Assembly: GCF_008727815.1 (NCBI RefSeq)
Contig: NZ_CP044230.1
Coordinates: forward strand, 2,069,381 to 2,133,380
Source: Streptococcus sp. LPB0220
GTDB taxonomy: Bacteria > Bacillota > Bacilli > Lactobacillales > Streptococcaceae
Direction of reading: 5' to 3'
DNA length: 64,000 nucleotides
The position numbers and the translations under genes are program-made. Below the pieces are notes generated by a model, which saw only the letters and a program-made list of their open reading frames with translations, searched no databases and was not told where the DNA came from. This document shows positions 1 through 64,000 of the stretch, in pieces; position 1 is the stretch's first letter; each line of letters starts with the position of its first letter.

Positions 1-1656
1 CACTTCAGACAAGCAAAGGATCAAGTGGATGATATCTTGTGCAATGGTGTAGGCAGGAGCTGCTTTACCACCAAAGAGAACAGTGATTGGGCGAGCAGGG
101 ATATTTCCAGCTTTGATGTCCAAGTATTTGTGGATCACATACAAAGCGTTCATTTGTTGACGTTTGTATTCGTGGAGACGTTTGATTTGGGTATCAAAGA
201 TAGAGTTAGGATTGATTTCCACACCTTGATGGTCTTTCAAGAAACGAGCCAATTTACGTTTGTTGTGAGACTTGATGTTTTCCAATTTTGCTTTGACTGC
301 ATCTTTATCTTCATAAGAAAGAAGGTCTTCCAATTTAGATGCGTCATGGTGCCAGTCACGTCCGAGGATATCATCCAAGTAGTGTGACAAGGTTGGGTTG
401 GCATGCATGAGCCAACGACGGAATGTGATACCGTTTGTTTTGTTGTTGAATTTTTCAGGGTAAATGTCGTAGAAGGCTTTCAACTCAGAATTCTTCAAGA
501 TTTCTGTGTGAAGTGCTGCTACCCCGTTTACGCTAAATCCATAGTGGATATCCATGTGCGCCATGTGTACGCGATCATTCTCATCGATGATTTGAACAGC
601 TGGATCTTTGTATTCAGCGCGAACACGGCGGTCCAATTCTTCAATGATTGGAACCAAGTGAGGAACCACTTCTTGCAAGAATTCAAGTGGCCATTTTTCA
701 AGGGCTTCTGCAAGGATTGTGTGGTTAGTGTAAGCCGTCATGCTACGAACGATAGAGATGGCTTCATCCATTCCAATACCACGTTCTGTCAAAAGACGGA
801 TCAATTCAGGGATGACCATTGATGGGTGAGTATCGTTGATTTGGACAACAGCATAGTCAGCAAGGTCATGCAAGTTGCTTCCTTTTTCGATGGCTTCGTC
901 GATGATCAATTGTGCACCGTTTGATACCATGAAGTATTGTTGGAAGATACGGAGCAATTCCCCTTGACGGTTACTATCATCTGGGTACAAGAAGAGGGTC
1001 AAGTTGCGAGCGATATCTGTCTTGTCAAAGTTAATACCATCTTCAATAATAGATGAATCAACTGAATCCAAGTCGAACAAACGCAAACGGTTCTTGGTAT
1101 CAATCTTGTAACCAGGGACATCGATATCATAAAGGGTAGAAGTCAATGTGAAGTGTGCAAATGGCACTTGGTAGCTACGGCTTGAACGAACGAGCCAGCT
1201 TTGGTCAGTCAACCATGCGTTTGGAATCGTTTCTTGTTGGTTGTTTTTAAGGACTTGTTGGAACAAACCAAAGTGGTAGTTCAAACCAACCCCATCCCCT
1301 GTCAAACCAAGGCTTGAGATAGAGTCGATAAAGCAGGCTGCCAAACGTCCCAAACCACCGTTACCAAGTGATGGTTCCAATTCCACTTCTTCGACTTCGA
1401 TCAAGTCTTTACCAGCATCTGACAATTCTTTTTTAACATCGTCGTAAAGACCCAAGTTGATCAAGTTGTTAGACAAGAGTTTACCGATCAAGAACTCAGC
1501 TGAGATGTAGTAAACTTTTTTCTTACCAGTATTGATTTTCTTTTGAGCGCTTGCTTGCTTGGTGTAATTTAGCAAGGCAATGTACAATTCTTCATTTGAA
1601 CATTCAGCAATTGTTTTTTGATGATGATCAATCACATATTTTTGTAATGATTCCAT
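1..1656 (-). CDS. malP: Glycogen/maltodextrin phosphorylase, 3' end cut by window edge
   Basis: GT35 phosphorylase that releases glucose-1-phosphate from maltodextrins in the cytoplasm. The reading frame starts at an ATG at 1656 behind AGGAG and stays open for 552 codons to the left edge; the family is usually about 750 residues, so roughly the last 200 (with the PLP lysine) are outside. Recognisable stretches are the N-terminal segment ending in [10 protein letters not shown], the block [19 protein letters not shown], and [15 protein letters not shown] near the edge. It lies 44 bases after malQ on the same strand, so the two form a malQP operon controlled by the divergent promoter region at 3.4 kb. 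Family assignment is firm; preference for maltodextrin over glycogen is inferred from the mal context. Confidence 0.95.
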
Positions 1657-1700
1657 GTTGGGAGTCTCCTTTGTTTCAACAATTTTAATAGGGGGAAAGA

Positions 1701-3230
1701 TTATTTTTTTGCTTTCTTAACTTCTTTTTTCAAGTCTTTGTTTTCACGACGATAGATCGTAGTGAAATCAAGCAATTCTTGCTCGACAGCTGGAGTCAAT
1801 TGATCCGCTGTCATTCGCCATGACCAGTTACCACCGAGAGTAGATGGGAAGTTCATCCGAGCTGAGCCATCTAACTCAAGCAAGTCTTGCATCGTAGCAA
1901 TCGCCATGAAGCTGACGGAAGCAAAGACGGTACGAAGCATCGCATGCGGTACAGATTCGTACTCTTTCCGGTTAGTATAACGAGCAAGGTACTCACGAGT
2001 TGGATCGTCGATTTCATTGCGGTACCATCCAAGAACTGTGTTGTTATCATGTGTTCCTGTATACATCACAGAATTGTTTGGTGCCAAGTGAGGGCTATCG
2101 ATACTTTCATCGTCCGGATTGAAGGCAAATTGAAGAATCTTCATTCCTGGGAAGCCAGTGCTTTCACGAAGTTCGATGACTTCATCTGTCATAAAGCCAA
2201 GGTCCTCAGCGATGATGTTCAAATCACCGAGCTCTTCCTTCACAGCTGCAAAGAGTTTGTAGCCAGGACCTTTAACCCATTTACCTGGTGCTGCTGTATC
2301 TGATCCAGCAGGGATTTCCCAGTAAGACTCAAAACCACGGAAGTGGTCGATCCGCACGATGTCGTAGATCTTGAAGCTTTCACGCAAGCGTTCAATCCAC
2401 CATTGGTAGCCATCTTTGTCCATTGCTTCCCAGTCATAGATTGGGTTCCCCCAAAGTTGACCAGTTGCTGAGAATTCATCTGGCGGGCATCCTGCGATGC
2501 AAGTCGCTTTCCCGTTTTTATCTGTTTTGAAGAGATGAGGGTTCGCCCACATGTCACTTGAATCTTCCGCTACATAGATTGGCATGTCTCCGACGATTTC
2601 AATGTGATGGTCATTGGCATAAGCTTTCAAGGCCAACCATTGTTGGAAAAAGAAGAATTGAGTCACACGATGGTAAGTCAATTGATCCGCCAATTCTTCA
2701 CGGTATTGAGCCAAAGCTTTTGGTTCACGTGCACGAATAGCTGCATCTGGCCATTCTGTCCAGGCTTTTAAATCAAAGTGTTCTTTGATAGCCATGTATT
2801 CTGCAAATAGTTCCAACCAAGAAGCATTGGCTTCGCAAAAGGCTTGGAATTCTTTTTGATCACCTGATTTCAAGAAGTTCGCAACTGCTTTTTCAAGCAA
2901 GGGACGACGTTGTTCGAAAACCTTTGCATAATCCACTTGAGTAGGATCTTGACCAAAGTCCACTCCTTTAAGATCTGCTTCTGTCAACAAACCTCGTTCA
3001 ATCAAAAGATCGAAATCAATAAAATGAGTGTTCCCAGCAAAAGCTGAGAAAGATTGGTATGGAGAATCTCCATAACTAGTTGTACCAAGCGGCAAGATTT
3101 GCCAGTAACGTTGCTTGGTCCGAACGAGGAAATCAACAAAATCATATGCTGATTGACCGAATGATCCGATCCCGTATTGTCCAGGAAGGGAAGAAATGTG
3201 CATCAAAACACCACTTTGACGTTTTTTCAT
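1701..3230 (-). CDS. malQ: 4-alpha-glucanotransferase (amylomaltase)
   Basis: Cytoplasmic GH77 disproportionating enzyme of 509 aa. It transfers glucan segments between maltodextrins, releasing glucose and making longer chains for the phosphorylase encoded next. GH77 features are visible: N-terminal [39 protein letters not shown], the nucleophile Asp region [19 protein letters not shown], the acid/base region [11 protein letters not shown], and [11 protein letters not shown] with the transition-state Asp. The length is normal for the family. The start is supported by AAAGGTGG six bases upstream of ATG. The leader from the predicted promoter is about 155 bases long. In S. pneumoniae the equivalent gene is called malM. 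Confidence 0.97.
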
Positions 3231-3370
3231 GGGTTACCACCTTTTTTTATTTCTTTGAAGCCTGCGATTCGGTGCACGGTATGGGTATCGTTGCAGAGTC
3301 GTATCCAGCTCTCAAGCGGCTCTACTCTTTGTTAAAAATCGAACAGGCGCAACTCAGTTTACGCAATTTT

Positions 3371-3448
3371 TGCGAAAACGTTTGCGTACCATGTCATTAT
3401 AAACTTTTTCCCTATTTTCTGCAAGGGGTTTCTTAAAAACTTTTTAAC
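3371..3448 (-). promoter_or_regulatory. malQP promoter with MalR/CcpA-type operator and CiaR-like repeat
   Basis: On the minus strand there is a promoter TTGCAG (3419-3424), 17 bases, TATAAT (3396-3401). A LacI-family palindrome with core CGAAAACGTTTGCG (3373-3386) covers the expected start site, where a bound repressor would block transcription. A second overlapping inverted repeat, CGCAA-TTT-TTGCG, adjoins it at 3362-3374. Further upstream, GTTAAA-AAGTT-TTTAAG (3432-3448) is one base off the CiaR consensus NTTAAG-N5-WTTAAG. CiaR is known to act negatively on the pneumococcal malMP promoter. Binding by MalR, CcpA or CiaR is inferred. The rest of the 448-base gap (3231-3370 and 3449-3572) shows only the malQ leader and AT-rich DNA. 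Confidence 0.8.
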
Positions 3449-3572
3449 TTTTTTCAGAATGTCCTCACCCCCCTAGTGTATTCTTTCCTTTGCCTAATGT
3501 CAACAAATTTGATGCATTTTATAGAAGAAAGTTCGGAATTAAAATATTTTTAAAAAATTTTCTCAAAATCAC

Positions 3573-3627
3573 TTGCAAACGTTTTCGCCTTGTGATATAC
3601 TTAAGTCGTTTTAGGAAAACGTTTGTC
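3573..3627 (+). promoter_or_regulatory. malXCD promoter with two MalR/CcpA-type operators
   Basis: Strong promoter TTGCAA (3573-3578), 17 bases, TATACT (3596-3601). One LacI-family operator, GCAAACGTTTTCGC (3575-3588), lies inside the promoter between the two hexamers. A second, GGAAAACGTTTGTC (3614-3627), lies just after the expected start site. Two operators flanking the start fit repression by the MalR encoded downstream and/or catabolite repression by CcpA; the sequence cannot separate these. The leader to malX is about 70 bases and ends in AGGAGG. Confidence 0.82.
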
Positions 3628-3678
3628 TAAAACGGTTTCTAATTATTATCTTTTTTTATTCTTTAGGAGGAATAAATC

Positions 3679-4935
3679 ATGAAACGTACAATTTTACGTA
3701 GTGCTGCTGTACTTGGTACAGTTGGTTTTGCCGGCTTCTTACTTGCTGCTTGTAGCAATAACTCATCAGGTTCTTCTGAGGCAAGTAAAGAAATCAACGT
3801 CTATGTAGACAAAGGCTACAAATCTTATGTTGAAGAAGCTGCAAAAGCTTTTGAAAAAGAAAATGGCGTAAAAATTAACATCAAGACTGGTGATGCTCTT
3901 GGTGGATTGGATAACCTTTCTCTTGATAACCAATCTAAAAAAGCTCCAGACGTTATGATGGCACCATACGACCGTGTAGGTGGTCTTGGTAGCGATGGTC
4001 AATTGGCTGAAGTGACATTAAACAAAGATAGCCATACAGATAAAACAACTGAAGCTCTTGTAACAAACGGTGGTAAAGTTTACGGTGCACCTGCTGTCAT
4101 CGAAACATTGGTTCTCTACTATAACAAAGATCTTGTAAGCGAAGCTCCAAAAACATTTGGTGATCTTGAAAATCTTGCAAAAGATAGCAAGTACGACTTC
4201 GCTAGCGAACCTGGTAAAACAACTGCCTTCTTAGCTGACTGGACAAACTTCTACTACACTTACGGTTTACTTTCAGGTAACGGCGGTTATGTGTTTGGTA
4301 AAGACGGTACAGATCCTAAAGATATTGGATTGAACAACCAAGGTTCTATCGATGGTATCGAATATGCAAAAACTTGGTATGCTAAATGGCCAAAAGGTTT
4401 GCAAGATACAAAAGCTGCTGCTAACTTCATCCAAACACAATTCCAAGAAGGTAAAACAGCTGCTATCATCGATGGTCCTTGGAAAGCTGCTTCATTGAAA
4501 GAAGCTAAAGTAAACTACGGTGTCGCAACGATTCCAACTCTTCCAAACGGAAAACAATACTCTGCCTTTGGTGGTGGTAAAGCTTGGGTTATCCCTGCAG
4601 GTGCGAAAAACCTTGATGGCGCTCAAAAATTCATTGACTTCTTGACAAGTACTGACCAACAAAAAGCTTTGTTTGACAAGACCAATGAAGTTCCTGCCAA
4701 CACAGAAGCTCGTAAATATGCGGTTAGCAAAAACGATGAATTGACAACTGCCGTTGTTGATCAATTCAAGAATGCTCAACCAATGCCAAATATCTCAGAA
4801 ATGAGTGCTGTTTGGGATCCAGCTGCTACTATGCTTTTCGATGCTGTAAGTGGTAAAAAATCTGCAAAAGCATCTGCTGACGATGCAGTGAAATTGATTA
4901 AAGAAACCATCGAACAAAAATTCGGTAGCAAATAA
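3679..4935 (+). CDS. malX: Maltodextrin ABC transporter substrate-binding lipoprotein
   Basis: Extracellular solute-binding protein (family 1, MalE-like) of 418 aa that captures maltodextrins and delivers them to MalC-MalD. It has a lipoprotein signal peptide with lipobox LLAAC, so Cys25 would be lipidated and the protein anchored to the outer membrane face. The mature part begins with a Ser/Asn-rich linker followed by the binding fold (EINVYVDKGYKSYVEEAAKAF, then AIIDGPWKA and GGGKAWVIPAG). The start has a good AGGAGG site. It is first in malX-malC-malD. No ATPase gene is present, so, as in other streptococci, a shared MsmK-type ATPase elsewhere is expected (inference). Confidence 0.97.
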   Translation: MKRTILRSAAVLGTVGFAGFLLAACSNNSSGSSEASKEINVYVDKGYKSYVEEAAKAFEKENGVKINIKTGDALGGLDNLSLDNQSKKAPDVMMAPYDRVGGLGSDGQLAEVTLNKDSHTDKTTEALVTNGGKVYGAPAVIETLVLYYNKDLVSEAPKTFGDLENLAKDSKYDFASEPGKTTAFLADWTNFYYTYGLLSGNGGYVFGKDGTDPKDIGLNNQGSIDGIEYAKTWYAKWPKGLQDTKAAANFIQTQFQEGKTAAIIDGPWKAASLKEAKVNYGVATIPTLPNGKQYSAFGGGKAWVIPAGAKNLDGAQKFIDFLTSTDQQKALFDKTNEVPANTEARKYAVSKNDELTTAVVDQFKNAQPMPNISEMSAVWDPAATMLFDAVSGKKSAKASADDAVKLIKETIEQKFGSK

Positions 4936-4954
4936 GACAGTTTTTAGGTGTGAG

Positions 4955-4986
4955 TAAGAGGTTGGAGACAAAGTCCCAACCTCTTA
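4955..4986 (+). terminator. Intercistronic hairpin between malX and malC
   Basis: Perfect 11-bp stem TAAGAGGTTGG/CCAACCTCTTA around a 10-base loop that can itself pair GAC/GTC. It is not followed by a run of T, so it looks more like a partial terminator or mRNA-stabilising hairpin than a full stop. That would keep the binding protein in excess over the permeases. Confidence 0.6.
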
Positions 4987-5062
4987 TGTTCAATTTTCAA
5001 GCACAACTTACTGTCTGACTTGTCTTCTTGCTCTCTAGCAAGGACATTATAAGGAGATTTGA

Positions 5063-6358
5063 ATGACTACAGAACAAAACCCTAAAAAGGCTATGTGGCT
5101 CTCTTTGATCCCGGGTCTTGGGCAAATTTATAACAAACAAAAAACCAAAGGCTATATTTTTCTTGCCGTAACCATTCTCTTTCTCGCCTATTTCCTAGGA
5201 ATTGGAGCTGGAGAATTAGCGAAATTGGTTACACTTGGAACCGTCCGTGGACAAGATAATTCTCTCTTTATCTTGATTCGTGGCGCCTTCCACTTGATCA
5301 TCACTGTTGTTTACTTCCTATTTTATGCCTTAAATATTAAGGATGCTGGAACAGTTGCTAAACGCATCAACAACGGGATTGCCGTTCCAAAAACCTTGAA
5401 AGAAATGGTTCAAGCCATCTATGAAAATGGCTTCCCATATTTATTGATTATTCCTTCATACATTGCTATGACATTTGCGATTATCTTCCCAGTTTTAGTA
5501 ACTTTGATGATCGCCTTTACCAACTACGACTTCAAACATACCGCTCCAACAACCTTGCTTGATTGGATCGGGTTCCAAAACTTCACTAATATGTGGACCT
5601 TGAGTACCTTCCGCTCAGCCTTTACATCGGTTCTTGGCTGGACCTTGATTTGGGCCCTCGCAGCTTCTACTCTTCAAATCGTACTCGGTATCTTGACCGC
5701 TATTGTTGCAAACCAACCATTCGTAAAAGGAAAACGAATCTTTGGGGTTATCTTCTTGCTTCCTTGGGCTGTTCCAGCCTTCATCACTATCCTAACTTTC
5801 TCAAATATGTTTAACGATAGTGTCGGTGCTATCAATGCACAAGTTATCCCATTGTTTGCGAAGATCTTCCCATTCTTAGATGGCGTTTTGATTCCTTGGA
5901 AAACAGATCCTACCTGGACAAAAATTGCTTTGATTATGATGCAAGGTTGGCTCGGCTTCCCTTACATCTACGTCTTGACTTTAGGGATTCTTCAATCGAT
6001 TCCAAACGATCTTTACGAAGCTGCTTATATTGATGGTGCCAACGGTTGGCAAAAATTCCGCAGCATCACTTTCCCAATGATTATGGCTGTTGCAGCTCCA
6101 ACTTTGATCAGTCAATATACCTTCAACTTTAATAACTTCTCCATCATTTACTTGTTTAACGATGGGGGACCTGGTTCTGTCGGAGGAAACGCCGGATCTA
6201 CAGATATCTTGATCTCATGGATCTACAAGTTGACAACCAATTCTTCTCCTCAATATTCAATGGCTGCAGCGGTAACCTTGATTATCTCTGTGATTGTGAT
6301 CTCAATCTCTATGGTTGCCTTCAAGAAACTACATGCATTTGATATGGAGGATGTATAA
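5063..6358 (+). CDS. malC: Maltodextrin ABC transporter permease MalC (MalF-like)
   Basis: Integral membrane permease of 431 aa with multiple hydrophobic spans. The N-terminal part (to about residue 115) has a motif with [19 protein letters not shown] typical of MalF-like streptococcal permeases. The binding-protein-dependent transport domain follows, with the ATPase-contact EAA loop at [22 protein letters not shown]. The start follows AAGGAG. It pairs with MalD to form the channel for maltodextrins bound by MalX. The end of the gene supplies the ribosome binding site of malD, which starts one base after its stop. Confidence 0.96.
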
Positions 6359-6359
6359 A

Positions 6360-7202
6360 ATGAAAAATTCAGTTCAATTTAAACGCCGCCTCAATCATTT
6401 CTTGACTTACCTGTACATGGTGGTTCTTTCAATCGTTATCATTTATCCATTGTTGATTACGGTTCTATCAGCCTTCAAATCAGGGAATGTCAGTGCCTTT
6501 ACACTTGATTTTAGTGGCAATCTTAGTTTTGATAACTTCTCAAAACTTTTCTCTGAAACCCATTATGGCACTTGGTATATGAACACCTTGGTTATCGCCA
6601 TTATCACCATGATTGTACAAACAAGTATCGTTACCTTCGCAGGTTATGCATACAGCCGTTACAATTTCTTGGCGCGTAAACAAAGTTTGGTCTTCTTCTT
6701 GATTATTCAAATGGTCCCAACCATGGCAGCCCTCACAGCCTTCTTCGTTATGGCTTTGATGCTGAATGCCTTGAACCAACCTTGGTTCTTGATCTTCCTT
6801 TATGTTGGTGGTGGTATTCCAATGAATGCCTGGTTGATGAAGGGATACTTTGATACTGTTCCAATTTCCCTCGATGAATCTGCGAAATTGGATGGAGCTG
6901 GACACTTCCGTCGCTTCTGGCAAATCGTCCTTCCTCTTGTTCGTCCAATGATTGCCGTTCAAGCACTTTGGGCTTTCATGGGGCCTTTCGGAGACTATAT
7001 CTTGTCTAAATTCTTGCTTCGTGACGAAGTGAACTATACGGTAGCCGTTGGTCTTCAAACCTTTATCAGTGACCAAAAAAATCAAAAAATCGCCTTCTTT
7101 GCAGCCGGTGCTATTTTGATCGCGGTTCCAATCTGTATCTTATTCTTCTTCCTACAAAAGAACTTTGTTTCAGGCTTGACAGCTGGTGGAGATAAAGGAT
7201 AA
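6360..7202 (+). CDS. malD: Maltodextrin ABC transporter permease MalD (MalG-like)
   Basis: Second maltodextrin permease, 280 aa with about six membrane spans. The EAA loop reads [20 protein letters not shown]. The ATG at 6360 was chosen because TGGAGG (6345-6350) in the end of malC is spaced correctly before it; the frame is open 45 bases further upstream, but that would overlap malC without a better site. Tight spacing to malC indicates translational coupling. The C-terminus [12 protein letters not shown] is typical of MalG-type permeases. Confidence 0.96.
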
Positions 7203-7240
7203 AATAGAATCTTATTTCAAGCACATTTTATTTTTAAGTT

Positions 7241-7316
7241 AAGGGTAGTATGGTGGATGCTTTACTACCCTTCGTTAAGAATAAAATCAATGCAAAGAGA
7301 TTTCTCTTTGCATTTC
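7241..7316 (+). terminator. Two tandem hairpins between malD and malA
   Basis: First hairpin: AAGGGTAGTA (7241-7250) with TACTACCCTT (7263-7272). Second: TGCAAAGAGA (7291-7300) with TCTCTTTGCA (7303-7312), followed by TTTCT. The second resembles a weak intrinsic terminator. Together they probably reduce read-through from malXCD into malA-malR-pulA or mark an mRNA processing point. The rest of the 144-base gap shows no clear new promoter. Confidence 0.6.
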
Positions 7317-7346
7317 TGATACTCTTATGTTTAGAAAGGTCATCTT

Positions 7347-8159
7347 ATGCCCTATCCTTTTAATTATTTCGCAAGTATCTTCAATTTCCGCTCTTCTTTT
7401 GCAAACCGCAAAAAACTGAGCTGGTTCCAAATGATTTTTACTTCTTTCTTTCTAATCTCTATCACACTATTACCTGTGGCTCTGCAAAATGCTCAACTCA
7501 AAACCTATCCTTTGACAACCTTTGTCAGCGATGTGTTTGATCCTTTATCAACAGACGTTATGAAAGATATCCAAGAACACGTCGTGATCAAAGACCAAGA
7601 GCTCACCTATACAGGGACTAACCCTGTACACAAGACTTCAAAAGGACAGGTTATCTTAGGCCAAGAGGCAAAGGCTAGTGAAGGCAAGGAGTTAACACTC
7701 CATTTTGATCGCAAACAATTGATTATCTCAAAAGAGAATAAAGAACTCGCTACAGTCTCATACCAGGCTATTAATCAAGAGAGCCTTCGGGATAAAAAAA
7801 GCTTCACTCAAGCTATCTCTAGCGATTGGTTTCGCGACAATCGACTCCCTGTCAGTCTCTTTCTCGTGATTTTCTCTGGCTTCTTATCGACAGTCAATTA
7901 TTTGATTCTCATCCTAGGGGCATCTTTCTTCCTCTACTTGACACGAAAATCTCGACTCTTTTCACTACAAACTTTCAAGGAATGTTTCAATTGTATTCTG
8001 AATTGCTTGGGACTCCCTATTTTACTGAGTGTCTTCATCAGTTTACTATTCCATCAAGTATTTACTACGACAATCATGATCCAAAATGTCTTATTTGTAC
8101 TCTATCTTGCTATGGTATTTTATAAGACCCACTTCCGTGATCCAGACTATCACCGCTAG
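7347..8159 (+). CDS. malA: MalA, DUF1189-type membrane protein of the mal locus
   Basis: 270-aa membrane protein matching by position and character the streptococcal maltodextrin-utilisation protein MalA (DUF1189 family). One membrane span lies near residues 31-48, an extracytoplasmic domain follows (about 50-165), and a cluster of hydrophobic spans lies in the last 100 residues. Its biochemical role is unknown. It sits between malD and malR and ends 11 bases before the malR start, so it is cotranscribed with the repressor. The start follows AGAAAGG. Confidence in the name comes mainly from conserved gene order. Confidence 0.8.
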   Translation: MPYPFNYFASIFNFRSSFANRKKLSWFQMIFTSFFLISITLLPVALQNAQLKTYPLTTFVSDVFDPLSTDVMKDIQEHVVIKDQELTYTGTNPVHKTSKGQVILGQEAKASEGKELTLHFDRKQLIISKENKELATVSYQAINQESLRDKKSFTQAISSDWFRDNRLPVSLFLVIFSGFLSTVNYLILILGASFFLYLTRKSRLFSLQTFKECFNCILNCLGLPILLSVFISLLFHQVFTTTIMIQNVLFVLYLAMVFYKTHFRDPDYHR

Positions 8160-8170
8160 GAGGTTTTCTC

Positions 8171-9154
8171 ATGCGTGTTACCATCAAAGATGTGGCGAAA
8201 CTCGCTGGCGTCGCGCCTTCAACTGTCACGCGCGTCATCCAAAACAAATCCACGATTAGTGATGAAACAAAAAAACGTGTCCGTGAGGCCATGGTCGAAT
8301 TGGACTACCATCCCAATCTTAATGCTCGCAGCCTTGTCAGCCAATCTAGTCAAGTCATTGCTTTGGTCCTACCAATCGACAGTGACGTCTTCTACCAGAA
8401 TCCTTTCTTCCCAACTGTTTTAAGAGGGATTACCCAGATCGCGTCAGACAATGATTATGCCATCCAAATCTGTACGGGGCAAAATGAAGAACGGCGGCTC
8501 GACAACCTCAAACAACTCATCTACGGAAATCGTGTAGATGGTTTGATTTTCCTTTATTCCAACCCGAATGATCCCCTCGTTGAATTTGCGATCAAAGACA
8601 AGTTCCCCTTCCTCATTCTCGGAAAGGCAGCTTCACCTTTTGTATCGCTAGTGGATAATGATAATATCAAGGCTGCATTTGATGCGACGGATTATTTCAT
8701 TCAACAAAACTACCGAAAAATTGCTTTTATCGGGGGAAACAAAGAACTGTTCGTATCTCAAGACCGCTACGAAGGTTATAAAGAAGCCCTCCAAAAAGCA
8801 GGGATTCCTCTCGATGAAAAACTGGTTCATTTCTCATTTGGTTTTATGTTGGAAGACAATTCTTATCAAATGATGGAGAGCCTTCCCCTAGCAGAGTTAG
8901 ATGCCATCATGACAACCGATATTCTCGTTGCTGAAGGGGTGCGCCAATACCTATTAGAACACCAGCTGACAATCCCGATTATTTCCTTTGATTCGATTAA
9001 GCCACGACTCGATATTGAAGCCTATATTGACATCAATGCAGTGGAACTCGGACGTGAGTCTGTTCGGACAATTCTACAAATTATCAAGGATCACAAAGAA
9101 GGAAAAACCGTCTGCTACCGTCAATTGATTGACCATACCATTACGAAACTCTAG
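8171..9154 (+). CDS. malR: LacI-family maltose operon repressor
   Basis: 327-aa LacI/GalR regulator. The N-terminal helix-turn-helix is VTIKDVAKLAGVAPSTVTRVI (residues 3-23), with the hinge around NLNARSLVSQSSQVIALVLP. A periplasmic-binding-protein-like sensor domain fills the rest. It has AGGAGG eight bases before the ATG. By family and position it should bind the CGnAAACGTTTnCG-like operators before malQ and malX and release them when maltose or maltodextrin binds. The pullulanase gene follows after eight bases, so repressor and debranching enzyme are cotranscribed. Confidence 0.93.
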   Translation: MRVTIKDVAKLAGVAPSTVTRVIQNKSTISDETKKRVREAMVELDYHPNLNARSLVSQSSQVIALVLPIDSDVFYQNPFFPTVLRGITQIASDNDYAIQICTGQNEERRLDNLKQLIYGNRVDGLIFLYSNPNDPLVEFAIKDKFPFLILGKAASPFVSLVDNDNIKAAFDATDYFIQQNYRKIAFIGGNKELFVSQDRYEGYKEALQKAGIPLDEKLVHFSFGFMLEDNSYQMMESLPLAELDAIMTTDILVAEGVRQYLLEHQLTIPIISFDSIKPRLDIEAYIDINAVELGRESVRTILQIIKDHKEGKTVCYRQLIDHTITKL

Positions 9155-9162
9155 GAGTCTTT

Positions 9163-11238
9163 ATGTCTACATTTACTGCTTATTTAGATGACCAAGACCT
9201 CATTCGTATCCAAAAGGGAGAGGAGCATATCCTTCCTTTTTATTTGAAAACGAACCAAGGTCATCTTGCCTTAATCCCTGTCAAAACGTCAAGTGCAGCG
9301 ACTGACACAGGAGACTATTTCTTAAGCCCTATTCCACTTGAACTCGGAGAAGAGTACACCATCTACGATGCTGCTGGAAATTCTTCTATTCTCCACTATC
9401 GTCAAATTGTTCGAAAACCCATTTTTGATCAAACCTTCACCTATACTGGAGAGGATCTAGGAAGTTTCTACACACTACGTCAGACGCAATTTAAATTCTG
9501 GGCACCCATTTCGCAAGATGTGACCCTCCATATCGAAGATCAGGTCTATCCAATGCATCGTACAGAAAATGGGGTCTGGGAACTCGTACTCAAAGGGGAT
9601 TGGGAAGGAGCTGCCTACCACTATGAGTTCCGTGTCAATGGCCTAGAACGTCGGATCCACGATCCCTATGCTCTATCCTCTTTAGCAAACTCTGGAGATA
9701 GCCTCGTCGTCGACCGCAAGAAGATCACACGTCCTATCACACGTGCTGCTCGTCAACTCGACCCGACAGAAGCGCTCATCTATGAGATGAGCGTTCGGGA
9801 CTTCTCTGTCCAAAAAGAGGCCGGCTTTAAACACCCTGGTAAGTTTAAAGGGTTGACAGAATCGCCTCAACTCAATGGTCAAATCCTTGGATTTGATTAC
9901 CTTCAAAAACTGGGCATTACCCATGTACAGTTACTTCCTGTCTACGATTTCGGTAGTGTAGACGAAGAGGATCAATGGAAAGCCTACAACTGGGGTTATG
10001 ATCCTGTCCAATACAATGTTCCAGAAGGAAGCTATGCGAGTGACCCTAACGATCCTTATGCGCGAATCCTAGAGCTCCAAGACACCATTGACACCTATCA
10101 CCAGGCTAATCTGAGTGTCATCATGGATGTAGTCTACAATCACGTCTACCAGGCAGATGAGTATGCTTTTGAACAGATCGTTCCTGGTTATTTCTACCGT
10201 TATAATGCAGAGGGAGAGCGGACCAATGGAACCTTCTGTGGAAATGACGTGGCAAGTGAGCGTTCCATGGTGAGACACTATATCAAGCAATCCCTCAAAC
10301 AATGGGTTTCCCTCTACGGCTTTGATGGTTTCCGCTTTGACTTGATGGGAATCCTAGACATTCAAACCATGACAGAGATTGCAGAAGAACTCCGTGAAAT
10401 CTATCCTAACATCTATCTCTATGGGGAAGGGTGGAAGATGGATACCGGCCTCTCTGAAGATCAGCTCGCTCACCAGTATAACGCGAAACGATTACCAGCC
10501 TTTGGCTTTTTCAGTGATAACTTCCGGGATACGATCAAGAGAACACTTGTAGCCGGTCACCGTCGTGAGAGTCAACATCCCGCAAATGATTTTGCGAATA
10601 TTCTAACGGCGAATGTCGGGAAGCTAGGGCCTGCTCATTTCACCCAACCTCAACAAGCCATTCAGTACGTCGAATGCCACGACAATGCAACTGTTTTTGA
10701 TTATTTCCAACTTGAAAAGGAAGAGATTCGTCTAGAAGATCGAAAATCTCTCTCACGATTAGCTCTTCATTTAGTGTTACTAGCTCAAGGAGTGCCGTTT
10801 ATCCATGCTGGTCAAGAATTTTATCGCACAAAAGGGCTCGAAGACAACACCTATAACTTGCCAGATAGTCTCAACCAATTGGACTGGACATCCCTTCCAA
10901 AATGCCAAGAAGAACTTGCTTTTCTTGAAGAATTGATTGCTTATCGGAAATCACAGCCACTCCTTCGTTTGAAAAAAGGGCAAGAGATTCGCGACTACTG
11001 TGATGTCAAATGGTTGTCTGATCATCATTTAATCTACACGATTGAGAAAGATCGTGAAAAAATAACGATTCTTGTCAATATCGGTGATCAAGAACAGACC
11101 TATCAACATCTGAGTGATAGTCAGCTGTTATTTGCCTATCCTCATGCCAACCTAAAAACCCCTATTCCTAAAGGAAAGGAACTTTCTATTCCTGCCCATA
11201 GTTGGCTCCTTCTCCATGAAACTGAATCAACAAAATAA
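9163..11238 (+). CDS. pulA: Type I pullulanase (alpha-1,6 debranching), intracellular
   Basis: GH13 type I pullulanase, 691 aa, hydrolysing alpha-1,6 branches of imported dextrins. The type I signature YNWGYDP lies near residue 280. Catalytic regions follow in order: DVVYNH (about 325), GFRFDLMG with the nucleophile Asp (about 391), YGEGW with the general acid Glu (about 422) and ECHDN with the stabilising Asp (about 507). An N-terminal beta-sandwich (CBM48-like) precedes the barrel. There is no signal peptide or LPXTG anchor, unlike the large surface pullulanase SpuA/PulA of streptococci, so it should act inside the cell with MalP and MalQ. Its ribosome site is AGGAG; it ends in a shared terminator. 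Confidence 0.94.
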   Translation: MSTFTAYLDDQDLIRIQKGEEHILPFYLKTNQGHLALIPVKTSSAATDTGDYFLSPIPLELGEEYTIYDAAGNSSILHYRQIVRKPIFDQTFTYTGEDLGSFYTLRQTQFKFWAPISQDVTLHIEDQVYPMHRTENGVWELVLKGDWEGAAYHYEFRVNGLERRIHDPYALSSLANSGDSLVVDRKKITRPITRAARQLDPTEALIYEMSVRDFSVQKEAGFKHPGKFKGLTESPQLNGQILGFDYLQKLGITHVQLLPVYDFGSVDEEDQWKAYNWGYDPVQYNVPEGSYASDPNDPYARILELQDTIDTYHQANLSVIMDVVYNHVYQADEYAFEQIVPGYFYRYNAEGERTNGTFCGNDVASERSMVRHYIKQSLKQWVSLYGFDGFRFDLMGILDIQTMTEIAEELREIYPNIYLYGEGWKMDTGLSEDQLAHQYNAKRLPAFGFFSDNFRDTIKRTLVAGHRRESQHPANDFANILTANVGKLGPAHFTQPQQAIQYVECHDNATVFDYFQLEKEEIRLEDRKSLSRLALHLVLLAQGVPFIHAGQEFYRTKGLEDNTYNLPDSLNQLDWTSLPKCQEELAFLEELIAYRKSQPLLRLKKGQEIRDYCDVKWLSDHHLIYTIEKDREKITILVNIGDQEQTYQHLSDSQLLFAYPHANLKTPIPKGKELSIPAHSWLLLHETESTK

Positions 11239-11269
11239 AGGTCACCACAATGTGGTGACCTTTATTTTT
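11232..11269. terminator. Bidirectional terminator between pulA and the YitT gene
   Basis: A long stem AAAATAAAGGTCACCAC (11232-11248) pairs with GTGGTGACCTTTATTTT across a 3-base loop, with A/T runs on both sides. It serves both convergent genes; the pulA stop codon lies inside the stem. Confidence 0.9.
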
Positions 11270-12209
11270 ATTCTTCTGTTTCCACAAAGCGTCCAATGAT
11301 ATGAACGTTTTCTGAAATGGTGATAAAAGCCTGAGGATCAGCTTTTTTCATAATATATTTGAATTCATTAAACTCTGCACGCGTAATAACTGTCAGCAGA
11401 ACCGCTTTTTCCTGATGGTTATAGGTTCCTTCTGCATTGTGGATAATGGTTGCTCCACTATGCAATTTTTTATGGATCTTTTCAATAATGGCATCTGGCT
11501 GGCTCGTTACGATCATTGCCTGCATCCGTTTTTGCTTGGTAAAGACAGCATCCGTTACTCGACTCGATACGAAGATGGTAATCATAGAGTAAAGAGCATA
11601 CTTCCAACCAAAGGTCAGACCAGCGATCAACATAATGGTCCCATTGACCAAAAAGGAGATACTGCCGACATTCTTTCCTGTCCGTTTTCGAATCGTCAAA
11701 CTGACAATATCCGTTCCTCCACTGGAAATGTTGTTCCGAAGAGCAAAACCAATCCCTGTTCCCATGACAACCCCACCAAATAGGGCATTCATGATCGGAT
11801 CGTTGGTCAACGTAATCACTGGCACGAACTGAATAAAGAGGGAACTCATCGAAACCGTAATAAAGGTAAAGATGGTAAATTTATGGCCAATTTGATACCA
11901 AGCCACAATCATCAAAGGGATATTGATGGCATAAAAGGTCAAGGAAACTGGAATCGTAAAGCCAATAAAGCGTTGGCTCAGAACAGATAAAATCTGAGCT
12001 AGACCTGTTGCACCGCTGGAGTATACATGTCCTGGTTGAAAGAAGAAGTTGACGGCAATCGCTGATAGAAAACCATACAGCAAGGAAGCTGACACTTTTT
12101 CATCGTATTTCTCACGGGAGATGCTCTTCAGCACGCGCAATAATTTAATGTTATAAGCTAGTCGCCGCACATGATAGCGAAATAGCTTATGAAAGCGAAT
12201 TTTTTTCAT
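11268..12209 (-). CDS. YitT family membrane protein (DUF161/DUF2179)
   Basis: 313-aa membrane protein of the YitT family. It has five or so membrane spans between about residues 35 and 205 (for example FLSAIAVNFFFQPGHVYSSG and FALRNNISSGGTDIVSL) and a cytoplasmic DUF2179 domain at the C-terminus (about 215-305, VTSQPDAIIEKIHKKLHSGA onward). The function of the family is not known. The ATG at 12209 was chosen, with a weak GGA upstream; an in-frame TTG two codons earlier is the alternative. It lies downstream of aspS on the same strand after 75 bases. Confidence 0.88.
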   Translation of the reverse strand: MKKIRFHKLFRYHVRRLAYNIKLLRVLKSISREKYDEKVSASLLYGFLSAIAVNFFFQPGHVYSSGATGLAQILSVLSQRFIGFTIPVSLTFYAINIPLMIVAWYQIGHKFTIFTFITVSMSSLFIQFVPVITLTNDPIMNALFGGVVMGTGIGFALRNNISSGGTDIVSLTIRKRTGKNVGSISFLVNGTIMLIAGLTFGWKYALYSMITIFVSSRVTDAVFTKQKRMQAMIVTSQPDAIIEKIHKKLHSGATIIHNAEGTYNHQEKAVLLTVITRAEFNEFKYIMKKADPQAFITISENVHIIGRFVETEE

Positions 12210-12284
12210 TTTCAATCCATCGATTAGAAGAAAAGGAAAATCTTAGAGCAACTGATTCCTAGACTCTCCCTTTTCTCTCTTGTC

Positions 12285-14039
12285 CTATTCTTGCTCTGCT
12301 ACTTCTACTTGAAGATTTAACTCATCCAATTGCTTTTCAGAAACGACAGAAGGAGCTTGTGTCATTGGATCTGTCGCCTTGTTATTCTTAGGAAAGGCAA
12401 TGACTTCCCGAATATTATCTTCACCTGCAAGAAGCATCACGAAGCGGTCCAACCCAATCGCCAATCCTCCATGTGGTGGGAAACCATAATCCATTGCTTC
12501 CAACAAGAAACCAAATTGTTCATTGGCAGCTTCTTTTGTAAATCCAAGTGCCTTAAACATCCGTTCTTGTAAATCTTTATGATTAATCCGTAGGCTTCCT
12601 CCACCTAATTCATAGCCATTTAAGACGATATCATAGGCAATTGCTCGAACTTTTGAAAGATCACCTTCCAATTCATGCTCTGTTTCAGCTTGTGGAAGTG
12701 TAAATGGATGGTGAGCAGACATATAACGGCCTTCTTCTTCAGACCATTCAAACATTGGCCAATCCACTACCCAAAGGAAGTTGTATTGATTGTTGTCAAT
12801 CAAGTCAAGCTCTTTCGCAAGACGAACACGCAAAGCACCAAGCGTTGCATTGGCTACTTCAAGAGTATCTGCTACAAAGAGAACTAGATCCTTGTCTTCT
12901 AACTGTAAAGCAGCTGTCAAGTCACTTGTCAAGTCTGTCAAGAACTTCGCAACAGGACCATTCAAAGCACCTTCAGCATATTTCACCCAAGCAAGACCTT
13001 TTGCACCGTATTGTTTCGCAACTTCTGTTAATTTATCGATGTCTTTACGAGAGTAATGATCTGCTGCACCTTTGACAACAATCGCCTTAACTGCTGGAGC
13101 TTCTGAGAAGACTTTGAAGTCTACAGCCTTGACAAGCTCTGTCAAGTCTTGGAGCAACATGTCAAAACGTGTATCTGGTTTATCTGAACCATACAAGGCC
13201 ATAGCGTCATCATAATTCATCCGTGGGAATGGGAGTGTTACTTCAATTCCCTTGGTTTCTTTCATGACACGTGCAATCAAGCCTTCTGTGATATCCTGGA
13301 TTTCTTGATCACTCAAGAAAGAAGTTTCCAAGTCGACTTGTGTAAACTCAGGTTGACGGTCTCCCCGTAAATCCTCATCACGGAAACACTTCACGATTTG
13401 ATAATAGCGATCAAATCCAGCATTCATCAACAATTGTTTTGTAATCTGAGGACTTTGTGGAAGGGCATAGAAATGCCCCTTATTGACACGGGAAGGAACC
13501 AAATAGTCACGCGCTCCTTCTGGAGTTGACTTAGAAAGAAATGGTGTTTCCACATCAATAAATTCTAATTCATCCAAGTAATTGCGGATTGAATGGGTTA
13601 CTTTTGCACGAAGTTTGAGGTTTTCCAACATCTCAGGACGACGAAGGTCTAAGTAGCGGTAACGAAGACGAGTATCATCATTGGCTTCAATACCGTCCTT
13701 GATTTCAAATGGTGTTGTTTTTGCGGTATTGAGAACCGTAATAGTTTCTACCTTGAGTTCTACTGCTCCTGTAGGCAAGTTTGGATTAGCTTGTTCACGA
13801 GCTTCTACAAGACCTGTCACTTCTACAATATATTCACTACGGATGCTTTCGGCTGTAGCCATCACTTCTGCACTAACTGTTTCTGGATTGATCACCAATT
13901 GCATGATTCCTTCGCGGTCGCGTAGATCGATAAAGATCAAACCACCCAAGTCACGACGACGGCTAACCCATCCTTTCAAGGTAATACGAGTTCCAATGTG
14001 TTCTTCACGAACACGTCCAGCATACATTGAACGTTTCAT
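12285..14039 (-). CDS. aspS: Aspartyl-tRNA synthetase
   Basis: Class II aspartyl-tRNA synthetase, 584 aa, normal length. The N-terminal OB fold binds the anticodon (residues 1-110, with [20 protein letters not shown]). The catalytic core includes motif 2 ([18 protein letters not shown]) and the bacterial insertion domain. Motif 3 is [20 protein letters not shown] near the C-terminus. It charges tRNA-Asp. The start has GGAG 11 bases upstream and an extended -10 (TGG-TAAAAT) in the short gap before it. Confidence 0.98.
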
Positions 14040-14136
14040 TTCTAATTAATCTCCAAACTAATATTCTTCCTTCTATTTTACCATAAAGACCAGCAGAAAG
14101 TGGCCTTTAGTTCAACTTTTTCAGTCACCAACTTCT

Positions 14137-14361
14137 TTAGTTATCGTGGCTCTCTTCTTTCTTTTTGGGATCATCGTAGAGAGTGGGTGCTAGCACCTTC
14201 ATTAAAGTCGCCGTCCCAAATCGCAAGACAGCTGCTGCTAGTCCAAAAATAGGGGATAGGTAGCGGAAAAAGAAATCTCCCCTAAGTACATAGGTCATGC
14301 CACCCACAATAAAAAAGATCACAATTCCCTGAACGATTGCGTAAAACCAAATTTTTTTCAC
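14137..14361 (-). CDS. Small two-span membrane protein of unknown function
   Basis: 74-aa protein, unrecognised. A GTG start at 14361 is supported by AAAGGAG six bases upstream; longer in-frame starts lack a ribosome site and would run into the DnaA-box region. Two hydrophobic segments (about residues 4-22 and 33-55) are followed by a charged tail DPKKKEESHDN, suggesting a small integral membrane protein with a cytoplasmic C-terminus. It lies 97 bases upstream of aspS on the same strand. The DNA directly before it carries four DnaA boxes, which is its most interesting aspect. No function is proposed. Confidence 0.7.
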   Translation of the reverse strand: MKKIWFYAIVQGIVIFFIVGGMTYVLRGDFFFRYLSPIFGLAAAVLRFGTATLMKVLAPTLYDDPKKKEESHDN

Positions 14362-14390
14362 ACTATTCTCCTTTTCACAAACCAGCTGAC

Positions 14391-14528
14391 TTATCCACTG
14401 TTTTTTATCACTTATCCACAAAAATGTGGATAACTTTCACCTTTTGCTCCCTCAAAAGAGGAAGTGTCATCAGCACCAGGACTTGTTTTCATCCATTTAC
14501 AAGGAAGTTTCCCACAGCCTGTGGATAA
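14391..14528. promoter_or_regulatory. Cluster of four DnaA boxes
   Basis: TTATCCACT at 14391-14399, TTATCCACA at 14412-14420, TGTGGATAA at 14425-14433 and TGTGGATAA at 14520-14528. Three match the 9-base DnaA consensus exactly on one strand or the other, and the middle two form an inverted pair 4 bases apart. The cluster sits in the gap between the dlt operon and the 74-aa membrane protein, about 49.5 kb from the origin end of the window. The remaining gap DNA (14529-14612) holds only an imperfect hairpin (about 14563-14600, AGGAT/ATCCT core) that may end dlt transcripts. Confidence 0.75.
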
Positions 14529-14612
14529 CTCTCTTGCTCGTTTGTGACTTTCTCGTCACTTTCCTCACAAATCAAGGAGCCAGGATTTGATCCTGCCCCC
14601 TTTGATCAAGCA

Positions 14613-15881
14613 TTATTTAAATTCGTCTGGTGTCCCTTTATATTGAGCCCAGTCTTTACTGAAGAAGCGATCATTTAGATGGTAAGTTGGTGCTTTTTCA
14701 GCCTTTGTGACAAAGGGATTGACCGCTTTATCAAAGGCTAGCCAACCATTCCATCCCATATGAATCGTATCTTCCATAAAGTAGGGCTGATCACCATCTT
14801 TAGAAAAGTCTGCAATATTGGTGAATCCTTGACTTTCCAATTGGTAACGAATCTTTTGAACAGCCTGTTCATATTTTTCTTGGCTCAAGCCTGTGTATTT
14901 CATCCATTTGGCATTAACTGGAGGAATGACAAAGATGACATTGGTCCGAGATTTAGCAAACTGGTCTAGAACCAATTGCAAGTCATTGTACTCAGGAGAT
15001 TGAACATAGGATTCGTTTTTTTGGAAACCTTTAAGTTTCTTCAACTTCATTTTTAAACGAGTATTGTAAAAATGATTGCTGATTCCAAGGTCGTTGTTAT
15101 TGGTTTTGACTTTTGCTTCAGCCGTTGCAATTTCTTCCAATTTCTCATATGAGAATTGATCTGGTAAATCTTGTAGACGTTTTTTGACCTTCTTATCGTA
15201 ATTCCCGTTTGTACGCGTTGCAAGATTACTAAATAAAGCATCTTCGCGTTGGACAAGGTGGGAAACAAGCTGGTTCAAAGACTGATCAAATCTGGAAATT
15301 TTCTTTCCTTGAGAAATGTTCGTTACAACACTTTGAAAGGCGACATTTGGATACTGTTGTAACAGACGCTTTGCAGCATACTGGGATGCAGCATCCTGTT
15401 GGTGATTGGCAATAAAGCTATTCAACTGATCGCTATTAAAGAATTGTTGAAAGGCAGAGGAATCATAGCCCTTCTTGGTGAACCATTGCGGAGAAACCAC
15501 ATAAACAGCTGTATTGTCCTTGAGTTCTGGCAAAATCTGTTGCATCCCAAAATACTGGTTCAAAGAAGCCGCACCACGTTCTCCTAAAAAGTAGGGTCTG
15601 TAATTGCGGTCATATTTTTCAGCCAAAACTGCTGGATGCACCACATCAAAACGCAACCACTCACTGGAGCCGAAATAAGGAACAAAGCGATGCTGTGGAT
15701 CAGAAAGTGCTTCTTGTTTCTTTGTACGACTCTTGAATCCTTCTGCATTCAAACTAACCGCAGCTTTTTTCTCTTCGGTATAGTTGTGCTTATGATTGAT
15801 TGGATAAAAGAATAATAAAGCTGCTACCATGAGGAGCGCGCAAAATACGGGCCCTAAAATCAGCCACAAACGCTTAAGCAT
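14613..15881 (-). CDS. dltD: D-alanyl-lipoteichoic acid biosynthesis protein DltD
   Basis: 422-aa membrane-anchored protein that acts outside the membrane in the last steps of D-alanylation of teichoic acids. There is an N-terminal membrane anchor (about residues 5-25, [20 protein letters not shown]). The SGNH/thioesterase-like domain shows FGSSEW with the candidate catalytic Ser near residue 73 and [10 protein letters not shown] with Asp/His near the C-terminus. It overlaps the end of dltC by eight bases and is last in dltXABCD. Confidence 0.96.
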
Positions 15882-16113
15882 TCTGAAGCTCCGTTACACC
15901 TTCTACGATCTTGTTAGCAGTATTCCAATCATCGCGTCCAAATTCAGATACAGGAACACGGATGCCAAAGCGATTTTCCAATTCCACAATCAATTCGACT
16001 GTTCCCATACTATCAAGGACACCCGCATCAAAGAGATCCTCATCCATCATGTCTGAGACATCTTCCATAAACAATTCGTCAATAATTTCAATTACTTGTG
16101 ATTTTACATCCAT
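15874..16113 (-). CDS. dltC: D-alanyl carrier protein
   Basis: 79-aa acyl-carrier-like protein. The phosphopantetheine-attachment serine lies in [16 protein letters not shown] (Ser near residue 35). DltA loads D-alanine onto the arm and DltB/DltD pass it across the membrane. Length and acidic composition are typical. The start follows AAGGAG. It is 15 bases downstream of dltB. Confidence 0.97.
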
Positions 16114-16128
16114 TTTTCTATTCTCCTT

Positions 16129-17382
16129 TTATTTCAATTTTGGAAACCATTGTTGATCCAAGAATCCTGAGAAAATCAGGAAGGACAGCATCACTGTGTT
16201 AAAGGTGATAAAGATCCCTAAAGCTTTGGTCCAACGATTGTCCGGTATAGGATCCAATCCTTTTGCTTTTCTTTCTTTATTGATGGTCTTTTTCTTGCGA
16301 ATCCAAGCATCATTGATGACCAGTCCAAGCCCATGGAAGAGCCCATAAGCGATGTAGTACCAGGTCACCCCGTGCCAGAAGCCCATAACCAACATATTGA
16401 TAATATAGGCAACATTTGAAGTGGTAATTCGGCTCTTGAATAATTTATTACGCATCAATACCATCACGAGACGCATAAAGACAAAATCACGGAACCAGAA
16501 AGATAAACTCATATGCCAACGATTCCAGAATTCCTTTAAGTCACGTGATTTAAAAGGACGATCAAAGTTGATGGGACTTTTAATCCCCATCAGATTAGAA
16601 GCTGCTAAAGCAAACATCGAATAACCCGCGAAGTCAAAGAAGAGGTCAAAGCCATAAACATACATGACTCCCAGCGTTCCGATATTGAAGAATCCACCTT
16701 GAGACAAGGCATAGGTCTGCACATGGCCTAACAATAAGTGGCCAAAAATATGAGCTAGGATAAATTTATAAAGGAAGCCATACATGATATACTTAACAGC
16801 TTGCTCCAACATATCCAATAATTCTTCACGCTCAGGAATGGTTTTATAATCCTCATTAAAACGCTTGAAACGATCAATCGGCCCACTTGAGAAGGTCGGC
16901 ATAAAGAGCATAAAGCGTAAGAATTCCCAAAGTGTGAATTCTTTCAAGACACCATCTCGCATTTCGATGATCATTCCGACAGCTCGGAAGGTTAAATACG
17001 AAATCCCTAAAAAACCAAACAAGGATTGGTGCCCATTCTTGATTGCTGGCTCTACCTTAACAAAGATCAGGGGCAAGACAGACAAGAAGGAATGAAGATA
17101 GAAAATCCACTTGTTGTCCGCTTTCTGACGATAGATTTTGTAGGAATACACAATCAAGATTTGCCAGACTACGTAAAAGAGCAGGGCATAAATTTGCTTG
17201 AGATTCGAACCTGTCAGCATCAAAATGATAAAGATCAGACTCACAAGTCCTTCATATACCGGAAATCTCTTTTTGAAAAAGAGGCCCACAAAGATCGGCA
17301 AAAAAGCTAGAATGAGGTAGATAAAATAGATCGGTGTTCCATAGTGTTCTAAATGAGGGAGCTGTTTCAAAAACTCGATCAT
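16129..17382 (-). CDS. dltB: D-alanyl transfer membrane protein DltB (MBOAT)
   Basis: 417-aa polytopic membrane protein of the MBOAT acyltransferase family that moves D-alanine from DltC across the membrane. The MBOAT segment [20 protein letters not shown] and the catalytic-His segment [15 protein letters not shown] are present. The start overlaps the dltA stop by four bases, so translation is coupled. Confidence 0.97.
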
Positions 17383-18929
17383 CGGTTATTAACCTCGCTA
17401 ATCAACCCTTTGATGTCGATTTTCCCGTTTGGTGTTAATGGCAGGCTGTCACGATAGAGGAATTTTGAAGGCATCATATAAGACATCATGATGTTTTCTA
17501 AATCTTCCTTAATGGCTTTCGTGATATCAATTTCGCGCTCAAATTGTTCTTTGACACCCTCTTTTAAGATGACATAGGCCAAGAGATTTTGGACCTTGTG
17601 ATCTTTATTATAACGCGGTACTGCGACTGCTGAGTCAATATACTTCGATTTATTCAAGTTTTGAGAGACATCCTCTAGCTCGATACGATAACCGTTAAAC
17701 TTGATTTGGAAGTCCATCCGTCCACCGTAGAGAAGGAGGCCTTCATCCGTCATGGTTCCGACATCTCCTGTATGGTAGGCTGGAAGACCTTCAAATTCGA
17801 AGAAAGCTTCTGCTGTTTTCTCTGGATTATTCATATAACCTTTTGAAACGGCTGGGCCAGATACGATGATCTCCCCTTGCTCACCATTTGGCAATTTGTT
17901 TCCTGCCTCATCAATGATGAAGGTTGGAGAATCTTCTTTGGTGTAACCAATTGGCAGACGTTTCAAAGTAGCTAACATCTCATCTGTTACGGCTACAGCT
18001 GAAAGAGCTACAGTTGCCTCAGTTGGGCCGTAGGCATTGATGATGCGCGCATTTGGGAAACGCTCGCGCAATTTCTGAGCCGTTTTAACGGTCAACTCTT
18101 CCCCATCAAAATAGAAATGGGTGATACCTGGCATCTTTTCAGCATTGAAATCCTCAGACAACATGGCCATATCTGCGAAAGATGGTGTTGAAGTCCAGAT
18201 AGCAATCGGAAGAGAAAAGATGGTCGCAAAGAGTTGTTTGAAGTCTTGAGTGATAGCTGATGGAAGAGCAAAAAGCGTTCCTCCAAGAGCCAAGGTCGGT
18301 GCCCAGTACATGACAGACAAGTCAAAGGAATAGGGCGGTTGCGCCAACATTTGCGGACGCTCTGGCGTTGCAAATTCCTTGTCCGTAATCATCCAGTTGG
18401 TAAAGCTGAGCAAGTTATCGTGCGAAATTTGCACCCCTTTTGGTTTCCCAGTTGTCCCTGAGGTAAAGATGATGTAGTAGTTATCATCCCCTTTGACCGG
18501 ATGTTTCAAGTCATAGGCATGCTGAGCCGCATAAGCTTCACGCACTTGCTCCAAGGACATGATTGGAGCAGCTGGGTTTTCCAATGGAAATTCATTGATG
18601 GCAATAATCAAGCTTGGCTCTGCTACTTCAACAATGGCAGACACGCGCTCCAAGGCAGAGTGGCTATCAATTGGGATATAGGCATGGCCAGATTTTGTCA
18701 AGGCTACAAAGGTTGCTAACATTTCATACTCTTGTCCACCAAAGACCACTACAGGTGACTTTTCAGGAAGTCCCATTTGGTCAATGTAGGCAGCCAAGCT
18801 ATCTGAATCAGCCTTCAATTGGCCATAGGTATGTTCCTCACCAAGGACATTGTAAACCGGATAGTCTGGTTGTAGTTGCGCATAACGTTCAATTGTCTCG
18901 ATCATATCAGTAATTGGTTGGTTTGACAC
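17379..18929 (-). CDS. dltA: D-alanine--D-alanyl carrier protein ligase
   Basis: 516-aa cytoplasmic adenylation enzyme that activates D-alanine with ATP and loads it on DltC. The ATP-binding P-loop is [12 protein letters not shown] (about residues 153-164), with later motifs [10 protein letters not shown] and YHTGDVGTM, and the C-terminal catalytic lysine in [10 protein letters not shown]. It uses a GTG start behind AAAGGAG, 18 bases after the dltX stop. D-alanylation lowers surface negative charge and affects resistance to cationic peptides (known for the pathway). Confidence 0.97.
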
Positions 18930-18947
18930 GGCTAGGAGTCTCCTTTT

Positions 18948-19076
18948 CTAAAATTCGTTATAGATAAAGCCACCCTGACCTTGACCAAGGTAACTAAAGA
19001 AATAAAGTAGGGCTAGGAAAATGGCGAAATACAAGATCGTCTGCCCGATAAATTTATAAAGTGTTTTATGTTTCAT
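18948..19076 (-). CDS. dltX: DltX, small membrane protein of the dlt operon
   Basis: A 42-aa reading frame, ATG at 19076 and TAG at 18948-18950. It reads MKHKTLYKFIGQTILYFAIF then a hydrophobic span, and ends in the Gly/Gln-rich tail GQGQGGFIYNEF. This pattern, one membrane span plus a conserved C-terminal FIYNEF-like motif directly upstream of dltA, is diagnostic of DltX. DltX is thought to form part of the D-alanine transfer machinery on the outer membrane face. It is the first gene of the operon. Confidence 0.93.
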   Translation of the reverse strand: MKHKTLYKFIGQTILYFAIFLALLYFFSYLGQGQGGFIYNEF

Positions 19077-19109
19077 AAGTTTCACTCTTCATTTTGATTG
19101 TTACTCACT

Positions 19110-19178
19110 ATTTTACCATTTTTTATACCAAGTAAGCAATTTTAAACATAGTGAGAATGTGGTAGAAAACGTTATCAT
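19110..19178 (-). promoter_or_regulatory. dltXABCD promoter with upstream cre-like site
   Basis: Minus-strand promoter TTGCTT (19134-19139), 18 bases, TAAAAT (19110-19115), about 35 bases before dltX. An upstream element reading ATGATAACGTTTTCT on the minus strand (19164-19178) is one position off the catabolite responsive element consensus. No good CiaR repeat was found here, although the pneumococcal dlt operon is in the CiaR regulon. Confidence 0.65.
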
Positions 19179-19246
19179 TTCAGATCATTCAAGCCGTTTA
19201 ACGAAAGCATTTTTCTTTAATCAGTTTTTCTGATTGAAATCCTGTT

Positions 19247-20506
19247 TTATTTTACATTCCCCCGATGAATTAACTCCAGACACTTGTCCAGATCCACATC
19301 TCTTTCAAAATGGTCAGGACTCCAAGGAATCTCTATATCCGGTTCAACACCTTGATCCGTCATTCCTTTGCCTTGATCCAGGCTTAGACAGCGAGAAGTA
19401 GGAAACATCAATCGATAATCACCATAATCAACGGTACAACAATTGGAATAGTCTAAAATTCCGAGAGTTGGTCTACCTACCACCGTTACCTTCTTAAATT
19501 GCTTCATCATCTGGACAAAATTATCTCCAGAAGAAGCGCAGTAGATGTCTGATAAGACAAAGATCCGTTCGGGATAGTGGCCTCCTCTAACCTCTGGGAA
19601 GAATTCCTCGCTTTCTTGCTGATACGGTACATAGCCTTTCCCCCGATGGCGAAGCAAATCCTCTTTCATATCTTCAAGCAGCTTGACTGTTTCAGGACTA
19701 ATTTCTTCCTGTTGCATCCAGTCCTCAAAGTCTTTCAAGCGCAGATCAACATTACGCTCCGTGTAGAGAATTTCCATGCCATCATCATCCCAATCAATGC
19801 CTTCATAGCCCTGATCCTTCTCTAAACCTAGATGTAATAGAGGGAAATATAAAGAATCTGTCCCTCCACTGTTATGTCTCACATCAATGAGAAGAAACTT
19901 GACTTCCGTCATCATAGGTAAACACTCTTGATATACCCGACTAATAGCTCTCTCATCCATAAAGTTATCCAGACGAAGATAAAGAATCTCATCGTCTAAT
20001 CGTTTCCAAAAGATATGATCCTGGATCGGTTCTCGACTGGGTACTACTTTAATGGTCTTTTCTATCCCTTCTCGAAGCAGGGTGACACTCGTTGACTGAG
20101 AGACCAAATCTGCCCATTCTCTATAATGTCTTTCTGGGGTCTTGCTGATAAAATAGGCTTTATGAAGAGAAGCTATCTGATCCAAGTCTCTTCCATCCAG
20201 AGCTAGGATCTGATCTCCTACTTGAAGACCCGTATCTTCATTAGCTTCCTCAACATACAGTTTCTGTCCATTTATTCTCAAAAGGAACCCTTTTTGACTG
20301 GCCTTTTTATCTCGAAAGGAAACATGCCCGATCACCCCAAAACTAGCTAGGTAAGCCTTAACTTGATAGAGAAAGGCATCATCTGTCATATCATCTGTCA
20401 TTTTTTCTCGAAAGCGATCGGGGTCGCATCCTTTTCGATCCTTGATGGTAGATGAATCATGGCTCATAACCGAGATGACATCTTCAAAAATAGCAGTCTT
20501 TTTCAT
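19247..20506 (-). CDS. S41-family peptidase, cytoplasmic (PDZ plus C-terminal-processing-protease fold)
   Basis: 419-aa protein of the S41/tricorn-like family with no signal peptide or membrane span, so it is predicted cytoplasmic. A PDZ-like region lies at about residues 58-150 (with GLQVGDQILALDGRDLDQIA). The peptidase domain follows: ILYLRLDNFMDE, FLLIDVRHNSGGTDSLYF and the nucleophile motif SDIYCASSGDNF (Ser near residue 328). It ends in the typical GVEPDIEIP element. The substrate is unknown. It is transcribed toward dlt from a strong CiaR-type promoter and probably ends before dltX; only a weak hairpin near 19218-19234 separates them. Cell-envelope stress control is inferred from that promoter. 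Confidence 0.85.
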   Translation of the reverse strand: MKKTAIFEDVISVMSHDSSTIKDRKGCDPDRFREKMTDDMTDDAFLYQVKAYLASFGVIGHVSFRDKKASQKGFLLRINGQKLYVEEANEDTGLQVGDQILALDGRDLDQIASLHKAYFISKTPERHYREWADLVSQSTSVTLLREGIEKTIKVVPSREPIQDHIFWKRLDDEILYLRLDNFMDERAISRVYQECLPMMTEVKFLLIDVRHNSGGTDSLYFPLLHLGLEKDQGYEGIDWDDDGMEILYTERNVDLRLKDFEDWMQQEEISPETVKLLEDMKEDLLRHRGKGYVPYQQESEEFFPEVRGGHYPERIFVLSDIYCASSGDNFVQMMKQFKKVTVVGRPTLGILDYSNCCTVDYGDYRLMFPTSRCLSLDQGKGMTDQGVEPDIEIPWSPDHFERDVDLDKCLELIHRGNVK

Positions 20507-20533
20507 AAAGGATTCCTTCCATTTTTTAGAAAC

Positions 20534-20565
20534 AGTATACCACTTTTTCTTAAAAAGTTCTTAAA
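20534..20565 (-). promoter_or_regulatory. CiaR-activated-type promoter of the S41 peptidase gene
   Basis: On the minus strand TTTAAG-AACTT-TTTAAG (20549-20565) is an exact CiaR direct repeat. It is followed after 9 bases by TATACT (20534-20539) as -10, with no separate -35 hexamer, as in CiaR-activated promoters. The peptidase ATG lies 28 bases after the -10, behind GGAAGGA. Confidence 0.85.
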
Positions 20566-20598
20566 ACCCTAAAAAACTATCCTAAAGTAGGATAGCCG

Positions 20599-21282
20599 TT
20601 ATAGATTCTTTCTTTTCTTCGCTTTCTTTGTCAGAGCGACATCACAATTTTCAATCTTGCTAATCAATAGATTGGCAAGGGCAAAATCATCGATGTTCGA
20701 TTCCATATTTACCTCATAGTTCAAGGTCAGTTGTTCTCCAGCTTGGGCCGTTGTGACAGAAATAAAGTCAATTTCTGAACAACTTTGGTCCAACAACTGG
20801 CTGATTTGTTCTGCAACAGAATCTTGTTTTGAGACAGTTATGGTCAAATGACGGCGCCGTTGATGGTCTGCCTTACTCTGTTTGTTCTCTAATACCAGCC
20901 ACACTCCTAGTAAAGAAAGGGTTGATAAAATGGCCAATAAAAGATAGCCCGAACCTGCCGCTAGTCCTATAATCATGGCAAGAAAAATCGCAATCAACTC
21001 TCTAGAACCACTCGTAGCTGACCGGAAACGGATCAAACTAAAGGTCCCTGCCACTGCAATCGAGGTTCCCAAACTTCCATTGACCAAAAAGATCACTAAG
21101 GTCATCATAGAAGGAAGCAAGGTCAAACTAATGACAAACTCTCGAGTGTAAAGTGTCCGGTATTTATAGGTCCAAGATAGGGCCATCCCTAGAAAGAGGC
21201 TGACCAAAAGGGCCAGCAGCAAGCGCAAGGGATCCACCGTTGCTGTAGCATTATTAAAAATAGAATCAAATAGATTAGACAT
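20599..21282 (-). CDS. DUF4956-type membrane protein
   Basis: 227-aa membrane protein matching DUF4956. Several spans occupy residues 10-130 (LLLALLVSLFLGMALSW, GTSIAVAGTFSLIRFRSATSGSRE, AIFLAMIIGLAAGSGYLLLA), followed by a soluble C-terminal domain of about 95 residues and a basic tail KKAKKRKNL. The ATG at 21282 is preferred, with GGTAGG eight bases before it; a GTG three codons upstream is possible. It overlaps the end of the VTC-domain gene by eight bases, so the two are coupled. DUF4956 and VTC proteins commonly occur side by side in bacteria, but the joint function is not established. Confidence 0.85.
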   Translation of the reverse strand: MSNLFDSIFNNATATVDPLRLLLALLVSLFLGMALSWTYKYRTLYTREFVISLTLLPSMMTLVIFLVNGSLGTSIAVAGTFSLIRFRSATSGSRELIAIFLAMIIGLAAGSGYLLLAILSTLSLLGVWLVLENKQSKADHQRRRHLTITVSKQDSVAEQISQLLDQSCSEIDFISVTTAQAGEQLTLNYEVNMESNIDDFALANLLISKIENCDVALTKKAKKRKNL

Positions 21283-22054
21283 AGGCAGCACCTACCGTTT
21301 CTTGAACTGGTCTTGGGGCATAATCCAAGCCTTGTGATTTATGATAAGCACAGCTATATTTTGAAAATTTCTGCTTGACCAAACCATACTTCTCTAAAAT
21401 ATCCTTTAGCCATTTAGGTTCTTGGCCAGGAGCCTTAATTTCCATGATCACGAAGTCATCCTCTAGTAGAGGTTCTCCTTTCTTCCCATCAAAAAGGCTA
21501 ACAGCCTGATCTCGAAAGACTAAGTTTTGATCGATTGTCACGCGAATCTTCTGATAAGGATAACCCTGAATGGATTTCTTTTCTTTGAGAGACAAGCGAT
21601 CATAGTAAATGAACATCCGTGGTTCCAATCGATGACCATAACGTTTGCGCAATCTCTGAATCTCTTGCACTAAGTCTGGATCTTGTATCTGATGATCTAC
21701 TTTCCCATCTGTCATCAAGTTGATAATGGCTTGTGAAGTGGCGACTAGACGGAATTTATGGCCAATTCCTTCTTCATCTTTTGACTTCACCTCTAGAAAC
21801 ACTGGACTGTCTGCTTGAGGTGTTTCTAAATAAGTCCGCATCCGAATTTTTTCACGGCGGTGTTGTTTGGCAAGAGCATCTTGAATAACCTCAAAATTTT
21901 CCGTATCAAAATAAATATTTGAAATGGTTGAGGTTGGGTAATCATCTTCTACGACATATCCTTTTAAGTCTTTGATCAAGTCCTTCACGTCATCTTTTGC
22001 GACGATATATTTTGTTTCGATTCGTTTGAAACTTGTCTCAATTGTTTTTTTCAT
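21275..22054 (-). CDS. VTC-domain protein, putative polyphosphate polymerase
   Basis: 259-aa protein with a VTC (vacuolar transporter chaperone) polymerase-like tunnel domain, the fold that makes polyphosphate from ATP in yeast Vtc4. The basic and acidic residues expected to line the tunnel are present: RIETKYIV (residues 11-18), REKIRMRTYL, FLEVKSKDEEGIGHKFR, RLEPRMFIYYDRLSL and FVIMEIKAPGQEP. There is no signal peptide. It is preceded by AAAGGAG and coupled to the DUF4956 membrane protein. Enzymatic activity is inferred from fold and residues only. Confidence 0.86.
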   Translation of the reverse strand: MKKTIETSFKRIETKYIVAKDDVKDLIKDLKGYVVEDDYPTSTISNIYFDTENFEVIQDALAKQHRREKIRMRTYLETPQADSPVFLEVKSKDEEGIGHKFRLVATSQAIINLMTDGKVDHQIQDPDLVQEIQRLRKRYGHRLEPRMFIYYDRLSLKEKKSIQGYPYQKIRVTIDQNLVFRDQAVSLFDGKKGEPLLEDDFVIMEIKAPGQEPKWLKDILEKYGLVKQKFSKYSCAYHKSQGLDYAPRPVQETVGAAYV

Positions 22055-22144
22055 GTTTCTTCTCCTTTAAGGGGGGGATCTATTATTTCTAACCTTCAGT
22101 CAGTATGAATACGACTTACGTGCTTTCTAGTTTAATGGGACTTT

Positions 22145-22237
22145 CTTAACTGGTCATTAAGCCAAACTTAAAGAAAACTAAAGTTAAGGTTCCTTTCAGA
22201 AAAACTTTAGGAAACTTTCAGCTAGCAACTTTAGACT
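22145..22237. promoter_or_regulatory. Phased repeats in the divergent VTC / lipoprotein promoter region
   Basis: On the plus strand CTTAAC, ATTAAG, CTTAAA and CTAAAG start at 22145, 22156, 22167 and 22178, exactly 11 bases apart with 5-base spacers. Next come four CTTT(C)AG-like boxes at 22193, 22205, 22215 and 22229. A poor -10 (TAGACT, 22232-22237) follows with no -35. Eleven-base spacing of TTAAG-like half-sites is what OmpR-family response regulators bind. The 22055-22144 part holds the VTC gene leader and its ribosome site. Confidence 0.5.
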
Positions 22238-22270
22238 AGGAGCATATCAATTGAACGAGAGGAAAAGCTC

Positions 22271-23518
22271 ATGAAATCAAACAAATGGAAATTTTTATTA
22301 ACGGGGGCCGCAACCCTCACCCTACTAACAGCGTGTAGCCAAGCATCATCTCAATCAGCTACAACAAACGCAACAACAACTGCTTCTAGTGTCTCAAAGA
22401 AAACGACTAAAACCAAGCAATCTGACTATTTTACCGAAAAAGATTCAGACACCTCATATGATGAAAGTAAAGCATCTATTGTCAAACTATCTGGCTCGTC
22501 TGCAACTGTTTCAGGGGATGGCGTAGCCGTTTCTGGATCAACTGTGACCATCTCGAAGGCCGGAACTTATGTCATCTCTGGTGAATCTGATGGGGTTCAA
22601 ATCAAAGTCGAAGCAGGTGACTCAGATGATGTTCATATCGTCTTAAAAGGTGTTACTATGTCCAACACCAACGCACCAATTTCTGCTACGAAAGCGGGGC
22701 ATGTCTACCTGACTCTAGCAAATGGCACGACCAATACCTTGTCTGATTCAAGTTCAAACAGTGATGAAGATGCCGATGCGGTCATCTTCTCTAAAGGCGA
22801 CCTCACCATCAATGGTTCGGGTACGCTCAACATCGATGCCAAGAAGAACAACGGGATAAAGGCCAATGACACTCTCCACATCACGGGTGGAACCTATAAA
22901 ATCACAGCTGTAGGAGATGCCCTCAATGTCAATGACGAACTCAATATCACTGGCACGACCATGACCATTGACGCAGATGAAGATGCGGTCAAGGTGGATA
23001 ATGATGAAGATACTTCGGTCGGAACCATGTACCTTTCAGATAACAAAATGACCATCACAGCAGGAGACGATGGCATCCATGCTTCTGGTGATCTGATCAT
23101 CGATAGCGGAACCTATCAGGTAACCGAGTCTGTCGAAGGTCTCGAAGGAAAATCGATCACCATTAACGGTGGAGATATCACCATCTATGCAACCGATGAC
23201 GGGGTCAATGCGGCTAATGCTAATGCCAACCAAGATGAAATTTTCTTCACCATGAATGGTGGAACTCTCAACGTTGAAGTTGGCCAAGGGGATACCGATC
23301 CAATCGACTCAAACGGTAATGTCACTGTGACTGGAGGAACCATCAATTTAACAGGGCAATCCGGCTTTGACTTTGATGGTACTGCTACCTACACCGGTGG
23401 AGATATCTATATCAATGGTGAAAAACAAACAGAAATTGTCAATTCCATGCCTGGAGGCGGTGGGGCTCCCGGCGGTGGCGGACCTCAAGGTGGTGGACCT
23501 GGAGGCGGACATCCATAA
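22271..23518 (+). CDS. Lipoprotein with DUF4353-type carbohydrate-binding beta-helix
   Basis: 415-aa predicted lipoprotein with signal peptide and lipobox LLTAC (Cys22), then a Thr/Ser-rich linker to about residue 50. From about residue 65 to 385 it is built of short repeats (DLTINGSGTLNIDA, DTLHITGGTYKITA, SITINGGDITIYA) rich in Asp, Gly and Thr. This suggests a right-handed parallel beta-helix of the carbohydrate-binding DUF4353 type with possible calcium sites. The tail is almost only Gly and Pro (GGGGAPGGGGPQGGGPGGGH). It is divergent from the VTC/DUF4956 pair, and such proteins recur with VTC genes. A surface role is inferred; the ligand is unknown. Confidence 0.82.
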   Translation: MKSNKWKFLLTGAATLTLLTACSQASSQSATTNATTTASSVSKKTTKTKQSDYFTEKDSDTSYDESKASIVKLSGSSATVSGDGVAVSGSTVTISKAGTYVISGESDGVQIKVEAGDSDDVHIVLKGVTMSNTNAPISATKAGHVYLTLANGTTNTLSDSSSNSDEDADAVIFSKGDLTINGSGTLNIDAKKNNGIKANDTLHITGGTYKITAVGDALNVNDELNITGTTMTIDADEDAVKVDNDEDTSVGTMYLSDNKMTITAGDDGIHASGDLIIDSGTYQVTESVEGLEGKSITINGGDITIYATDDGVNAANANANQDEIFFTMNGGTLNVEVGQGDTDPIDSNGNVTVTGGTINLTGQSGFDFDGTATYTGGDIYINGEKQTEIVNSMPGGGGAPGGGGPQGGGPGGGHP

Positions 23519-23526
23519 CAACAAAT

Positions 23527-23556
23527 AAAGGCAGGATTTCTTCCTGACCTTTTTTT
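23527..23556 (+). terminator. Terminator after the beta-helix lipoprotein gene
   Basis: AAAGGCAGGA pairs with TCCTG(A)CCTTT, one bulged A, followed by a run of T to 23556. Confidence 0.85.
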
Positions 23557-23607
23557 GTTCCTCTTTTTATGATAGAATAGAAAATCAATCAACTTGTTGA
23601 AAGGAAT

Positions 23608-24273
23608 ATGATGAAAAAACAGACACTACCTCTTTTCTTCACACTCTTGCTGTCTCTTCTTTTTCTATCAGCCTGTGTGCCGGACCTTAAGATCAATTTT
23701 AAACAAGTGCCTACTACTACCAGCTCAAAAAAGAAAACCACTAAAAAAAGTAGCTCGAGTCGTTCAACTAGCTCAACTAGCACAGGTAATTCCTCTAGCT
23801 CTCCCTCAACTACTACGGAGACCACTTCTGACATCATCACAACCGAAGGGCTCCCTAGAAATGCCCAAGAAGCACCCAAGGATAAAATTTATGCAACAGG
23901 GAACTTAAAAGTAGCCTACTCTAGAAATGACGACAATATTTTTGTACAAACGCCGGATTATGAAGGGTATACCACTGCTCTTGTCCAAAAAATCCTTGGA
24001 AATCCAGAAAAACAAATAACAGACCCTGCTTATATTAGCGAATCTTTTCAAAATATTGAGCTAGAAAATATTAAAAATCTCTACCGTAAGGGGAAAATTA
24101 CAGAAGAACAAGCTCATGCCTTTTTATTGGGAGCTGTTGATCTGAAACAAGCTTCTAAATTCGGAGTAGATTACACCATTTACACCTATAAAAACAACAC
24201 CATCCAACTGGTCTTTGAAAACGACCAACTCCTCTATATTACGCCAAATCCTGATGTTGTCTTCTTTAAATAA
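23608..24273 (+). CDS. Lipoprotein with DUF4947-like C-terminal domain
   Basis: 221-aa predicted lipoprotein with lipobox FLSAC (Cys23), then a Lys/Ser/Thr-rich low-complexity linker (about residues 35-80) reaching away from the membrane. A compact C-terminal domain follows (about 95-221, NIFVQTPDYEGYTTALVQKI onward). I associate it tentatively with the streptococcal DUF4947 family. Function unknown. ATG ATG at 23608/23611 follows AAAGGAA; the second ATG has the better spacing. It is a single-gene unit between two terminators. Confidence 0.7.
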   Translation: MMKKQTLPLFFTLLLSLLFLSACVPDLKINFKQVPTTTSSKKKTTKKSSSSRSTSSTSTGNSSSSPSTTTETTSDIITTEGLPRNAQEAPKDKIYATGNLKVAYSRNDDNIFVQTPDYEGYTTALVQKILGNPEKQITDPAYISESFQNIELENIKNLYRKGKITEEQAHAFLLGAVDLKQASKFGVDYTIYTYKNNTIQLVFENDQLLYITPNPDVVFFK

Positions 24274-24278
24274 TGAAT

Positions 24279-24306
24279 ATTCTCGCTTAAACAAGCGAGA
24301 ATTTTT
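24279..24306 (+). terminator. Terminator after the DUF4947-like lipoprotein gene
   Basis: Perfect 10-bp stem ATTCTCGCTT/AAGCGAGAAT, loop AAAC, then a T run. Confidence 0.9.
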
Positions 24307-24321
24307 GTTTCACATGAAACA
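24306..24321. other. Possible parS site (15 of 16 matches)
   Basis: TGTTTCACATGAAACA differs from the ParB/Spo0J consensus TGTTTCACGTGAAACA at one central base. It lies between two opposed terminators whose T and A tracts contribute to the palindrome, so a terminator-derived coincidence is possible. It is about 40 kb from the dnaA end. Confidence 0.5.
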
Positions 24322-24353
24322 AAAAACTCTCAACTCCAAATGAGTTGAGAGTT
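24319..24353 (-). terminator. Terminator of the YhgE/Pip gene
   Basis: 12-bp perfect stem AACTCTCAACTC/GAGTTGAGAGTT with loop CAAAT; on the minus strand it is followed by TTTTTTGTTT. Confidence 0.9.
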
Positions 24354-24361
24354 CTTGACGA

Positions 24362-27157
24362 TTAGTCCTCTTCATATTTTTTTGGATTGTAAAACCACAT
24401 CCCTAGTCCCGCAAATAGAGCAATGGTCATCAAAAGAAAGACCACTTGATTTCCAATTTCTCCTGTCATCGAAATCGTTTGACGAAGACCAGAGACGGTA
24501 TAGCTCATTGGCAAGAATGGATGAATGGCTTGGAAAAATCCATTTGTCAAAGCAAGAGGATAAGTTCCTGCACTAGAAGCCAATTGCAAGAGCAAGAGGA
24601 TCAACGAGAGGAAAGCACCGACCTTTCTTTGCCATGTTGTTAAAGCGGTCACGATAGACATGAAGGCTAGACTACCGATCACACAAAGGAAGAGGGTAGC
24701 CATCTCATGATTGGCAGATAAACCAATCAAGTGAACAGCACCATAGACCAAGATTCCTGCAACCACCGCAATGGTTCCATTGACCTCAAAGCGAGATTTA
24801 AACCATGCCCAACGACTTTCAGGATGACGACCGGATGGCAATTTTGCAAAGATCATATTGGTTGACAAGGCACAAACAAAGAGTGCTACAGAGATCATAT
24901 AAGGAGCCATTCCGACACCATTCACCGGGACATTATCTTGATCTGTTTTAGAAGTCGTAACAGGATTGGCTAAGGTTTTTGCGTTTTCTTTTTCAGTTGT
25001 AGCAGCATTCAATTGTCCCTTAGCATCGTTTAATCCTTGACTCAAGGTTTGGCTTCCTGTTGCTAATTCACCTAAACCGTTTGTCAATGTTTGGCCACCC
25101 GTTGCTAATTTGCTGGATCCTTCTGAGATTTGATTTGCTCCGTCAGCTAGTTTATCAGCCCCATTCACCAATTGACTTGATTTTTCTGTCAACTGATTGA
25201 CACCAGTGACAAGTTTGTTGACACCACCTGCCAATTCTGGAGTTTTGCTGTTCAATTGTCCTACACCGTCAGCTAATTTTCCAGCACCGGCAACCAATTC
25301 ACCCGACTTACCTGTTAATTGGGTCGCTCCTGAAGCCAGTTGATTCATGCCTGATGTCAAGGCAGGCATCTTCCCATTTAACTCACCTAGACCAGAAGCT
25401 AATTGATTGCTTCCTGCAAGTAATTCTGATGATTTACTATCTAGTTGGCCAACCCCTGCTGCTAACTGACTAGCACCATCCGTTAAAGTGCTACTATTGG
25501 TCTGAAGTTGGCTTGCCCCACTAGCGATTTTATCAACACCAGCTGTATAAGCGCCAATCCCTTGACTGATGGTTTGGCTAGCCGGCAACAATTGTCCACT
25601 AACTGCGGATTGGATCTTAGACAAGCCACTTGACAAGTCTGTCAAGGTAGAAGAAGCTGTTGGTAAAACTTGATTGGCTGCAGTTTGCAGCTGTGTCAAG
25701 CTATTTCCTGTATTCAAACTACTTTGGATCGTTTGGATCGTTGTCAAGATCCCTTGAGCTGCTGTTTCACTCGAGCTTGGGCTAGATGAGATCGCCGCAC
25801 TGATTTCCGCTTGTTGATCAGCTGTCATTGCTTGATAAGCTGCTGTCCCTTGTACACTTGCAAGGGCATTTGCACGATCCGCTTGGGCTGAAGCAAGGAT
25901 TGATTGAGCTGAATTCGCAATACTCGTCAATCCAGACGAAAGTTGACTGGTATCTACTGAAGCATTTTGAATCGCTGCATTTAATTGGTTTAAACCAGCT
26001 GCCAATTGATCAATCTGAGCAGATTGACTTGTAGAAGCTTGTAGCTGGCTTGATAATGTTTGAATACCTGATTCTAATTGTGAAACCCCATTTCGAAGGG
26101 TAGCAGATTGACTACTTAATTGACCCGCTCCTTCTGATAAAGTAGCGACTCCATTTGTATAGGTTGCTAAACCATTTGAAAAGTTAGATAGGCCTGAATT
26201 CAATTGACGCACGCCATTGGTATAATTCCCAAGACCATCATTGAGGGTCCCCATACCACTGGTTAATTGACCAACTCCTGAAGCTAACTGAGGGGTTTGA
26301 CTCGCCATTTGATTGAGACCATTTCCTAATCGATCCACTCCGGTAGCGTAAGCCATCAAGCCTGTATTAAAAGTACCAAACCCATTATTTAATTGATTGA
26401 CGCCAGATACCAAGTTTGGAAGTTGACCAGCCATTTGATTGAGACCATTTCCTAATTGACCAACACCATCTGTATAGGCTGCTAGACCCGTACGAAGAGT
26501 AGTCGCACCATCTGAAAATGCTAAGCTTGAACGAGCCAATGTATTCAAATTAGTAGACAGTGTTTGACCACCATCTTCCAATTTACTTGCACCATCTGCT
26601 AATTTAGCACTTCCATCTGCCGCTGTCCCCATACCAGATTTAAGCGATCCCATTTTGGAAAATAAAGCTGTTGTATACGTATTGGTCACTTTTTCGGCCA
26701 CTGACTGCTTCATCTTTGTCATCGCAGTGTCGCTCATTTTCCCTGCGATAAAACTATGACCACTGGATGTTTGGTAATCAATGGTCATCTGTTCCGGATG
26801 ATTGGTTAAGATGGAGCTAGCTTTCTTTGAAAGATCCTCAGGCAGGGTTACAATCATATAATAATCGCCATTTTTAAGACCATCTTTCGCAGCTTTCTCA
26901 TCTACAAAATGAAAATCAAGTGAGTCATTGTCCTTCAAATTGGACACCATGTCTTTTCCTATTTCCATCTTTTGTCCATTATATGTAGCAGATTGATCCT
27001 TATTGACAACCGCTACAGGAAGATCCGAAACTTGGCCATATGGATCCCACATGGAAGATAGAAAAATAATATTATAAAGAGCTGGAATCAAAGCAACTCC
27101 AATCATGACAATGATAAATGTTGGCTTTTTAAGAATAGCCTTCCATTCTTTCATCAT
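24362..27157 (-). CDS. YhgE/Pip-type giant membrane protein with long periodic ectodomain
   Basis: 931-aa protein of the YhgE/phage-infection-protein type. One N-terminal span (about residues 15-35, PTFIIVMIGVALIPALYNII) is followed by an extracytoplasmic domain (AVVNKDQSATYNGQ). A very long repetitive stretch (about 200-720) has units like LGNGLNQMAxQxPxLxSGV and QLxxGxxxLxxG. Five spans close the C-terminus and resemble ABC-2 permeases. The start is ATG ATG at 27157/27154 behind AAAGGAG. The frame is open further upstream into the divergent regulator but without a start signal. Family members include the Lactococcus phage receptor Pip. Control by the adjacent TetR is likely. Confidence 0.9.
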   Translation of the reverse strand: MMKEWKAILKKPTFIIVMIGVALIPALYNIIFLSSMWDPYGQVSDLPVAVVNKDQSATYNGQKMEIGKDMVSNLKDNDSLDFHFVDEKAAKDGLKNGDYYMIVTLPEDLSKKASSILTNHPEQMTIDYQTSSGHSFIAGKMSDTAMTKMKQSVAEKVTNTYTTALFSKMGSLKSGMGTAADGSAKLADGASKLEDGGQTLSTNLNTLARSSLAFSDGATTLRTGLAAYTDGVGQLGNGLNQMAGQLPNLVSGVNQLNNGFGTFNTGLMAYATGVDRLGNGLNQMASQTPQLASGVGQLTSGMGTLNDGLGNYTNGVRQLNSGLSNFSNGLATYTNGVATLSEGAGQLSSQSATLRNGVSQLESGIQTLSSQLQASTSQSAQIDQLAAGLNQLNAAIQNASVDTSQLSSGLTSIANSAQSILASAQADRANALASVQGTAAYQAMTADQQAEISAAISSSPSSSETAAQGILTTIQTIQSSLNTGNSLTQLQTAANQVLPTASSTLTDLSSGLSKIQSAVSGQLLPASQTISQGIGAYTAGVDKIASGASQLQTNSSTLTDGASQLAAGVGQLDSKSSELLAGSNQLASGLGELNGKMPALTSGMNQLASGATQLTGKSGELVAGAGKLADGVGQLNSKTPELAGGVNKLVTGVNQLTEKSSQLVNGADKLADGANQISEGSSKLATGGQTLTNGLGELATGSQTLSQGLNDAKGQLNAATTEKENAKTLANPVTTSKTDQDNVPVNGVGMAPYMISVALFVCALSTNMIFAKLPSGRHPESRWAWFKSRFEVNGTIAVVAGILVYGAVHLIGLSANHEMATLFLCVIGSLAFMSIVTALTTWQRKVGAFLSLILLLLQLASSAGTYPLALTNGFFQAIHPFLPMSYTVSGLRQTISMTGEIGNQVVFLLMTIALFAGLGMWFYNPKKYEED

Positions 27158-27176
27158 ATTTTTTGTCTCCTTTTTA

Positions 27177-27269
27177 TACACATTGTCTAAATTTCTGATA
27201 TAATAGATTATACAGTTTCTAGAAATTTTCACAAGTAGCAAATCTTTATTTTTAGACACTGTGTATAAT
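27177..27269. promoter_or_regulatory. Divergent promoters with paired TetR-type operators
   Basis: Two inverted copies of one 15-base element: TACACATTGTCTAAA (27177-27191) and TTTAGACACTGTGTA (27251-27265), one mismatch between them. The minus-strand promoter of the YhgE gene is TTGTGA (27229-27234), 16 bases, TATAAT (27207-27212), with the left copy just downstream. The right copy overlaps the TATAAT (27264-27269) of the regulator gene. A dimeric repressor bound at both would silence both genes. Confidence 0.8.
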
Positions 27270-27291
27270 TTTGTGCAAAAAGGATTAACAG

Positions 27292-27825
27292 ATGACTGAG
27301 AGCAATAAACGATTAAAAACAAAACGAAATATCGAGGAGGCGATGGTTCGACTACTAGAAAAGGAATCATTCGACCAAATCACAACGGTTGAGTTAGCAC
27401 AAGAATCCGGCATTAGTCGCTCTAGCTTTTATACCCACTATCGAGACAAGTACGATATGATCGAGCGCTACCAACAAGCACTCTTTCACAAGCTTGAATA
27501 TATCTTTGACAAACACCAAGACGACAAGCGCCAAGCGATTACAGAAGTGTTCGAATTCCTAACCAAGGAGCCCCTCTTTGCAGTTCTTCTGACAGAGAAT
27601 GGAACCAAAGAGATCCAAACCTTCTTACGACATAAATTACAGATTCTTCTGGTTGATAGTTTGCAAGAGCGCTATAGTCATAAATCATTAACAGATATTG
27701 AAAGAGTCTACAGTTCTGTCTATCTGACCAATGCCTTCTTCGGAGTCTGTCAGATGTGGGTTTCGCGCGGAAAAAAAGAAAGTCCTCAACAAATGGCTGA
27801 ATTTTTATTGAAAATGTTACGGTAA
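27292..27825 (+). CDS. TetR/AcrR-family transcriptional regulator
   Basis: 177-aa regulator. The N-terminal TetR helix-turn-helix spans about residues 7-52 (KTKRNIEEAMVRLLEKESFD, then ELAQESGISRSSFYTHYRDK). An all-helical C-terminal domain with TetR_C33-like character follows. It is divergent from the YhgE/Pip gene, and its own -10 overlaps one of two inverted operator copies, so it most likely represses itself and its neighbour. The inducer is unknown. ATG follows AAAAAGGA. Confidence 0.9.
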   Translation: MTESNKRLKTKRNIEEAMVRLLEKESFDQITTVELAQESGISRSSFYTHYRDKYDMIERYQQALFHKLEYIFDKHQDDKRQAITEVFEFLTKEPLFAVLLTENGTKEIQTFLRHKLQILLVDSLQERYSHKSLTDIERVYSSVYLTNAFFGVCQMWVSRGKKESPQQMAEFLLKMLR

Positions 27826-27831
27826 CAGTCT

Positions 27832-27862
27832 CTCCTGATCGATCTAGATCAGGAGTTTTTTT
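27832..27862 (+). terminator. Terminator of the TetR gene
   Basis: 9-bp stem CTCCTGATC/GATCAGGAG with loop GATCTA and seven T residues. Confidence 0.92.
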
Positions 27863-27931
27863 ATTAGCAGGTTTAGGTTTTAAGAAAACAAAAAGGGGAG
27901 CAAAGCCAGAAATCAACCCTTTAAGACAAAA

Positions 27932-27957
27932 TAAAAAGCCCACTGTAGTAGGCTTTC
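27932..27957 (-). terminator. Terminator of rpsD
   Basis: On the minus strand AAAGCCTAC-TACA-GTGGGCTTT (one G-T pair) followed by a T-rich stretch, 20 bases after the rpsD stop codon. Confidence 0.85.
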
Positions 27958-27976
27958 TGCAAAGTATATCTTAAAA

Positions 27977-28588
27977 TTAAAGCATTTTGTTGTAGAATTC
28001 AACGACAAGTGCTTCGTTGATTTCTGGGTTGATTTCATCGCGTTCTGGAAGGCGAGTCAATGAACCTTCAAGTTTGTCAGCATCGAATGATACGAATGCT
28101 GGACGTCCAACTGTAGCTTCAACAGCTTCAAGGATAGCTGGAACCTTAGCTGATTTTTCGCGAACTGAGATCACTTGACCTGGAGTTACGCGGTATGAAG
28201 GGATATCAACGCGTTTTCCGTCAACAAGGATGTGACCGTGGTTAACGAATTGACGAGCTTGACGACGAGTAGTCGCAAGTCCAAGACGGTAAACAACGTT
28301 ATCCAAACGACGTTCCAAAAGAAGCATGAAGTTGAAACCGACAGTTCCTTCTTTAACTTTAGTAGCTTGTACGAACAAGTTACGGAATTGTTTTTCACCA
28401 AGTCCGTAAGAGAAACGAAGTTTTTGTTTTTCAGCTAATTGCAAACCGTATTCTGACAATTTTGAACGGTTGTTTGGTCCGTGTTGACCTGGTACGTAGT
28501 TACGACGTGCCAATTCTTTACCTGTACCTGTAAGTGACAAGCCAAGACGGCGAGATTGTTTCCAAGATGGTCCTGTATAACGTGACAT
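27977..28588 (-). CDS. rpsD: 30S ribosomal protein S4
   Basis: 203-aa primary 16S rRNA-binding protein that nucleates 30S assembly. The start [20 protein letters not shown] and the S4 RNA-binding domain (about residues 94-155, [20 protein letters not shown]) are typical. The length is standard for Firmicutes. TAGGAGG precedes the ATG. It is monocistronic with its own promoter, a structured leader of about 155 bases and a terminator, an arrangement often linked to autoregulation by S4. Confidence 0.99.
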
Positions 28589-28743
28589 TTAAAATGTCCT
28601 CCTATAAAAATAATTTTTTGTAGGAAATAACGTTTTAGACAAACCTGATTCGTTCAGAAAGCCTTCGCCCAAACAGCAAAGGTTACTTTTCTAGCTGACT
28701 TCCTGTTGACGAGCTTCATTTTGTCCTGCTGTCATTTCGCACA
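28589..28743 (-). promoter_or_regulatory. rpsD 5' leader, candidate S4 autoregulatory RNA
   Basis: Untranslated leader of about 155 bases between the predicted start of transcription and rpsD. It contains several short complementary segments and no reading frame. In Bacillus and relatives the rpsD leader folds into an S4-binding element; position and length fit, but the structure was not folded here. Confidence 0.45.
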
Positions 28744-28749
28744 AATTCT

Positions 28750-28778
28750 ATTTTATCACGGAATAGAGACTTTGTAAA
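28750..28778 (-). promoter_or_regulatory. rpsD promoter
   Basis: Minus strand TTTACA (28773-28778), 17 bases, TAAAAT (28750-28755). Confidence 0.75.
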
Positions 28779-28794
28779 GTCCTTCAAAACAATT

Positions 28795-29526
28795 TCAATG
28801 AAATTCAGACAATAATTCTATGATTCGTTTTTTATATTGCAATTGTTGCCAGTCTCTATCCGTTGCTGGATCCCATTTTAAAGGAAGATCTGCAACAATT
28901 TCTCCAGGATTATGATTCAAGATATAGACCCGGTCACTCAACGTCAAAGCTTCTTCGATACTATGAGTGATCAAAAGAGTAGTGAGACCAAGACGTTCCT
29001 TGCTTTCCAGATACCATTGATAAAGATCCTGCCTTGTCAATTCATCTAAGGCACTAAAAGCTTCATCTAATAGGAAGACAGTATGACCCAGAAGATAGGT
29101 TCTCAATAGCGCCACCCGTTGCCGCATCCCCCCACTCAGGGCATTGGGATAAAGGTTGGCAATACTTCCCAATTTAAATTCATCTAACAATTTTAGAGCT
29201 GTAGATGTTGCCTCTTCCTTAGGAATCTTTTTTAATTGAAGGGGAAGAATAATATTTCCCAATACTGTCTTATGTTCTAACAAAAGATCCTTTTGTAGCA
29301 TATAGCTGACTTTTCCAAAGGAGATCGGGGCATCATCTACTTCTATAGCGCCCTTTTGTAAGGGAAAGATCCCAGCAATTAAATTAAACAAGGTTGATTT
29401 CCCTACCCCACTTGGACCTAGAATAGAGACGATTTCTCCTTTTTGCACTTCTAGTGATACATTGTTTAAAACTGCTTTATCTCCAAAAGAGAAACTTACA
29501 TCTTTTACGGTTAAAATATCAGTCAC
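28795..29526 (-). CDS. thiZ: ABC transporter ATPase, thiamine-precursor (HMP) uptake
   Basis: 243-aa ATPase with Walker A GPSGVGKST (about residues 38-46), signature LSGGMRQR and Walker B VFLLDEAFS. It resembles the nitrate/taurine/HMP group. It is the third gene of a TPP-riboswitch operon and overlaps the binding-protein gene by eight bases. It energises import of a thiamine pyrimidine precursor, probably 4-amino-5-hydroxymethyl-2-methylpyrimidine or a degradation product. The ligand is inferred from the riboswitch and from the THI5-like partner. Confidence 0.88.
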   Translation of the reverse strand: MTDILTVKDVSFSFGDKAVLNNVSLEVQKGEIVSILGPSGVGKSTLFNLIAGIFPLQKGAIEVDDAPISFGKVSYMLQKDLLLEHKTVLGNIILPLQLKKIPKEEATSTALKLLDEFKLGSIANLYPNALSGGMRQRVALLRTYLLGHTVFLLDEAFSALDELTRQDLYQWYLESKERLGLTTLLITHSIEEALTLSDRVYILNHNPGEIVADLPLKWDPATDRDWQQLQYKKRIIELLSEFH

Positions 29527-30514
29527 CTACCAATTCATTTGTGAAACCTTTGTCTTCTAAGTCATTTGAAACCAATCCTTGCTCTTTTGCCCAAGCATAA
29601 AAAGCATTCCAACGTTTGGAGTCAAACTGTCCCCATTTATCCTTGTCTGAAGCATATTGACTGGAAAGATATTTTTGAGAAGCTAGTACAAAATCACGCT
29701 GGTTAGCCAAAGCAGGGGCCTGTTTAATCAAGATATCTGCTGCTTCTTCTGGATGCTCTATAGCATATTGGTAGCCTTTTTTCACCGCTTGAATGAATTT
29801 TTTTGCTTCCTCTTTATGAGATTTCAAATAGTCATTGTTAGCAATAATAACAGGCGAATAGTAGTCAAATGCAGGAACAAAATCTTTCATATAGAAGAAA
29901 TTGGTTTTCATTCCCTTTTGCTCAGCCAAAATTCCATCCCAACCGTGATAAATCCAAGCAGCATCAAAGACCTTATTTTCAATCGGAGTAATGGAATTTG
30001 AATCACTATTTGGAACCAATTTTACTTGATTAAAATCAGCCCCTTCTTTTTTCATCATCGATTTGATCATTTCCAACTCAATCGGATCATTCCAGGTACC
30101 ATACTTCTTACCAACCAAATCTTTTGGACTTGTGATCGCTGCATCTTTTCTTGAAATAATCCCTGACGTATTGTGTTCGACAATAGCTGCAATAGCGGTA
30201 ATACCCGCACCTTTATCCAATTTCTTGGCCATAGAATCTTGGAAATAAATACCAAATGGAGCTTTCCCATTGATAATCAAATCAGAACTACTGTCTTCCG
30301 GAGGAAGTTTTATATCTACATCCAGTCCTGCATCTTTAAAGTACCCTTTTTCCTTTGCTACATAGAGACCCGTGTGATTGGTATTCGGGGTCCAATCTAG
30401 AATAAAATCAATCTTTTTCAAACCACTTGACGATTGCTTGACAGAATTTTGACAAGCACTCAAGAAAACAAATCCCAATATTATTGAGAAAAATAAACCT
30501 ATTGACTTTTTCAT
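29519..30514 (-). CDS. thiY: ABC transporter binding lipoprotein, NMT1/THI5-like
   Basis: 331-aa lipoprotein with lipobox FLSAC (Cys21). The domain is NMT1/THI5-like: LDWTPNTNHTGLYVAKEKGY (about residues 39-58) is the hallmark of thiamine-pyrimidine binding proteins, followed by KLPPEDSSSDLIINGKAPFG. It presents a pyrimidine precursor of thiamine to the permease. The start follows AGAGG. The 57-base gap upstream carries two 16-base near-repeats TTGACAAACTTGTAAA and TTGACAAAAATGTAAA, 32 bases apart. Confidence 0.9.
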   Translation of the reverse strand: MKKSIGLFFSIILGFVFLSACQNSVKQSSSGLKKIDFILDWTPNTNHTGLYVAKEKGYFKDAGLDVDIKLPPEDSSSDLIINGKAPFGIYFQDSMAKKLDKGAGITAIAAIVEHNTSGIISRKDAAITSPKDLVGKKYGTWNDPIELEMIKSMMKKEGADFNQVKLVPNSDSNSITPIENKVFDAAWIYHGWDGILAEQKGMKTNFFYMKDFVPAFDYYSPVIIANNDYLKSHKEEAKKFIQAVKKGYQYAIEHPEEAADILIKQAPALANQRDFVLASQKYLSSQYASDKDKWGQFDSKRWNAFYAWAKEQGLVSNDLEDKGFTNELVGD

Positions 30515-30571
30515 TAGCTATACCTCTTTTACATTTTTGTCAATTTAATTTTTACACCATTTACAAGTTTG

Positions 30572-31330
30572 TCAATCCTTTTTCCATTTTAGAATGGTTC
30601 GTTCTAATTGGTCAACGAGAAACATACCGAGTAAACTAATAGCAGAAATCAATACAATGATCGCAAACATCGTATCATACTGAAATAACTTCTTCGATTG
30701 GATCATATAGACCCCCAATCCATCAAAACCTCCTAACCATTCTGAAACTACCGTACTGATAAAAGCATAGGAAACGCTCACACGTAAACCTGCGAAAAAA
30801 TAAGGAAGCGCTGCAGGAATTTTATAATGGACTAAAGTCTGAAAGCGATTGGCTTGCATAATCTGAAACAATCTCAGAATATCTTGATCGCAATGCCGAA
30901 AACCATCTAACAGACTGACTACGATGGGAAATACAACCGTAATAATGATCAAAACCAGTTTTGGAAGCATACCATAACCAAACCAAAGAACCAGGATAGG
31001 GGCCAAGGCAATCGTCGGAATGGTTTGAATAACAACCATAAAAGGATAGACCAGATCATTCACCCATTGAAAACTATCCATGAGAATCGCAAAGCCAGCA
31101 GCAAGAAGAACCCCTATAACAAGTCCAATCAAGGCCACTTGAAGGGTAGACAAACTGTGATGAATCAGGAGAGCTCGATCTCGTACAAAGGCATTCCCAA
31201 TTTCAAGTGGCGTTGGTAATACAAATTTGGGGAGGATATTTAAAAATCCTGCTAACTGCCATAAGACAAGAAGACTGCTAAAACCTGCAAATCCTATCAA
31301 TTGTTTTGAATATCTTTTTACAAGAGACAT
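30572..31330 (-). CDS. thiX: ABC transporter permease, thiamine-precursor uptake
   Basis: 252-aa permease with about six spans and the BPD_transp_1 fold. The EAA-like loop reads FRHCDQDILRLFQIMQANRF. The ATG at 31330 was chosen because AGAAAGGAGG lies five bases upstream; a further in-frame ATG would fall within that ribosome site's own sequence. It is first in the thiX-thiY-thiZ order under the TPP riboswitch. Confidence 0.89.
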   Translation of the reverse strand: MSLVKRYSKQLIGFAGFSSLLVLWQLAGFLNILPKFVLPTPLEIGNAFVRDRALLIHHSLSTLQVALIGLVIGVLLAAGFAILMDSFQWVNDLVYPFMVVIQTIPTIALAPILVLWFGYGMLPKLVLIIITVVFPIVVSLLDGFRHCDQDILRLFQIMQANRFQTLVHYKIPAALPYFFAGLRVSVSYAFISTVVSEWLGGFDGLGVYMIQSKKLFQYDTMFAIIVLISAISLLGMFLVDQLERTILKWKKD

Positions 31331-31352
31331 CGTAACCTCCTTTCTCATAAAT

Positions 31353-31378
31353 AAAAAACGCCTCCAAAATAGGAGACG
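31353..31378 (-). terminator. Riboswitch-controlled terminator before thiX
   Basis: Minus strand CGTCTCC-TATTTT-GGAGGCG followed by six T, 40 bases after the TPP aptamer and just before the ribosome site. It is the expected expression platform for transcription attenuation when TPP is bound. Confidence 0.85.
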
Positions 31379-31417
31379 GATTGCACAAGGTCACTCATAA
31401 CGAAAAATACATTTCAT

Positions 31418-31497
31418 TTGTTTCCTACGCTGGCATTACCCAGATCAGGTGCGGTCGAAGCTTACACTTCCTCTCAGACTGTACACAGACTCCCATA
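31418..31497 (-). ncRNA. TPP riboswitch (THI element)
   Basis: The minus strand has the conserved THI-box segments in order: GGGAG, CTGAGAGGAAG, CGACC, then ACCTGATCTGGGTAATGCCA and GCGTAGGAAA. They form the thiamine pyrophosphate aptamer. It lies directly before thiXYZ and would switch the transporter off when TPP is plentiful. Confidence 0.97.
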
Positions 31498-31540
31498 TGT
31501 ATTTATTATAATAACTGATTTAGACGATAAAAGCAAGAAA

Positions 31541-31813
31541 TTAATCCAAATAACGAATTAAATTCTTCTCTGTTAAAATATCTGAATAGGTGTAAGACTC
31601 CACGTATGTATTGGCTGGTTCACCTGGTAAGCTGTTGTCGTTCGTATACTCGATAATAAATAAAGAAGGATAGACCTCAATCAAGCGTCCAAATTTATTT
31701 TTTTGACGTTTCCGTCCATTTTCAAGCGTCATTTCAACCACTTGTCCTTCATGAGCCTTGATCTCTTCTTTAATTTTTTTCATTTTTGCAACATCTGTAA
31801 ATGCATCACTCAT
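31541..31813 (-). CDS. veg: Veg family protein
   Basis: 90-aa protein of the Veg family, a small cytoplasmic SH3-like protein that in Bacillus affects biofilm matrix gene expression. Characteristic segments are IKEEIKAHEGQVVEMTLENG and GRLIEVYPSLFIIEY. It starts one base after the dnaC stop and is the last gene of the gdpP-rplI-dnaC-veg run. Function in streptococci is not established. Confidence 0.9.
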   Translation of the reverse strand: MSDAFTDVAKMKKIKEEIKAHEGQVVEMTLENGRKRQKNKFGRLIEVYPSLFIIEYTNDNSLPGEPANTYVESYTYSDILTEKNLIRYLD

Positions 31814-31814
31814 C

Positions 31815-33173
31815 TTATTGATCCTCTCTCTTTGAAATACTTGAGAATTTATTGTATTCCTTTTGGAATATTAATTCGACTGTCCCACGCGCACCTGAAC
31901 GGTTTTTCTCGATAATCACTTCAACCGTATTATTAGGCATTCCATCTTCTTCCTCTTCACCAGCTCGATCATAATAATCATCACGGTACAAGAAAGCAAC
32001 AATATCCGCATCCTGCTCAATCGATCCAGATTCACGAATATCAGAAAGAACAGGACGTTTGTCTTGGCGCTGTTCCACACCACGTGATAGCTGACTCAAA
32101 GCAATAACGGGAACTTTTAGTTCCTTAGCCAAAATCTTTAACTGACGAGAAATTTCTGAAACTTCCTGTTGACGGTTTTCTCTTCCAGTCCCTGTAATCA
32201 GCTGCAGGTAGTCAATCAGAATAAGACCGAGATTCCCTGTTTCCTGCGCTAATTTTCTTGCTCTCGAACGAATCTCAGTGATCCGAATTCCTGGGGTATC
32301 ATCGATGTAAATACTCGCATTGGCCAAATTTCCTTGAGCAATGGCATATTTCCGCCACTCTTCATCCGTCAATTGACCTGTACGAATCGAATGGGATTCA
32401 ATCAAACCTTCAGCTGCTAACATCCGGTCAACCAAACTCTCAGCACCCATTTCTAATGAGAAAATAGCCACTGTCTTATCCAACTTTGTCCCGATATTTT
32501 GAGCAATATTTAGAGCAAAGGCTGTTTTCCCTACTGCAGGACGAGCCGCTAAAATAATCAACTCTTCCTCATGTAGCCCTGTCGTCATATGGTCCAAATC
32601 GCGATAGCCTGTCGCAATACCCGTAATATCAGAGGTTTGAAGAGAGCGGGCTTCCAAGCTACCAAAATTTATATTCAAGATGTCTCGAATATTTTTAAAT
32701 CCACTACGATTTGCGTTTTCACTAACATCAATCAGAGCTTTTTCAGCACCCGCAATGATTTCATCTGAAGGACTTGCACCATCATAAGCTTGATTAATAC
32801 TTTCCGTTAATCGAGAGATCAATCGACGTAAAACAGCTTTTTCGGCAACAATCTTCGCGTAATACTCTGCGTTAGCTGAAGTTGGTACCGAATTAATGAC
32901 TTCTACCAAATAGGAGAGACCGCCAATATTTTGGAGATCCCCCTGACTATCTAAAATATTTCGAACAGTCGTCGCATCAATCGCATCCCCGCGGTCAGCT
33001 AGATCGATCATGGCTTTAAAAATCAAACGGTGCGAGTACTTAAAGAAATCGCCAGGCTCGATATATTCACGAACAAAGACCAATTTCCCCTCATCAATAA
33101 AGATGGCTCCCAACACTGATTGCTCCGCTTGGATATCCTGAGGTTGTGTTCGTAATTCCTCTATCTCAGCCAT
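31815..33173 (-). CDS. dnaC: Replicative DNA helicase (DnaB family)
   Basis: 452-aa hexameric helicase that unwinds DNA ahead of the replication fork; in Firmicutes the gene is named dnaC. The N-terminal domain (TQPQDIQAEQSVLGAIFID) binds primase. The RecA-like motor has Walker A AARPAVGKTAFALN (about 210-223) and GLILIDYLQLITG. The length is standard. The start follows AGAAAGG. Location after rplI is conserved in streptococci. Confidence 0.98.
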   Translation of the reverse strand: MAEIEELRTQPQDIQAEQSVLGAIFIDEGKLVFVREYIEPGDFFKYSHRLIFKAMIDLADRGDAIDATTVRNILDSQGDLQNIGGLSYLVEVINSVPTSANAEYYAKIVAEKAVLRRLISRLTESINQAYDGASPSDEIIAGAEKALIDVSENANRSGFKNIRDILNINFGSLEARSLQTSDITGIATGYRDLDHMTTGLHEEELIILAARPAVGKTAFALNIAQNIGTKLDKTVAIFSLEMGAESLVDRMLAAEGLIESHSIRTGQLTDEEWRKYAIAQGNLANASIYIDDTPGIRITEIRSRARKLAQETGNLGLILIDYLQLITGTGRENRQQEVSEISRQLKILAKELKVPVIALSQLSRGVEQRQDKRPVLSDIRESGSIEQDADIVAFLYRDDYYDRAGEEEEDGMPNNTVEVIIEKNRSGARGTVELIFQKEYNKFSSISKREDQ

Positions 33174-33198
33174 AAAAAAACCTTTCTATCGATCGTGT

Positions 33199-33651
33199 TT
33201 ATCCTTCGTTTACACGAATATTAATCACACCTGTAACATCTTGATAAATTTTTACAGGGACGTCAATCAATCCTGTTGAACGAATTGGAGAGGAAACTTG
33301 GATATGACGTTTATCAATTTTAATGCCAAATTGTTTCTCAAGCTCTTCTGCAATCTTTTTATTGGTAATAGAGCCGAAGGTACGGCCATCTGGCCCAATT
33401 TTTTCAGTGAATTGAACAACAGTTGCTTCTTCTTCTAATTTCGCTTTAATCTTTTGCGCTTCCGCTAACAATTCAGCATGCGCTTTTTCTTCTGACTTTT
33501 GCTTTCCACGAAGTTCACCGATTGCTTGGGCATTGGCTTCTTTCGCAAGATTTTTCTTGATCAAAAAGTTTTGTGCATAACCAGTAGGCACTTCTTTAAT
33601 TTCGCCTTTTTTACCTTTACCTTTTACATCCGCTAAGAAAATAACTTTCAT
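33199..33651 (-). CDS. rplI: 50S ribosomal protein L9
   Basis: 150-aa L9 that binds 23S rRNA at the base of the L1 stalk. The N-terminal domain [20 protein letters not shown] with the signature [10 protein letters not shown], a long connecting helix, and the C-terminal domain are all present. ATGA overlap with the end of gdpP gives translational coupling; AAGGAG precedes the ATG. Confidence 0.98.
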
Positions 33652-35627
33652 TCTACATTCTCCTTTTCAATAGTTACTTCGTTTTCAATAGTCTCAATCA
33701 GTTGTTGACGAATACTCATCAAATCTTGACCCTCAATTTGAGAGGCTGCCGAATTGAAATGGCCTCCTCCGCCAAGCTGTTCCATGATACGCTGTACATT
33801 GACTTTGCTTCGACTTCGTGCAGAAATCGAGACAGTCCCACTTTGATTACAAGCAATGACAAAGGTTGCTTCCACCTCAGACATGGCTAGCATACTATCA
33901 GCTGCTTTACTAATAGTTACTGAATCATAGGCTTTAGTCGTATTGGCACAAGCTACGATGATATGCGGCAAAATCTTTTCACCAGTCAAGATCAGTTCGT
34001 TCACTTCGCGGTACTCATCAAACTGAATCGCAGAGATCTCCTGGATGGTTACACTATCACTACCTCTTGAACGAAGGTAACTCGCCACATCAAAGGTCCG
34101 ACTCGTAACACGTGCTGAGAAGTTCTTAGTATCCAGCATAATCCCAGCCATCAAGACACTAGCTTGAATCTTCGTTAACCGATTTTTCTTCGACTTCTGG
34201 AACTGAATAAGTTCACTAACCAATTCGCTCGCACTACTTGCTCCACTTTCAATATAGGTGATCAGAACATTTTCAGGGAAATCATCATCCCGACGGTGAT
34301 GGTCAATGACAATAATCTGTTGAAATTCCTAATAAAACTCTTTAGAAAGGGTCAAGGCTGTCTTAGAATGGTCCACCATAATTAACAAAGAGCGATCCGT
34401 CACCATTTGCATGGCTTCCTCTAGGGGAAGGATTTTCGTTACCTGCTCTTCTTCTAGTTTCGCAATCGCTCTTGAAATATCACTAGCCATTGCATGCGGG
34501 TCATAGACCACATAAGAGGAAGCCAAAATATTGCTAGAGAAAAACTGCATTCCCACAGACGCTCCTAAAGCATCCATATCCAAGTTTCTATGTCCAACAA
34601 TGAAGACTTGATCAACGGATTTAATCTTATCCGAAATAGCTGTCATCATAGCGCGTGTGCGTGTCCGAGTCCGCTTAACAGCCGAAGCTGTTCCACCACC
34701 AAAGAAAATAGGGTTTTTCTGTTCATCATTTTCTTTGACAACTGCTTGATCCCCACCACGAACTTCCGCAAGGTTTAGGTTCAAGAGGGCCACTTTACCA
34801 ATCTCATCATGCTCCCCGTCACCGTACGAGAATCCCATACTTAAGGTAATAGGTAGCTCACGATTTTTGGCTTCTTCACGGAATTGATCGATGACTGAAA
34901 ATTTTGATTCCATCAACTGTTCTAAGACCGTGTAGTCTGTAAACAAATAGAAACGATCCATCCCCACACGTCTGTAAAACATATGGTAACGAGCTGTAAA
35001 CTCTTCTACAAAGTTGGCAATAAAACTATTGATATTGCTAATATCAGAGTCTGAAATGACATCTTCTAGATCATCATAGTTATCAACAGAAATAATACCG
35101 ATAACGGGACGAGTTGTCACCAATCCCACAGTTGCTTCATACTCACTTGAAACATCAAAAAAGTAAACAACACTAGACGTCTGATCAAAGTAAACAGAAT
35201 ATTTCTTATCGGCTACAGTGACATAATGACCTTTATCCTCAAACAGAGTATTGAGTAACTTTTTCAAGGATTCAACATCAAAGTCTCCATCATCTGTTGA
35301 AAAAATCAATTCAGCATAAGGGTTGAACCACTCTACTTCATTTGACTCTTCATTAATTTTGATAACTCCAACAGGCATTTTATCAAGGAGGGATGCTAAT
35401 CCGCTTTCTGCCTGATGATTAACATATTGTATTTGTTCTAATTCATCTAACTCTGAAATTTGTAACTGGTATTCAAATAAAGCAATCAATCCAGCTAAGA
35501 CTAAAAAAATTGCAATGAGAGTTACATAGCCTTTGCCAAAGATTCTTAAAAAAATTGCTAAAATTGCAAATGAAATAAAACCAATTAACACATAATGGAT
35601 GAACGATAAACGAAATTTTTTCATCAT
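33648..35627 (-). pseudogene. gdpP: c-di-AMP phosphodiesterase GdpP (Pde1), interrupted by in-frame TAG
   Basis: A 660-codon frame for membrane c-di-AMP phosphodiesterase: two N-terminal spans (about 10-50), a PAS-like region, a degenerate GGDEF region (about 170-300), then DHH/DHHA1. A single TAG at 34329-34331 (codon 433) interrupts it. Both sides are in the same frame and everything else is intact, so this is a nonsense change, not a frameshift. The stop falls inside the DHH domain, after HRNLDMDALGAS (346) but before the catalytic VIDHHRRDDDFP (Asp442-His443-His444) and the substrate-binding GGGGHFNSAAS. The product would be inactive unless the codon is read through. Loss should raise c-di-AMP. 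The downstream part has a TTG at 34223 but no clear ribosome site. Confidence 0.9.
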
Positions 35628-35733
35628 AAACCTCTTCTCGGAATTATACCATAATTAGAGGTAAAAAGCGAGGTTTCTCTCTATATTACAGAGAAGATTG
35701 ACCAGTCAAAAACTCTTTCTCCACTTCACTACC

Positions 35734-35763
35734 TTGTAAACAAAAGTTTACAATCGTGTAAAC
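35734..35763. repeat. Overlapping GTTTACA palindromes upstream of gdpP
   Basis: TTGTAAAC-AAAA-GTTTACAA (35734-35753) overlaps GTTTACA-ATCG-TGTAAAC (35746-35763), so three half-sites follow each other at 11-base steps. This is the most complete member of a palindrome family also seen at 39605, 51063, 53842 and, less exactly, 62928. It lies between mnmG and gdpP; the gdpP promoter is an extended -10 (TGG-TATAAT) about 90 bases further on. Confidence 0.6.
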
Positions 35764-35787
35764 AACAGCAACAAATTTCAATCTATA

Positions 35788-35817
35788 AAATTGAGGCTGA
35801 AACATCATCTCAGCCTC
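35788..35817 (-). terminator. Terminator of mnmG
   Basis: Perfect 8-bp stem GAGGCTGA/TCAGCCTC, nine-base loop, then AATTTT on the minus strand, immediately after the mnmG stop. Confidence 0.8.
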
Positions 35818-35823
35818 ATTTGA

Positions 35824-37734
35824 TTAGTGGTTTGCTTTGTTTTTGGAGATACTCCGAGATTTACCTTCCAAGTAAACCATTAAAATAGAGATATCTGCTG
35901 GATTGACACCTGAGATACGACTTGCTTGACCAATCGTTTCTGGATTAATTAATTTAAATTTTTGACGAGCTTCGGTTGCAATGGAGTCAATATCATCCCA
36001 GTCAATATTTGCTGGAATTCGTTTTTCTTCCATACGCTTCATTTTTTCGACTTGGTCCATTGCTTTTGAAATATAACCTTCGTATTTAATTTCAGTTTCA
36101 ATCAATTCAATGATTTTATCATCCAGTTCTTCAGCTGCAGGACCGATAAATTCCACCACATCTTGGTAAGACACTTCTGGTCGTCTTAAGAATTCTTTAG
36201 CAGTGACAGCATCTGTCAATGGTTTAAAGCCCATTGCAGCAACCTTCTCATTGGTTTCCTTTACAGGCTTTAGCTTAATGCTATCCAAACGCTTCATCTC
36301 TTTTTCAAACTGATACTTCTTGGTTTCGAAACGTTGCCAACGTTCATCATCTACCAATCCAATTTCTCGTCCCATTTCTGTCAAGCGCATATCGGCATTA
36401 TCATGACGCAAAATCAAACGGTATTCTGCACGGCTTGTTAACAAACGATACGGTTCGATCGTTCCCTTTGTTACCAAATCATCGATCATGACCCCAATAT
36501 AACCATCACTGCGTTTCAAAATGAGTTCTGGTTTTCCTTGGATTTTTAGAGCCGCATTGATCCCTGCAATAATCCCTTGACCAGCGGCCTCCTCATAGCC
36601 AGACGTTCCATTGGTTTGGCCAGCTGTAAAGAGACCTGAAATTTTCTTGGTTTCCAAAGTTGCGCGCAATTGATGAGGCAAGACCATATCATACTCAATT
36701 GCATAACCCGTACGCATCATTTCAGCCTTCTCAAGTCCCTTAATAGAATGGACGAGATCCCGCTGAACATCCTCTGGTAAACTCGTTGACAACCCTTGAA
36801 CATAGACTTCTTCTGTGTTTCGTCCCTCTGGTTCTAAGAATAGTTGATGACGTTCTTTGTCAGCAAAACGGACAATTTTATCCTCAATAGACGGACAATA
36901 GCGAGGACCTACTCCCTTTACAACTCCTGTAAACATAGGTGCCCGGTGTAAATTATTCTGGATAATTTCATGACTATGACCATTCGTATAAGTCAACCAA
37001 CAAGGAACTTGATCCTTTACATAATCTTCATCACGCGATGTATAAGAAAAATGATTTGGAGCTTCATCTCCAGGTTGAATTTCCGTTTCGTCATAATTAA
37101 TTGACGATGCCTTTACACGAGGTGGCGTGCCTGTTTTGAAACGTCCAATTTCTAATCCTAGCTGTTTGAGATTATCGGCCAAATTGATAGAAGCTAGACT
37201 ATGATTAGGTCCTGACGAATACTTGAGGTCTCCAATGATAATTTCTCCGCGTAAAGCTGTCCCAGTAGTGACAATAACAGCCTTTGCGCCATATTCTTGG
37301 TGAGTCGCAGTCCTTACACCAACAACCTTACCATTCTCCACCAAAATCTCATCAATCATGGTTTGGCGAAGGGTTAAATTTTCTTGGTTTTCAACCGTTT
37401 TCCGCATTTCTTTTGAGTAAAGTTCTTTGTCTGCTTGAGCCCGAAGTGCACGAACCGCAGGACCTTTACCAGTATTGAGCATTTTCATTTGGATGTAGGT
37501 CTTGTCGATATTCTTCGCCATTTCTCCACCGAGGGCATCGACTTCACGCACGACAATCCCCTTAGCAGAACCACCAATAGAGGGATTACAAGGCATAAAA
37601 GCCAGCATTTCAATGTTAATAGTCGCAAGTAAGACCTTACAACCCATACGGCTAGCAGCTAGAGAGGCTTCTACTCCCGCATGCCCCGCACCGATTACAA
37701 TGATATCGTATTCTTCTATAAAGTTATAATTCAT
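35824..37734 (-). CDS. mnmG: tRNA uridine-5-carboxymethylaminomethyl modification enzyme MnmG
   Basis: 636-aa FAD protein that, with MnmE, modifies the wobble uridine of several tRNAs. The dinucleotide-binding motif [20 protein letters not shown] lies at residues 12-31 and the GidA signature includes [11 protein letters not shown] and [15 protein letters not shown]. The ATG at 37734 was chosen because TAGGAG lies seven bases before it and it matches the family start ([17 protein letters not shown]). A Nudix gene precedes it by ten bases, so the two are cotranscribed. Confidence 0.97.
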
Positions 37735-37744
37735 TCTATTTCTC

Positions 37745-38200
37745 CTATTTCTCAAGATGGATGTGTCGTAATTTTCCGTCCCAGTCTGGTAGGGCTGATT
37801 TTAAAAAAGCCGGTTTCAGGTCAACAGTGTGTAAATCATCTAAAGCAATCCAACGGCAAGGTAATTGCTTTGTATCTTCCTGCATGACCAAAGGTGCATC
37901 TTCCAGTAAGTCCACCAAATAATGAAATTCAATGTTATGGTAGTGGATTCCAGCTTGTTCAAAGTGATTTTCAACCACGAAAGCTAACGGACCTGCTGTA
38001 GATGTGACACCAAGTTCCTCTTTGACTTCCCGAACTACAGCATCTTCTGTAGTTTCATTGACTTGAATAGCACCTCCGATTGTATAACAGCCGTCCTCAT
38101 CTTCTATGACGAACAAGCGATTATCTTTTACAATCAAAGCAGTCGCCCTCACACCAAAAACAGTAGAACCTATTTTCGTTCGAAAATCCTGTCGCCTCAT
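37745..38200 (-). CDS. Nudix hydrolase
   Basis: 151-aa Nudix-family pyrophosphohydrolase. The Nudix box [20 protein letters not shown] plus ELGV matches GX5EX7REUXEEXGU. The ATG at 38200 was chosen for AAAGGAAG upstream. The substrate is unknown. It is cotranscribed with mnmG from TTGACA-N16-TACAAT at 38309-38336. The 100-base leader can form a small TGCAGG/CCTGCA hairpin (38243-38263). Confidence 0.9.
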
Positions 38201-38308
38201 TTTACTTCCTTTCAAAATCACAAAAAAATAGTCAAAACTCTGAGAAGTGCAGGACAAAAAAGCCTGCAACATCCATGAGCTTTGACCATCATTTCTATTG
38301 CTTTTATT

Positions 38309-38336
38309 ATTGTAGCAAATTGAGAAAATTTGTCAA
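38309..38336 (-). promoter_or_regulatory. Promoter of the Nudix-mnmG unit
   Basis: Minus strand TTGACA (38331-38336), 16 bases, TACAAT (38309-38314). The -35 abuts the end of mnmA. Confidence 0.75.
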
Positions 38337-39482
<1,146 letters not shown>

Positions 39483-39484
39483 TC

Positions 39485-39525
39485 ACGATTGAAGGTCGTG
39501 GTTTGCTTCAACGATTGAAGGTCGT
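39485..39525. repeat. Tandem 15-base repeat in the mnmA leader
   Basis: ACGATTGAAGGTCGT occurs exactly at 39485-39499 and again at 39511-39525 (26 bases apart). Each copy can fold as ACGA/TCGT with a 7-base loop. It lies between the mnmA promoter and its ribosome site. Confidence 0.7.
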
Positions 39526-39539
39526 TTTGAGCAGTTACC

Positions 39540-39568
39540 ATTTTAACACGCTTTATATTAGAAAACAA
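39540..39568 (-). promoter_or_regulatory. mnmA promoter
   Basis: Minus strand TTGTTT (39563-39568), 17 bases, TAAAAT (39540-39545). Confidence 0.7.
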
Positions 39569-39604
39569 GCATCTTACTATTCTTTTGTTGATCAGGATCG
39601 ATGG

Positions 39605-39622
39605 GTTTACAGGCCTGTAAAT
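39605..39622. repeat. Palindrome GTTTACA-GGCC-TGTAAAT
   Basis: Perfect 16-base palindrome TTTACAGGCCTGTAAA (39606-39621) between the mnmA promoter and the terminator of the LysM gene. It belongs to the GTTTACA-N4-TGTAAAC family. Confidence 0.6.
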
Positions 39623-39623
39623 A

Positions 39624-39652
39624 TAAAAAGAGTCCTATTCAAGAACTCTTTT
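39624..39652 (-). terminator. Terminator of the first LysM gene
   Basis: On the minus strand AAAAGAGTTCT pairs with AGGACTCTTTT (one G-T pair) across a five-base loop, followed by TATAT. Confidence 0.75.
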
Positions 39653-39661
39653 CATACGAAT

Positions 39662-40204
39662 TTAATACCAGCCATTTGCCAACCAGAAATTTTTAGCTGC
39701 TGACCATGATCCATAACGGCTGACAACATATTGATTGGCCACTTTTTCTTGGTTTGCAGGTGATAAATCACCATTCAAATAAGTGATAGTCAATTGGTAA
39801 CGGCCATAATATTGGCCATTTTGTGCTGTATAACTACCACTTGACTCTTTTTGGGCAATCCATTCCTTAGCAGCTGCATCCTCCGCACTCAAGCCATCTG
39901 AAGCAGAGACAGTAGTTGTTGCTTGTGTAGTATCAGTTTTACTAGCAGGAGCTTGCTCCGTGGTTTTCTGCGTTGTATTTGCATCTTCAATCTCAAGAAC
40001 TTGACCAACTGAGATGAGATTCACGTTACTAATCTTATTTTTCTTAGCAATTGCATCAACCGTTGTGTTCTTCTCTTTAGCAATAGCTGATAAAGTATCA
40101 CCTGATTTTACAGTATAAGAATCTGCATTCGCTACAATTGGAAGGAAAAGTCCTGCAAGTAAACTAAGTCCAATCATTCGTTTCATCATTTGTTTTTTAT
40201 TCAT
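39662..40204 (-). CDS. Secreted LysM-domain protein with transglycosylase-like C-terminus
   Basis: 180-aa secreted protein. There is a Sec signal peptide to about residue 27 (cleavage near VANA-DS) and one LysM peptidoglycan-binding domain (about 28-72, [20 protein letters not shown]). A Thr/Ala-rich linker leads to a short C-terminal domain (about 112-180, AAAKEWIAQKESSGSYTAQN, then YYGRYQL and WLANGWY) resembling aggregation-promoting-factor/SLT-like proteins; the Glu in AQKESSG could be catalytic. The start follows AAAGGAG. It probably acts in cell wall remodelling. A second LysM protein lies 2.4 kb away. Confidence 0.88.
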   Translation of the reverse strand: MNKKQMMKRMIGLSLLAGLFLPIVANADSYTVKSGDTLSAIAKEKNTTVDAIAKKNKISNVNLISVGQVLEIEDANTTQKTTEQAPASKTDTTQATTTVSASDGLSAEDAAAKEWIAQKESSGSYTAQNGQYYGRYQLTITYLNGDLSPANQEKVANQYVVSRYGSWSAAKNFWLANGWY

Positions 40205-40330
40205 TATTATGTACTCCTTTATTGGTATACCTCTATACTACACAAGAAATATTTCATATTTATTGAAATAATGTGTCAAATATTTCAGTCAGATGTTAGA
40301 AATACTAAAAATCCAGGATAATATAAATGC

Positions 40331-40403
40331 TTTAAGCCCCCTTTAAGATTTCTCAGATATTTCGGGAAAAATATAAGAAATCATCAGCCATATCTGATAT
40401 AAT
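40331..40403 (+). promoter_or_regulatory. CiaR-type repeat and extended -10 promoter before sdaAB
   Basis: TTTAAG-CCCCC-TTTAAG (40331-40347) is an exact CiaR direct repeat. It is followed 8 bases later by GATATT, only a fair -10. A better promoter for sdaAB is the extended -10 TGA-TATAAT (40395-40403), 30 bases before the ATG and some 50 bases after the repeat. The repeat could act on either promoter, or on the divergent LysM gene. Confidence 0.65.
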
Positions 40404-40432
40404 GAAGTAAAGTGATCACAAAGGAGCAGAGC

Positions 40433-41104
40433 ATGAACTCTTTAAAATTCCAATCAGTTTTTGATATTATTGGACCTGTAATGATCGGCCCATCCAGTAG
40501 TCACACTGCAGGTGCTGTTCGAATTGGTAAAATTGTTTCTTCTATCTTTGGAGAGGAGCCAAAAGAAGTTGAGTTCCAATTATTTAATTCCTTCGCCAAA
40601 ACCTATCGTGGTCATGGAACAGATTTAGCCTTAGTAGCGGGCATCTTAGGAATGGACACAGATGATCCTAGAATCCCAGATAGTCTAAAAATTGCACATG
40701 AACGAGGCATTCGGATTGTTTGGTCTATTCAAAAAGAAAGCAATGCTCCTCACCCAAACACAACGACTATTACTGTTAAAAATGATCATAAAACGATTTC
40801 TGTCACCGGAATCTCAATTGGTGGTGGGAACATACAAGTTACTGAGTTAAATGGCTTTGCTATCTCGCTAAATATGAATACTCCAACCATTATCATTGTT
40901 CACCAGGACGTCCCTGGAATGATCGCCCATGTGACAGAAGCTCTTTCTCGCTATGATATTAACATTGCACAAATGAATGTGACGCGGGAAAAAGCTGGAG
41001 AAAAAGCGATTATGATTATAGAAGTTGACTCAAGGAGTTGTGAAGCAGCTATCGATGATATCCGTAAAATTCCTCATCTTCATAATGTCAACTTTTTCAA
41101 ATAA
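40433..41104 (+). CDS. sdaAB: L-serine dehydratase, iron-sulfur-dependent, beta subunit
   Basis: 223-aa beta subunit. It has the N-terminal conserved segment VFDIIGPVMIGPSSSHTAGAVRIG (residues 8-31) and a C-terminal ACT domain (about 150-223, IIIVHQDVPGMIAHVTEALS). With the alpha subunit it deaminates serine to pyruvate and ammonia. AAGGAG lies six bases before the chosen ATG; an upstream in-frame ATC/ATT stretch lacks a ribosome site. sdaAA starts nine bases after its stop. Confidence 0.95.
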   Translation: MNSLKFQSVFDIIGPVMIGPSSSHTAGAVRIGKIVSSIFGEEPKEVEFQLFNSFAKTYRGHGTDLALVAGILGMDTDDPRIPDSLKIAHERGIRIVWSIQKESNAPHPNTTTITVKNDHKTISVTGISIGGGNIQVTELNGFAISLNMNTPTIIIVHQDVPGMIAHVTEALSRYDINIAQMNVTREKAGEKAIMIIEVDSRSCEAAIDDIRKIPHLHNVNFFK

Positions 41105-41113
41105 GGAGTTCAT

Positions 41114-41986
41114 ATGTTTTATTCAATTGTAGACCTCGTAGAACAAGCAAGCACGCAATACGAAGGAAACGTCGCAGAGTTAATGATTGCAACTGAATTT
41201 GAACTAACCGGTCGTGAACGAGAAGAAGTCCTACGATTAATGACCCGTAATTTAGAAGTGATGATTGATTCTGTAAAGTTAGGGTTAAATGAAAACCACT
41301 CTCGTAGTGGGTTAACCGGTGGGGATGCCGCAAAATTAGATCGCTATATCAAATCAGGAAAAACGTTATCTGACTTGACCGTCCTAACCGCAGCGAAGAA
41401 TGCTATTGCTGTCAACGAACACAATGCTAAGATGGGACTGGTCTGCGCAACACCCACTGCAGGATCTGCTGGCTGCCTCCCCGCAGTTCTCACTGCAGCA
41501 ACTCAAAAATTAGGGTTAAACCGTCAGCAACAATTAGATTTTCTACTGACAGCTGGAGCTTTTGGTTTAGTGATCGCAAATAATGCTTCTATTTCAGGTG
41601 CAGAAGGTGGTTGTCAAGCAGAAGTTGGTTCTGCTTCAGCTATGAGTGCAGCAGCATTGACACTAGCTGCTGGGGGAACTCCTTATCAAGCGAGTCAAGC
41701 AGTCTGTTTTGTCATCAAAAACATGCTTGGGCTCATTTGTGATCCAGTAGCAGGACTCGTGGAAGTTCCATGTGTTAAACGGAACGCAATGGGAGCTAGC
41801 TATGCCTTCATTGCTGCTGATATGGCCTTAGCAGGTATTGAATCAAAAATACCTGTTGATGAAGTGATTGACGCCATGTACCAAGTTGGATCTAGTCTTC
41901 CGACTGCCTTTAGAGAAACAGCTGAAGGAGGATTGGCAGCAACACCAACCGGACGTAGATTACAAAAAGAGATATTTGGAGAATAA
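41114..41986 (+). CDS. sdaAA: L-serine dehydratase, iron-sulfur-dependent, alpha subunit
   Basis: 290-aa catalytic subunit with cysteines suited to a 4Fe-4S cluster: CATPTAGSAGCLPAVL, the Cys in GAEGGCQAEVGSASAMSAAA, and LICDPVAGLVEVPCVKRNAM. The length is standard. A HAD phosphatase gene starts directly after its stop. Confidence 0.96.
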   Translation: MFYSIVDLVEQASTQYEGNVAELMIATEFELTGREREEVLRLMTRNLEVMIDSVKLGLNENHSRSGLTGGDAAKLDRYIKSGKTLSDLTVLTAAKNAIAVNEHNAKMGLVCATPTAGSAGCLPAVLTAATQKLGLNRQQQLDFLLTAGAFGLVIANNASISGAEGGCQAEVGSASAMSAAALTLAAGGTPYQASQAVCFVIKNMLGLICDPVAGLVEVPCVKRNAMGASYAFIAADMALAGIESKIPVDEVIDAMYQVGSSLPTAFRETAEGGLAATPTGRRLQKEIFGE

Positions 41987-41987
41987 C

Positions 41988-42617
41988 ATGCAAGCCTTAT
42001 TTTTTGATTTAGATGGAACATTAGTTGACAGTTCCAAGGGAATTACAGAGAGCTTTCAACATACATTCGATACTTTGAAGGTTCCTCAACCCGATCTCAA
42101 AACTATCCGTAGTTTTATGGGACCACCTTTGATTTCTAGTTTTGAAGCTACCCTTCCTGAAACTTTGGTAGATCAAGCAGTGATGATCTATCGCCAGTAT
42201 TATCATGAAAAAGGTCAATACAAATCAACTCTGTTTCCTCAGATAGTAGAAGCTTTGAAAGCATTACAAGACGAAAACATTCCTCTTTATGTAACTACTT
42301 CAAAACATGAACCAGTTGCTTTACAGATGTGTCAAGATTTAGGTATCGATAAATACTTTAAAGGAATTTATGGATCAAATTCAGATCGTATCCACAAAGC
42401 CGATGTCATTCGATACGCCTTGTCAAGCAATGACCTTCCAAAAGAGGAGACAGTGATTATTGGAGACACAAAATTTGACCTCATTGGAGGTCAAACAGTT
42501 GGCATAAAAACCATGGCCGTCACTTGGGGATTTGGAGATCTTGAAGAGCTACTTCTTTACTCACCAGATTTTATTTGTCACTCTCCACTTGACATTCTTG
42601 AGACATTAAAAAAATAG
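41988..42617 (+). CDS. HAD-superfamily hydrolase, phosphoglycolate-phosphatase-like
   Basis: 209-aa HAD hydrolase. Motif I is FFDLDGTLVDS (residues 5-15, nucleophile Asp), motif II VTTSK and motif IV IIGDTKFDLIGG. The cap domain falls between motifs I and II, as in Gph-type phosphatases. The ATG at 41988, one base after the sdaAA stop, is chosen by alignment of MQALFFDLDGTL; TTTGGAGAA serves as ribosome site. The substrate is unknown. It shares a terminator with the convergent LysM gene. Confidence 0.92.
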   Translation: MQALFFDLDGTLVDSSKGITESFQHTFDTLKVPQPDLKTIRSFMGPPLISSFEATLPETLVDQAVMIYRQYYHEKGQYKSTLFPQIVEALKALQDENIPLYVTTSKHEPVALQMCQDLGIDKYFKGIYGSNSDRIHKADVIRYALSSNDLPKEETVIIGDTKFDLIGGQTVGIKTMAVTWGFGDLEELLLYSPDFICHSPLDILETLKK

Positions 42618-42644
42618 GTTTACAAGTTGTAAACCTATTTTTTT
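42608..42644. terminator. Bidirectional terminator between HAD and LysM genes
   Basis: An 18-bp perfect stem, A7 then TAGGTTTACAA, pairs with its complement around a single central G (practically a 3-base loop). There are A/T runs on both sides; both stop codons lie within it. Its centre also fits TTTACA-N3-TGTAAA. Confidence 0.9.
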
Positions 42645-43287
42645 AATAACCCCAAGCTGATAAACCTTGTGAGCTATATGCATTGTATGCAGCCTGGATT
42701 TGATCATCAACTGTTGCAGTTGAACCCCAATCTGGCATTGTTTGGAACAAACCACTGGCACCAGAAGCATTTGCTGCATTTACTTGACCATTTGATTCAC
42801 GGGCAATAATTGCTTCCCAAGTAGAAGCAGGTACACCAGTCATTTCAGCCATACGAGCAGCTGCATAAGATCCTTGTTCTCCAGCAGTATTCCCATTTGA
42901 TAGAACAATTCCACCATTTGTTGATTGTGCAGAAGTCACTGCAGCATTTGCTGCATAAGTTGTTTGTTTTTGAGCAGTTTGTGCAGTTGCTGTAGTTGCA
43001 CTTTCAGCAGGTTTTGCTTGCTCTTGTGGAGCAACTTTATCAATCATAGATTTTGAACGCTCACCTAACTCAATAATTTGTCCTGCATAGATCAAATCTT
43101 CATTGGTCAGATTGTTAGATGCAATAATATTTTCTACTGAAGTGTTATTTTCTAGTGCAATTTTTGATAGAGTATCTCCAGACTTCACTTCGTAAGTTTC
43201 AGCATTCACTGTAGCAATACCAGAAATGAAAAGTGATGCTGCTGAAAGTAGGGAAGTGACTGTCCATTGGAACTTTTTACTGTTCAT
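42643..43287 (-). CDS. Secreted LysM-domain protein with SLT-like C-terminus
   Basis: 214-aa secreted protein. A signal peptide is followed by cleavage near VNA-ET (about residue 29). A LysM domain (about 30-75, [20 protein letters not shown]) and an Ala/Thr/Gln-rich linker lead to a C-terminal transglycosylase-like domain: [20 protein letters not shown] with a candidate catalytic Glu, then [10 protein letters not shown] and [15 protein letters not shown]. The ATG at 43287 follows AAAGGAG by ten bases. Upstream DNA has TGTAAC/TGTAAT repeats (about 43337-43378) recalling WalR/VicR boxes but with 3-base rather than 5-base spacing. Confidence 0.88.
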
Positions 43288-43390
43288 GAATTCTATTCTC
43301 CTTTCGAACATAATTCTATCATACACACAAAATGTTACAGTTTATTGTAGAATATATTACAAATGTTACAAGAATATGTGAATTTAATGT

Positions 43391-43416
43391 AAAAAGCGCT
43401 TTGTATAGCGCTTTTT
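43391..43416 (-). terminator. Terminator of the ecfA1-ecfA2-ecfT operon
   Basis: 10-bp stem AAAAAGCGCT/AGCGCTTTTT with loop TTGTAT, downstream of ecfT. Confidence 0.88.
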
Positions 43417-43444
43417 CCTTATTTTTGAACCAATACAACTAGCT

Positions 43445-44242
43445 CTATCCATTTTTTAGATAAAAAACTATCAACATGAGGCACAGAATAACGAGCAATG
43501 CCAGGGTATCTTTTACTCCCCACTGCAGAGTCCGATAGCGTGTTCGTCCTTCACCGCCTTTGTACCCTCTCGCTTCCATCGCAATTGCTAATGCATCTGC
43601 GCGTTTAAAACTTGAGGCAAACAAAGGAATGAGAATCGGAATGAAGGAACGGATCCTTTTTAATAGATTTCCTTCACCAAAATCAACACCACGCGCCCTT
43701 TGCGCATTCATGATTCGATTCGTATCATCCACTAAAGTTGGAACAAAGCGCAAACTCATAGATAGCATTAACCCAATCTCATGTGCTGGAACTTTAATAA
43801 TTTTTAGTGGTGTGAGGATCTTTTCAACAGCATCTGCTAAACTCAATGGTGTCGTCGTCACGGTTAAAATCGTCGAATAAAAAATGATTAAAATAAATCT
43901 ACAAAATATGATGGCGGCTTGCATCAATCCTTGGTCGGTTAATTTAAAAAACCACCATTGATACAAAATAGTTCCTTGAGAGGTCGCAAATAATTGAAAA
44001 ATGGTTGTAAAAGCAATGATAAAAATCATTGATTTTAAACCTTTAATATAAAAACTAACCGAAATCCTCGTTAGATACATTAAAACAAAAATAAAACCAA
44101 AGAGAAGAACATTTGTCTGGATATTATTTGCCCAAAACAGAAGAAATATGAATAAAAACATTGAGAGCAACTTCCCACGAGGATCTAGTTGGTGGATAAT
44201 GGAGTTTCCAGGAATATACCTTCCTAAAATCATATTATTCAT
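43445..44242 (-). CDS. ecfT: Energy-coupling factor transporter transmembrane protein EcfT
   Basis: 265-aa membrane scaffold of the shared ECF module with several spans in residues 20-120 and 240-262. The two coupling-helix Ala-Arg-Gly motifs that contact the ATPases are seen as [11 protein letters not shown] and AMEARGYKG. It works with EcfA1/EcfA2 and interchangeable S-components to import vitamins. It overlaps the ecfA2 stop by eight bases. Confidence 0.95.
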
Positions 44243-45077
44243 GAAGTAACAGCTCCTTTAGTTCCTCAATTTTGATTGGTAGTCTGTCCAGAGGAAGTCC
44301 TCTTCGTTTCAATTGAAGAGCAAAATTCGTAATTTGTGGGACTCCTAATTGAAGTTTTTGTAAATACTCAACCTGTTGAAACACTTCCCTTGGGGATCCG
44401 TTTAGGACAAGTTTTCCCGCTTCTAAAGCAAATACGGTATCAGCAAAATTTGCTACATCATCCATCGTATGAGTTACCAGAACTAGGGTCATCCCATTTT
44501 TATGTAATGTCTCAAACAGCGCCATCAATTCCTTTCTTCCAGCAGGATCTAGCCCTGCTGTTGGCTCGTCCAATACTAAAATCTCTGGTTCGATAGCTAA
44601 AATACCCGCGATCGCAACCCGTCTCATCTGTCCACCAGATAGTTCAAATGGACTTTTATCATAGATAGACTCTTCTAAACCAACGATCGCTAATTTTTCT
44701 TTGGCTATTTCCTCCGCTTTATCCTTAGGTACTCCAAAATTTTGTGGTCCAAAGGCTACATCAGCTAGAACGGTTTCTGCAAACAGCTGACTTTCTGGAA
44801 ATTGAAAAACCAAACCGACTTTTTTTCTCAGGTACTTCATTTCTTTTGGCTCAGAATGATTATCTAAAACAAAATCTTCAAATTGAATCGTTCCTTTAGT
44901 CGGACGCAGTAAACCATTTAGTAATTGCAACAAAGTAGACTTGCCACTACCAGTATGCCCGATGATGGCTGTATAAGATCCATCTTTTATTTCCAAACTA
45001 ATATCAGAAAGCGCCTGCCCTTCAAAAGGACTTCCCTCTTGATAAGTATAATAGACATTCTTTAAAGAGATTCCCAT
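44235..45077 (-). CDS. ecfA2: Energy-coupling factor transporter ATPase EcfA2
   Basis: 280-aa ABC ATPase with Walker [19 protein letters not shown] (about 39-56), signature [14 protein letters not shown] and Walker [17 protein letters not shown]. It overlaps the end of ecfA1 by 16 bases. It forms the heterodimeric motor of the ECF transporter with EcfA1. Confidence 0.96.
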
Positions 45078-45886
45078 AGTTGGTCTAATAACTCACTTTC
45101 TGTTAGATAGTCCTGCTTTAGCGGAAAATGCGAGCTGAGAGATTCTTGGACCTGCTTACTAAAAGGCTTATCTAATCCAATCTCATTGAGGTCATTTCTT
45201 GAAAACAATTCCCGCGGCGTCATAGAAGACTCTAGTTTTCCCTTTTGAAACACGAGTGTTCGATCACTTAAGGCAATTTCGGTTAAATCATGGGTAATGG
45301 AGATAATTGTTAATTGAAATTTTTTTTGAAGTTCTCTCATTACCGCCATTAGATCCTCTCTACCTTCTGGATCTAACATACTAGTTGCTTCATCAAGGAT
45401 AATAATAGTTGGTCTCAAGGCGATAATACCTGCTATAGCCACCCGTTGCTTTTGACCACCTGACAAACGAGATGGTTCGCGATCTTTAAACTCCAGCATA
45501 CCAACTTGCTCAATAGCCTTCTCCACACGTTGAAGCATTTCTTCCCGTGGAATTCCTTGATTTTCTAAACCAAAGGCAACATCATCTTCTACTGTCGCAC
45601 CAACAAATTGGTTGTCAGGGTTCTGAAATACAATCCCAATTTTACTACGGATATCCCATATGGTTTCACGAGTCAGTTGTTTTCCATCAACGTAAATCTC
45701 ACCAGACTCAGCTTCCAAAAGGCCATCAATCAGGCGTACAACTGTAGATTTCCCACTACCATTGTGTCCAACAATCGAAAGCCACTCTCCTTGTTTCACG
45801 TGAAACGAAACCGTGTCAATTTGATACTCTTCTACTGTTTTATCGTATCGAAAGGATACATTTTTTAGCTCAATCATCTGTTTCAT
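45062..45886 (-). CDS. ecfA1: Energy-coupling factor transporter ATPase EcfA1
   Basis: 274-aa ABC ATPase with Walker [19 protein letters not shown], signature [14 protein letters not shown] and Walker [17 protein letters not shown]. The ATG at 45886 directly abuts the pgsA stop (TAA-ATG) and has no strong ribosome site, implying translational coupling; a second ATG three codons on is possible. An excellent parS match is embedded in codons for FHVKQ at 45792-45807. Confidence 0.95.
45792..45807. other. parS site inside ecfA1
   Basis: TGTTTCACGTGAAACG matches the ParB-binding consensus at 15 of 16 positions including the full GTTTCACGTGAAAC core. It is about 18 kb from the dnaA end. Confidence 0.85.
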
Positions 45887-46426
45887 TTATTTAAATGTGT
45901 CTTTAAAGAGATAGCTACTTCCCTTAAAGTAGTCGTAACCAGAATAAATTGTGAAAATCAATGCAATATAAAGCAACACTTGCCCTGGAAGTGTCCAATG
46001 GCAAAGCAAAAAGATAATGGCAAACATTTGGCTAAAGGTTTTAATTTTTCCTGGCATGGCTGCAGCAAGAACTGTACCACCTGTCTCAACAAGTAGAAGA
46101 CGCAAACCAGTAACAGCTAACTCACGACAAATGATAACGGCTGCAATCCAAGCAGGAACCATTTTTAATTCAATCATCATGATAAAGGCTGACATGACCA
46201 ATAATTTATCTGCCATTGGATCGGCAAATTTACCAAAATTACTCACTACATTCCATTTACGTGCAAGAAAGCCATCTAAATAATCTGTAATACTAGCAAT
46301 TGCAAAAATAACTGCCGCTACAATATGTCCTAAGTAAGAGTGACTTAAACTTAAAATAGCAATAAAAATAGGAATCATTACAACCCGAATTAATGTCAAT
46401 GCATTAGGAATATTTTCTTTTTTCAT
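45887..46426 (-). CDS. pgsA: CDP-diacylglycerol--glycerol-3-phosphate 3-phosphatidyltransferase
   Basis: 179-aa membrane enzyme making phosphatidylglycerol phosphate. The CDP-alcohol phosphotransferase signature DG-x2-AR-x8-G-x3-D-x3-D is visible as DYLDGFLARKWNVVSNFGKF followed by ADPMADKL (about residues 40-67). About five spans. GGAGGAAGT precedes the ATG. Confidence 0.96.
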   Translation of the reverse strand: MKKENIPNALTLIRVVMIPIFIAILSLSHSYLGHIVAAVIFAIASITDYLDGFLARKWNVVSNFGKFADPMADKLLVMSAFIMMIELKMVPAWIAAVIICRELAVTGLRLLLVETGGTVLAAAMPGKIKTFSQMFAIIFLLCHWTLPGQVLLYIALIFTIYSGYDYFKGSSYLFKDTFK

Positions 46427-46457
46427 ACTTCCTCCAAAAAATAAACTATCTTTACAT

Positions 46458-46865
46458 CTATTTTACAGATGCTGTAAACTCATAAAAATATACGATATAA
46501 ATCACAAAGCCAAGGATGGCAAAACTCACTAGTAGATAATACAGGATTGGTAACCAGCTCGCTTTCTGTCTTAATTTTCTTGAATGAAGCTCTTCGTCAT
46601 CTACAAGTATTTCTTCATCAAATAACAATTCTTTTCCTTCACGAAAAGCTGTCAATAGGATGGACTCATCTAATCCCAAAGCCCATGCTAACTTTTTAAG
46701 ATAGATCTGAGCGTAAAAGGGACTCGGTAATAGATCAAACTCATCGTTTTCCAACGCTTCTATATAAGGAATTCCAATGGCTGTTTTATTTGACACATCC
46801 TGTAAACTTAAGTGTAAATTTACTCTTGACAGTCTTAACACTTGACCAATCGTTCTCTTCTTCAT
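46458..46865 (-). CDS. rodZ: RodZ-like helix-turn-helix membrane protein, lacking the extracellular domain
   Basis: 135-aa protein. The N-terminal HTH_25 domain (about 5-75, TIGQVLRLSRVNLHLSLQDV, PSPFYAQIYLKKLAWALGLD) binds MreB/elongation partners in the family. A basic juxtamembrane stretch (SRKLRQKASW) and one span (about 108-128) follow, and the protein then ends after only EFTASVK. Pneumococcal RodZ is about twice as long and continues into a Ser-rich linker and an extracellular beta domain. Here only 31 bases separate its stop from pgsA, so that part has been lost. TTTACA-N5-TGTAAA spans the last codons. Confidence 0.87.
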   Translation of the reverse strand: MKKRTIGQVLRLSRVNLHLSLQDVSNKTAIGIPYIEALENDEFDLLPSPFYAQIYLKKLAWALGLDESILLTAFREGKELLFDEEILVDDEELHSRKLRQKASWLPILYYLLVSFAILGFVIYIVYFYEFTASVK

Positions 46866-46891
46866 GTTTTCCCTTCTTGATACATTGTTTA

Positions 46892-48166
46892 CTACTTTTG
46901 AAAAATCATATAGTCAACCATCTCAGCCTGGTCGATGAACTGACGCCCTAATTTGATGATATCTTGTAAACTAATACCTTGTAAAATCTTTGGAAGATCA
47001 TAAGAAGTGCTACCGTCTGAAAAATATTCAAACTGAGTGGCACTATACTCAAGCGAATTTAAACCTTGTAAGAAATCACCAAACATTTCGCTTTTAATCG
47101 TATCCAAATGTTCCTGATTGACATCTGGATCCTTCTCAAATTGTTTGATTGCTGACCTAAATTGATGAGATAGGGACACCGGTTCTTGAGTATCCATTGT
47201 CAAAATAACGAAATGAAATAATTCCTCAACCTCGACTTCAAGTGTCAATGAGTTGTCAATCTTCCCAGCTTCATATAAACTTTGAAACCGTTGCGAAGTC
47301 CAACCAAACATCATCGAAAACAGTAATTTCAACATCAATTTATAACGAAATTTTTCCTCTTCCTTAATGATATCATTTCCTCGAATTCCAATTGCCAACT
47401 TAGGAGTAGCAACTTCCATTCTACAAGATTGATTCAATCTTACTTCATTTTTTTCTACAGGAAAACGTTCTAACTCCACAGATGGATGAAGAGGAACTAG
47501 ATCATATTCCTTTACTACTTGCAATACTTCATCAACATCAAAGTTTCCGATCACTAATAAGTGCATTTGAGAGGGATGATAGAATAGATCAAAGTTTTCA
47601 CGGAGATTATCTATTGTAATGTCAGAAATAGACTCCCTAGTTCCAGCAATATCATCTGCTAACGGTGTTCCAGGATATAAATTTTCTAAAGCACCAAAAA
47701 ATAATCGATAGTCTGGACTATCTTGGTACATTCCAATTTCTTGTTGAATGATTTCTCTTTCCTTAGATACAGATTTTTCTGTAAAGGAAACCTTTGAAAC
47801 CATCTCCAATAACAATTGAATATTTTCAGGGACCTTTGAAGTTGTTGAGAAAAGATAACTTGTCTTTGTAAAGCTTGTGAAGGCATTACTTTCCGATCCT
47901 AAATGAACGAATTTTTTTAAATAATCTTGACCATTTTCATCTTCAAATACTTTGTGTTCTAGGAAATGAGCAATTCCTGCAGGATATTGCCTTTCATCAC
48001 CATTCACTAGAATTCGTGTATCCACTGAGCCAAACTTAGTTGTGATTATTCCATAGGTTTCATAATAATCTTCTTTGGGAATTAAATGAATAGTCAACCC
48101 ATTTGACAAGCGTGTAAAGTAAACTTGCTCACCAACTGATTCATAATATTTTTCTTTAATTTTCAA
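46892..48166 (-). CDS. M16 (insulinase-type) zinc peptidase, YmfH-like
   Basis: 424-aa M16-family protein with the inverted zinc motif HFLEH in GIAHFLEHKVFEDENG (about residues 66-81) and a downstream Glu (in the MVSKVSFTEKSVSKEREIIQQE region), so it is probably active. The C-terminal half is the second M16 domain. It has a TTG start nine bases after the stop of the partner gene, with GGAAAG upstream. It pairs with the next gene, as in Bacillus ymfF-ymfH. The substrate is unknown; peptide processing is a possibility. Confidence 0.88.
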   Translation of the reverse strand: MKIKEKYYESVGEQVYFTRLSNGLTIHLIPKEDYYETYGIITTKFGSVDTRILVNGDERQYPAGIAHFLEHKVFEDENGQDYLKKFVHLGSESNAFTSFTKTSYLFSTTSKVPENIQLLLEMVSKVSFTEKSVSKEREIIQQEIGMYQDSPDYRLFFGALENLYPGTPLADDIAGTRESISDITIDNLRENFDLFYHPSQMHLLVIGNFDVDEVLQVVKEYDLVPLHPSVELERFPVEKNEVRLNQSCRMEVATPKLAIGIRGNDIIKEEEKFRYKLMLKLLFSMMFGWTSQRFQSLYEAGKIDNSLTLEVEVEELFHFVILTMDTQEPVSLSHQFRSAIKQFEKDPDVNQEHLDTIKSEMFGDFLQGLNSLEYSATQFEYFSDGSTSYDLPKILQGISLQDIIKLGRQFIDQAEMVDYMIFQK

Positions 48167-48174
48167 TCTTTACA

Positions 48175-49422
48175 CTACTTTCCTTCCATAAAATAAACAG
48201 ACTGTAAATTAATTGTTTTTGCCACTTCAATAATTTCTTCTCTACTAACCTTATCGATGGACTCTAACCACTCTTCTAAAGAAAGGACTTTCTTTCCTAG
48301 GATCGTTTTCAAATATTCCCTTTCAATCAAGGTATTTTGCCGATCCTGTGCTAATAAGGTCGTATTCACCAACATTTCTTTTGTCAATTGAAACTCTGAC
48401 TCTGTAAACTTGCCTCGTTTTAAATCATTCAACTGTCTCATAATCAAGGTCATTACTTTGGTACGAGATTCCTTATCAATGCCTGCAAAAACTCTCATAA
48501 AGCCTGTAAAAATATCAAAATGGCTAGAGATGGTATAAGCAAGACCTTCTTTCTCACGAATTATTTGAAAAAGTCTCGAATGCGAGAAAGCTCCCAGCAT
48601 CCCATTTAATACAACTAGGGGGATATGGAGAGATTCTCCATACTGGGTAGAAAAATGATAACCTAATTCTAAAATAGATTGTTGGTTTTGTTTTTGCTCT
48701 AACTTTTCTCTAACAACATTTGTAAAAGGTTGTTGATAGGTGACAGACAAATTGTTATCACGTGGCTTGAATTCAAACTGGTTCACTCGATCCACAATAG
48801 CGACCTCATTAAAATCGCCTATGAAAAAGAAGTCAATGTTATCTAATTGGAGCATCTGATGAAACTGTTCAAGAGAACTTTGAGCTGTCTCTTGTCTCGC
48901 TAAATCAACTTTCCCCAATCTTGACATCCCGATTGTTTCGTCTTCAAAAAATAGTTGATTCAATTGCCCATGTGCATAATAATAAGGCTCTTCAATTTCT
49001 GACTCCAAATCGGAAATCGTATTTTTCTTTTCAACGTCAAATGTATCACTGTCAAAGTGATCTTCTACTACCAAAGGTGAAAAGAAGATAGTTTCTATAA
49101 TGTCCAAAACTTCATCAGTAAGAACATTTTTCTTGCTCAAAAAGTCATCGCGCACAAAGGAAATATTCAAATCAACATAATGAACACGTCCCCTCTTAGA
49201 GACTGAGGTTGACAATTCTACCCCGTATAGACTCGCTAATTTTTCACGGAATAATTGTGAAGTTGGATATTTTTGATTTGCAGTTTCCATCATACAGGCT
49301 ACTAAAACACGCGCAGCCACGGTATTTTCATCTAATGGCGATGAAAAAAGGACCTTAATTTTATTGGTTTTAAATTTTTTTGATTGAAGAAAGTGAAGAT
49401 TCACGCCCTTTACTAATTCCAT
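48175..49422 (-). CDS. M16-like protein, YmfF-type, without zinc motif
   Basis: 415-aa M16-fold protein without HxxEH, so likely the non-catalytic partner of the zinc-containing neighbour (inference). Recognisable segments are VLVACMMETANQKYPTSQLF, REKLASLYGVELSTS and REKEGLAYTISSHFDIFTGF. The ATG at 49422 was chosen because GAGG lies six bases before it; two in-frame starts up to 21 bases upstream exist. Its -10 is TATAAT (49455-49460 on the minus strand). Confidence 0.86.
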   Translation of the reverse strand: MELVKGVNLHFLQSKKFKTNKIKVLFSSPLDENTVAARVLVACMMETANQKYPTSQLFREKLASLYGVELSTSVSKRGRVHYVDLNISFVRDDFLSKKNVLTDEVLDIIETIFFSPLVVEDHFDSDTFDVEKKNTISDLESEIEEPYYYAHGQLNQLFFEDETIGMSRLGKVDLARQETAQSSLEQFHQMLQLDNIDFFFIGDFNEVAIVDRVNQFEFKPRDNNLSVTYQQPFTNVVREKLEQKQNQQSILELGYHFSTQYGESLHIPLVVLNGMLGAFSHSRLFQIIREKEGLAYTISSHFDIFTGFMRVFAGIDKESRTKVMTLIMRQLNDLKRGKFTESEFQLTKEMLVNTTLLAQDRQNTLIEREYLKTILGKKVLSLEEWLESIDKVSREEIIEVAKTINLQSVYFMEGK

Positions 49423-49577
49423 TTTCATCCTCGTTCTACTCAATAGTAACTTTCATTATAACACGAAATCACACTAAAATCCTAATTCAAACTGTGAAAA
49501 AGCTCCTCAAATCACTCAACATTCTCTACCCTAGAAAAACTAAAAATATGGTATAATAACACGCAAAGAGGTGAACT

Positions 49578-49940
49578 ATGAATTACAAATTATTTGATGA
49601 CTTTATTACATTACAAGCAATCTTAAAAGAACTCGGTATTATACAGAGTGGTGGTGCAATCAAAGCTTTTCTTCAAGAAAAAGAAGTCTTTGTTAATGGT
49701 GAATTAGAACAACGGAGAGGCCGTAAACTTCGTGTCAATGATCAAATTGACATTCCTGAACTGAGCATGACTATCACCATTCTTGAACCTTCTCAAGAAG
49801 AAATAGAAGAACATCTTAAAGAGAAGGAAGAAAAGGAACGTGTTGCTAAACTTGTCAAGCAACTCAATCAACAACAAAAGAAACAACCGACAAAGACTAA
49901 CAAAAAAGAAAAAGCAATTCGCTTTCCTGGTATCTCGTAA
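49578..49940 (+). CDS. yaaA: S4-domain RNA-binding protein YaaA
   Basis: 120-aa protein with an S4-like RNA-binding domain (about residues 10-75, [39 protein letters not shown]) and a Lys/Gln-rich basic tail. The conserved position immediately before recF supports YaaA (called RlbA in some species, ribosome-associated). It shares TAATG with recF. The promoter is an extended -10 TGG-TATAAT at 49549-49557; AGAGGTG precedes the ATG. Confidence 0.9.
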
Positions 49941-51034
49941 TGTGGTTAAAACAGTTATCCATTCAACATTTTCGTAATTATCAAGAACTAGAAGTCGAGT
50001 TTCATCCTGGATTAAATATTTTCCTAGGTCAAAATGCTCAAGGAAAGACCAATATTCTCGAATCAATTTATTTTCTAGCTTTAACCAGAAGTCATCGAAC
50101 ACGAAATGATAGAGATCTCATCTATTTTGAATCCACCGATTTTAAAGTTTCTGGTCAATTGCAAAGAGAAACTGGTCCCCTTCCATTAGAAATTTCCTTG
50201 ACACCAAAAGGTCGGATAACTAAGGTAAATCATTTGAAACAAGCCAAATTATCGAACTATATTGGCCATATGAATGTTGTCCTTTTCGCACCCGAAGATT
50301 TGCAACTGATCAAAGGATCACCTGCAGGGCGTCGAAAGTTTATTGACATTGAATTAGGTCAGATGAAACCTCTCTACTTATCTGACTTATCTCAATACAA
50401 CCATGTACTGAAACAAAGAAATAGTTATCTAAAAAATTCGGAAAAAATTGATGCTACATTTTTGGAGGTCTTAGATTCACAACTAGCTAGTTTTGGAAGT
50501 CGCGTCATCCATCATCGGCTTGAGTTTATTAAAAAATTAGAAGCTAAAGCAAAAGAAAAACATACTCGACTTTCTGACAACAAAGAAGACCTATCAATTC
50601 AATATCAGTCAACTGTTTTTTCTGAAGAAGGAAATGATATAGAAGAGCAGTTTCTCTCTATGTTGGAAAAAAACCGTCAGAAGGATATTTTTAGGAAAAC
50701 AACAAGCATTGGGCCTCACAGGGATGATTTGGCATTTTTTATCAATAATATGAATGCTACCTTTGGTAGTCAAGGCCAGCATCGAAGTGTTGTTCTCTCT
50801 CTAAAATTAGCAGAAATTGAATTAATGGAAGAAATCACAAGAGAAAAGCCGATTTTACTACTTGACGATGTCATGAGCGAACTTGACAATTATCGTCAAC
50901 TTCAACTACTTGAAACCATCTCTAATAATATTCAAACATTTATTACAACGACCACTCTCGATCATTTAAAAGAACTACCTGAAGAGTTGAAAATTTTCAC
51001 TGTTCAAGCCGGTCATATCAAAACAGCATCTTGA
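49940..51034 (+). CDS. recF: DNA replication and repair protein RecF
   Basis: 364-aa SMC-like ATPase that loads RecA at single-strand gaps. Walker A is [19 protein letters not shown] (about 30-48), signature-like [19 protein letters not shown], and Walker [13 protein letters not shown]. The start ATG overlaps the yaaA stop. The stop lies in a strong terminator. Confidence 0.97.
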
Positions 51035-51060
51035 CAATACTGTCAAGATGCTGTTATTTT
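51022..51060 (+). terminator. Terminator of recF
   Basis: 15-bp perfect stem AACAGCATCTTGACA/TGTCAAGATGCTGTT, loop ATAC, then ATTTTTG. Confidence 0.92.
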
Positions 51061-51062
51061 TG

Positions 51063-51078
51063 TTTACAAATGTGTAAA
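51063..51078. repeat. Palindrome TTTACA-AATG-TGTAAA next to the guaB stop
   Basis: Member of the GTTTACA-N4-TGTAAAC family, one base after which guaB ends (minus strand). It could serve as a weak guaB terminator, but there is no T run. Confidence 0.55.
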
Positions 51079-51079
51079 T

Positions 51080-52582
<1,503 letters not shown>

Positions 52583-52616
52583 TTATTTGAGCAAGGCTCG
52601 AATTTTTATTGTTAAT

Positions 52617-52644
52617 ATCATACCATTCTATGGCAATTTGTCAA
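52617..52644 (-). promoter_or_regulatory. guaB promoter
   Basis: Minus strand TTGACA (52639-52644), 16 bases, TATGAT (52617-52622). The short leader contains a GAGC/GCTC hairpin. Confidence 0.75.
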
Positions 52645-52702
52645 TCATTTATTGGTAACTATCAATGAACGGTATAAAATGTTCGCTATTAATGAAGTCG
52701 TT

Positions 52703-53731
52703 TTATTTTTTAAAATAGGTAATTCCCATCGCAGATTTGACTTCATCCAATGTTTGAGCTGCTACATTTCGAGCACGTTCACTTCCTTTTTCAAGAATAG
52801 AGTAGACTTCACCCATATCCTTTGCAAATTCAAGGCGTCTTTCACGAATTGGTCTTAATTCACGATCTAAAATTTCTAAAAGATATCGTTTGGTCTTTAC
52901 ATCACCAAGTCCACCACGTTGATAATGTTCTTTCATTTCTGCAATTTCAGCTGCATCTTCTGGACGGCCAAATACATCCAGGTAATGAAACACCATATTG
53001 CCTTCGATTTTTCCTGGATCCTCTACTTTAATATGATCCGGATCGGTATACATACTCATCACTTTTTTCTTTAAAGTATCCGCATCATCAGCTAGGTAAA
53101 TTCCATTATTCAATGATTTAGACATTTTAGCATTTCCATCTAAACCAGGTAAGCGCCCCGCTGCTTCATTTTCAGGATAAATTCCTTCCGGTTCCACCAA
53201 AGTATCTGTGTTGTATGCATGATTAAAGGAACGAACAATCTCACGAGTTTGCTCAATCATAGGCTTTTGATCATTTCCTACTGGAACAAAATTCGCTTTA
53301 AATGCTGTGATATCGGCTGCTTGTGAAATAGGGTATACCAAAAATCCTGTTGGAATACTCTCACCAAAACCTTTTTGAGAAATCTCGGTTTTTACAGTTG
53401 GATTCCTTTCAAGTCGCGCCAAAGATACTAGATTCATGTAATACATGGTCAATTCCGCTAATTCAGGAATCTGACTTTGAATGAAAATCGTAACTTTTTC
53501 AGGATCTAGTCCAGCTGCCAGATAATCCAAAGCAACATTACCAATAGATTCTACAATCGTTTTTGGATCTTTTGCATGGTCTGTCAAAGCTTGCTGGTCT
53601 GCTAGGAAAACAAACATATTATACTCATCTTTATTTTGCAACAAGACGCGATTTTTTAAAGAACCAACATAGTGGCCAATATGGAGTTTTCCTGTCGGTC
53701 TATCTCCTGTCAGAATGATGGGTTTTGTCAT
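52703..53731 (-). CDS. trpS: Tryptophanyl-tRNA synthetase
   Basis: 342-aa class I synthetase. HIGH motif as [12 protein letters not shown] (about 13-24) and KMSKS as [11 protein letters not shown] (about 205). The ATG at 53731 follows AAGGAG by six bases; in-frame codons further upstream lack a ribosome site. An extended -10 (TGC-TATAAT) lies just upstream. The 342-residue size and sequence are of the usual streptococcal type. Confidence 0.97.
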
Positions 53732-53828
53732 ACTCTTCTCCTTAATCGTTATCCCTATCATTATAGCACTTTCTAGTTGAAAATGTTAGTCTATCCTCTA
53801 TGTTTGTAAGGAATTAACACTTTACTAA

Positions 53829-53871
53829 ACTGTCAATTTCGTTTACATCATTGTAAAAACAAATTGACAGT
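53829..53871. repeat. Nested palindrome between trpS and the ABC-F gene
   Basis: ACTGTCAATTT (53829-53839) pairs with AAATTGACAGT (53861-53871) and encloses GTTTACA-TCAT-TGTAAA (53841-53857). Together they give one long imperfect hairpin. It lies between two divergent promoters, so it is more likely an operator or DNA site than a terminator. Confidence 0.6.
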
Positions 53872-53878
53872 AAAAAAG

Positions 53879-53907
53879 TTGAATTTTCCCCTATTTTCTA
53901 GTAAAAT
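53879..53907 (+). promoter_or_regulatory. Promoter of the ABC-F gene
   Basis: TTGAAT (53879-53884), 17 bases, TAAAAT (53902-53907), eight bases after the nested palindrome. Confidence 0.75.
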
Positions 53908-53936
53908 GAAGACATTATAGAAAGAGGAGAAAATCA

Positions 53937-55562
53937 TTGCTTACAGTATCAGACGTCTCACTACGTTTTAGTGATCGAAAATTGTTTGACGATGTCAATA
54001 TCAACTTTACAGAAGGAAATACATACGGTCTCATCGGTGCCAACGGTGCTGGAAAGTCAACCTTTTTAAAAATTTTAGCTGGAGATATTGAACCAACAAC
54101 TGGTCATATTTCTCTTGGCCCTGATGAACGTTTGTCTGTTTTGCGTCAAAATCACTTTGACTACGAAGACGAGCGGGTCATCGATGTTGTCATTATGGGA
54201 AATGAAAAGCTCTACAACATTATGAAAGAAAAAAATGCTATCTACATGAAAGAAGATTTCTCTGATGAAGATGGTGTCCGTGCAGCTGAACTTGAAGGTG
54301 AATTTGCCGAACTTGGTGGATGGGAAGCAGAAAGTGAAGCATCTCAATTGCTTCAAAATCTAAATATTTCAGAAGACCTTCATTATCAAACTATGAGCGA
54401 GTTAGCCAATGGGGATAAAGTGAAAGTTCTCTTAGCTAAAGCCCTTTTTGGTAAACCAGATGTCCTTCTTTTGGACGAGCCGACCAATGGATTGGATATT
54501 CAATCCATTACCTGGTTAGAAGATTTTCTGATTGATTTTGAAAATACGGTTATCGTTGTATCCCATGACCGCCACTTTTTGAATAAAGTCTGCACCCATA
54601 TGGCGGATCTCGACTTTGGAAAAATCAAACTTTACGTCGGGAACTATGATTTCTGGAAAGAATCTTCTGAACTTGCAGCAAAATTACAAGCAGATAGAAA
54701 TGCAAAAGCTGAAGAAAAAATTAAACAATTACAAGAGTTTGTCGCACGTTTCTCAGCCAACGCTTCAAAATCAAAACAAGCAACTTCGCGTAAAAAAATG
54801 CTTGACAAGATTGAACTTGAAGAAATTGTTCCATCTAGTCGGAAGTACCCATTCATCAACTTTAAGGCAGAACGAGAAATTGGTAACGATCTCTTGACAG
54901 TTGAAAATCTTTCTGTCAAGATTGATGGAGAAACCATCCTTGACAATATCAGCTTTATCTTACGTCCTGGTGACAAAACCGCCCTTATCGGACAGAACGA
55001 TATTCAAACAACCGCTTTGATCCGTGCATTGATGGATGATATTGAATATGAAGGAACTGTCAAGTGGGGAGTTACAACTAGTCGATCATATCTACCAAAA
55101 GACAACAGTCGTGATTTTGCAGGTGGTGAAAGTATTCTCGATTGGCTTCGTCAATTTGCAAGTAAAGAAGAAGATGACAATACTTTCCTTCGTGGTTTCT
55201 TAGGACGTATGCTCTTTTCGGGTGACGAAGTTAACAAGTCTGTCAACGTCTTGTCAGGGGGAGAAAAAGTTCGTGTCATGTTGTCTAAATTGATGCTCCT
55301 CAAGTCAAATGTTCTTGTACTTGATGATCCAACCAATCACTTGGATTTGGAGTCTATCTCAAGTTTGAATGATGGATTGAAGAATTTTAAAGAATCGATT
55401 ATCTTTGCTAGCCATGACCACGAATTCATTCAAACACTCGCCAACCATATTATCGTTCTTTCAAAAAACGGCGTAATCGATCGTATTGATGAAACCTATG
55501 ATGAGTTTCTTGAAAATGAAGAAGTTCAAGCAAAAGTGAAAGAACTTTGGAGTCAATCATAA
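53937..55562 (+). CDS. ABC-F family ATPase (YbiT-like), ribosome-associated
   Basis: 541-aa soluble protein with two ABC domains and no membrane span. Domain 1 (about 1-250) has Walker A GANGAGKST and VLLLDEPTNGLD but a weak signature (ELANGDKVKV). A charged linker (about 245-320) follows. Domain 2 has a degenerate Walker A (GQNDIQTT, no Lys) but a good signature LSGGEKVRVMLSK and VLVLDDPTNHLDL. One composite ATP site would therefore be intact and one degenerate. ABC-F proteins act on ribosomes during stalled translation; this one resembles YbiT-type housekeeping members rather than known resistance factors. TTG start behind AGAGGAG. Confidence 0.9.
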   Translation: MLTVSDVSLRFSDRKLFDDVNINFTEGNTYGLIGANGAGKSTFLKILAGDIEPTTGHISLGPDERLSVLRQNHFDYEDERVIDVVIMGNEKLYNIMKEKNAIYMKEDFSDEDGVRAAELEGEFAELGGWEAESEASQLLQNLNISEDLHYQTMSELANGDKVKVLLAKALFGKPDVLLLDEPTNGLDIQSITWLEDFLIDFENTVIVVSHDRHFLNKVCTHMADLDFGKIKLYVGNYDFWKESSELAAKLQADRNAKAEEKIKQLQEFVARFSANASKSKQATSRKKMLDKIELEEIVPSSRKYPFINFKAEREIGNDLLTVENLSVKIDGETILDNISFILRPGDKTALIGQNDIQTTALIRALMDDIEYEGTVKWGVTTSRSYLPKDNSRDFAGGESILDWLRQFASKEEDDNTFLRGFLGRMLFSGDEVNKSVNVLSGGEKVRVMLSKLMLLKSNVLVLDDPTNHLDLESISSLNDGLKNFKESIIFASHDHEFIQTLANHIIVLSKNGVIDRIDETYDEFLENEEVQAKVKELWSQS

Positions 55563-55566
55563 AAAT

Positions 55567-55599
55567 AAAGAGCCCTGAAATCATTATTTCAGGCTCTTT
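55567..55599 (+). terminator. Hairpin between the ABC-F and yfhO-like genes
   Basis: AAAGAGCC-(C)-TGAAAT pairs with ATTTCA-GGCTCTTT around a 4-base loop. There is no T run beyond TTTC, so termination may be partial. Confidence 0.65.
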
Positions 55600-55611
55600 C
55601 AGTAGAAATAT

Positions 55612-58179
55612 ATGAATAAAACAAAGCTAAAAACATCCCTTTTTATAGTATCTTCTTTCCTGATTCCAGCTATCATGATGTTCTTTATTTACCTCTCACA
55701 AGGAATCTACTGGAACAGTGATACATCCCCCTTATTAGGAGATGGTTATCATCAGTATGTCATTTTTGATACCACACTTCGAAATATTTTACATGGGACA
55801 GATAGCCTATTTTACAGTTTTCAAAGTGGATTAGGTATTAATTTCTATGCACTCAGTAGCTATTATCTAGGAAGTTTCTTTTCTCCTCTTGTCTACTTCT
55901 TTAATGCACAATCCATGCCGGATGCTGTTTACCTCATCACTCTTCTTAAATTTGGAGCTATTGGGTTAAGCACTTATATTAGTTTACATGGAATGTTTTC
56001 TAAAATTCCTAGATCCCTGGTTCTTACCCTTTCAACCTCATTTGCTCTTATGAGCTTTGCTATCAGCCAAATTGAAATCAAAACTTGGCTAGATGTTTTT
56101 ATCCTAGCACCATTAATTCTCTATGGATTCAAAAAACTCATTTACAATGAGGGAGAGATTCTCTACTTTATCAGCTTAACCAGCTTGTTTATCCAAAATT
56201 ATTATTTTGGGTTTATGATGTCTATTTTTCTTATTTTATGGTACTTGACACAACTGTCATGGGACATCAAAGGAATTGGAAAACGATTCTTTCATTTTGT
56301 GATTGTATCTCTTTTATCAGTTATAACAAGCCTTGTGATGTTATATCCAACCTTCTTAGATTTACGCACTCATGGAGAAAGTTTTTCAAAGGTTGACAGT
56401 ATCTTTACAGAAAAAAGTTGGTATCTTGACGTATTTGCAAAAAATTTCATTGGAAGTTTTGACACTACTAAATATGGATCAATTCCAATGATCTACGTGG
56501 GATTATTTCCACTTCTTTTAGCGATTACCTTTTTCTTTGTAAAGTCGATCAAGTTTCACGTGAAACTTTCTTACTTTATACTCTTGACCATTCTTATTTT
56601 GAGTTTTCGTTTTCAATTATTAGATCTCCTTTGGCAAGGTATGCACGCGCCAAATATGTTTCTTCATCGATACTCTTGGATCTTTTCTTTGACGATTATT
56701 CTGATGGCAGGAGAAGTACTAAATCGAATAGAGGAGATCACTTGGATTCGTTTTAGTCTTGCTAATTTCCTCCTTATTCTAGGATTTGGAGCAACTGTCC
56801 TTTACAGCAGTCACTATAAATTTTTAGATGCAGTCAATTTCATTGTTACTTTTGAATTTTTAATTGCTTTCTATTTGGTCTGTTTAGGATTTATCCTAAA
56901 AAAGATACCGCCTAGACTTTTCTATCTTTCGATCCTGTTTTTCTCCATTTTTGAATTATCGGTGAATAGTTATTATCAAATGGAAGGAATAGCGAATGAA
57001 TGGGTATTTGCTTCTCGATCATCCTACGAACGAGACTTAAAAGCCATCCAATCCTTAATAAGAGAGAAGACAGACTCTAATTATCGGACTGAGATTCTAC
57101 AGCCGCAAACGGGCAATGATAGCATGAAGTATGGTTATAATGGAATTTCTCAATTTTCATCTGTACGAAATACGGATGCTAGCTCGACATTGGACAAACT
57201 TGGATTTAAATCTGAAGGAACCAACCTCAATCTTCGATACCAAAACAATTCTATTTTAATGGATAGTCTATTTGGTGTTCGCTATAATTTAAGCCAACAA
57301 CCTGTTCAAAAATTTGGATTTAAAGAGATTGCAATCAAAAATGGAGTCTCACTTTCAGAAAACGAATATGCCTTACCAATCGCCTTTCTGTCAGCAAAAC
57401 CTTATAAAAATACTTCCTTTACGAATTTGACACTGGATAATCAGACACGATTCATCCATCAAATCACGGATGAAAAATATAAATTTTATAAGAAATTAAA
57501 TATTCTCTCGCCTACTTCACAAAATACTACATCTTCGTTGCAAACTGCAAAAATTGAAGAAGATAGTCATCTTTCCTACGCAAGTATTCAATATGAAGTA
57601 ACGGTTCCTGCCCATAGCCAACTATATGTCAATGTTCCAAATTTACAATTTTCAAACGATGATCGAAAAGATATTGAAATCAGCTACAATGGACAGACCC
57701 AACGCTATACCATTGATAATGCCTTTCCATTCTTTTCGATTGGCCATTTTGACACAGAGGAAACAGTTACTATTCGTATGAGTTTTCCAGAAAATTCGAC
57801 AGTCTCTTTTGATACACCAGAATTTTTTGCTCTGGATCTTGACCAATACACACAAGCTATCGCTAGCATTCGTCAGCAAGAAGTTGCTATTCACAAAAAG
57901 AAAAACAAATTGGTAGCAGCCTATAACGCAAATAGAGACACTACCCTTATTTTTACACTCCCTTATGATAAAGGCTGGTCAGCTAAACAAAATGGAAAAC
58001 CTATCAAAATTCATCGCATCCAGAAAGGATTAATGGGAGTTCGTGTTTCAAAAGGATCCGGAACAGTCACCTTAACATTTGTTCCCCAAGGCTTCATTGA
58101 AGGACTCATTGCCTTTTTCGTTGGAATCATTCTCTTTTTCCTCTACGAATGGAGACAAATAAAAAGACGAAAAAGTTAA
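55612..58179 (+). CDS. YfhO family polytopic membrane protein (GT-C-like)
   Basis: 855-aa membrane protein with about twelve spans in residues 8-450 and one near the C-terminus (about 830-848). A large extracytoplasmic beta-rich region lies between. Early motifs GDGYHQYVIFDTTLRNILHG (about 43-62) and later FHVKLSYFILL are as in the YfhO family, whose members glycosylate lipoteichoic acid or related polymers from lipid-linked sugars. It is transcribed after the ABC-F gene; no strong ribosome site precedes the ATG. A parS site lies inside at 56552. Confidence 0.9.
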   Translation: MNKTKLKTSLFIVSSFLIPAIMMFFIYLSQGIYWNSDTSPLLGDGYHQYVIFDTTLRNILHGTDSLFYSFQSGLGINFYALSSYYLGSFFSPLVYFFNAQSMPDAVYLITLLKFGAIGLSTYISLHGMFSKIPRSLVLTLSTSFALMSFAISQIEIKTWLDVFILAPLILYGFKKLIYNEGEILYFISLTSLFIQNYYFGFMMSIFLILWYLTQLSWDIKGIGKRFFHFVIVSLLSVITSLVMLYPTFLDLRTHGESFSKVDSIFTEKSWYLDVFAKNFIGSFDTTKYGSIPMIYVGLFPLLLAITFFFVKSIKFHVKLSYFILLTILILSFRFQLLDLLWQGMHAPNMFLHRYSWIFSLTIILMAGEVLNRIEEITWIRFSLANFLLILGFGATVLYSSHYKFLDAVNFIVTFEFLIAFYLVCLGFILKKIPPRLFYLSILFFSIFELSVNSYYQMEGIANEWVFASRSSYERDLKAIQSLIREKTDSNYRTEILQPQTGNDSMKYGYNGISQFSSVRNTDASSTLDKLGFKSEGTNLNLRYQNNSILMDSLFGVRYNLSQQPVQKFGFKEIAIKNGVSLSENEYALPIAFLSAKPYKNTSFTNLTLDNQTRFIHQITDEKYKFYKKLNILSPTSQNTTSSLQTAKIEEDSHLSYASIQYEVTVPAHSQLYVNVPNLQFSNDDRKDIEISYNGQTQRYTIDNAFPFFSIGHFDTEETVTIRMSFPENSTVSFDTPEFFALDLDQYTQAIASIRQQEVAIHKKKNKLVAAYNANRDTTLIFTLPYDKGWSAKQNGKPIKIHRIQKGLMGVRVSKGSGTVTLTFVPQGFIEGLIAFFVGIILFFLYEWRQIKRRKS
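56552..56567. other. parS site inside the yfhO-like gene
   Basis: AGTTTCACGTGAAACT, a perfect 16-base palindrome with the full parS core. It is about 7.4 kb from the dnaA end. Confidence 0.85.
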
Positions 58180-58208
58180 GGAATCTAACCATCGGTTCAC
58201 TTATAAAT

Positions 58209-58243
58209 AAAAGGCTAGGATAGTCATTATCCTAGCCTTTTTC
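58209..58243 (+). terminator. Terminator of the yfhO-like gene
   Basis: 14-bp stem AAAAGGCTAGGATA/TATCCTAGCCTTTT, loop GTCAT, T run. Confidence 0.92.
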
Positions 58244-58248
58244 AAAAC

Positions 58249-58269
58249 AAAAAAACACCCAAATGGGTG
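58249..58269 (-). terminator. Terminator of the tRNA-Glu/tRNA-Asn transcript
   Basis: Minus strand CACCC-ATTT-GGGTG followed by seven T, ten bases after the tRNA-Asn 3' end. Confidence 0.9.
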
Positions 58270-58278
58270 CTATACTAG

Positions 58279-58352
58279 CTCCGCCAGTAGGACTCGAACC
58301 TACGACATCATGATTAACAGTCATGCGCTACTACCAACTGAGCTATGGCGGA
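58279..58352 (-). tRNA. tRNA-Asn (anticodon GTT)
   Basis: 74-base cloverleaf: acceptor TCCGCCA/TGGCGGA with discriminator G, D arm AGCTCAGTTGGTAGTAGC, anticodon loop CTGTTAA, T arm GTAGGTTCGAGTCCTAC. CCA is not encoded. Confidence 0.97.
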
Positions 58353-58360
58353 ATGAGATA

Positions 58361-58432
58361 TAGTCCGTACGGGATTCGAACCCGTGTTACCGCCGTGAAA
58401 AGGCGGTGTCTTAACCCCTTGACCAACGGACC
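58361..58432 (-). tRNA. tRNA-Glu (anticodon TTC)
   Basis: 72-base cloverleaf: acceptor GGTCCGT/ACGGACT (first pair G-U), anticodon loop TTTTCAC, T arm CGGGTTCGAATCCCG, discriminator A. It is eight bases upstream of tRNA-Asn and cotranscribed. Confidence 0.97.
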
Positions 58433-58482
58433 ATATATTCATTAACAGAACATATCCCATTATATCAAAATTTAACTAATTG

Positions 58483-59241
58483 TCAAGCACTAAATTCTAA
58501 ATTTTGCTCTTCAATTAATTTTTTGGCACGTTTGATATTGCTTCTTGAGATTGGACAAGAATAGCCTTCTTTCAACAGTAGCTGTTTCTTTTTCTTATCC
58601 ATTCCAATGATCATACTTCTATTCACGATAAAAGATTGATGGGGACTGAAATATCTCTCCTCCACATCTTTCTCCAAGACATCTGATAAACTTCCCGCAA
58701 TTTCTTTTTGAAAATTTTTCCCAACTAAGTTTAATTTATAAGCCGAACCAACAGTTTCAATATAAAGAATATCCTTAAATGGAATTTTTATCTTTTTATC
58801 CTTAAAGTCATACTCAAAATAATCTGTCAAATCATCATTTCCAATTTGAATAGTCGTTAGGTACTCAATACACTCCTTAATTTTTAATCTAAATAAATCT
58901 TCATTCAAATTTTTATCAATAAAATCTAAGGCAGATACTTTATAACGATAGGTAATCGAAGCGAATTCTGATTTTGTAGTAATAAAAACAATAATGGCAT
59001 AAGGATTTGCTTCTCGTATTTTTTGAGCAATTTCCAGCCCACAATACTCATTGTCTTGGATATGAATATCTAGAAAATATAATTGGTGGATATCCGAATG
59101 CTGGATATAATTTTCAAATTCCGAAATTTTACCGGTAGAAATCACTTCAAGTTTAATTTCTAATTCCTTAGCAATTTCTGCAATATGTTTTTCTACCCGT
59201 ATCTGTTGAGAGAGCTCATCTTCTAATAAAAAAATCTTCAT
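58483..59241 (-). CDS. comE: ComE-like LytTR response regulator
   Basis: 252-aa AlgR/LytR-type response regulator. The receiver domain (1-125) has the phospho-acceptor Asp in QLYFLDIHIQD (near residue 58) and conserved IIVFITTKSEFASITYRYKVSALDFIDK. The LytTR DNA-binding domain (about 145-245) contains ILYIETVGSAYKLNLVGKNF and FSPHQSFIVN. It resembles pneumococcal ComE along its length. It overlaps the comD stop (ATGA). ComE normally activates comAB, comCDE and comX after pheromone sensing. Confidence 0.9.
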   Translation of the reverse strand: MKIFLLEDELSQQIRVEKHIAEIAKELEIKLEVISTGKISEFENYIQHSDIHQLYFLDIHIQDNEYCGLEIAQKIREANPYAIIVFITTKSEFASITYRYKVSALDFIDKNLNEDLFRLKIKECIEYLTTIQIGNDDLTDYFEYDFKDKKIKIPFKDILYIETVGSAYKLNLVGKNFQKEIAGSLSDVLEKDVEERYFSPHQSFIVNRSMIIGMDKKKKQLLLKEGYSCPISRSNIKRAKKLIEEQNLEFSA

Positions 59242-60578
59242 TCTTGTTCGTATCCTCCAATCTTCAAAACTTGTAAAAAACGATTTCCTTGCAATTCCGT
59301 TTCTAAAAACATCGTTCCATAATTTGCTAAGATTTTTCTCACATTATTTAATCCTAGTCCTCTATTTTCTCCTTTTGTCGAATAGCCTTCTTCATATATT
59401 TTTCTAATATCAAAAGTGATTTCATTTGTTGTATTATGAATCACTAAGTAAACAATTTTTGAAATAGAGAAAATAGCAATATGAACTTTCTTTTCTTCTG
59501 CTTCTTTTGAAGCTTCCAAAGCGTTTGTCACTAGAATCCCAACGATTCTCACGATATCTAATAAATCAACTGGTAGTTGCTCGATTGGTTCACTCGTTTC
59601 AAAGGTCATTTCTACCCCAGCATCTCTTGCATCCAACCAGCCTCGAATCAAAATACTTCGTAAAGCAGAATCTTTGATATTGACCAAGTTGAATCCTGAT
59701 AATGCTTCTGTATTGATCTCTTTATAACCTTTTTCCAATACTTCTCTATGGATTCTCTGTATTTCTGGAATATTTTCTTCCTCAATGGCTAACGACATAG
59801 AAATAACTAAATTTCCCAAATCATGACGAAATCCCCTGACAATAGAATAGAGACTTTGAATTTCAGCCATATACCGACTCATTTGTTGCTCAGAAAATTC
59901 TTTATACTCCAGTTCTAAATTTTTACGATACTGATCTCGCTCGATTTTCATATGGAATAAGCTGACTACAAAAGAGAAAAAACAAATCGTTGCCAACATA
60001 CTCCCAAAATTTTTATATTGCGCTTGTTCACTAATCCATAAAGCAAAATTAATCACTACAAATATAGCAAAATAGACACAGATGAGTCTCTTTAAATATT
60101 TTTCAAATTCTTTCTCATAAAAAGGAGTGAAATCAAATTCAAATAGGTCAATTAACTTCAAAATGATTCCTAAAGAAATCAAACGAATGCACATATTGTA
60201 GACAATCGAGTAAGCTGCTACAACAGCATCCCCCAATACTGAAGAGACAATTATCGTCAGAAAAGTTGCTGTTCCTTCAACCGCTAAATAAGTAAAAAAA
60301 GAATAAAAAATGGCGCACAAGCGATTCGTCCGATTGGCATAATGATAATAAGGATATAAATAAATCGGCCATAAGAGCATATTTAAATCAGAGAGTCGAA
60401 TATTTGAAAATAAAGTCACATCTAAAAATACTAAGAGACTTTCAAAAAGAAGAACAAAGGTGCTCAGCAGAAAGATAAATGCAAATTGATGTTCCTGATA
60501 GATTTTTTCGTCCACTAATGCAAACGTCAGAACAATGATCCCTCCCAAGAGAAAAGACAAGATTAATGACTGAATCAC
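59238..60578 (-). CDS. comD: ComD-like HPK10 sensor histidine kinase
   Basis: 446-aa membrane kinase. About six or seven spans occupy residues 1-205. The phospho-acceptor His lies in YSIVRGFRHDLGNLVISM (about 248-265), then the HPK10 N-region DIVRIVGILVTNALEASKEA and G-box GENRGLGLNNVRKILANYG. A GTG start at 60578 follows GGGAG by nine bases. The location between tRNA-Arg and comE/tRNA-Glu is the standard mitis-group competence locus, but no pheromone gene precedes it. The -10 may be TATAAT about 25 bases upstream of GGGAG. Confidence 0.9.
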   Translation of the reverse strand: MIQSLILSFLLGGIIVLTFALVDEKIYQEHQFAFIFLLSTFVLLFESLLVFLDVTLFSNIRLSDLNMLLWPIYLYPYYHYANRTNRLCAIFYSFFTYLAVEGTATFLTIIVSSVLGDAVVAAYSIVYNMCIRLISLGIILKLIDLFEFDFTPFYEKEFEKYLKRLICVYFAIFVVINFALWISEQAQYKNFGSMLATICFFSFVVSLFHMKIERDQYRKNLELEYKEFSEQQMSRYMAEIQSLYSIVRGFRHDLGNLVISMSLAIEEENIPEIQRIHREVLEKGYKEINTEALSGFNLVNIKDSALRSILIRGWLDARDAGVEMTFETSEPIEQLPVDLLDIVRIVGILVTNALEASKEAEEKKVHIAIFSISKIVYLVIHNTTNEITFDIRKIYEEGYSTKGENRGLGLNNVRKILANYGTMFLETELQGNRFLQVLKIGGYEQE

Positions 60579-60878
60579 ACAAACTCTCCCACTTTGTTTT
60601 TTCTATTTTATTATACTCTAGTATTATTATAAAAAAATAAAATTTTATATACAAAAAATTATAATATAAAATAGCCTAAAATTAAAGGGAATAGGTAAAA
60701 TTGTAATGTTTTTGTTACATGAATGAAAACTATTTTACACAATTTATATAATCTACACTTTGCACTATATAGGGATTGTTAGTTCTTTTTTTAAATATTC
60801 CTAATAAATCATTTCATTACTATTTGTCTATAGTGAAGTATACAAAAATTAATAGATAATGAAAATTTATACATTTTT
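60579..60878. other. AT-rich gap where comC is expected; no pheromone gene seen
   Basis: About 300 bases of very AT-rich DNA between the tRNA-Arg terminator and comD. All frames of the minus strand were read. The longest ATG frame is 21 codons (from about 60872) without a ribosome site, and no frame encodes a 40-50-aa leader peptide with a double-glycine site. A 7-base inverted repeat CACTATA/TATAGTG lies about 60 bases apart. No ComE direct repeat was recognised. Confidence 0.75.
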
Positions 60879-60911
60879 ATATAAAAGAAAAGATGCAGCA
60901 AAAGCTGCATC
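60879..60911 (-). terminator. Terminator of tRNA-Arg
   Basis: 8-bp stem GATGCAGC/GCTGCATC, 4-base loop, then TTTTCTTTTAT on the minus strand. Confidence 0.9.
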
Positions 60912-60918
60912 TCTCATT

Positions 60919-60992
60919 TGATCCCAGCAGGATTCGAACCTGCGACCGTTCGCTTAGAAGGCGAATGCTCTATCCAGCTGAGCTATGAGACC
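60919..60992 (-). tRNA. tRNA-Arg (anticodon TCT)
   Basis: 74-base cloverleaf: acceptor GGTCTCA/TGGGATC with wobble pairs, D arm AGCTCAGCTGGATAGAGC, anticodon loop CTTCTAA, T arm GCAGGTTCGAATCCTGC, discriminator A. It forms the usual left neighbour of the competence locus. Confidence 0.97.
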
Positions 60993-61034
60993 GAACTTAC
61001 TTCATTTTAGCAGAAAAAGGAAGGAGCGTCAAGG

Positions 61035-61514
61035 TTATTTATGGTAAGGACTCCCCTGTTGAATCATGAAAGCACGATAGATTTGTTCCACCAACACTAA
61101 TTTCATCAACTGATGAGGAAGAGTTAATTGACCAAAGCTCATTAATAGATTTCCTCTTTTTTTCACTTCAGGAGACAGACCAAGACTGCCTCCAATAACA
61201 AAAGTAAGGTTTGAATAACCAGATGTCATAATCTGGTCAATCGTTTGACTAAATTTCTCTGAAGGAAATTGTTTTCCTTCGATGGCTAATACAATCACAT
61301 ATTCCTTATCTGAAATCTTAGAGAGAATTCGTTCCCCCTCTTTTTCAAGGATTTGTTGATTTTCGAGTTGACTGGCACGATCTGGAGTTTTTTCATCAAC
61401 TAACTCAACCTGTTCTACTTTTGCAAATCGACCAAGCCTTTTAATATACTCCGCGATCCCATCTTTTAAGTATTTTTCTTTTAATTTTCCAACGGTTATC
61501 AATTTAATTTTCAT
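61035..61514 (-). CDS. rlmH: 23S rRNA pseudouridine-1915 N3-methyltransferase RlmH
   Basis: 159-aa SPOUT methyltransferase acting on helix 69 of 23S rRNA. The start [20 protein letters not shown], the SAM-knot segment [17 protein letters not shown] and the C-terminal [13 protein letters not shown] are diagnostic. AAGGGA lies unusually close to the ATG, and an extended -10 (TGC-TACAAT) ends only about 9 bases upstream, so the leader is very short or absent. Confidence 0.96.
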
Positions 61515-61624
61515 TCCCTTATTGTAGCATAATTCTTCAATTCCACAAATAATCCACAGCTATAGAAAGGAAATCTATTCTATAAAGTCCTTTTTAAAGC
61601 CATTTCTCAACTAAATTCTACAAC

Positions 61625-61645
61625 TTATCCACAATTTGTGGATAA
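61625..61645. promoter_or_regulatory. Inverted pair of DnaA boxes before htrA
   Basis: TTATCCACA (61625-61633) and TGTGGATAA (61637-61645), both exact consensus, 3 bases apart. A weaker TAATCCACA lies at 61550-61558. The pair sits ten bases upstream of the CiaR repeat of htrA. Confidence 0.8.
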
Positions 61646-61654
61646 CTTTAGTTA

Positions 61655-61687
61655 TTTAAGATATAATTAAGAAAGTTTTTCTATACT
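61655..61687 (+). promoter_or_regulatory. CiaR-activated-type promoter of htrA
   Basis: TTTAAG-ATATA-ATTAAG (61655-61671) matches the CiaR consensus exactly. It is followed after ten bases by TATACT (61682-61687) as -10, with no independent -35. htrA is a known CiaR target in S. pneumoniae. Confidence 0.9.
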
Positions 61688-61718
61688 TTAGACAATTTGA
61701 TATCCTTAGGAGGAAAAT

Positions 61719-62900
61719 ATGAAATCTTCATCTAATTTACTAAAAAAACTTGGAAACATAACCCTCATTTTCGTTGTAGGTTTTCTAGGTGGGATTCTTG
61801 GAACCTTTTTAACCTTACAAACCTCTCATTCTTCTACTTCAAATACTGAAAGTAAGCAAGTCCACTCAACCACTGTTAAAACAGCTTATAAAAATACAAC
61901 CTCAACTAGTGAGGCCGTAGATAAGGTGAAAAATGCTGTAGTTTCTGTGATTACTTATTCTGATTCTTCGAATCAAGGGTTATTTGAAAAAGAAGAAAAC
62001 TCTGACTCACAAATTTCTAGTGAAGGTTCTGGGGTCATTTATAAAAAAGAAGGAAAATATGCCTACCTTGTTACCAACACCCATGTAATCAATGGTGCTA
62101 AAAAAGTAGATATTCTTTTAGCAGATGGCAATAAAGTCCCCGGAGAAGTAGTTGGGTCAGATGTCTATTCTGATATTGCAGTCGTTCGCATTAGTGCGGA
62201 TAAAGCAAAGGCAGTAGCTGAATTCGGAGATTCAAACCAATTAACAGTCGGTGAGACTGCAATTGCAATTGGTAGCCCTCTTGGAACTGATTATGCGAAT
62301 TCTGTTACTCAAGGGATCATTTCTAGCCAAGGTCGCAATGTGAATTTGAAAGCTGATAATGGACAAAATATCTCTACACGCGCCTTACAAACAGACGCAG
62401 CCATCAACCCAGGGAACTCTGGAGGGCCATTAATCAATATTCAAGGACAAGTCATTGGGATTACCTCAAGTAAAATTTCAAATAATGGACAAACTTCAGT
62501 AGAAGGAATGGGATTTGCTATTCCTGCAAATGATGTTGTCAATATTATCAAACAGCTAGAAGAAAAAGGAAAAGTAGTTCGACCAGCTCTTGGAATCCAA
62601 ATGATGGATTTATCCAACCTTTCAACTTCTGATTTAAGCCAATTAAAACTTCCTGAAAAAATCTCTGGAGGAGTACTGGTTCGTTCAACACTTGAAAATA
62701 TGCCTGCTTCAGATAAATTGCAACGTTATGATGTCATCACAAAGATCGATGATACAGATATCGAGTCAACTGCAGATTTACAATCAGCCCTCTATTCTCA
62801 CCAAATCAATGATACGATCAAGGTCACATTCTATCGTGATGGAAAACAACAAACAACTTCTATCAAGTTGACAAAATCAACTGAGGATCTGAGCGATTAA
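61719..62900 (+). CDS. htrA: Serine protease HtrA (DegP-like)
   Basis: 393-aa membrane-anchored surface protease and chaperone. One N-terminal span (about 12-33) precedes a Ser/Thr-rich linker. The trypsin-like domain has His in VTNTHVI (about 122), Asp in YSDIAVVRI (about 151) and Ser in [10 protein letters not shown] (about 233). One PDZ domain (about 290-385) ends the protein. The start follows TTAGGAGG. HtrA degrades misfolded exported proteins and, in pneumococcus, limits competence by degrading CSP. Here no CSP gene is seen next to comD. Confidence 0.97.
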
Positions 62901-62927
62901 CTTTCACTTTCTTGACATACTTGTAAA

Positions 62928-62955
62928 CACACCTTTACGAATTTGTAAAGGTGTG
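62928..62955. terminator. Hairpin between htrA and parB
   Basis: 11-bp perfect stem CACACCTTTAC/GTAAAGGTGTG with a 6-base loop, not followed by a T run. It is related to the GTTTACA palindromes (TTTACG-AATT-TGTAAA). It overlaps the predicted parB promoter and may reduce read-through from htrA. Confidence 0.6.
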
Positions 62956-62962
62956 TTATTCT
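62934..62962 (+). promoter_or_regulatory. Possible parB promoter giving a nearly leaderless mRNA
   Basis: TTTACG (62934-62939), 17 bases, TATTCT (62957-62962). The start site expected about 7-8 bases on is at most two bases before the parB ATG at 62972. Strength is modest. Confidence 0.45.
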
Positions 62963-62971
62963 ATTCATAAG

Positions 62972-63733
62972 ATGGAAAAATTAGAAAAAATAGCGGTAAA
63001 GGACATTCGAACCAATCCTTTCCAACCAAGAAAAGTATTTGATCAAGAAAAATTAGAAGAACTGGCTCAGTCAATCAAAGAAAATGGCTTAATTCAACCA
63101 ATTATTGTCAGAAAATCTCCAATAATTGGTTTTGAATTGCTTGCAGGTGAAAGACGTTTTAGAGCTTCAAAAATTGCTGGATTAGAGCTTGTTCCTGCGA
63201 TTATTAAAGAGTTAACAGATCAAGAAATGATGCGACAAGCCATTATTGAAAATCTTCAACGAGAAGATCTCAATCCAATTGAAGAAGCTATCTCCTACCA
63301 GAAGCTCGTTGATCATGGCTATAAGCACGACCAAATCGCTCAATTTATGGGGAAATCTAGACCCTATATCAGCAATATGCTTCGCTTGTTACATCTAGCT
63401 CCTTCTGTTCAAGAAGCAGTCATTCAAAATGATATTTCTTCGGCTCACGCGCGTGTTCTTGTTCCTCTTGATGAAGAAGAGCAGCGCTTTTGGTTGGAGC
63501 GAATCAAACAGGATCATTTAAATGTTCGAACATTAGAAAACAAGATCAGTTCAAGAAGAAAACAGAAAAATAAAAAAGCAAAAGAGAGCTTCCTACTAGA
63601 AGAGGAACAACGATTGAAAAAAATATTAGGAACAGATGTGACGATACACTCCTCTTCTCAAAATAAAGGAACTATCCAAATTTCTTTTTCCAGTCTTGAT
63701 GAATACCAACGAATTATCAACAGCCTCAAATAA
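62972..63733 (+). CDS. parB: Chromosome partitioning protein ParB (Spo0J)
   Basis: 253-aa CTP-dependent DNA clamp that loads at parS and recruits SMC. The N-terminal CTPase box ends in LLAGERRFRASKIAG (about 45-60). ENLQREDLNPIEEA and the helix-turn-helix HDQIAQFMGKSRPYISNMLR follow, then a C-terminal dimerisation region. The ATG at 62972 aligns with the family start; no good ribosome site precedes it, and a GTG seven codons upstream is an alternative. It lies 71 bases after htrA, the usual order before dnaA. Confidence 0.94.
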   Translation: MEKLEKIAVKDIRTNPFQPRKVFDQEKLEELAQSIKENGLIQPIIVRKSPIIGFELLAGERRFRASKIAGLELVPAIIKELTDQEMMRQAIIENLQREDLNPIEEAISYQKLVDHGYKHDQIAQFMGKSRPYISNMLRLLHLAPSVQEAVIQNDISSAHARVLVPLDEEEQRFWLERIKQDHLNVRTLENKISSRRKQKNKKAKESFLLEEEQRLKKILGTDVTIHSSSQNKGTIQISFSSLDEYQRIINSLK

Positions 63734-63751
63734 GGCTGTTATTTTTATTTT
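63719..63751 (+). terminator. Terminator of parB
   Basis: 7-bp stem AACAGCC/GGCTGTT spanning the stop codon, 8-base loop, then a T-rich tract. Confidence 0.85.
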
Positions 63752-64000
63752 TTGTATTGACAAGCTTTTCCACTATAAAAATCTTTTGTAAGTAGCAGAA
63801 AAATAAGGATATTCTCTAGTTATCCCCACTTTGTGGATAACTTTTAAAAACAATGTGAATTTAAATCCACAACTTGTGGAAAAGTTTAAAACTATAATTT
63901 AATTTCATGAAATTTAGCCTGTGGAAAACTATTTTTGTTTGTGGTAGAATAGGAGTACGTATGATTTGATACAATTCAAGAAAAGGAGGGAAGTCTGATA
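63752..64000. other. oriC-proximal region with DnaA boxes, upstream of dnaA
   Basis: DnaA-box-like sites: TTTTCCACT (63766-63774), TTATCCCCA (63820-63828), TGTGGATAA (63832-63840, exact), AAATCCACA (63863-63871), TGTGGAAAA (63875-63883) and TGTGGAAAA (63920-63928). The DNA between is AT-rich. AAAAGGAGG at about 63980-63988 is a ribosome site, so dnaA should start at or immediately beyond position 64000. This is the dnaA-promoter half of the replication origin. Confidence 0.85.

What the first reader, a model, noticed from the sequence alone, without database searches (positions are those of the whole stretch)
34329..34331. Single in-frame TAG inactivates the c-di-AMP phosphodiesterase gene gdpP
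The frame from 35627 to 33648 reads as a complete GdpP except for one TAG at codon 433. Both sides are in the same frame. The stop removes the catalytic DHH triad (codons 442-444) and the DHHA1 substrate site. Loss of GdpP is known in Gram-positives to raise c-di-AMP and to change beta-lactam tolerance, osmotic and potassium control. It looks recent because the downstream 228 codons show no decay. It could be a real natural mutation, a laboratory-selected one or a sequencing error.
Basis: partly seen in the sequence, partly recalled or inferred. Interest (0 to 1): 0.8.

Follow-up and report, generated by a model that had tools for sequence, protein, structure and literature searches.

The report
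Broken c-di-AMP phosphodiesterase gene, S. parasanguinis
In this Streptococcus parasanguinis-like genome one stop codon cuts off the catalytic end of GdpP, an enzyme that destroys the signal molecule c-di-AMP; this kind of loss is already known in other cocci, often with penicillin resistance, and the genome also carries altered penicillin targets.

Summary
The window is the end of a one-contig Streptococcus genome of the S. parasanguinis clade. gdpP has one in-frame TAG at 34329-34331, codon 433. The part before it keeps the PAS, GGDEF and first half of the DHH domain; the DHH triad and DHHA1 lie after it. Of 18 clade genomes 16 have an open gdpP, this one has the TAG, and one (HSISM1) a frameshift. 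A distant Streptococcus (G173) has an independent TAG five codons further on. The 226 codons downstream show no decay, so the lesion is recent. None of the 56 tRNA genes found is an amber suppressor; no ATG, GTG or TTG restart precedes the triad. cdaA, an NrnA/Pde2-type gene and rplI are intact. Outside the window PBP1a carries SSMK plus NTGY, pneumococcal resistance motifs, together only in this genome of 18. Best reading: a recent loss-of-function gdpP allele, possibly tied to beta-lactam exposure: a known kind (S. pneumoniae pde1, S. aureus gdpP), unreported for this species in my searches. A single-base error cannot be excluded without reads.

The parts
35643..35651 (-). extended -10-like promoter element (TGG then TATAAT) of gdpP
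   Evidence: read directly; not among the consensus hits; the same bases stand upstream of gdpP in L005
35792..35818 (-). terminator-like hairpin between mnmG/gidA and gdpP
   Evidence: 3 terminator-like sites found on both strands, mean 2.0 in shuffles, so weak
34332..35627 (-). open 5' part of gdpP: 432 codons with PAS_GdpP, GGDEF_GdpP and the first half of the DHH domain
34329..34331 (-). in-frame TAG, codon 433
33651..34328 (-). undecayed 3' part of gdpP after the stop (226 codons): DHH triad (codons 442-444), rest of the DHH domain, DHHA1 with GGGGH
33648..34223 (-). ORF from the TTG suggested as restart; begins after the DHH triad
33199..33651 (-). rplI (ribosomal protein L9), ATGA overlap with the gdpP end; own AAGGAG ribosome site 8 nt before its ATG
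31815..33173 (-). dnaB, replicative DNA helicase, downstream neighbour, open
35824..37755 (-). mnmG/gidA, upstream neighbour, open

Best explanation
A recent nonsense mutation has turned gdpP (pde1) of this S. parasanguinis-clade strain into a loss-of-function allele. Shown: the stop, the domains before and after it, open copies in 16 of 18 clade genomes, no decay, no ATG/GTG/TTG restart before the triad, no suppressor among the tRNA genes found, intact cdaA and NrnA/Pde2-type gene, and an rplI with its own ribosome site. Inferred: the product, if stable, is a membrane-bound PAS-GGDEF fragment with half a DHH domain and no c-di-AMP hydrolysis; the Pde2-type enzyme becomes the main drain, and c-di-AMP rises moderately (about twofold in an S. 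pneumoniae pde1 deletion, PMC10576035). Also inferred, with less certainty: the allele rose under beta-lactam exposure, because the same genome has PBP1a with SSMK plus NTGY and a PBP2X with a divergent block, as in S. pneumoniae, where pde1 nonsense alleles are enriched in resistant isolates.
For: Stop and domains. Clade comparison: 18 genomes at 97% identity or more: 16 open, G000 TAG, G262 frameshift; 92 of 93 distinct loci have a sense codon there. No decay: (4 codons private to G000 against 16 intact relatives, 2 before and 2 after the stop, all synonymous; nonsynonymous to synonymous 34:271 for the C part of G000 against relatives, 318:2670 among relatives). No suppressor: 56 tRNA hits; 53 in fetched stretches and 3 in the window read by ARAGORN, none with a CTA anticodon. 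cdaA: no residue private to G000 among 17 genomes. The three other DHH genes are open in 18 of 18. PBP1a SSMK and NTGY together in 1 of 18, G000. PBP2X: 65 of 135 differences from G252 lie in nt 1151-1450. Literature: PMC10576035, PMC8715439 (passages), PMC8765234 (passages).
Against: No reads, no c-di-AMP, no MIC, no strain name for G000. One genome cannot show association. SSMK occurs in G170 and G086 and NTGY in G038, all with intact gdpP, and the PBP2X block is shared with G170, so these alleles circulate without the stop. G262, the other broken gdpP of the clade, has STMK and no NTGY; G173 has STMK. A pde1 deletion in S. mitis left ampicillin MIC unchanged. In S. pneumoniae about 90% of natural nonsense mutations sit in the membrane segment, not here, and nonsense alleles are much rarer in natural populations than in laboratory selection.
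Confidence: 0.75

Rival explanations
1. Sequencing or assembly error: one wrong base in a finished genome; the living strain has an intact GdpP.
For: No reads available. The rest of the gene is undecayed and shows only synonymous private changes. Of the ORFs of three syntenic relatives found in the window (48, 56 and 50), gdpP is the only one with a real mid-gene stop here.
Against: It is a substitution outside a homopolymer, in a genome of 1 contig rated 99.99% complete; indels in homopolymers are the commoner error (general knowledge). Mid-gene stops are not unheard of in the clade: the relative G097 has one in another gene of the same region. gdpP nonsense alleles are a known recurrent class.
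Confidence: 0.18
2. Neutral or laboratory loss: the stop arose during culture or by drift, with no tie to beta-lactams. This differs from the best explanation only in the cause; the allele is null in both.
For: Recent, no decay. G262 shows a gdpP frameshift with ordinary PBP1a motifs. In S. mitis a pde1 deletion grew in a pattern similar to wild type, with a generation time 1.27 times longer.
Against: PBP1a and PBP2X of this genome look altered and recombined.
Confidence: 0.3
3. Leaky or programmed stop: the TAG is partly read through, or the fragment itself has a role as a membrane PAS-GGDEF sensor.
For: A second species, G173, has an independent TAG five codons further on, also just before the DHH triad; the part after its stop is open to the end.
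Against: No suppressor among the tRNA genes found. The stop is not conserved: 16 of 18 clade genomes lack it, and of the 279 of 284 genus genomes with a visible row only G000 and G173 show an in-frame stop that I place inside the gene (G262 has a frameshift). In G000 no ATG, GTG or TTG stands between the TAG and the triad.
Confidence: 0.04

Closest known systems
S. pneumoniae pde1 (spd_2032) loss-of-function alleles (PMC10576035)
   Same: Same gene, same place before rplI with overlapping frames, nonsense class, seen with altered PBPs
   Different: Natural pneumococcal nonsense mutations cluster in the N-terminal membrane segment (about 90%); here codon 433, just before the DHH triad. Phenotype untested here
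S. aureus gdpP truncations in beta-lactam-resistant isolates without mec (PMC8715439, passages)
   Same: Truncations that remove the DHH/DHHA1 catalytic part, such as R397*
   Different: Different genus; PBP changes of the streptococcal kind were not part of the passages I saw
S. mitis pde1 deletion (PMC7570391, abstract; PMC12453120, passages)
   Same: Oral commensal streptococcus with CdaA, GdpP-type Pde1 and DhhP-type Pde2; the deletion raises c-di-AMP
   Different: Deletion made in the laboratory; ampicillin MIC and NaCl tolerance unchanged

Membership tests
GdpP/Pde1 c-di-AMP phosphodiesterase | PAS, degenerate GGDEF, DHH and DHHA1 domains in one frame | tested here: not met
   All four domains are present in the DNA, but the TAG divides the DHH domain. 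Member by descent, not a complete member as translated
GdpP/Pde1 c-di-AMP phosphodiesterase | Locus between mnmG/gidA and rplI-dnaB (as in relatives) | tested here: met
GdpP/Pde1 c-di-AMP phosphodiesterase | c-di-AMP hydrolysis | not testable with these tools
   needs an enzyme assay
pde1/gdpP loss-of-function allele | Nonsense or frameshift before or in the catalytic domain, relatives intact | tested here: met
pde1/gdpP loss-of-function allele | Raised c-di-AMP and altered beta-lactam response | not testable with these tools
   no strain in hand
Beta-lactam-selected PBP background | PBP1a STMK and TSQF motifs changed to SSMK/SAMK and NTGY (pneumococcal definition, PMC8765234, passages) | tested here: inconclusive
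   both in G000 only, 1 of 18. The clade's usual fourth motif is not TSQF but NAY or NSSY, so the definition is carried over by analogy; PBP2X STMK and the PBP2B motifs are unaltered in all 6 genomes compared
Programmed stop-codon read-through | Stop conserved at the same site in relatives, or a suppressor tRNA | tested here: not met

The most novel reading that the evidence does not exclude
TAG codons placed just before the DHH triad, in this strain and independently in a distant Streptococcus, yield a tolerated or even useful truncated GdpP: a membrane PAS-GGDEF fragment without hydrolase, with rare read-through giving a little enzyme. Truncation would then tune c-di-AMP instead of simply destroying the gene.
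Probability: 0.04. Interest if true: 0.65.

Novelty: new member of a known kind. Interest (0 to 1): 0.3.

Why it matters
If real, it extends the pde1/gdpP loss known from S. pneumoniae and S. aureus to S. parasanguinis, an oral commensal; viridans streptococci are known (recalled) to exchange pbp genes. It puts a broken gdpP and altered PBP1a/PBP2X in one genome, which makes the 'gateway to penicillin resistance' idea testable in a commensal. As a single natural allele of a known class it is of moderate interest only.

Tried and rejected
Suppressor tRNA: looked for a CTA anticodon among the 56 tRNA genes found; none. Internal restart: the first ATG/GTG/TTG after the stop is the TTG at 34223, after the triad; rejected as a rescue. 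Polarity on rplI: rplI overlaps gdpP but has its own ribosome site; not pursued further. Compensating change in cdaA: none private to G000 among 17 (the first attempt, picked the wrong neighbouring ORF and was discarded). Stops flagged for G205, G010, G013, G165, G151, G023, G006, G182, G280 (TAG) and G011 (TAA): five of these ten were re-read (G205, G280, G011, G010, G013) and show no internal stop, only G280 one in the next-to-last aligned column; one search lists the nine TAG cases with none. So they are the natural ends. The TGA of G039 was not re-read; one search lists G039 with none. G109 (83% complete, 4% contaminated) splits into two frames near residue 590 and G265 matches only from residue 51; neither was followed. 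A post hoc Fisher test (2 of 18 clade genomes broken against 2 of 261 others, counting G173 and G109; p = 0.02) is not leaned on: it includes low-grade genomes and was thought of afterwards. Window-wide check for other broken genes: the remaining flagged cases were start-side, end-of-ORF or window-end differences, two of them short ORFs of under 100 aa. Protein database search for truncated GdpP alleles (120 of 3288 hits shown): short entries such as P0078, P0107 and P0108 were seen, not followed, and may be contig ends.

Full report
What was checked. The minus-strand frame from 35627 to 33648 is gdpP. It carries one TAG at 34329-34331. The tool places the window at the end of a one-contig genome of 2,133,380 bases. 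The best-matching named loci are Streptococcus parasanguinis or Streptococcus sp.: ten loci at 99-100% protein identity, the next at 76% (the best 80 of 121 kept). So the host is an S. parasanguinis-clade strain; its own record is not named.

Anatomy. Before the stop: PAS_GdpP, GGDEF_GdpP and DHH profile positions 1-53. After it: DHH positions 65-125 and DHHA1. The DHH triad (codons 442-444) and GGGGH of DHHA1 lie after the stop. The nearest solved relatives are a cyclic-di-AMP phosphodiesterase chain, 9n0l (matched over residues 70-654 of the intact relative), and 5xsi, a shorter chain matched over residues 318-650. The promoter-like TATAAT and the ribosome site upstream look normal. rplI overlaps the end of gdpP but has its own AAGGAG, so its translation need not depend on the stop. 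Streptococci lack Rho as far as I recall, so transcriptional polarity is not expected; this was not tested. The neighbours are MnmG, L9 and DnaB by NCBIfam, each over the curated cut-off.

Relatives. The protein of an intact relative was searched in 284 genomes of the genus. Eighteen genomes match at 97% or more: 16 are open over the whole gene, G000 has the TAG, and G262 has a frameshift. G262 shows the same lesion as L013, Streptococcus sp. HSISM1: a run of seven T near codon 26 is five T there. gidA (residues 7-643 of 643), rplI (whole) and the part of dnaB held (residues 1-389 of 452) show no frameshift in L013. In 93 distinct loci at hand, 92 have a sense codon at the site, and six different residues occur there.

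Genus-wide view. The listings are cut, so I combined them. By my reading of E-values against the cut of each list, 279 of 284 genomes have at least one visible row; G206, G207, G227, G266 and G268 have none, and G079, G095, G109, G111 and G153 are visible only through the N-part search. Frameshifts show in these tables only as shortened matches. Clear internal breaks: G000, G262 and G173. G173 is 60% identical to the S. parasanguinis protein and 80% to that of G136. It has a TAG five codons downstream of the G000 position, just before its DHH triad. There a GTG stands directly before the triad, the third codon after the stop, so re-initiation is conceivable in G173; G000 has no such codon. Two independent TAGs so close in a 650-codon gene is a coincidence that I cannot explain; it may be chance.

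Age. Against 16 intact relatives G000 has four private codons in gdpP besides the stop, two before and two after it, all synonymous. Nonsynonymous to synonymous differences in the C part are 34:271 for G000 against relatives and 318:2670 among relatives. There is no sign of relaxed selection, so the stop is recent or false. Four private codons are few, so this test has little power.

Read-through and rescue. The 56 tRNA hits of the genome were read by ARAGORN, 53 in fetched stretches and 3 in the window. None has a CTA anticodon. No ATG, GTG or TTG lies between the stop and the DHH triad.

Other stops in the window. Of the ORFs of three syntenic relatives found in the window (48 from G170, 56 from G094, 50 from G097) only gdpP has a mid-gene stop. 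The other way round, of 51 window ORFs found in G097 one has a mid-gene stop there, at codon 42 of 1002. So such a stop is rare, but not unique to this genome.

The rest of the pathway. One diadenylate cyclase gene with no residue private to G000 among 17 genomes. The three DHH genes other than gdpP are open in 18 of 18 genomes: a 741-codon frame that I take for RecJ (not tested), a manganese-dependent inorganic pyrophosphatase over its cut-off (L003), and an NrnA-type protein below that model's cut-off (212.6 of 350 bits; L004), which I take for Pde2/DhhP.

Signs of beta-lactam history. PBP1a, PBP2X and PBP2B are named by NCBIfam over the cut-offs. PBP1a of this genome has SSMK where 15 of 18 clade genomes have STMK, and NTGY where 16 of 18 have NAY, NSSY or NIGY. 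SSMK also occurs in G170 and G086, and NTGY in G038. Only G000 has both. In S. pneumoniae these two changes enter a regression as raising the predicted penicillin MIC (PMC8765234, passages). The NTGY stretch looks imported: against G252 no difference lies between nt 1109 and 1670, then 24 differing columns of 72 fall within nt 1671-1797. PBP2X has 65 of its 135 differences from G252 within nt 1151-1450, and differs from G170 at one base only after about nt 850. PBP2B motifs are unaltered in all 6 genomes compared, and PBP2X keeps STMK in all 6. The VKSG of PBP2X is common to all 6, so it says nothing here. PBP2X and PBP2B were compared in 6 of 18 genomes only.

Literature. In S. pneumoniae 40% of 20 ampicillin-selected mutants had pde1 mutations, almost all nonsense or frameshift. 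Deletion raised c-di-AMP about twofold and penicillin G MIC about twofold, and nonsense alleles were fourfold enriched in resistant isolates; their frequency in nature was much lower than in the laboratory (PMC10576035; abstract, Results parts 1-2 of 3 and Discussion part 1 of 2 read). In S. aureus 131 isolates resistant without mec carried gdpP mutations, 37 of them truncations (PMC8715439, passages). In S. mitis pde1 deletion did not change ampicillin MIC or NaCl tolerance (PMC12453120, passages), and c-di-AMP rose in phosphodiesterase mutants (PMC7570391, abstract and outline). No paper in the library held both 'parasanguinis' and 'gdpP'. Two held 'parasanguinis' and 'pde1': in PMC11123721 the passages tie pde1 to S. 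mitis, not to S. parasanguinis; PMC7948813 was seen as a listing only. Four held 'parasanguinis' and 'c-di-AMP', PMC11123721 among them, the other three seen as a listing only.

Verdict. A true in-frame stop in the sequence, most likely a recent loss-of-function allele of a class already described, in a species where my searches found no report of it. The beta-lactam link is circumstantial. An assembly error remains a live rival.

Noticed in passing
L127:2647-2649 (G173): Independent in-frame TAG in gdpP of a distant Streptococcus, five codons beyond the G000 position and just before its DHH triad; a GTG, third codon after the stop, could allow re-initiation.
   Followed up: partly
L013:3061-3090 (Streptococcus sp. 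HSISM1; G262): Run of seven T near codon 26 of gdpP is five T: frameshift, possibly a slippage site or a sequencing error.
   Followed up: partly
L197:435-2552 (G000, outside the window): PBP1a with SSMK and NTGY and a dense block of differences at nt 1671-1797.
   Followed up: yes
L185:531-2825 (G000, outside the window): PBP2X with a strongly divergent block at nt 1151-1450, shared with G170 but not with four other relatives.
   Followed up: partly
24362-27370: Homologue of this 1002-aa gene in G097 has an internal stop at codon 42; gene not identified.
   Followed up: no
41838-42614: Apparent stop against G094 and G097 lies upstream of the likely true start of a HAD-like phosphatase (name recalled from its sequence); not a broken gene.
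   Followed up: partly
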